A DNA stretch of 20,015 nt from IMG/VR virus record IMGVR_UViG_3300020204_000474, positions 1 to 20,015 of that record. One strand, written 5' to 3'. This DNA is from a virus. Both the position numbers and the translations under genes were made by a program. Positions 1 to 20,015 of the stretch are shown here, piece after piece (the stretch's first letter is position 1; every line of letters begins with the position of its first letter). The notes below the pieces were generated by a model. That model did not search any database and had not been told where the DNA came from. It saw only the letters and a list, made by a program, of their open reading frames with translations.

Positions 1-87
1 TACGGCATTGTATTTATTGCCCCCGGAGGCAGAGTTGTACACGCCCCATCGTTCAACGCTGATTATTACTATAAGATGAACAAATGA
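1..87 (+). CDS. C-terminal end of an upstream tail-module gene (partial)
   Basis: Frame 1 is open from the first base and ends with TGA at 85-87, giving 28 residues that finish in a Tyr-rich stretch and MNK. The stop overlaps the start of the tail-tip gene as ATGA (84-87), the usual sign of translational coupling inside a phage operon. In lambda-type tails the gene just before J encodes tail assembly protein I, preceded by the NlpC/P60-like protein K. A phrase such as GGRVVHAP would suit the end of an NlpC/P60 hydrolase, but the fragment is too short to assign. The 5' part lies outside the window. Confidence 0.6.
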   Translation, partial: YGIVFIAPGGRVVHAPSFNADYYYKMNK

Positions 88-3000
88 CAAGGCGCCTTCT
101 TCCCTACGAGCATGATCTCATCGCAACGCTTGGCGTTACGGAAGAGGAGTACATTGACTTTCTGTCAATTCAAGAAGCGTATAGTGACCCCAAAGAAGGC
201 ACAATAGTTGACGTTAGGAACGGGGCGTTGGCCGCTTTGCCCGCCGTTATCGCAGGCACAGCCACTGCAGCGGCCACGGCAGCAGTCGTTGCTACTCTTA
301 CTACTATATCTATTGCCTTAACGGTTGTTGGCGTTATTTTCCAAGTGGCAGCAGTGCTACTTGCTGATAAGCCCTCATCGCCTAAAGCTGGAAGAAATCA
401 GCGAGAGCAACGATTCAGCCCAAGACTTGGTTTTAATAGCTTACAAGAACTTGCACAATACGGCGACCCCATTAATCTTGTTTATTGCAATACCAAGGAA
501 CACAACCGTTCTGGCGGTGTACGCATTGCCACATCATTGGTGTGGTCTGCGGTGGAAAGCTATGGCTCCACGCAATTCATGCAGCTTCTGCTGGTGCTAG
601 GAGCAGCTCAGATAAAAGCTCTTGACTTCGACCGCACAGCATTTGGTCAGCTCCCCCTGGGGCAATTCAGCGACTCAAATACTTGGCTCTATTACGAAGA
701 CAGTGGCCGGGTCCATTTTAAGGACAAGAAACTAGGAAACGACCAAGATCCAACCCGCGATGGAGCACCAGATTCAAAAGACGTATGCCGCGTCATGTTT
801 GCCAATAACAGGGATAATGGGTACAGCCAAGCGTTCAGTCCCAGCAGCCTTACTTCTTTTGGCGTTTATGATCCTATTCCACTAAACATTGAAATCCAAG
901 AACGACGCCCCTCGGGAAGCCCGCAATGGGGGCCTCTAGGAGTAGTCATTAGAGGCAACGGCTACGGCACAGGCAAGGATCGAAGGTATCAAACCGGTAA
1001 CGAGATTCGCGTCGAGTTCCGTAAAGCTGATTCACGCCAAAGTGAAATTGTACAAGAAGCCGCTAAAGATATGCGGTATCAATTTGTAGAGTCTCTTGAC
1101 AGGGCATCCACCTATATGTTAGGTACAGCCAAGTTTAGATTAAGTGCAGTAAATGATGGCGGAGAAGTTAATCTTGACAAAGGGGGGGTAACTGCACGGT
1201 TTGTATGTACGCAAGGCGGTAAGCCTCCTGTTACTGACTACAACAGAACTAAAAGCAAAATATGGACTGAAGAAGATCGTAAAAAACTGGAAAAGGCTGT
1301 AGACAGATTAGACGACCCACTTACAGACGCAGAAGGTACTGCCATTGATAGACTAAAAGAAACTGCCAAGGGCTCAAGATTTTTTACTCTTATACAGAAT
1401 ACTGTTTTTGTAGATGATTATAGTTTTACTGCACCCGTAGGCACTACAACACCTAATAAATTTAATAAGGACAATTTTACAGGGCAAATAGACCAATTAA
1501 GCGGCGGCCAATTTGATGTCCTATTGCAAGATTTTGGATTTAAGAATTACAGGTTTAAGGGTACAATAGAAGTTAAATGGAGGACAGAACTGTGGGAAAA
1601 AAAGGACTCAAGAAAAAATCAAAAGAAACAAGAAAAAACGTTAACAATACCCAAGGGCGGATCTATTGCTGTTACCCGAAAAATTTTAGATTCCTTCTTG
1701 GCGAACAAGCCCAAGCTAGACGTTAAAGCATTACGCGAAGAGATTGAAAGCGACAGGGAAAAACTGCAACGATTTATTGATAAGTTGGCATCAGGCGGTT
1801 TTGACCTGAAAGATATTAGAAGGGCTGCAAAAAAATTAGCCAGCCAAATTTCAGAAGCAATAGATAAATTACAGGCGGAGCGCAAAGATTTAATAAACAG
1901 CATTGAGCTAAATACAAAAACAGTAAGCGTCCGGAAAGCCGTATCTGGAAATGTAAATGTACTCGCCTCTACCACCTCATTGAAGAACCCAACCAAAGCG
2001 ATAGATAAACTAGACAGAGAAATACGCAAATTGATGGACGAGAGAGATGATTTAATGAGCGATAAGATATCAGACGCTATAAATCAGTTAATTGATACAT
2101 GTGTAAACAGAAAACAGCCTTTTACTTTGTTGGGCGAGTCTTTTGGCAGTGGTGGCATAAAAGCCATGAACGAACGCTTCAACAGCCTTAAAGGCGAAAC
2201 AGTTACAGATCAAGCAGGTGTAGAAGCAGTCCTTGACGTACTAAACAAATTGATTAGAGATAAAGAAGAGGCTTTTACCGCTGGAACACTGGTCCTGGCT
2301 AACTGGGAAGATCTTATACGCGATACCGACGATGATTTCTATACCAAGTGCCTAGTTAAGGTAGAATCAGCCGCTTACCAGACTGTTACCGCTTGTAATT
2401 ATGTAAGATTTGCAATTCGCTGCAAACTTTTTAGGCGCATTTCTGGTCGCGCCAAGGACTATGGAAAAAATAAAGCTCCAGATGGTTACCGGCAAAGTGA
2501 TAACGGTGTGCATGGGCGCATGGCGTTCTTTAAAGTGTCTTACAAAGAGACAGGAGCACCCACCTACCAAAACTTTCCTGTTGTATTTGCCGTGCGACGC
2601 GGAGCAGATCAAGATAATTTCATTGGGTTAGCTTTCAATGGACCGTCTAAATCAAAATGGGAATTTAAGTTTGACCCTATTGGTGACATCAGTAGAGAAA
2701 CGCAGGACGGTGAAACGCACATTGCTTTCATCCGAAATGAAGGCAGAGTGAGAACTTTTACGGACAACAACAGAAAAGTCAGTTTTGCCTGGACTGGTTC
2801 CCTTGAATCAATCTCTCCCGCCGGCATCCATGACGTACTAGAAGAACGTGGCCCTCTCTATACCAACGAATGGGACTTGTTCTCTAATCGTTCCGACACG
2901 CAAGTGCAATTCAGCTTTGATGGTGGCCCGGAGTTTCGCATTACTGCTGTTACTGAGCAGCAAAAAGAATCCATTGACAGTGCGAAGTATGCCAATCTGA

Positions 3001-4172
3001 GCATGATGGCGCTTGGCATATTTTCGGGTCGGGGCATACAAGACCTGCGCTCCATCACCGCCTACGTTACCCAAGGCAAGAGCAGTTGGATCGTCAATGA
3101 ATCCACGGGTGCCCGCACCTATAGCCCCAACAGCACTAGTTACGCCCCCGACATTTTTGCTGACACGGTATTAGATAGAGATAATGGTATTGGAAAATAT
3201 GCAAAGCCCGAAGGGATTGACTGGGACGGACTGGCACTCGCCAAGCGATTCTGCAAAAACAATGGTCTAGGCACACAGTTGTTCATGGATGGAGTGATTG
3301 CAGACGTTACTTCTTGGCGTCAATTTTGGGTGGAGAATGCACCATTTAGCTTGCTGGAATTTGCTCGCGTTGGAGGCAGAGAAACTTTAGTTCCGGCTAT
3401 TCCCACAAATGCCGCTGGCAAAGCTAATCGCCAAGTAAATATATCTGCACTATTTACCATTGGCAATATTCTGGAAGGTAGCTACAAGGAGGAGTTCATT
3501 GACTATGGAGATTCCACGCAAGACATTATTGCAACAGTCATCTATCGCGAAACTGAAAAACAAGACGTTTTCCCTCGTAATGCAAGCGTTCAAGTGAGCT
3601 TGGCCAATCCCGTTGAAAACAATGCCAATGCCATTCGGCAAACATTTGATGCCAGCCAGTTTGTTACTCTTCGTGAACAGGCGATTCTGTTTGGAAAATT
3701 AGTATGCAACCAGCGTCATCATATTCGTCGTGGCGTTGAATTTAAGACTTTCCCTACGGATAGCCCTATTAGCCCTGGCGCCTACATCTATGTAGACATT
3801 GGGATGCAGACTTGGGATCGCATTACTTCTGGCGTGATTATGGAAGGGGGTTTGTTGAATGCTCCTCTGACTGATGGCATCGCGAATGGGTCTTATAGCG
3901 TTCTTATTTACAAAAACAATCAAGCCGCACAATCACTTACAGGTGTAACAGTCACTGGAGGCACAGCAGCGTCCCTTGCTAACAAGGCGGGCTACATGTT
4001 TGTCCTTGGAGCACAAAGCAATCGCAAGAGGGTGTTCAGGGTGACAGAAGTGCAAATGGACGAAGAAGGAGAGGTTACAGTGAAGGCAATGGAGCACCCC
4101 TGCGAAGAAGTGGGCGGCAAGCTGCTCAGCCGCGTCGCCAAGTTCGATGACTCGTTATTTGATGTGCGCTAG
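84..4172 (+). CDS. Tail-tip / host-specificity protein J-like (1362 aa)
   Basis: Very long protein with the layout of lambda J-type tail-tip proteins, which close the distal end of a siphovirus tail and contact the host. Residues 1-45 carry the LPYEHDLI...DPKEGTIVDVRN-type leader. Residues 48-94 are strongly hydrophobic and Ala-rich, as in many J homologues that carry an N-terminal membrane-like segment. Residues 110-130 contain a FSPRLGF...QELAQYGDPINLVY motif typical of the family. Residues about 545-690 are rich in charged heptad-like helices, probably coiled coil. The last 100 residues (FRVTEVQMDEEGEVTVKAME) match the usual J-like C-terminal strand pattern. Start ATG overlaps the preceding stop (ATGA). 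Codons 373-736 are much AT-richer than both flanks. Family is confident; the exact role of the inserted middle is unknown. Confidence 0.8.
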   Translation: MTRRLLPYEHDLIATLGVTEEEYIDFLSIQEAYSDPKEGTIVDVRNGALAALPAVIAGTATAAATAAVVATLTTISIALTVVGVIFQVAAVLLADKPSSPKAGRNQREQRFSPRLGFNSLQELAQYGDPINLVYCNTKEHNRSGGVRIATSLVWSAVESYGSTQFMQLLLVLGAAQIKALDFDRTAFGQLPLGQFSDSNTWLYYEDSGRVHFKDKKLGNDQDPTRDGAPDSKDVCRVMFANNRDNGYSQAFSPSSLTSFGVYDPIPLNIEIQERRPSGSPQWGPLGVVIRGNGYGTGKDRRYQTGNEIRVEFRKADSRQSEIVQEAAKDMRYQFVESLDRASTYMLGTAKFRLSAVNDGGEVNLDKGGVTARFVCTQGGKPPVTDYNRTKSKIWTEEDRKKLEKAVDRLDDPLTDAEGTAIDRLKETAKGSRFFTLIQNTVFVDDYSFTAPVGTTTPNKFNKDNFTGQIDQLSGGQFDVLLQDFGFKNYRFKGTIEVKWRTELWEKKDSRKNQKKQEKTLTIPKGGSIAVTRKILDSFLANKPKLDVKALREEIESDREKLQRFIDKLASGGFDLKDIRRAAKKLASQISEAIDKLQAERKDLINSIELNTKTVSVRKAVSGNVNVLASTTSLKNPTKAIDKLDREIRKLMDERDDLMSDKISDAINQLIDTCVNRKQPFTLLGESFGSGGIKAMNERFNSLKGETVTDQAGVEAVLDVLNKLIRDKEEAFTAGTLVLANWEDLIRDTDDDFYTKCLVKVESAAYQTVTACNYVRFAIRCKLFRRISGRAKDYGKNKAPDGYRQSDNGVHGRMAFFKVSYKETGAPTYQNFPVVFAVRRGADQDNFIGLAFNGPSKSKWEFKFDPIGDISRETQDGETHIAFIRNEGRVRTFTDNNRKVSFAWTGSLESISPAGIHDVLEERGPLYTNEWDLFSNRSDTQVQFSFDGGPEFRITAVTEQQKESIDSAKYANLSMMALGIFSGRGIQDLRSITAYVTQGKSSWIVNESTGARTYSPNSTSYAPDIFADTVLDRDNGIGKYAKPEGIDWDGLALAKRFCKNNGLGTQLFMDGVIADVTSWRQFWVENAPFSLLEFARVGGRETLVPAIPTNAAGKANRQVNISALFTIGNILEGSYKEEFIDYGDSTQDIIATVIYRETEKQDVFPRNASVQVSLANPVENNANAIRQTFDASQFVTLREQAILFGKLVCNQRHHIRRGVEFKTFPTDSPISPGAYIYVDIGMQTWDRITSGVIMEGGLLNAPLTDGIANGSYSVLIYKNNQAAQSLTGVTVTGGTAASLANKAGYMFVLGAQSNRKRVFRVTEVQMDEEGEVTVKAMEHPCEEVGGKLLSRVAKFDDSLFDVR

Positions 4173-4198
4173 ACTGTAGCAAAGTATAGACACAGGTA

Positions 4199-4630
4199 AT
4201 GGGCTTTTACACCGGGCGTAGCGGTTCACTGGTATTTAACAGCAAGCCAGTAGCCAAAATCCGTGACTGGTCAGTGGAGACGACTGTAGAGCTGCTGTCT
4301 ACTAATACCATTGACAGCGCCGTTAATACGTTTACCCCTGGCATTAAAGGCGCAACTGGCAGTGCCACATTGATGTACTACCGCTTGGAGTCAGGTGAAA
4401 GTGCGGCCTTTACGCAGTTCACAGCACTACTCAACAAGATCATGAAAGGTGGCGCTGCTGGATCGGACGACCGCGTGTTGCTGGAGCTAAACGTAGGTGG
4501 CGCTGATGCTGACGACATCAAATTCAACGCTTACATCACCAGCGCACAAGTATCAGTTAGCACTGGCGAATTAAGCGTAGTGCCGATCCAGTTCACGATG
4601 GATGGGGACTTTATTGAAGTCGTATCCTAA
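4199..4630 (+). CDS. Tail-tube-like structural protein, short form (143 aa)
   Basis: Small beta-rich protein that resembles phage major tail / tail-tube proteins. It has an N-terminal GRSGSLVFN strand, an IRDWSVETTVELL strand, then GIKGATGSATLMYY. A helix (about 60-85) and a C-terminal pair of strands ending in PIQFTMDGDF follow, the usual order in the TP901-1/lambda V tube fold. The start is 26 bases after the tail-tip stop. Its stop overlaps the next start as TAATG. A tube protein normally precedes the tape measure; here it follows the tail-tip gene, so it may be a distal tail or baseplate ring component rather than the main tube. Assignment rests on pattern, not on a search. Confidence 0.55.
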   Translation: MGFYTGRSGSLVFNSKPVAKIRDWSVETTVELLSTNTIDSAVNTFTPGIKGATGSATLMYYRLESGESAAFTQFTALLNKIMKGGAAGSDDRVLLELNVGGADADDIKFNAYITSAQVSVSTGELSVVPIQFTMDGDFIEVVS

Positions 4631-5505
4631 TGGCAGTTTTTCTTGGCCGTCACGGTAATGTCCGATTGCGGCGAGGTTTGCGGACGCCTTACGCGCTGTT
4701 AGAGGATCAGATCAAACCTAATGACGTAAACACCACGCTCAATCGGCTTAGCTTTGATAGCGCAGTAGACAACTTAATAACAGGCGACCGCATTGATATC
4801 AGCACCGATGACGCCCGTGGCCTGGTGTGCTTTGATGCGTCCTCATGGTCATCAGCCGTTGTGGAGCCTTCGATCTCGGCGTATGTTCATGTTAACGCTG
4901 TAGGCGGATTGCGCTTCTTTTATCAGTTTGAAAACGCCATTAACAATAACCGCGCCGCAGAACTGACGCTAACTGCATTTGCAGGCGCCGCATTACCCAT
5001 CACTGTAAAAGTACGCGACGTATCAGAGAACGTACTCGGTAACGTTACGGGCTATACATTAAACACAGACCGTGAAACCATCGACGCAACTAGCCTTAGC
5101 GACAAGTTTCGTAAACAGTATTCAGCCGGCATTATTAGCGGCAGTGGCTCTATTGACTGCTTGTTTGACTACACGTCTACCGGCATTAAGGAAACGCCGC
5201 TGTTGATGCTGCAGCTCATCCATCGTGTTGACATCGGCAGTGAGTTTGACTTGGCGCTGTATTTAACCGACAAGGAATTAAACCCGTCTCTTAATAATGT
5301 CTTCTATGAAATGCAAGCAATGGTCACGCAAACCGGCGTAACCGTTGACAGCGAAGATATTATTCGTTGTACAATAGACTTTGTTACAACGGGCGAAATT
5401 CGCCTGTTGATGGGCGAACCTGTTGGTTACGTCCTGAAGGAAGACGATGACCGCATCGAGATCGAGCAGTCGCTCGACTTCCTGCTTAAGGAAACCGAGG
5501 ACTAA
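4630..5505 (+). CDS. Tail-tube-like structural protein, long form (291 aa)
   Basis: Starts in TAATG with the stop of the preceding gene, so the two are probably translated together. Residues 1-120 form a separate N-terminal domain (MAVFLGRHGNVRLRRG..., GDRIDISTDDARGLVCFDASS). Residues about 126-270 repeat the strand order of the 143-aa neighbour: VKVRDVSENVLGNVTGYTL, then ISGSGSIDCLFDY, a helix, and a final strand TIDFVTTGEIRLLMGEP. This suggests a fused N-terminal domain on a tube-type core, and a paralogous origin of the two genes. Likely virion location: tail tube, tube terminator ring or distal tail. No catalytic signature seen. Confidence 0.5.
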   Translation: MAVFLGRHGNVRLRRGLRTPYALLEDQIKPNDVNTTLNRLSFDSAVDNLITGDRIDISTDDARGLVCFDASSWSSAVVEPSISAYVHVNAVGGLRFFYQFENAINNNRAAELTLTAFAGAALPITVKVRDVSENVLGNVTGYTLNTDRETIDATSLSDKFRKQYSAGIISGSGSIDCLFDYTSTGIKETPLLMLQLIHRVDIGSEFDLALYLTDKELNPSLNNVFYEMQAMVTQTGVTVDSEDIIRCTIDFVTTGEIRLLMGEPVGYVLKEDDDRIEIEQSLDFLLKETED

Positions 5506-5519
5506 ACTGTCCATAGCAC

Positions 5520-5533
5520 GGAGTTGAATTTTG
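5520..5533 (+). promoter_or_regulatory. Ribosome binding site supporting a TTG start
   Basis: GGAG at 5520-5523 lies 7 bases before TTG at 5531-5533. An in-frame TGA at 5525-5527 excludes any upstream start other than an ATT at 5528. The protein from this TTG begins MADQRITQLTAL, a common beginning of cyanophage fibre proteins, so the rare TTG start is well supported. Confidence 0.7.
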
Positions 5534-8185
5534 GCTGACCAACGCATTACCCAACTGACGGCCTTGCCTAAGGCTGGCGTTGCGGCCACTGACGTGCTGC
5601 CCATTGCGGACATCTCCGCAAGCCAAACCAAGAAGGTCACCGCCAAGGATCTGGTTGACGCCGGCCTAGATCTGATTGATGTCAGCAGCATCGACATCGA
5701 CAAGCTGGACCAAGCCAGCGCCACCAAGCTCGGCACCACGGCTCTAGCGGACGATGCCGTCACTGCGGCCAAGCTGGCTAACGACAGCTCTATTGCAGTG
5801 CAGACCACTGCACCAGCAAGCGACAACTTCGAAGGGCGCGGCTTTTTTAACAGCACTAGCGGCGCACTGCAGGTATTTGACGGCAGCGCATATCAGCAGG
5901 TAGTAGCTCCGACTGCGGGCATCGGCGACCTACAGGTGACCACGGCTAAGTTGGCTGATGGCGCAGTCACCACTGCAAAGGTAACGGCACTGGCCACTGC
6001 TGCCTACGCCGACGGCAGCGTTACTACGGCCAAGATTGCAGACGATGGCGTCACCGCAGACAAGATTGCCGATGGTGCTGTCACTGCAGATCAATTAGGT
6101 AGTGGTGCGGTCACCACGGCAAAGCTGGGCAGCGCCGCCGTCACCTACGACAAGATCCAAAACGTCAGCGCCGCTGACCGCCTACTGGGGCGCAGCACTG
6201 CTGGCGCCGGCAGCGTTGAAGAGATCACTTGTACTTCTGCAGGTCGCGCTCTACTCGATGATGCCGACGCTGCAACGCAACGCGCCACGCTTGGCCTAGG
6301 CACTATCGCCACCGGAAACGGCACATGGACCGATGGCGGCAGCTTTAGCGGCACTAGCAGCGGCACGAATACCGGCGACCAAACAATCACCCTTACGGGT
6401 CCGGTAACTGGCACCGGCACCGGCACGTTTGCCACAGCCATCACAGCTAGCGCCGTCACCGAGGCTGCCATCGCCGCTAATGCCGTGACCACCGGCAAAA
6501 TTCTCGCTGCTGCCGTGACAGCAGAAAAGCTAGATGACGATTCAGCAGCAGTTGTTGCTGCTAGTTCACCAGCAGGCAGCGGCGCATTTATTGGTCAGCA
6601 ATGGTTCAATACCAACAATGCCCAAGAGTTCACTTGGACAGGTAGCGCATGGGTGCAACAGGCCGCCATTGGCACAATCAACATTGTTGACTCTACGCCT
6701 ATTGCTATTGCAGTTGCATATCCCGACGCCTATAGCGCCACACTTACTACCACGCTCGATACGCAAGCAGCCGCAACAGTATTTGCTGGTCCCCAAACAG
6801 GAGCTGATACTGCACCTACATTCCGCGCCATTGTCCCTGGCGACTTGCCCAACGCAACCGCCAGCACCAAGGGCATCATTGAACCCGGCACTGGCCTAGC
6901 CGTTACGACTGGCGTTTTAAACCACAGCAACACCGTCACTGGCGCCACTGTTAGCAGCATCACCTTTGACAATGAAGGACATATTACCGCAGCAGTGCCT
7001 TTGGTGGCGAATGATATTCCCGTGCTGGACGCCAGCAAGATTACCACCGGGACATTCCCTACCGCTCTCATTACTGACGCAAGCATTACAGGAGCAAAGA
7101 TTGCTGACTATGCCAATGTACAAATTGGCGAAACTTTGCCAGTTGCTGATCACATTGGACAGCTCTTCTTCAACCCGCTAGAAGGCAGCGTATATCTCTG
7201 GGACGGCAACGTTTGGCAGCCTGTTGGTGTTACCACTGGCGCCATCATTCTGGCCGGCACCTATAACGCTACCACAAACCAAATTGTTAGCACCACGCTT
7301 GAAGGTGCAGCTATTGGACTTACTGCTGGCAGCCCGCTTCCATCATCAACTGATGCCAATGCTAATTACTACGTTGTTGTATCCGTAGGCGGCACCGGCA
7401 CGGCACCAGCTCCTACCAGTGTCCTTGCGCCACCTGACCTTATTCTTTCTACTGGCTCTCAATGGGTGGAGCTGGACGTATCTGCTGGCGCTGGCGCTAT
7501 TGCTGCCGTCAACGTTGTATTTTCCGCCATTGGAGAAATCAGCGCAACTAACGTACAGCTAGCCATCGAAGAAGTCAGCACTGAATGCCGCAATGCCGCC
7601 AACATCACCAGCGGCACTCTTGCTGTGGCGCGTGGTGGCACAGGAGTTGCTTCTTATGCCAAGGGCGACATTCTTGGGGCTAGTGCTGCTACCACGCTGA
7701 CCAAGTTGACGGTTGGCACCAACGGCCAAGTGCTGCGGGCTAATAGTGCCACTGCTACTGGCTTGGAGTGGGGCAACGATTATGTCGGCACCGTCACCAC
7801 GGTCACCAGCAGCACTGGTGCGCTGACTGTTGCCACCGCCACCACCACTCCGGCGCTAACCATTCGATCCGCAACGACCAGCGTTGACGGCATCGTTCAA
7901 CTCAGCGATAGCACCAGCACGACTAGCAGCGTGCTGGCTGCTACGCCTACTGCCGTCAAGGCTGCTTATGACCTCGCTAACGCAGCACTACCCAAGGCCG
8001 GCGGCACTTTTACAGGCGAGCTGCTGTTTAGCACCACTGGCACCTTGGTGTTTGAGGGCAGCAGTGATGATGCATTTGAAACAACCTTGGCCGTAGCTGA
8101 TGCAACGGCTGATCGCACTGTCACGCTGCCAGATTTAACCGGCACCATTGCGTTGACCAGTCAGCTTAACGACGGAACTTATTGA
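5531..8185 (+). CDS. Long repetitive tail fibre protein (884 aa)
   Basis: Thr/Ala/Gly-rich fibre protein. Residues 1-50 are the conserved ADQRITQLTAL anchor that probably docks the fibre to the tail. Residues 73-334 contain repeats of the type AVTTAKL; five copies at an exact 10-residue step occupy 161-210, suggesting a trimeric beta-rich or helical shaft. A Gly/Phe/Trp module of about 26 residues (for example GRGFFNS...VFDGSAY) occurs at 99-124, 351-377 and 540-565. Residues 697-705 (AVARGGTGV) and 820-880 (PKAGGTFTGELLF...TVTLPDLTGTIA) are motifs widely shared by phage fibres. Starts at TTG with GGAG 7 bases upstream. Receptor specificity cannot be read from sequence, and no C-terminal chaperone domain is visible. 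Confidence 0.85.
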   Translation: MADQRITQLTALPKAGVAATDVLPIADISASQTKKVTAKDLVDAGLDLIDVSSIDIDKLDQASATKLGTTALADDAVTAAKLANDSSIAVQTTAPASDNFEGRGFFNSTSGALQVFDGSAYQQVVAPTAGIGDLQVTTAKLADGAVTTAKVTALATAAYADGSVTTAKIADDGVTADKIADGAVTADQLGSGAVTTAKLGSAAVTYDKIQNVSAADRLLGRSTAGAGSVEEITCTSAGRALLDDADAATQRATLGLGTIATGNGTWTDGGSFSGTSSGTNTGDQTITLTGPVTGTGTGTFATAITASAVTEAAIAANAVTTGKILAAAVTAEKLDDDSAAVVAASSPAGSGAFIGQQWFNTNNAQEFTWTGSAWVQQAAIGTINIVDSTPIAIAVAYPDAYSATLTTTLDTQAAATVFAGPQTGADTAPTFRAIVPGDLPNATASTKGIIEPGTGLAVTTGVLNHSNTVTGATVSSITFDNEGHITAAVPLVANDIPVLDASKITTGTFPTALITDASITGAKIADYANVQIGETLPVADHIGQLFFNPLEGSVYLWDGNVWQPVGVTTGAIILAGTYNATTNQIVSTTLEGAAIGLTAGSPLPSSTDANANYYVVVSVGGTGTAPAPTSVLAPPDLILSTGSQWVELDVSAGAGAIAAVNVVFSAIGEISATNVQLAIEEVSTECRNAANITSGTLAVARGGTGVASYAKGDILGASAATTLTKLTVGTNGQVLRANSATATGLEWGNDYVGTVTTVTSSTGALTVATATTTPALTIRSATTSVDGIVQLSDSTSTTSSVLAATPTAVKAAYDLANAALPKAGGTFTGELLFSTTGTLVFEGSSDDAFETTLAVADATADRTVTLPDLTGTIALTSQLNDGTY
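6011..6160 (+). repeat. Five tandem degenerate 30-bp (10-residue) repeats in the fibre shaft
   Basis: Residues 161-210 of the long fibre read as five consecutive decapeptides: DGSVTTAKIA, DDGVTADKIA, DGAVTADQLG, SGAVTTAKLG and SAAVTYDKIQ. Related copies occur upstream (76-81, 136-151) and downstream (319-334) with less regular spacing. The DNA copies are degenerate, so selection acts on the protein period rather than on recent DNA duplication. Confidence 0.75.
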
Positions 8186-8229
8186 GCTAGACTCGCTACA
8201 TAACTTCCGGCCCTTCGGGGTGTTAAGGA

Positions 8230-9642
8230 ATGGCTCTCCAACATCTACGTTCCTCTACTGCCGACAAGCGCCCAACACCTGGCGCAATGTCTGATGGACA
8301 GCTTGCGCTAAACACCAATCTGGTATCACCGGGCTTGTTCTTTAAGGACAGCAATGGTGATTCGGTAAAAATTGGCCCGATTCACGTTGGCGCCACAGCA
8401 CCCAATGCAACGCCCGGTGCTGGTGGTCAAGCGGGCAACAGCAAAGGTGAGGCATGGCTTGATACCAGCGCCACCAACCCGATACTCAAGGTGTGGAACG
8501 GCTCTGCTTTTGTTGCCGTACAACCTGTTGGCACTGGCACGGTTGTTAGCACTGCTGATACCGGCACCGTCACAAGCACGATGATCCTTGATGGGACCAT
8601 CCTGAACGCCGATGTCAATGCTTCGGCAGCCATTGCTGGCACCAAGATCAATCCTGACTTTGGTAGCCAAACGATTGCCACCACCGGCGAGGTGCGTGTT
8701 GCCAACATCAACGGCGGCCCGCTGGCGGGGTTCCGCAACGCCATCATCAACGGCGACATGCGGATTGCGCAGAGAGGTTCAGTTTCTTTTAGCAACAATA
8801 GTCTAGTTTATGGAGGATGTGATAGATGGCTTGCAGGGTGCTTCAACTTTACTACGGCAACTGCAACTGTTAGAAAGGCAGGCCCAACAGGTGGTGCGGT
8901 AAATGAAATACAAGCAACTACTACTGGCACAAATGCGAACCAAGCATTTGTATTTCAACAGCGCATAGAGGCCGCTAATGTTGCTCACCTAAGTGGACAA
9001 GCAATTACTGTTTCTGCGACTCTTTATCAAGATACAGGATCGGCAATTACTCCTGTATTTAACTTGGCTAAACCAAATGCAGAAGACACTTATAACTCTG
9101 TTACTTATGTTGCAAGCACTAGCCTTGCCTCTCTGGCTAGCCTCGGTCGCGTTCGCTATGAATGGACAGTAACATTGGGGGCGACTGACGCCAATAATGG
9201 ATTACTTCTTGAGATTATATTTCCCGTAGCAGCAGCCATAACCGACAAGTATTTCCAAATAGGCAATGTTCAACTAGAACCAGGCCCTGTCGCCACACCG
9301 TTTGAGCGCAGGCCGATTGGGACGGAGTTAAGTTTGTGTCAGAGGTATTTCCAAGCTCTCGGACCGCTTGATATTTTGACTTCTGGATCGTTGATTTGTG
9401 TGATGCCCCGAGCCGATCTTGGGAGCACAAATGAGAATAATGGCATAGTTGAGTTAAAAGTATCAATGCGTGTCGCTCCAACGGTTTCAGGGTCAGGCTG
9501 GCAGCTAGCCGGGCATCATAATAGTACTCCAACTATTTCTACAGGGACCCAATTTGTAGTGTTTACTTACAGTGGAGCTGATTATCGAGCTAGTGGTGGA
9601 CGTTTGTTTGCAACCAATGCCCAAGCCTCCGCAGAAATCTAA
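8230..9642 (+). CDS. Tail fibre with receptor-binding C-terminal module (470 aa)
   Basis: Residues 1-60 (LRSSTADKRPTPGAMSDGQL, GLFFKDSNGDSVKIGPIHVG) are an N-terminal module often seen in cyanophage fibres. Residues 72-97 (GEAWLDTS...VWNGSAFV) match the Trp/Phe module found three times in the preceding fibre. Residues 169-375 form a module common to many phage fibres: it opens with RNAIINGDMRIAQRG, has a DRW near 198, and closes with GPVATPFERRPIGTEL...LCQRYF. In other phages this module is regarded as a carbohydrate- or receptor-binding domain. The last 95 residues are unlike anything I recognise. AAGGA directly abuts the ATG, and a CCC-TTCG-GGG hairpin sits 10 bases upstream. GC drops abruptly at the start of the receptor module (about 8760). 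Stop overlaps the next start as TAATG. Confidence 0.82.
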   Translation: MALQHLRSSTADKRPTPGAMSDGQLALNTNLVSPGLFFKDSNGDSVKIGPIHVGATAPNATPGAGGQAGNSKGEAWLDTSATNPILKVWNGSAFVAVQPVGTGTVVSTADTGTVTSTMILDGTILNADVNASAAIAGTKINPDFGSQTIATTGEVRVANINGGPLAGFRNAIINGDMRIAQRGSVSFSNNSLVYGGCDRWLAGCFNFTTATATVRKAGPTGGAVNEIQATTTGTNANQAFVFQQRIEAANVAHLSGQAITVSATLYQDTGSAITPVFNLAKPNAEDTYNSVTYVASTSLASLASLGRVRYEWTVTLGATDANNGLLLEIIFPVAAAITDKYFQIGNVQLEPGPVATPFERRPIGTELSLCQRYFQALGPLDILTSGSLICVMPRADLGSTNENNGIVELKVSMRVAPTVSGSGWQLAGHHNSTPTISTGTQFVVFTYSGADYRASGGRLFATNAQASAEI

Positions 9643-10079
9643 TGAGCACCCCCATGTATCAACTCACTCAAGGCAACACCATCCTCCGCCTCGCGGACAA
9701 CGCCTTCATCCCGCCCGATCCCGGCAACCGCGACTACCGCGAGTACCTGGACTGGCTTGACGCCGGCAACACCCCCGAGCCTGCACCACCGCCACCTCCC
9801 CCGGCACCGGACTACGTGGCGTTCTGGGATGCGCTGATGGCCAGCAGCCTTTACGCCAGCATTCGTGAACAGAGCTTCACCAGCCTGCCACTTAATACCC
9901 TCGCCACTGAGTTGATCGCTCTCCTTGGTGATGCCAAAGCCGATCGCGCTAACGAGGCCGCCATCCAACAAGGCATTGAAGCCATCCTCACCACCGGCAC
10001 CTTCACTGAGGAGCAGTTGGGTGAGCTTGGTGCTGCACTTGCTGCAGGCAACCTTGAGGACATCTATCCCATGACGTGA
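9642..10079 (+). CDS. Tail fibre assembly-like protein (145 aa)
   Basis: N-terminal residues 1-45 (GNTILRLADNAFIPPDPGN, then DYREYLDWLDAGNTPEPA) match the short module of phage fibre-assembly and fibre-associated proteins that follow fibre genes. A run of prolines (about 49-55) separates it from a helical C-terminal half of about 90 residues. By position and family it may help fold or trimerise the fibre upstream, or be a minor fibre subunit. It starts in TAATG with the fibre stop and ends in TGATG with the next gene. GC is high (42 of 60 bases at 9721-9780), unlike the fibre tip just before it. Confidence 0.6.
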   Translation: MSTPMYQLTQGNTILRLADNAFIPPDPGNRDYREYLDWLDAGNTPEPAPPPPPPAPDYVAFWDALMASSLYASIREQSFTSLPLNTLATELIALLGDAKADRANEAAIQQGIEAILTTGTFTEEQLGELGAALAAGNLEDIYPMT

Positions 10080-10933
10080 TGTTCGCCCATCGAGCCGGCA
10101 GCCATACCTGGAACACCGTTCAACCATTCGACGGCAAAACAACTCCACTAAGCCGGCTTGTTGGCAACTTTACACGCCTCTGGACCATTGAAACCCGAGG
10201 CATGGTGCTTCAGGGTTCTGCATGGGGATCCAATTCCACCGGCACTGTTCGCGTTGGCGCTGTCCCCTGGAAACGCGACGGCAGCCTCAACCAGCATTAC
10301 TACGACCGCCTTAAGACCGTCGTCAGCCGAGCTGCCAAACGCGACATTGTTACTGGCGTAGTGCTGTTCGACAACGCTTTCACCTCCTATTTCCCCAAAG
10401 GTTGGACCAATCACCCTTTTAACGGTTTGGGACCAAGCGGACCATCTGAGGTTCACACCAAAGGCTCGTGGAATCGCTTCCAGCGGGCGCATGTCCGCAA
10501 GGTGATCGACACGCTGACAGGCTTCAGCAACGTCATCTATGAAGTTGGCAACGAGCTGCACCGCAACTCCGTCCCCTGGTTTCAGCGGAAAGTCGTCAAA
10601 TGGGTTGAAGATCGCACCGATCAGCCTGTTGGCGTTAGTTATGTCACCGGCCTTTACCGCGATCAGTCCTGGATGACGAAAGTTGGGGCCGACTTCATCA
10701 TTCCCAACAACTCGACTCGCGCTGGTGGCGTGCGTCGCCTGCCGGGTTTCAAGGGGCCGCAGATCCTCGACACCGATCACGCCTGGGCACTTTCAAGCAA
10801 TGTCGCCGGACTCCGCAAGGCTTGGAACCAGGGTCGTTCGCTATGGCTCATGGATGGTCTCAACGGCGACATCCTACGCAACGGTGAAAATCTCCAACCT
10901 GATCGCGATTTCATCGCCGATATTCTCGCCTAG
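10079..10933 (+). CDS. Glycoside-hydrolase-like protein (clan GH-A type TIM barrel), tail-associated (284 aa)
   Basis: Resembles bacterial cellulase-like TIM-barrel hydrolases of uncertain activity. Visible landmarks from the ATG at 10079: GSHTWN (7-12), NFTRLWT (30-36), PWKRDG (63-68), a helix with YYDRL, VVLFDNAF on a barrel strand, NHPFNGLG, VRKVIDTL...VIYEVGNE with N158-E159 as the expected acid/base pair, and LDTDHAW (230-236). Family members usually begin with a strand of about 20 residues (YFTD..G) before GSHTW; that part is missing here. GTG at 10076 is an alternative start; the ATG is preferred because it forms TGATG with the preceding stop. Placed directly after fibre genes, it could degrade capsule or envelope polysaccharide during adsorption. 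Substrate and activity are unknown. Confidence 0.65.
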   Translation: MFAHRAGSHTWNTVQPFDGKTTPLSRLVGNFTRLWTIETRGMVLQGSAWGSNSTGTVRVGAVPWKRDGSLNQHYYDRLKTVVSRAAKRDIVTGVVLFDNAFTSYFPKGWTNHPFNGLGPSGPSEVHTKGSWNRFQRAHVRKVIDTLTGFSNVIYEVGNELHRNSVPWFQRKVVKWVEDRTDQPVGVSYVTGLYRDQSWMTKVGADFIIPNNSTRAGGVRRLPGFKGPQILDTDHAWALSSNVAGLRKAWNQGRSLWLMDGLNGDILRNGENLQPDRDFIADILA

Positions 10934-11003
10934 CGTGTGGAACTAATTCCTTAATTCAGCTTCCATGTATTGATAACCGCATTCCAGCAGAAACAGCTTC
11001 TTG

Positions 11004-11009
11004 TACAAT
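11004..11009 (+). promoter_or_regulatory. Possible -10 box (TACAAT) before the small-gene pair
   Basis: TACAAT matches the sigma-70 -10 consensus at five of six positions and lies 26 bases before the ATG at 11035, in the only gap of about 100 bases in the rightward block (10934-11034). No good -35 box at 15-19 bases is visible (TTGATA at 10970 is too far), so this is weak. Confidence 0.25.
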
Positions 11010-11034
11010 AAAAAACTGAACGTGTTGCTGTTTT

Positions 11035-11214
11035 ATGACCTGCAAAAAAAGCGAACTTATCGCTGCCATTAATTCCTATGTCAGCGCCCGTCTGACTGGC
11101 GACGGCCCACTGATCAACGCTGCTGCTGGCATGCTCCAGCCCGCTCTTGACTCTCTTGATTATGCTCCTGAAGAGGAGCATGCTCAAGAAGAAGGCGATG
11201 GTGAGGGCAAATAA
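11035..11214 (+). CDS. Small acidic-tailed hypothetical protein (59 aa)
   Basis: ATG at 11035 opens a frame of 59 codons ending in TAA at 11212-11214. The N-terminal 40 residues look helical (KKSELIAAINSYVSARL, INAAAGMLQPALDSL); the last 17 are almost all Glu, Asp and Gly. The stop overlaps the ATG of the next small gene as TAATG, which supports both. The reverse strand also has an open frame here, but it lacks such coupling. Function not recognised; a short helical protein with an acidic tail could be a binding partner of the very basic next product. No clear ribosome binding site is seen. Confidence 0.65.
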   Translation: MTCKKSELIAAINSYVSARLTGDGPLINAAAGMLQPALDSLDYAPEEEHAQEEGDGEGK

Positions 11215-11360
11215 TGGCTGTCAAAACCAAAGGTGGCAGTGCTGCCCTTAAACGTCAACATGAGCCCGGCCCTCCGAAGACCACTTCCATTGGACAAGGG
11301 CAGCATTCTCGTCCTCGCAGACGTGGCAGGAAGCCGACCAGAGGGCAAGGGCGCGGTTGA
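11214..11360 (+). CDS. Small highly basic Gly/Arg-rich protein (48 aa)
   Basis: ATG at 11214 overlaps the preceding stop, and TGA is at 11358-11360. The product is rich in Lys, Arg and Gly (for example TTSIGQGQHSRPRRRGRKP) and lacks hydrophobic core residues, so it is probably disordered until bound to nucleic acid or another protein. Similar short basic proteins with a TSIG...S-R/K-rich tail are common among structural genes of cyanophages, so it may be a minor virion protein. This is from memory of the pattern, not from a search. A strong terminator follows 14 bases later, so this pair ends a transcription unit. Confidence 0.65.
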   Translation: MAVKTKGGSAALKRQHEPGPPKTTSIGQGQHSRPRRRGRKPTRGQGRG

Positions 11361-11374
11361 CAGTCGCATGATGC

Positions 11375-11405
11375 AAGGCTAGCCTACGGGCTGGCCTTTT
11401 TCTTT
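11375..11405 (+). terminator. Rho-independent terminator
   Basis: Stem GGCTAGCC (11377-11384) pairs with GGCTGGCC (11389-11396) over a TACG tetraloop, with one G-T wobble; two A-T pairs extend the base, and TTTTTCTTT follows. The UNCG-type loop closed by C-G is an especially stable hairpin. It ends the unit holding the fibre, hydrolase and two small genes. Confidence 0.9.
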
Positions 11406-11408
11406 GCC

Positions 11409-11660
11409 ATGGCTTTCACGGATTCTTATTCCTTTTCCCATCGTTTCTCTTGCGGCGAAACAACAAGCGATACTGCTGGCTATCAAGAAATTATTCATCA
11501 ATGCCAAGAAGTAAATGCCTTTGGCCTGACGCGCCAGTTCTACCAATTCATGCTGGGCTGTGGTTATGCTCCTCAAAGCGTCGTAGCTGCATTTGACGCG
11601 CTAGCAATGGAATATGGCGAAGCTCATTGCGGCTATGATATAAAAAAGGCGACTAAATAA
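11409..11660 (+). CDS. Hypothetical protein (83 aa)
   Basis: Open frame from ATG at 11409, only 3 bases after the terminator's T-rich tract, to TAA at 11658-11660. The product has four Cys residues and a helical middle (QEIIHQCQEVNAFGLTRQFY, then SVVAAFDALAMEYGEA). It has no signal peptide and no membrane segment. One base separates it from the next ATG. No ribosome binding site is visible, and any promoter would have to lie within or before the terminator. It may therefore depend on read-through or use a leaderless transcript. Function not recognised. Confidence 0.6.
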   Translation: MAFTDSYSFSHRFSCGETTSDTAGYQEIIHQCQEVNAFGLTRQFYQFMLGCGYAPQSVVAAFDALAMEYGEAHCGYDIKKATK

Positions 11661-11661
11661 A

Positions 11662-12882
11662 ATGGGCCAAGTAGTTCGAGGTGGAGAGCAGTTTGAAACC
11701 GCCATTCAAGCTGACCATCGCGGACAATTGCTAAAGCAAGGGGCTGACAGTGGCGCCGTAGATGCCTTTGGCAGGCAGCGCGTCAGTCAGCCTTTTACCT
11801 TGTTCGATAGCGTACTGCGTCACAGTAAGAATGCAGAGCTATGGAACGAAACGATTAGTGGCGGTACGTCTACGCACTTGCCAAATGAAAGCTCTGTGCT
11901 GATGACGGTAACGGCTTCTGGGCATAGCGTCCTCAGGCGCACAAGAAGGCGCTTTCCCTATCAGCCAGGTAAGGGATTGAGCGTTTTGCAAAGCTTTGCT
12001 GGTAGCACACCCCAAGCAGGCTTAATTCAGGAAGTAGGCTTATTTGACGATAACAATGGCATCATGCTGCGTGCCAGTGGTGCCACCGTTCAATTTGTCA
12101 TTCGCAGCTCTACCACGGGAAGCCCAGTGGAAAGAGTGATAGACCAAAGCGAATGGAATATTGATACTGCCTCATGGCTAAATCTTGCTAAGACTAATAT
12201 CTTTACTACTGATCTTGAATGGTTGGGAGTGGGACGAGTGAGGTGTGGTTTTGTTTTAGACGGCGAGTATTACTATTGCCATGAATTTAATCATGCCAAT
12301 TCACTTGACGTGGTATATATGACCACTGCCGTTTTGCCATTGTCCTATGCCGTTAGAGCCACTGCTACGGTTAGTGGCAGCATGAAGCAAATCTGCTCCA
12401 ACGTAGCAAGCGAAGGAGGCTATGAGCCTGCTGGAGCCATTTACACTGCTGGGCGGGGCGCTTCTAACTTTGCTTCCATCTCTACTGAAACCATGGTGGC
12501 TGCCATCAGAATGGCCAGTGGACGCACTGATAATCTAATTTTACCTGCGCAAATAGACGTAAGTCTTGGCGGAAAACAGAATGATAATGTGGTGGCCGAA
12601 TGGCGAATGCGACTGAACCCCACTGTAAGCGGCACTTGGTTAGAAGCCGCCAATGGCAGGGGAAATGTGCAAACCATGAGCAGCGGCACTTTTAGTGGCG
12701 GTACAGTCATCAATGCTGGCTTAGCTTCTGCTCGCAGTGCCATTGAATTTCATCCACAACGGGCTCTTGACCTAGCTCTTGGTAGCAATGCAGCAGGAGA
12801 AAGTGACATCGTTATCTTGACCATTCAATGCAGCAGCGCTGAAAGCGCCACTGGTTTGCTTGGTTGGCGAGAAGTGCTGTAA
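11662..12882 (+). CDS. Conserved cyanophage virion structural protein (406 aa)
   Basis: Matches a family of large beta-rich proteins present among the tail and structural genes of many marine and freshwater cyanophages. Landmarks: DAFGRQRVSQPFTLFDS (34-50), SGHSVLRRTRRRFPYQPGKG (about 86-105), VGLFDDNNGIML, a QSEWNID segment, EWLGVGRVRCGF (about 186-197), YYYCHEFNHAN, and SNVASEGGYEP. The pattern suggests a jelly-roll or lectin-like virion protein, possibly a fibre or appendage subunit; no enzyme motif is visible. It starts one base after the preceding stop. The family assignment is fairly secure, its place in the virion is not. Confidence 0.72.
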   Translation: MGQVVRGGEQFETAIQADHRGQLLKQGADSGAVDAFGRQRVSQPFTLFDSVLRHSKNAELWNETISGGTSTHLPNESSVLMTVTASGHSVLRRTRRRFPYQPGKGLSVLQSFAGSTPQAGLIQEVGLFDDNNGIMLRASGATVQFVIRSSTTGSPVERVIDQSEWNIDTASWLNLAKTNIFTTDLEWLGVGRVRCGFVLDGEYYYCHEFNHANSLDVVYMTTAVLPLSYAVRATATVSGSMKQICSNVASEGGYEPAGAIYTAGRGASNFASISTETMVAAIRMASGRTDNLILPAQIDVSLGGKQNDNVVAEWRMRLNPTVSGTWLEAANGRGNVQTMSSGTFSGGTVINAGLASARSAIEFHPQRALDLALGSNAAGESDIVILTIQCSSAESATGLLGWREVL

Positions 12883-12907
12883 GCTAAGGCGTCACGCTTC
12901 ATGGATC

Positions 12908-13093
12908 ATGGACGACCATTACAAAGCGCAAGTGGATGCCATTGCTGAAGCACTACAAGAGTTGGTCAGCAGCCCTGACGATGGCGCAGAAAAAGCACTG
13001 GAAGCCATTGATGCCGCCATTGATTTATGGTTAGATTACTTTGAAACAGAAAAGGAAAAGTGGTCTCAGCTCAAGACAAGGCTTCATCGCTGA
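12908..13093 (+). CDS. Small acidic helical protein (61 aa)
   Basis: The open frame extends upstream to 12860, but that would overlap the structural gene; ATG at 12908 gives a clean 61-residue product beginning MDDHYKAQVDAIAEAL. It is almost wholly helical and acidic (Asp/Glu with scattered Lys). The stop overlaps the next start as TGATG (13091-13095), so the two are coupled. Function not recognised. Confidence 0.65.
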   Translation: MDDHYKAQVDAIAEALQELVSSPDDGAEKALEAIDAAIDLWLDYFETEKEKWSQLKTRLHR

Positions 13094-13434
13094 TGGACTG
13101 GCTTAATTCCCCTGAGCTACAAGCTCTACGTCAGGCGTGGAACAAAAGCGATCAAACCATGAGGGCTGAAGACCAAGCTTGGTGGGATAGTCTTTCAATG
13201 GATGAGAGGGCAAGGGCCTTCAGGCAAGTGGTGGGCTTGATGTATAAAGCAGAGGTCGAAGAGCGTGGTTCCTATCGTCACGCCATGTACGACACCTTCA
13301 ATGTGGACTATATGGATGGCATGTCTTGCCACTACATGGAATTACACAACCTTATTTTTTCAGGCTTGGAGGTTGAGCAGAAAGCTTGCATGAAGGATGG
13401 TAAGGATGAACGCATTGATGGTACATGCGACTAG
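13093..13434 (+). CDS. Conserved phage hypothetical protein (113 aa)
   Basis: ATG at 13093 is chosen because it overlaps the preceding stop (TGATG); the longer frame from 13060 would run 34 bases into that gene. Landmarks are MDERARAFRQVVGLMYKAEV (about 37-56), ERGSYRHAMYDTF and a C-terminal CHYMELHNLIF helix. Proteins with this ERGSYR...YDTF signature are common, unnamed genes in phages of aquatic bacteria. Mostly helical, soluble, no known catalytic motif. It is the last rightward gene before the convergent lysis cassette. Confidence 0.7.
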   Translation: MDWLNSPELQALRQAWNKSDQTMRAEDQAWWDSLSMDERARAFRQVVGLMYKAEVEERGSYRHAMYDTFNVDYMDGMSCHYMELHNLIFSGLEVEQKACMKDGKDERIDGTCD

Positions 13435-13436
13435 CC

Positions 13437-13500
13437 ATTGCCATTCCTGCGGAAAACATTACCAAACCAACAATGATTTCCATGGCAATAAATTGTCTTT
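13437..13500. terminator. Possible weak terminator between convergent units
   Basis: ATTGCCAT (13437-13444) and ATGGCAAT (13482-13489) form a perfect 8-bp inverted repeat with a 37-base loop, followed on the plus strand by GTCTTTTTTTATTTT. The loop is long for a classical terminator, but the position, just after the last rightward stop and before the leftward stop at 13503, fits. Confidence 0.35.
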
Positions 13501-13502
13501 TT

Positions 13503-13901
13503 TTATTTTAGTCCGTCCAGGGTCCAAGTAATACGAAGCTCACCTCCCAAGGCTTTAACAGCGTCGCTAGCACTCTCAGGAGCCTCGTGAACGATCATCA
13601 CGGAAGGGACAATGGCATCAGGCAGGGGAGTGATTGTGGCTGCTGGAAACAGCTCTTGGGCTTTGCTGGCAAGCTTATCGGCAACGATTTCCCGCTCCTC
13701 TTTTTCCCATTGCTTCACCAGTTCAGTAGCTTGCTCGTCAACTTTCTTGAGAGTTTGCTGGGTTTTCCATTCTGTCCAATCAGGCTTGCACCAGGCAAGC
13801 AGCGCTTTGATCCATGGATTAAAGGCAAGCGACGGCCATTTGCGAATGGCGAATAGCGCTAGTTCGTAGCAAAGTGCATTGAAGATGGCTTCGTTTGTCA
13901 T
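13503..13901 (-). CDS. Hypothetical protein of the lysis cassette (132 aa)
   Basis: ATG at 13901 overlaps the endolysin stop as ATGA, so this start is preferred over the upstream ATG at 13958 that lies inside the endolysin gene. Residues 1-45 are rich in aromatic and hydrophobic residues (NALCYELALFAIRKWPSL, WIKALLAWCKPDW) but too broken for a typical membrane segment. Residues 46-85 form a charged helix, probably coiled coil. The last 45 residues look beta-rich. It is the last gene of the leftward lysis cassette, so a role in lysis or inhibition of superinfection is possible. Family not recognised. Confidence 0.6.
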   Translation of the reverse strand: MTNEAIFNALCYELALFAIRKWPSLAFNPWIKALLAWCKPDWTEWKTQQTLKKVDEQATELVKQWEKEEREIVADKLASKAQELFPAATITPLPDAIVPSVMIVHEAPESASDAVKALGGELRITWTLDGLK

Positions 13902-15010
13902 TTGCTTACTAACACGGCCCATCCGCCAGTGCCATCCACTCTCCAACGGGGCAGCCAATTCTGTTTCCCATAGGCAATATTTTGCCCACCGTTGGCGCCG
14001 ATATAACCTCCTTTGATAATATTGGCCTGACCGAAGGGATCATTGTGAATATAAGCTTGAGCATTGAAACCAACGACAACGCTCCAATGTCCGCCTCCCG
14101 TGGGAGCATTAAACGGCCCGTGGTGCAGCCATCCCACTGCCACTGGACGGCCAGCCCTGATTTCATTTTGCAGCAATGTTTCGTTGCCATCAACAACAAA
14201 AGAAGCTTTTAGGCCAAGAGACTGGAGGGCCTTGACTTGTGCATTGGCATTGGTGGTGTCACCAAAGCGAGCGCGAATAGTATTATATTCATCATCAGTT
14301 TTTACCTTGCCATAATATGCTGCAATCATTGCGCAAGAGCTGCTAAAGCATTCTCGCTGCCCCTGTCCAGAAACGTTATCCCTTTGGCTGAAATATGGTA
14401 TATTTAACGGATTGGAGATGAGCGGAGGTTTAGCAGCAGGAGCCGCTCGATAAAGCTCCGCAAACTCCTCTAGTTCGGCATTGCTCAGCTTTTCTTGAAG
14501 CCAATTCCATGCTGCAAGCTGATGGCTTTCTTCTTTGTAAAATTTAGCTGCGTTGGCAAGGCGAATAGGGGAATTGCTCATGACTGATGACGGTGCATAT
14601 TGATTCATTAAGCGAATGAGTTTATCAGCATAGTTAGGGTCAGTAGCATAGCCTTGATTTTGCAGCATCTTTGCCGCAGCGTTTCTATTGGGGGCATGAT
14701 TCACGCCCTTGTACGACCGCCAATCAAGATACCAGCGAGATACAAGGTATTCAATGCAGGCGGCAAGGCTCGGGAAATCAATAAAACCAGCCCTAATTGT
14801 AACCCATTGTCCATCGTAAAACTCTTTAGTGGTGCTCGTTGTACTGGCGCCGCCAGAGCTTTTTAGGCCAAAGTAATTATGTCGAGCAGATGTGTGCTTG
14901 CCAAAGCCACTTTCACATGCCCATTGTGCTGCTACAAGCTCAGGAAATTTAGCCCCCACGCGCCGTGCATGGAGGCTTACGCCTTCCCAGGAATTGGCGA
15001 CTTCGCTCAC
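13898..15010 (-). CDS. Bifunctional endolysin: GH73 glucosaminidase + C39-like peptidase (370 aa)
   Basis: Residues 1-140 match FlgJ-type GH73 N-acetylglucosaminidases: AAQWACESGFGKH with the catalytic Glu expected at E33, HNYFGLKS, then GYATDPNYADKL near 120-131. Residues 145-195 are a helical linker. Residues 203-370 match the papain-like C39 family: YFSQRDN, ECFSSSCAM with the nucleophile expected at C221, GGHWSVVVGFN with H308, and HNDPFG with D324. The enzyme should therefore cut both the glycan chain and a peptide bond of host peptidoglycan. No signal peptide is seen, so export depends on a holin. Translation begins at GTG (15010), overlapping the stop of the 50-aa membrane gene as GTGA. 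A C39-like cleavage of a peptide stem or bridge is inferred from family only. Confidence 0.85.
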   Translation of the reverse strand: MSEVANSWEGVSLHARRVGAKFPELVAAQWACESGFGKHTSARHNYFGLKSSGGASTTSTTKEFYDGQWVTIRAGFIDFPSLAACIEYLVSRWYLDWRSYKGVNHAPNRNAAAKMLQNQGYATDPNYADKLIRLMNQYAPSSVMSNSPIRLANAAKFYKEESHQLAAWNWLQEKLSNAELEEFAELYRAAPAAKPPLISNPLNIPYFSQRDNVSGQGQRECFSSSCAMIAAYYGKVKTDDEYNTIRARFGDTTNANAQVKALQSLGLKASFVVDGNETLLQNEIRAGRPVAVGWLHHGPFNAPTGGGHWSVVVGFNAQAYIHNDPFGQANIIKGGYIGANGGQNIAYGKQNWLPRWRVDGTGGWAVLVSK

Positions 15011-15159
15011 TTGCTAGAACGGAAGATGGTCTTCAGGCCCTCCATGACGAGCTGAAGAATGTTGTTACTTTTCCAGGGGGAGTGGTCAAGAATCTGGTCA
15101 GCAGCAGCAACGAGAATGCCACCAATAACAAACCATTCGATGGGTTCCATGGGAGTCAT
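15007..15159 (-). CDS. Putative holin-like small membrane protein (50 aa)
   Basis: Reading leftward, ATG at 15159 opens a 50-codon frame ending in TGA at 15007-15009, which overlaps the endolysin GTG start. Residues 8-23 (EWFVIGGILVAAADQI) form one membrane helix, and the C-terminal half is amphipathic and basic (KSNNILQLVMEGLKTIFRSSK minus its ends). A second ATG at 15150 could yield a form three residues shorter, reminiscent of dual-start holins. Its place immediately before the endolysin, with translational coupling, makes a holin or holin accessory role likely. Small proteins with an SxxNxxxQLV tail occur near lysis genes of other cyanophages, as far as I recall. Confidence 0.65.
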   Translation of the reverse strand: MTPMEPIEWFVIGGILVAAADQILDHSPWKSNNILQLVMEGLKTIFRSSK

Positions 15160-15174
15160 GCGTCTAATAAAAGC

Positions 15175-15384
15175 CTAGCGTTTAATTTCCAAAGAGCGCA
15201 CTCGCTCCTCCATCATTTTCATGTTTTCCGTAAGTACGTCTAATTTTTCCGTGATGGTTTCAATTTGAGCTGCTATTCTCACTTGTTGATGACCGATGCC
15301 CATCATCATTCCACCAGTGGCAAGAAGCATGCCTGCGGTGAGAACTACTGCGAAGTCCGCGAGCTTTGCTTGCCAGGCATTCAT
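15175..15384 (-). CDS. Membrane-anchored coiled-coil protein, lysis-associated (69 aa)
   Basis: One N-terminal membrane helix (about residues 10-32, AVVLTAGMLLATGGMMMGIG) followed by a heptad-patterned helix (38-67) rich in Glu, Lys, Leu and Met. This layout is that of small holins of the one-helix type, or of membrane-anchored spacer proteins. It is first in the leftward lysis cassette, 15 bases ahead of the 50-aa membrane gene. Either of the two small proteins could be the holin, with the other acting as antiholin or spanin-like partner; sequence alone does not decide. Confidence 0.65.
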   Translation of the reverse strand: MNAWQAKLADFAVVLTAGMLLATGGMMMGIGHQQVRIAAQIETITEKLDVLTENMKMMEERVRSLEIKR

Positions 15385-15480
15385 TGAAATAAAAACTTTC
15401 TTTTGTTCATTCTATACATTCCACCATGGTTTAATTTTGGCTTTAAGCTTGAAAGAAGCCAACCAAATATCATTATGGGG
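15385..15480. promoter_or_regulatory. AT-rich divergent region, candidate promoters for lysis cassette and HNH gene
   Basis: This is the only spot where leftward and rightward genes diverge with a real gap. It is AT-rich. On the minus strand, TATAGA (15416-15411) is a plausible -10 box for the lysis cassette, and on the plus strand TATACA (15413-15418) for the HNH gene. Neither has a convincing -35 box, so specific promoters are not claimed. Confidence 0.25.
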
Positions 15481-15954
15481 ATGAGCAATGGACCTGAAGA
15501 ACTCCTCCATTCGCTTTCTGAACTACGGCCTGGTGATGCTAAAAGACGCTATAGAAAAAGTATTTTTGAAGACTATCAATTACGAGGGCCATTTGGTCAC
15601 TGTGCTTGTGCCTATTGTGGCAAATGGAATGAAAAGCTAACGATTGATCACATTATCCCTAAAAGCAAAGGCGGCCCGCACTTTGCAAAATGGAACAATG
15701 CGCCTTCCTGTCTTTCTTGCAATGCCTCCAAGGGCAGTCTGCGTTTGTTTGAATGGTGGCGCCCTCAAGAATTTTGGACAACAAGGCGCGAAGAACTGCT
15801 TTTAAGCTGGATTCATCACCATAGTTTCGTGAGCGCTCATACAAATCTTTCCGATTGGGAAGCATGGTGCGAAGCAACTCAGCGCGTATTACCATTGCAC
15901 GAAAAAGGGGCCGCTGTCGGCCCCTTTCCTTTAAGTGAGTGGTGTGCTGCTTAG
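15481..15954 (+). CDS. HNH endonuclease (157 aa)
   Basis: Zinc-ribbon HNH nuclease. From ATG at 15481: CAYC (43-46) and CLSC (77-80) supply the metal-binding cysteines. IDHIIPKSKGG (55-65) holds the D56-H57 pair, W71-N72-N73 and N81 follow, then K84. The C-terminal third contains FEWWRPQEFW and aromatic helices. An in-frame ATG six bases upstream (15475) and one at 15403 are possible starts; none has a clear ribosome binding site. The gene stands alone, opposite in strand to both flanking units, which fits a mobile free-standing HNH gene, though a packaging or DNA-degradation role is also possible. Its last 17 codons include a transcription terminator hairpin, and its stop overlaps that of the convergent neighbour. 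Confidence 0.85.
   Translation: MSNGPEELLHSLSELRPGDAKRRYRKSIFEDYQLRGPFGHCACAYCGKWNEKLTIDHIIPKSKGGPHFAKWNNAPSCLSCNASKGSLRLFEWWRPQEFWTTRREELLLSWIHHHSFVSAHTNLSDWEAWCEATQRVLPLHEKGAAVGPFPLSEWCAA
15901..15930 (-). terminator. Terminator of the leftward nucleotide-metabolism block, inside the HNH gene end
   Basis: AAAGGGGCCG (15904-15913) and CGGCCCCTTT (15918-15927) make a perfect 10-bp stem with a 4-base loop. Leftward, the stem is followed by TTC, so the U-tract is CCCCTTTTTC. Rightward it is followed by CCTTTAAG, giving a poorer T-tract. It lies 24 bases beyond the stop of the leftward DUF3310 gene and inside the HNH reading frame. Confidence 0.85.
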
Positions 15955-16340
15955 TGGTCGCAAATGGGAGCGAACATGGCCTCTGAAGGTCCTTGACGCA
16001 CACTAGGCATAGGACAGAAGCCATCAGGACAGCCACTTGCTTTTAAATAATCGTCGGGATCGTAATTAACGCCCAACACTTCTTTAGTGGTTTCTTCAAT
16101 TGCTCTTCCCATTGCCTCCTCCATTTCGCAAATGAGAATCAAGCGCTTAAGATACCACTTGGCTTTTTTAAGGTCTTCAGAGCCATTCTTTTGAGAATAG
16201 CGCCAAACATATTTTTGAACATTACCTTTTAAGAAGCCTTTGAACTCTGCTGTGCTCATGGACGCTTCAATGGCTTCAATGCATTGAATGTTTCCATCAG
16301 TGTCGGCATAGTGTGCGGGACTGTTAACGGGATCGTGCAT
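15951..16340 (-). CDS. DUF3310 protein, putative nucleotide kinase-related (129 aa)
   Basis: Residues 1-75 carry the DUF3310 signature: VNSPAHYAD at the start, QCIEAIEASMSTAEFKGFL, GNVQKYVWRYSQKNG, EDLKKAKWYLKRLI. This domain is found in many phages and in T7 gp1.7, which has been described as a nucleotide kinase, so a role in nucleotide metabolism is plausible here beside ThyX. The last 50 residues are not conserved in my memory of the family and contain two Cys. ATG lies two bases after the thyX stop; the stop (15951-15953) overlaps the HNH stop by three of four bases. Last gene of the leftward unit, closed by the hairpin at 15904-15927. Confidence 0.85.
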   Translation of the reverse strand: MHDPVNSPAHYADTDGNIQCIEAIEASMSTAEFKGFLKGNVQKYVWRYSQKNGSEDLKKAKWYLKRLILICEMEEAMGRAIEETTKEVLGVNYDPDDYLKASGCPDGFCPMPSVRQGPSEAMFAPICDH

Positions 16341-16342
16341 GA

Positions 16343-17041
16343 TCAGAATTGATAGTTGTTTTCAGCAAAGGCATCAAAAGCTTCTGGCGCCACTGGTCTG
16401 CCTAGTTCAAGCAGCGCTTTAGCATAGGCCACAATTTCTCCCTGGGCTCCGTGACCGATGCGCAAGGAAATGAAATGAAACAGAGCCTGCAAGGAACAAG
16501 TCCAGACAAAGCTTGTATAGAGTGCAGAAGGCAGGATAGCCCTAGCCTGCTCTTTGCTTACGCCCGTCAGCAGAAGTCCCTCGTAAGCCTGCTTGCAAGC
16601 TTCTATTGCCTGTGAATACTGCATTAGGGCTAGCGCTTGTTCACGAAGCTGAAGAGGTCCTGCAGACGCTTGACGGTTGTCTTCGCTTTGCTGCAAGAAT
16701 TCCATGGGAATGTAAAATTCTGCTTCTTCAGCCGAGCAATAACGAAAGCTTTTTTCGTTCCAGCCCAACTGATCGTCAACAAAAGTGGAGGCCACTGTGT
16801 GTTTCCACCATTGCCTTGCCACAAACAACGGGGCCTTTATAGCCCATTTAAATACCACACCCCTAAAAGGAGAAGTGTGATGATGCTTTGCAAGGTAGCG
16901 AAGAAGTTTGCCGTCGCGTTCTGTCCATTCTGGGCTTTCTGCAGCAAAAGACTGACGAGCATCATTGACGACAGAAAGGCTGCTCCCCATGGAATCAAGG
17001 AGTCGTAAAGAGCTTTTGCCATCGTTAAGTGGATCAAGCAT
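16343..17041 (-). CDS. thyX: Flavin-dependent thymidylate synthase ThyX (232 aa)
   Basis: ThyX makes dTMP from dUMP with methylene-tetrahydrofolate, FAD and NADPH. Landmarks: LLDSMGSSLSVVNDARQSF (14-32), LAKHHHTSPF (50-59), FVARQWWKH (73-81), GWNEKSFRY (93-101), ARAILPSALYTSF (167-179), FISLRIGHGAQGEI (190-203). The signature usually written RHRxxSxNExSxRY is altered: the RHR is KHT (80-82) and eight extra residues sit between the first Ser and the NE. The NExSxRY half and the later Arg residues are intact. The start is ATG at 17041, one base after the preceding stop, with GAGGAGG nine bases upstream; the longer frame to 17164 would overlap the ribbon-helix-helix gene. Identity is confident, the effect of the variant motif is unknown. 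Confidence 0.9.
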   Translation of the reverse strand: MLDPLNDGKSSLRLLDSMGSSLSVVNDARQSFAAESPEWTERDGKLLRYLAKHHHTSPFRGVVFKWAIKAPLFVARQWWKHTVASTFVDDQLGWNEKSFRYCSAEEAEFYIPMEFLQQSEDNRQASAGPLQLREQALALMQYSQAIEACKQAYEGLLLTGVSKEQARAILPSALYTSFVWTCSLQALFHFISLRIGHGAQGEIVAYAKALLELGRPVAPEAFDAFAENNYQF

Positions 17042-17042
17042 T

Positions 17043-17222
17043 TTATTTCGCCTCCTCAAACGACTCAAGAGAGCCGAGTTGATTATCCTCCAAGTCGTAC
17101 AGAAATTTACGAATTGCTGCTCGGCAGAGACTGGAAGGAGTTGCATTAAGTTTTTCAGCAGCAAGAAAAACTCGCTGGCGCTCTGAGGAGGGAAGCCGAA
17201 AAGAAAGGCGAGGGTTTACCAT
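17043..17222 (-). CDS. Ribbon-helix-helix DNA-binding protein (59 aa)
   Basis: Leftward frame from ATG at 17222 to TAA at 17043-17045. The product has the RHH pattern: a short N-terminal strand RLSFRLP (5-11), helix SERQRVFLAAEKLN (13-26), a turn ATPSS, then helix LCRAAIRKFLYDLED (32-46), and an acidic tail. RHH proteins bind DNA as dimers through the strand and usually repress their own operon. The stop is one base from the thyX ATG, and its last codons carry the thyX ribosome binding site, so the two are made together. A regulator of this nucleotide block or of host genes is the natural guess; no operator was identified. Confidence 0.72.
   Translation of the reverse strand: MVNPRLSFRLPSSERQRVFLAAEKLNATPSSLCRAAIRKFLYDLEDNQLGSLESFEEAK
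17051..17057 (-). promoter_or_regulatory. Strong ribosome binding site for thyX
   Basis: On the minus strand GAGGAGG lies nine bases before the ATG at 17041, within the last codons of the preceding small gene. It is one of the few full Shine-Dalgarno sequences in the window and decides the thyX start. Confidence 0.85.
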
Positions 17223-17247
17223 GACAAATCAGATGCTTTTGTGGTGG

Positions 17248-17601
17248 TCATTGAGGAATGCAGGCGATGGGGCGGATGCGTTGAATTGCCACTGTACTAG
17301 AGACGAGAACATCGTTTTGCTCCCATTGAACCATTGCAGCCTTTCTTCCATTGCTTCCCTTTGTAAAGCCTTGGAAGGTGCCATGAATGGACGTTGGCAC
17401 CAGACCAGCCCCTGTGAAGGCGACCAGTACCACTCTTTCTCCTGGCGTCCAATTATGGTCCGTTGGCGAACGCCTCAGTTTATACCTTCGGGAAGCCGGA
17501 CGCAAGATTTCGGCTTTTTCCCCATCGTCCACTGCCCGTACAAACTGCTTGTTTCCATTGTTCGTCTGTAGCCTAGTAACAAAAGAACGATTGGTTGCCA
17601 T
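17248..17601 (-). CDS. Hypothetical protein with SH3-like C-terminal half (117 aa)
   Basis: ATG at 17601 lies in CCATGG, which also supplies the ATG of the opposite gene. Residues 1-45 are polar and basic. Residues 50-112 look like a small beta barrel: GERVVLVAFTGAG, IHGTFQGFTKGSNGRKAAMV, WEQNDVLVSSTVAIQRIRPI, where the ending resembles KOW/SH3-like domains. TGA at 17248-17250 is 25 bases before the ribbon-helix-helix gene. Function not recognised; a nucleic-acid or protein-binding role is possible. That it is real rests on its protein-like pattern and its fit in the leftward operon. Confidence 0.6.
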   Translation of the reverse strand: MATNRSFVTRLQTNNGNKQFVRAVDDGEKAEILRPASRRYKLRRSPTDHNWTPGERVVLVAFTGAGLVPTSIHGTFQGFTKGSNGRKAAMVQWEQNDVLVSSTVAIQRIRPIACIPQ

Positions 17602-17962
17602 GGAGTATTGTCTGCCGGTACAGTTTGACTACAATGGACAAAAATATTTGGCCACTATGGGTCCGTTCGAGCATTCCACTGAGCGTCAGTTTGCCCTAAC
17701 TGTTAATCGCAGGGCCATTGACGAATGCACCAGTGTAGAACAGCTTAAGCCTGTTGCCAAAAATCTTTTGGAAGGTTGGTCATCGCTGCAAACTGCTTTT
17801 CAAAGCTTGATGCTGGAGAACATTCAACTTCGTCAAGCTCTTGCAGTGCGAGATAGCTCTCTTGAGGCTGCTGATGAAATGCTCACCCAAGCCTCTGTCG
17901 TGATTGACAAATATGAGAAGCAATTAAAGAATACCAATAAACTTCCTTGGCCATTTGGCTAG
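17600..17962 (+). CDS. Hypothetical protein on the opposite strand of the operon (120 aa)
   Basis: ATG at 17600-17602 (in CCATGG) is preferred; the open frame to 17387 would overlap the leftward SH3-like gene completely. The product has a beta-rich start (LPVQFDYNGQKYLATMGPF) and a long helical remainder (SVEQLKPVAKNLLEGW, ENIQLRQALAVRDSSLEAAD, VIDKYEKQL) likely to form a coiled coil, ending in PWPFG. It is the only rightward gene between 15955 and the window end. It overlaps the leftward Vsr-like gene by 80 bases at its 3' end. The leftward strand has no gene of its own between 17602 and 17882, which supports this one. No promoter is visible because its upstream region is coding on the other strand. 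Confidence 0.6.
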   Translation: MEYCLPVQFDYNGQKYLATMGPFEHSTERQFALTVNRRAIDECTSVEQLKPVAKNLLEGWSSLQTAFQSLMLENIQLRQALAVRDSSLEAADEMLTQASVVIDKYEKQLKNTNKLPWPFG

Positions 17963-18260
17963 TCAAGAGGAAGATCGTCCACCCGCTCGTATATGCGAGA
18001 TTATATTTCCGACAATCGCGCTCATAGCCGCTGCCAGTGACGTGGCGACCACGATTGTAAACACCACCCTGGATTTCGATGCCAGTGCAACTGTCGGGAT
18101 GAGCAAAGTCAAGGCGATACCTTCTTGAGCGTTTATTTTTTGCATGGCGCTCTTGATAATCTTCTTCCCAAGCCGCAATGTCAGAAAATTCTCGTTCAAG
18201 AATTAACCGAGGATGATGAGCTTGCCACGAACTAAGAAATTGATCTTCAAGAGCACTCAA
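17883..18260 (-). CDS. Vsr-like PD-(D/E)XK endonuclease (125 aa)
   Basis: Small nuclease of the very-short-patch-repair type fold. Residues 47-55 (RYRLDFAHP) give the first acidic residue D51; 61-66 (IEIQGG) give E62; GRHVTGSGYERDCRKYN (71-87) and GWTIFLLT (93-100) complete the family pattern. Such proteins typically show E-x-E/D/Q rather than E-x-K at the second site, with Lys further on. Roles known for relatives include mismatch nicking and junction or end processing; which applies here is unknown. Start is TTG at 18260, three bases after the dcd stop; no ATG is available before the conserved core. The last 26 codons overlap the rightward gene. Confidence 0.72.
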   Translation of the reverse strand: MSALEDQFLSSWQAHHPRLILEREFSDIAAWEEDYQERHAKNKRSRRYRLDFAHPDSCTGIEIQGGVYNRGRHVTGSGYERDCRKYNLAYTSGWTIFLLTSQMAKEVYWYSLIASHICQSRQRLG

Positions 18261-18263
18261 TGC

Positions 18264-18854
18264 TTAGACAGCGGCTAGTTGTACCCTAGCGCCTTGGTTT
18301 TGATAGGCGCCAGTGTAAGCTTGTCCCACTTCCTCAATGCCAAATAGCACCAACTGAGCGATGCCTTCGTTGGCATAGAGGCGAATGGGGAATGCCGTGG
18401 GGTTGACAAAGCACATGGTCAGGTAGCCACTCCAACCAGGTTCAACGGGAAGAATGTTGGCAATGAGTCCGCAGCGCCCATAAGTGCTTTTGCCTTCACA
18501 AAGAGCAAACACGTCGTTCGGCATGGAAATTAGCTCAAGGCTGGTACCAAGGCCGTGGCTATGGGGAGGCAGCAGAAAATAGCATGAACCGTCTTCCTGC
18601 TCAACCAGTTCCGTTTCAGTGGGCTCAGTGTCAAACCGCTTGGCATCTAGCTCGTACGGCGCACTGCCCCAGTTATCTGTAGTGAAAACTAGGAACTCAA
18701 CGGAAGACAGGCGAATGTCATAGCCTGCTTGCGAGAGCCCGTAGGAAATTGCTTTTGTGCCATTGTCAAGCTCTCTGCATTTTTCGCCAACGTAAGGCAA
18801 AAAGATGTCATTCTCTGCCAGTTTGGCAATTTGCTTGTCATTAAGAAGGGTCAT
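18264..18854 (-). CDS. dcd: dCTP deaminase homologue with altered catalytic residue (196 aa)
   Basis: Dcd enzymes turn dCTP into dUTP, feeding thymidylate synthesis. Landmarks: LLNDKQIAKL (3-12), SQAGYDIRLS (41-50), LPPHSHGLGTSLE (95-107), CEGKSTYGRCGL (119-130), EPGWSGYLTMCFVN (138-151), YANEGIAQLVLF (160-171), YTGAYQNQGAR (180-190). Against E. coli Dcd as I remember it, PGWSG aligns without gaps through to the N, and the catalytic Glu138 corresponds to Cys148 here; Ser111 and Arg115 correspond to S123 and R127. Deaminase activity is therefore doubtful; it may bind nucleotides only. ATG at 18854 overlaps the preceding stop as ATGA, so the longer frame to 18947 is rejected. The trimeric dUTPase-like fold should be kept. 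Confidence 0.85.
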   Translation of the reverse strand: MTLLNDKQIAKLAENDIFLPYVGEKCRELDNGTKAISYGLSQAGYDIRLSSVEFLVFTTDNWGSAPYELDAKRFDTEPTETELVEQEDGSCYFLLPPHSHGLGTSLELISMPNDVFALCEGKSTYGRCGLIANILPVEPGWSGYLTMCFVNPTAFPIRLYANEGIAQLVLFGIEEVGQAYTGAYQNQGARVQLAAV

Positions 18855-19045
18855 GACGATGGGCGATTCATAAAGGCAATGGCAATCCACGAAAGGTAGA
18901 CAATGGGCCAGAAAGGCAAAGACGGCCAAATGGCCGTCCATGCCCAACCAGCCCCAAGAGCTACAAGAAAAGCAAGGCCAAATCCAATGAAGATGCCCAG
19001 CAGTTCCACGAGTGGATCTTTCTTTTCAAGCCTTGGGGAGATCAT
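18851..19045 (-). CDS. Small two-helix membrane protein (64 aa)
   Basis: Short basic/acidic N-terminus (residues 1-11), then two membrane helices at about 13-33 (ELLGIFIGFGLAFLVALGAG) and 38-59 (IWPSLPFWPIVYLSWIAIAF), with a polar tail. Its TGA overlaps the ATG of the dcd homologue (ATGA), and its own ATG is three bases after the preceding stop, so it sits firmly in the operon. Function not recognised; in this block, rather than in the lysis cassette, an early role such as superinfection exclusion is conceivable but unproven. Confidence 0.65.
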   Translation of the reverse strand: MISPRLEKKDPLVELLGIFIGFGLAFLVALGAGWAWTAIWPSLPFWPIVYLSWIAIAFMNRPSS

Positions 19046-19048
19046 GGT

Positions 19049-19303
19049 TCAGAACAGATCAGAAGAGCTTTCAGGGCTTTCGTTCTGCCAGACGCTGGCA
19101 TAGCCCTTGGGACCATCCTTGTCGCCTTTCACTTTGACAGAGCCCGTGAAACCAGGGGCACGGTCAGAGGTGCGCTTTTCGTTAGGCCATACAGCCATGT
19201 CAAGCGAATAATTACCTCGCTCGTTGGGACCAGCTTTTTTAAGAGCATTAAGCAAATCGCCAGTCAGATCGAGAGCGGCGGTGATTGGGGGCCGATTGGC
19301 CAT
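19049..19303 (-). CDS. Conserved-looking hypothetical protein (84 aa)
   Basis: Soluble, polar protein. Residues 1-28 form a probable helix (LDLTGDLLNALKKAG). The middle reads like small beta strands: NYSLDMAVWPNEK, APGFTGSVKVKG and YASVWQNE. The end is acidic and Ser-rich. The W-x-N-x-K...F-T-G-x-V pattern recalls short cyanophage proteins in replication regions, but I cannot name the family. The start is clear: AGGAG lies seven bases before the ATG. Confidence 0.68.
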   Translation of the reverse strand: MANRPPITAALDLTGDLLNALKKAGPNERGNYSLDMAVWPNEKRTSDRAPGFTGSVKVKGDKDGPKGYASVWQNESPESSSDLF

Positions 19304-19310
19304 GGTGTTT

Positions 19311-19315
19311 CTCCT
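19311..19315 (-). promoter_or_regulatory. Strong ribosome binding site for the 84-aa gene
   Basis: Minus-strand AGGAG, seven bases before ATG at 19303. The 49-base gap to the upstream nuclease stop holds little else, apart from a weak GCCC/GGGC hairpin around 19331-19345. Confidence 0.75.
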
Positions 19316-19352
19316 GGGGAGTATTGGAGCCCCTGTTCAGGGCATGCTTATC

Positions 19353-20015
19353 TTACCCCCTATCCGTGGTGAGCGCAAACGCCTTGCCGCCAGGATAGAA
19401 CTGACTGAAGTATCTCCTCACAGTGTCCTGCATGACGGCTTGTTGCTGCACCAGCTCAAAGCCATCCATCTGCAGTACTTGCAGCTCAGCCTCGCGCCCT
19501 GGCTCTTCAGGATCGTACACGCTGATCACGCAGAAGGCTTGGTCGATGTCCACTTCGTACAGTTGCTCGGCGGCCATGGAGTAGGCGCCAAGTTGTTTTT
19601 TGTAGTCAGCGAGTTGATAATCGGGCTTCACTTTGTAACTAGTTTTCCAATCCATGAGCGCAATAGAACCGTCAGCCATCAGCGCCAGTTGGTCAAGTGT
19701 GCCCGAATAGCCAATTTTTTTTCCATCGTCCCACCATGCCACTGCGCTCTCAGCGAGGATGGGCTTCTCGATCAGCTCTAGGAAGGGTTCAATGGCAGTG
19801 AAATAAGGGCACCATTCTTCACGGTGATCAAGATGCCCTTCAATGTCCTCCCCATTGAATAAATCTTCAATGACTCCATGCATCCAAGTGCCCCTGTCTG
19901 CAGCAAGCCTGGTACGCCTGTTTGCCTCTTCATCGCCCACGCGCTTTCGCCAGTTGATGAGCGCCATGATCTTTGCCACTGGTGCCATTGACGAAAGCAC
20001 CGTGGTTACAGAAGG
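19353..20015 (-). CDS. RecB/Cas4-type PD-(D/E)XK exonuclease, 5' end outside window
   Basis: The frame stays open to the window edge, so the N-terminus is missing; a GTG at 20000 is internal, since the codons before it encode PSVTT, part of the family's usual PSVTTIL opening. Counting from that GTG: RGTWMHG (37-42) with H41, AES with E84, GTLDQLA with D103, ALMDWKTS with D117 and K119, and QLGAYSMA with Q136 and Y140. This is the H...E...D...D-x-K...Q-x-x-x-Y order of RecB/AddB/Cas4-type nucleases. Phage copies serve in recombination, end resection or host DNA breakdown. It is the most upstream visible gene of the leftward block. No adjacent Cas genes or CRISPR array are seen, so it should not be called Cas4 in the CRISPR sense. 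Confidence 0.85.
   Translation of the reverse strand, partial: PSVTTVLSSMAPVAKIMALINWRKRVGDEEANRRTRLAADRGTWMHGVIEDLFNGEDIEGHLDHREEWCPYFTAIEPFLELIEKPILAESAVAWWDDGKKIGYSGTLDQLALMADGSIALMDWKTSYKVKPDYQLADYKKQLGAYSMAAEQLYEVDIDQAFCVISVYDPEEPGREAELQVLQMDGFELVQQQAVMQDTVRRYFSQFYPGGKAFALTTDRG

Follow-up and report, generated by a model that had tools for sequence, protein, structure and literature searches.

In a clade of cyanophages resembling S-CBS4, genes G and V are an old pair arranged tail to tail, and at the sequence level the first ~40 codons of a third gene, H, lie over the putative control DNA of G, with no non-coding base between the two genes if H starts at codon 1. The explanation that best covers these observations, to which we give a probability of about one half, is an old G/V pair with H coded over the control region of G and with opposed transcription of G and of the H/thyX side. 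The window, meaning the whole stretch of DNA analyzed, is a virus record of 20,015 bases, and a search of the phage collection with the final 4 kb gave Synechococcus phage S-CBS4 as the best match (68.7% identity, 21% of the query). Within it, G is a rightward gene among leftward neighbors, with the following features.

17600-17962, + strand: G, 120 aa, from the ATG at 17600 to the stop at 17962
17248-17601, - strand: H, 117 aa, from the ATG at 17601 to the stop at 17248
17883-18260, - strand: V, converging on G; TTG start at 18260; phrog_503; labeled Vsr-like in the first-pass annotation
17598-17603: CCATGG with both start codons; 17600-17601 are common to both ATGs (CATG, 2-base overlap)
17883-17962: tail-to-tail overlap of G and V, 80 bases; codon positions 1, 2 and 3 of G lie opposite positions 1, 3 and 2 of V
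17569-17574, + strand: TAGCCT box within H codons 10-11, 31 bases ahead of the start of G; may act on G as a -10-like element or an operator
17488-17513, - strand: conserved element CCGAAA-N9-CGGCTTCCCGA, within H codons 30-38
17530-17532, - strand: H codon 24 (GTG), in-frame start codon, alternative or second start of H
17043-17222, - strand: small RHH-like gene, 3' of H; a neighbor not constant in relatives
16343-17041, - strand: thyX, neighbor; start chosen by eye, at the ATG before LDPLNDG

The first-pass annotation had described G at these coordinates, the CCATGG shared by the ATGs of G and H, the 2-base start overlap and the 80-base overlap of G with the leftward gene V at 17883-17962. 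All of these are exact, with the reservation for the start overlap that H may begin at codon 1 or at codon 24.

The tail-to-tail pair of G and V

Homologues were collected by searching viral_contigs with G, H, V and the G of S-CBS4 (one search used the best 80 of 117 V matches), and these matches together with S-CBS4 and the window's own stretch made up 147 loci. Eighty-four distinct loci were compared, with the window added and identical G merged, and later 105, which drew on the best 80 of 302 matches. G and V overlap by 62-115 bases in all 103 measurable loci among the 105 distinct G loci (the overlap could not be measured in L048 and L185), and its phase is 2 mod 3 in 102 of the 103, the exception being L212 with 115 bases. 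The convergent overlap is therefore conserved between relatives, with each frame ending inside the other. Over the last ~20 codons of G, synonymous divergence (pS, 15 loci) is 0.11-0.38, down from about 0.5-0.8, as expected where third codon bases of G double as second codon bases of V. By coordinates, the C-terminal WP of G (conserved at 96% and 95%) is paired with MA of V (85% and 94%) on the opposite strand. All three genes are under purifying selection, with median dN/dS values of 0.168 for G, 0.383 for H and 0.179 for V, and with values below 1 in every one of the 201, 511 and 637 pairs used, which were restricted to 0.05<pS<0.55.

The protein encoded by V matched phrog_503, a family of unknown function, in 28 of 28 V proteins searched with hmmscan. 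The Vsr-like label was not borne out by profiles, since neither Vsr nor DUF559 was found among these proteins by hmmscan; at E <=0.01 the sole Pfam match was Deltameth_res, in 3 of the 28, and NCBIfam at 0.1 returned just two unrelated names with one member each. The label DUF559 does appear on one distant tblastn match of V. A homologue of V with 56% identity to that of the window was seen in S-CBS4 (L002 4997-5398; HQ698895.1 / NC_016766.1, about 53990-54391, - strand), in an unannotated gap between gp072 and dcd, where it overlaps gp072 by 101 bases. An S-CBS4-like G/V locus was also seen in a contig filed as a Rhodobiaceae MAG (L267), perhaps a phage contig placed there by binning.

The frame of G is open for 71 codons further upstream (ORF 17387-17962). 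The family alignment begins at 17600, and a stop lies at most 8 codons upstream of G in 21 of 37 loci that lack H. Coding potential was assessed with a six-frame substitution score on DNA alignments, for which the positive controls gave 0.74 and 1.16 and the spacer of H-less loci gave <=0.12 in all frames. A start at the invariant M20 was considered and is unlikely, since G codons 2-19 score as coding (1.02, with <=0.23 in the other five frames). The predicted structure of G has a beta-hairpin (strands 2-11 and 14-24) followed by helices 27-41 and 46-112 (mean pLDDT 82). This fold had no match with E <=0.001 and the window's G had no match to PHROGs at 0.01; two PHROGs were each matched by one of 40 G members at 0.006-0.009. 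None of the libraries searched placed G convincingly in a family.

Conserved DNA upstream of G

Two conserved features would make up a control region upstream of G: a TAGCCT-like box 25-37 bp before it and an element of the form CCGAAA...CGG..T..CCGA located ~55-115 bp before it in most relatives. The conservation of both is seen in the sequences, and a role in control is proposed. All 20 H-bearing representatives and 19 of the 26 H-less ones had the box, against zero or one for each of four shifted windows used as controls. The strict form, TAG[CG]CT, was found in 15 of 20 and 14 of 26, respectively, the pattern having been defined on the same sequences in which it was counted. In the window, the loose form also precedes three other listed starts, at -29 from 11409, at -18 from 15159 and at -28 from the start of V (18260). 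At the first of these, TAGCCT at 11380-11385 lies 29 bases before the ATG at 11409, within what by eye appears to be a hairpin followed by T's.

The box is not a canonical sigma-70 -10 hexamer and no -35 was found with it, and a consensus scan for hexamers spaced by 16-18 bp gave no site at 17569-17574. Consensus promoters in 15000-20015 numbered 7 where 4.4 were expected, and terminators 11 where 6.2 were expected. A leftward promoter match inside G (17760-17732) was set aside as no more than chance allows.

A version of the element had 46 exact matches in viral_contigs. Sixteen of these were accompanied by G, all at -56 to -68, and 30 had no recognized G; among the latter, two were accompanied by thyX, one of them at a contig end, and the other 28, with none of G, V and thyX, are due to chance or unexplained. 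With two mismatches allowed, one match was found in the window and one in each of three of five records of 69-74 kb, and none in S-CBS4 and G002 among those five. The backward control pattern had one match in G002 and two in G004 in the same five records, and the first version of the element pattern had none in any of them. No Rfam match was found up to E 0.1 in 15300-20015, and an RNA hairpin at the element (AGCCG/CGGCT) was rejected since by eye its partner base is not kept.

In most relatives lacking H, the counterpart of CCGAAA-N9-CGGCTTCCCGA in the spacer before G is a direct repeat of TTTCGG with copies ~22 bp apart. Of the 36 H-less loci whose upstream DNA was long enough, 24 carried this repeat, as did three H-bearing loci; it always lay upstream of G, and no other TTTCGG pair of that kind occurred on either strand of the 84 loci scanned. 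By eye, the adjoining leftward ATG stands in differing reading frames relative to the repeat, which suggests that it is conserved as DNA and not as protein. A leftward 16-codon ORF, MGKKPKSCVRLPEGIN, lies out of frame within H (17525-17475, - strand) and has look-alikes, judged by eye, in several H-bearing relatives. It may encode a leader peptide or may be a by-product of the conserved element.

A regulatory role for this DNA is to be weighed against plain genome compaction, in which the overlaps would be inherited because breaking them would damage two proteins, and would have no regulatory role. The drop in pS at the overlapped end of G is what dual coding alone would produce. Furthermore, the phase of the G/V overlap, if it corresponds to (123:132), is the commonest convergent phase for overlaps of at least 5 bases, making up 49% in 58 prokaryotes according to Table 3 of the survey (PMC2174442). 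Compaction, however, offers no explanation for a box and an element that are conserved in loci with and without H, and we consider it an unlikely account, one that nonetheless deserves some weight.

Start and possible gain, loss or exchange of H

The exact 2-base overlap of G and H was found in 55 of 63 H-bearing loci, including S-CBS4; a few of these loci have another in-frame start on offer. The starts abut in four of the 63 and differ in another four, namely L259, which overlaps by 14 bases, and L036, L110 and L267, which have a later candidate start for H. The base before the start of G is C in 59 of the 63 H-bearing loci compared with 15 of 42 H-less loci, and a C in this position gives CATG and thus an ATG on both strands.

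A competing possibility is that H is translated mainly from codon 24 (GTG, 17532). The start codons would then be without overlap and the box of G would be intergenic, so that the overlap would be an accident of an open frame and the 67 bases between an ordinary spacer with the promoter of G. In line with this, an in-frame GTG (58) or ATG (1) occurs within H codons 19-27 in 59 of 59 long-H loci, counting the start codon nearest to codon 24, and alignment column 24 holds a start codon in 46 of 47 (44 GTG, 2 ATG, 1 GCC). In addition, the short-H loci L036 and L110 have candidate starts 42-70 bases from G, the structural model of H has low confidence at its N-terminus up to ~45, and the codon-periodicity check proposed in the first-pass annotation was weak for H codons 2-40. 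GTG is also fixed at H codon 57 (47 of 47), however, which means that a fixed GTG alone does not prove a start. By eye, no well-spaced Shine-Dalgarno sequence precedes the GTG, and none was seen before codon 1 either.

Several observations point the other way. H codons 2-23 score as coding in the frame of H (0.53, next frame 0.32), which was the best frame in 979 of 1000 resamplings of the sequences, and codons 24-45 scored 0.46 with 0.12 for the next frame; by the substitution score the N-termini of both divergent genes are coding. The residue pattern SF-V-RL---D-RK-FV of H is recognizable from the window to S-CBS4. All 17 long-H representatives have the box at distances from G that agree in phase (-37, -31, -28, -25), as expected if the intervening DNA is read as H, whereas the 19 H-less representatives with a box occupy all three phases (7, 7 and 5). 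The many -31 distances are of common ancestry, so the phase rests on a few length changes; it was used as evidence in place of the in-frame lengths of H codons 2-23, which by their construction are divisible by 3. The box is spelled by H codons 10-11, two of the most constant codons between groups (identical-codon fractions 1.0 and 0.9); codons 24, 33, 57, 62, 98, 102 and 103 also reach 1.0, and the constraint on codons 11-40 did not differ significantly from that on codons 41-95 (p=0.12). With the box inside the early codons of long H, H seems to be coded over the control DNA of G.

Coding score, box phase and shared residue pattern favor a start of H at codon 1, and translation mainly from codon 24, the chief doubt about the start overlap, appears rather unlikely to us. 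Both starts may be in use. One elaboration, which we regard as quite doubtful, is a two-way switch without intergenic DNA, in which ~110 bp would hold the N-terminal code of H, the promoter of G and a G-specific operator. H products would begin at codons 1 and 24, only the long one would need reading through the promoter of G, and the choice of strand would set the form. The likeliest reading of the sequence is that G and H diverge from one region which serves both control and coding, the exact start of H being the weakest point.

H is the variable part of the locus. Of the 105 distinct loci, 63 have H; among the H-less ones, L142 extends just 53 bases upstream of G, too short to judge, and the other 41 have at least 400 bases there. 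H-bearing and H-less loci alternate on a thyX tree and imply at least 7 changes, on a quick tree of 82 rows with 34 open forks and no known direction, in which thyX may itself have been exchanged. Where H is missing, a spacer or a different small gene separates G from thyX, and H is followed directly by thyX in some loci and by other small genes in others. The RHH-thyX part named in the first-pass annotation is seen in the window, where an RHH-like gene adjoins thyX; RHH was detected in only 9 of the 148 sequences first searched. It appears from the sequences that H comes and goes, or is exchanged.

The proposal of a late insertion of G into a leftward operon, which draws on G being the rightward gene among leftward neighbors in the window, is very improbable. 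G was present in each of 233 fetched loci with V (a count of loci, in part several per contig, that rests partly on the best 80 of 117 V matches), and it overlaps V in every distinct locus that could be measured (103), S-CBS4 with its 47% identical G among them. The gene-order comparison in relatives thus found a constant core of G and V and a variable part, H; with G accompanying V throughout and H changing on the thyX tree, a late insertion of G is not supported.

The structural model of H has ~45 low-confidence N-terminal residues followed by a small barrel (mean pLDDT 69.6), and its best Foldseek matches were Tudor/SH3-like barrels (SHH1 SAWADEE, SETDB1, ERCC6-L2 Tudor; probability up to 0.97). 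These fold matches are consistent but weak (best E-value 0.034; TM-score on H <=0.39 among the 50 matches listed), and no sequence match was found to solved structures at E below 0.19 or to PHROGs at 0.01. A Tudor/SH3-like barrel is thus weakly predicted for H.

H has a much lower pS than thyX, G and dcd: in one bin, for example, it is 0.29 where theirs is 0.56-0.58, and in the most divergent bin 0.53 where theirs is 0.70-0.75. Constraint on synonymous sites along the whole of H was considered as a cause; V is lowered too, and exchange explains the low pS better. The last ~45 bases of H are near-identical between groups with widely differing H and not in the nearer K group, which makes exchange the better explanation of the low divergence. 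A run of 29 bases near the 3' end of H (17269-17297) was identical in 42 of the 147 loci (several per contig), some with distant H, and is a possible exchange boundary.

By dN/dS and coding scores, G and H are both real genes: the dN/dS comparison proposed in the first-pass annotation found both divergent frames conserved, and of the two outcomes it had named as contrary, a frame not conserved and a start elsewhere, the former was not seen and the latter is unlikely for G and possible, at codon 24, for H. That one of the two frames is a spurious ORF has a negligible probability, even with long antisense ORFs occurring here (such as the one over H at + 17221-17571, rejected because stops interrupt it in relatives), as dN/dS is below 1 for G and H in all pairs used, the coding scores agree, and no broken G or H frame was seen among the homologues with the full region.

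Possible opposed transcription and known overlaps

In the favored explanation, H occupies the putative control region in many lineages and is read leftward from the very bases on which G starts. Leftward transcripts that reach H and thyX from the direction of dcd and V, or that arise at a promoter within G, would be antisense to G, and firing of the promoter of G would send polymerase against the leftward traffic. Such opposition suggests that G and the H/thyX side tend to alternate, being expressed in turn or at different times and not independently. Since the layout is real and conserved, the mutual interference suggested in the first-pass annotation may operate, and antisense interference between G and its neighbors is plausible from the arrangement of the genes.

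The closest known counterpart is the gp071/gp072 pair of S-CBS4, located between thyX and dcd. There gp071 is a homologue of H with 34% identity and gp072 one of G with 47%, and their start codons likewise overlap by 2 bases. It differs in that thyX directly follows H, with no RHH gene annotated between, and in that V is unannotated, which keeps the G/V overlap from appearing in that record. No paper on the gene pair was found among those listed, judged by title and start of abstract. In a survey of viral overlaps, antisense overlaps make up 6.6% of those counted (PMC8903798); that survey rests on annotated ORFs, unlike the G/V comparison made here.

The locus adds two protein families for which the libraries searched gave no convincing match, and V in S-CBS4 is a gene missed in a cultivated phage. 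For overlaps at start codons, the nearest frame of reference is a survey of 58 prokaryotic species by Lillo and Krakauer. In it, 331 divergent overlaps were counted against 1890 convergent and 12737 codirectional ones, and the authors attribute the rarity of divergent overlaps to the start signals that each gene requires in front of it (PMC2174442). The pair of G and H resembles these cases in that opposite genes overlap at their 5' ends. The survey is a census of gene pairs, whereas here one 2-base overlap was traced through tens of relatives, with a promoter-like box of one gene lying inside the other. Because the same overlap occurs in tens of relatives beside others that lack H, the locus allows one to ask how a coding frame grows over an existing control region.
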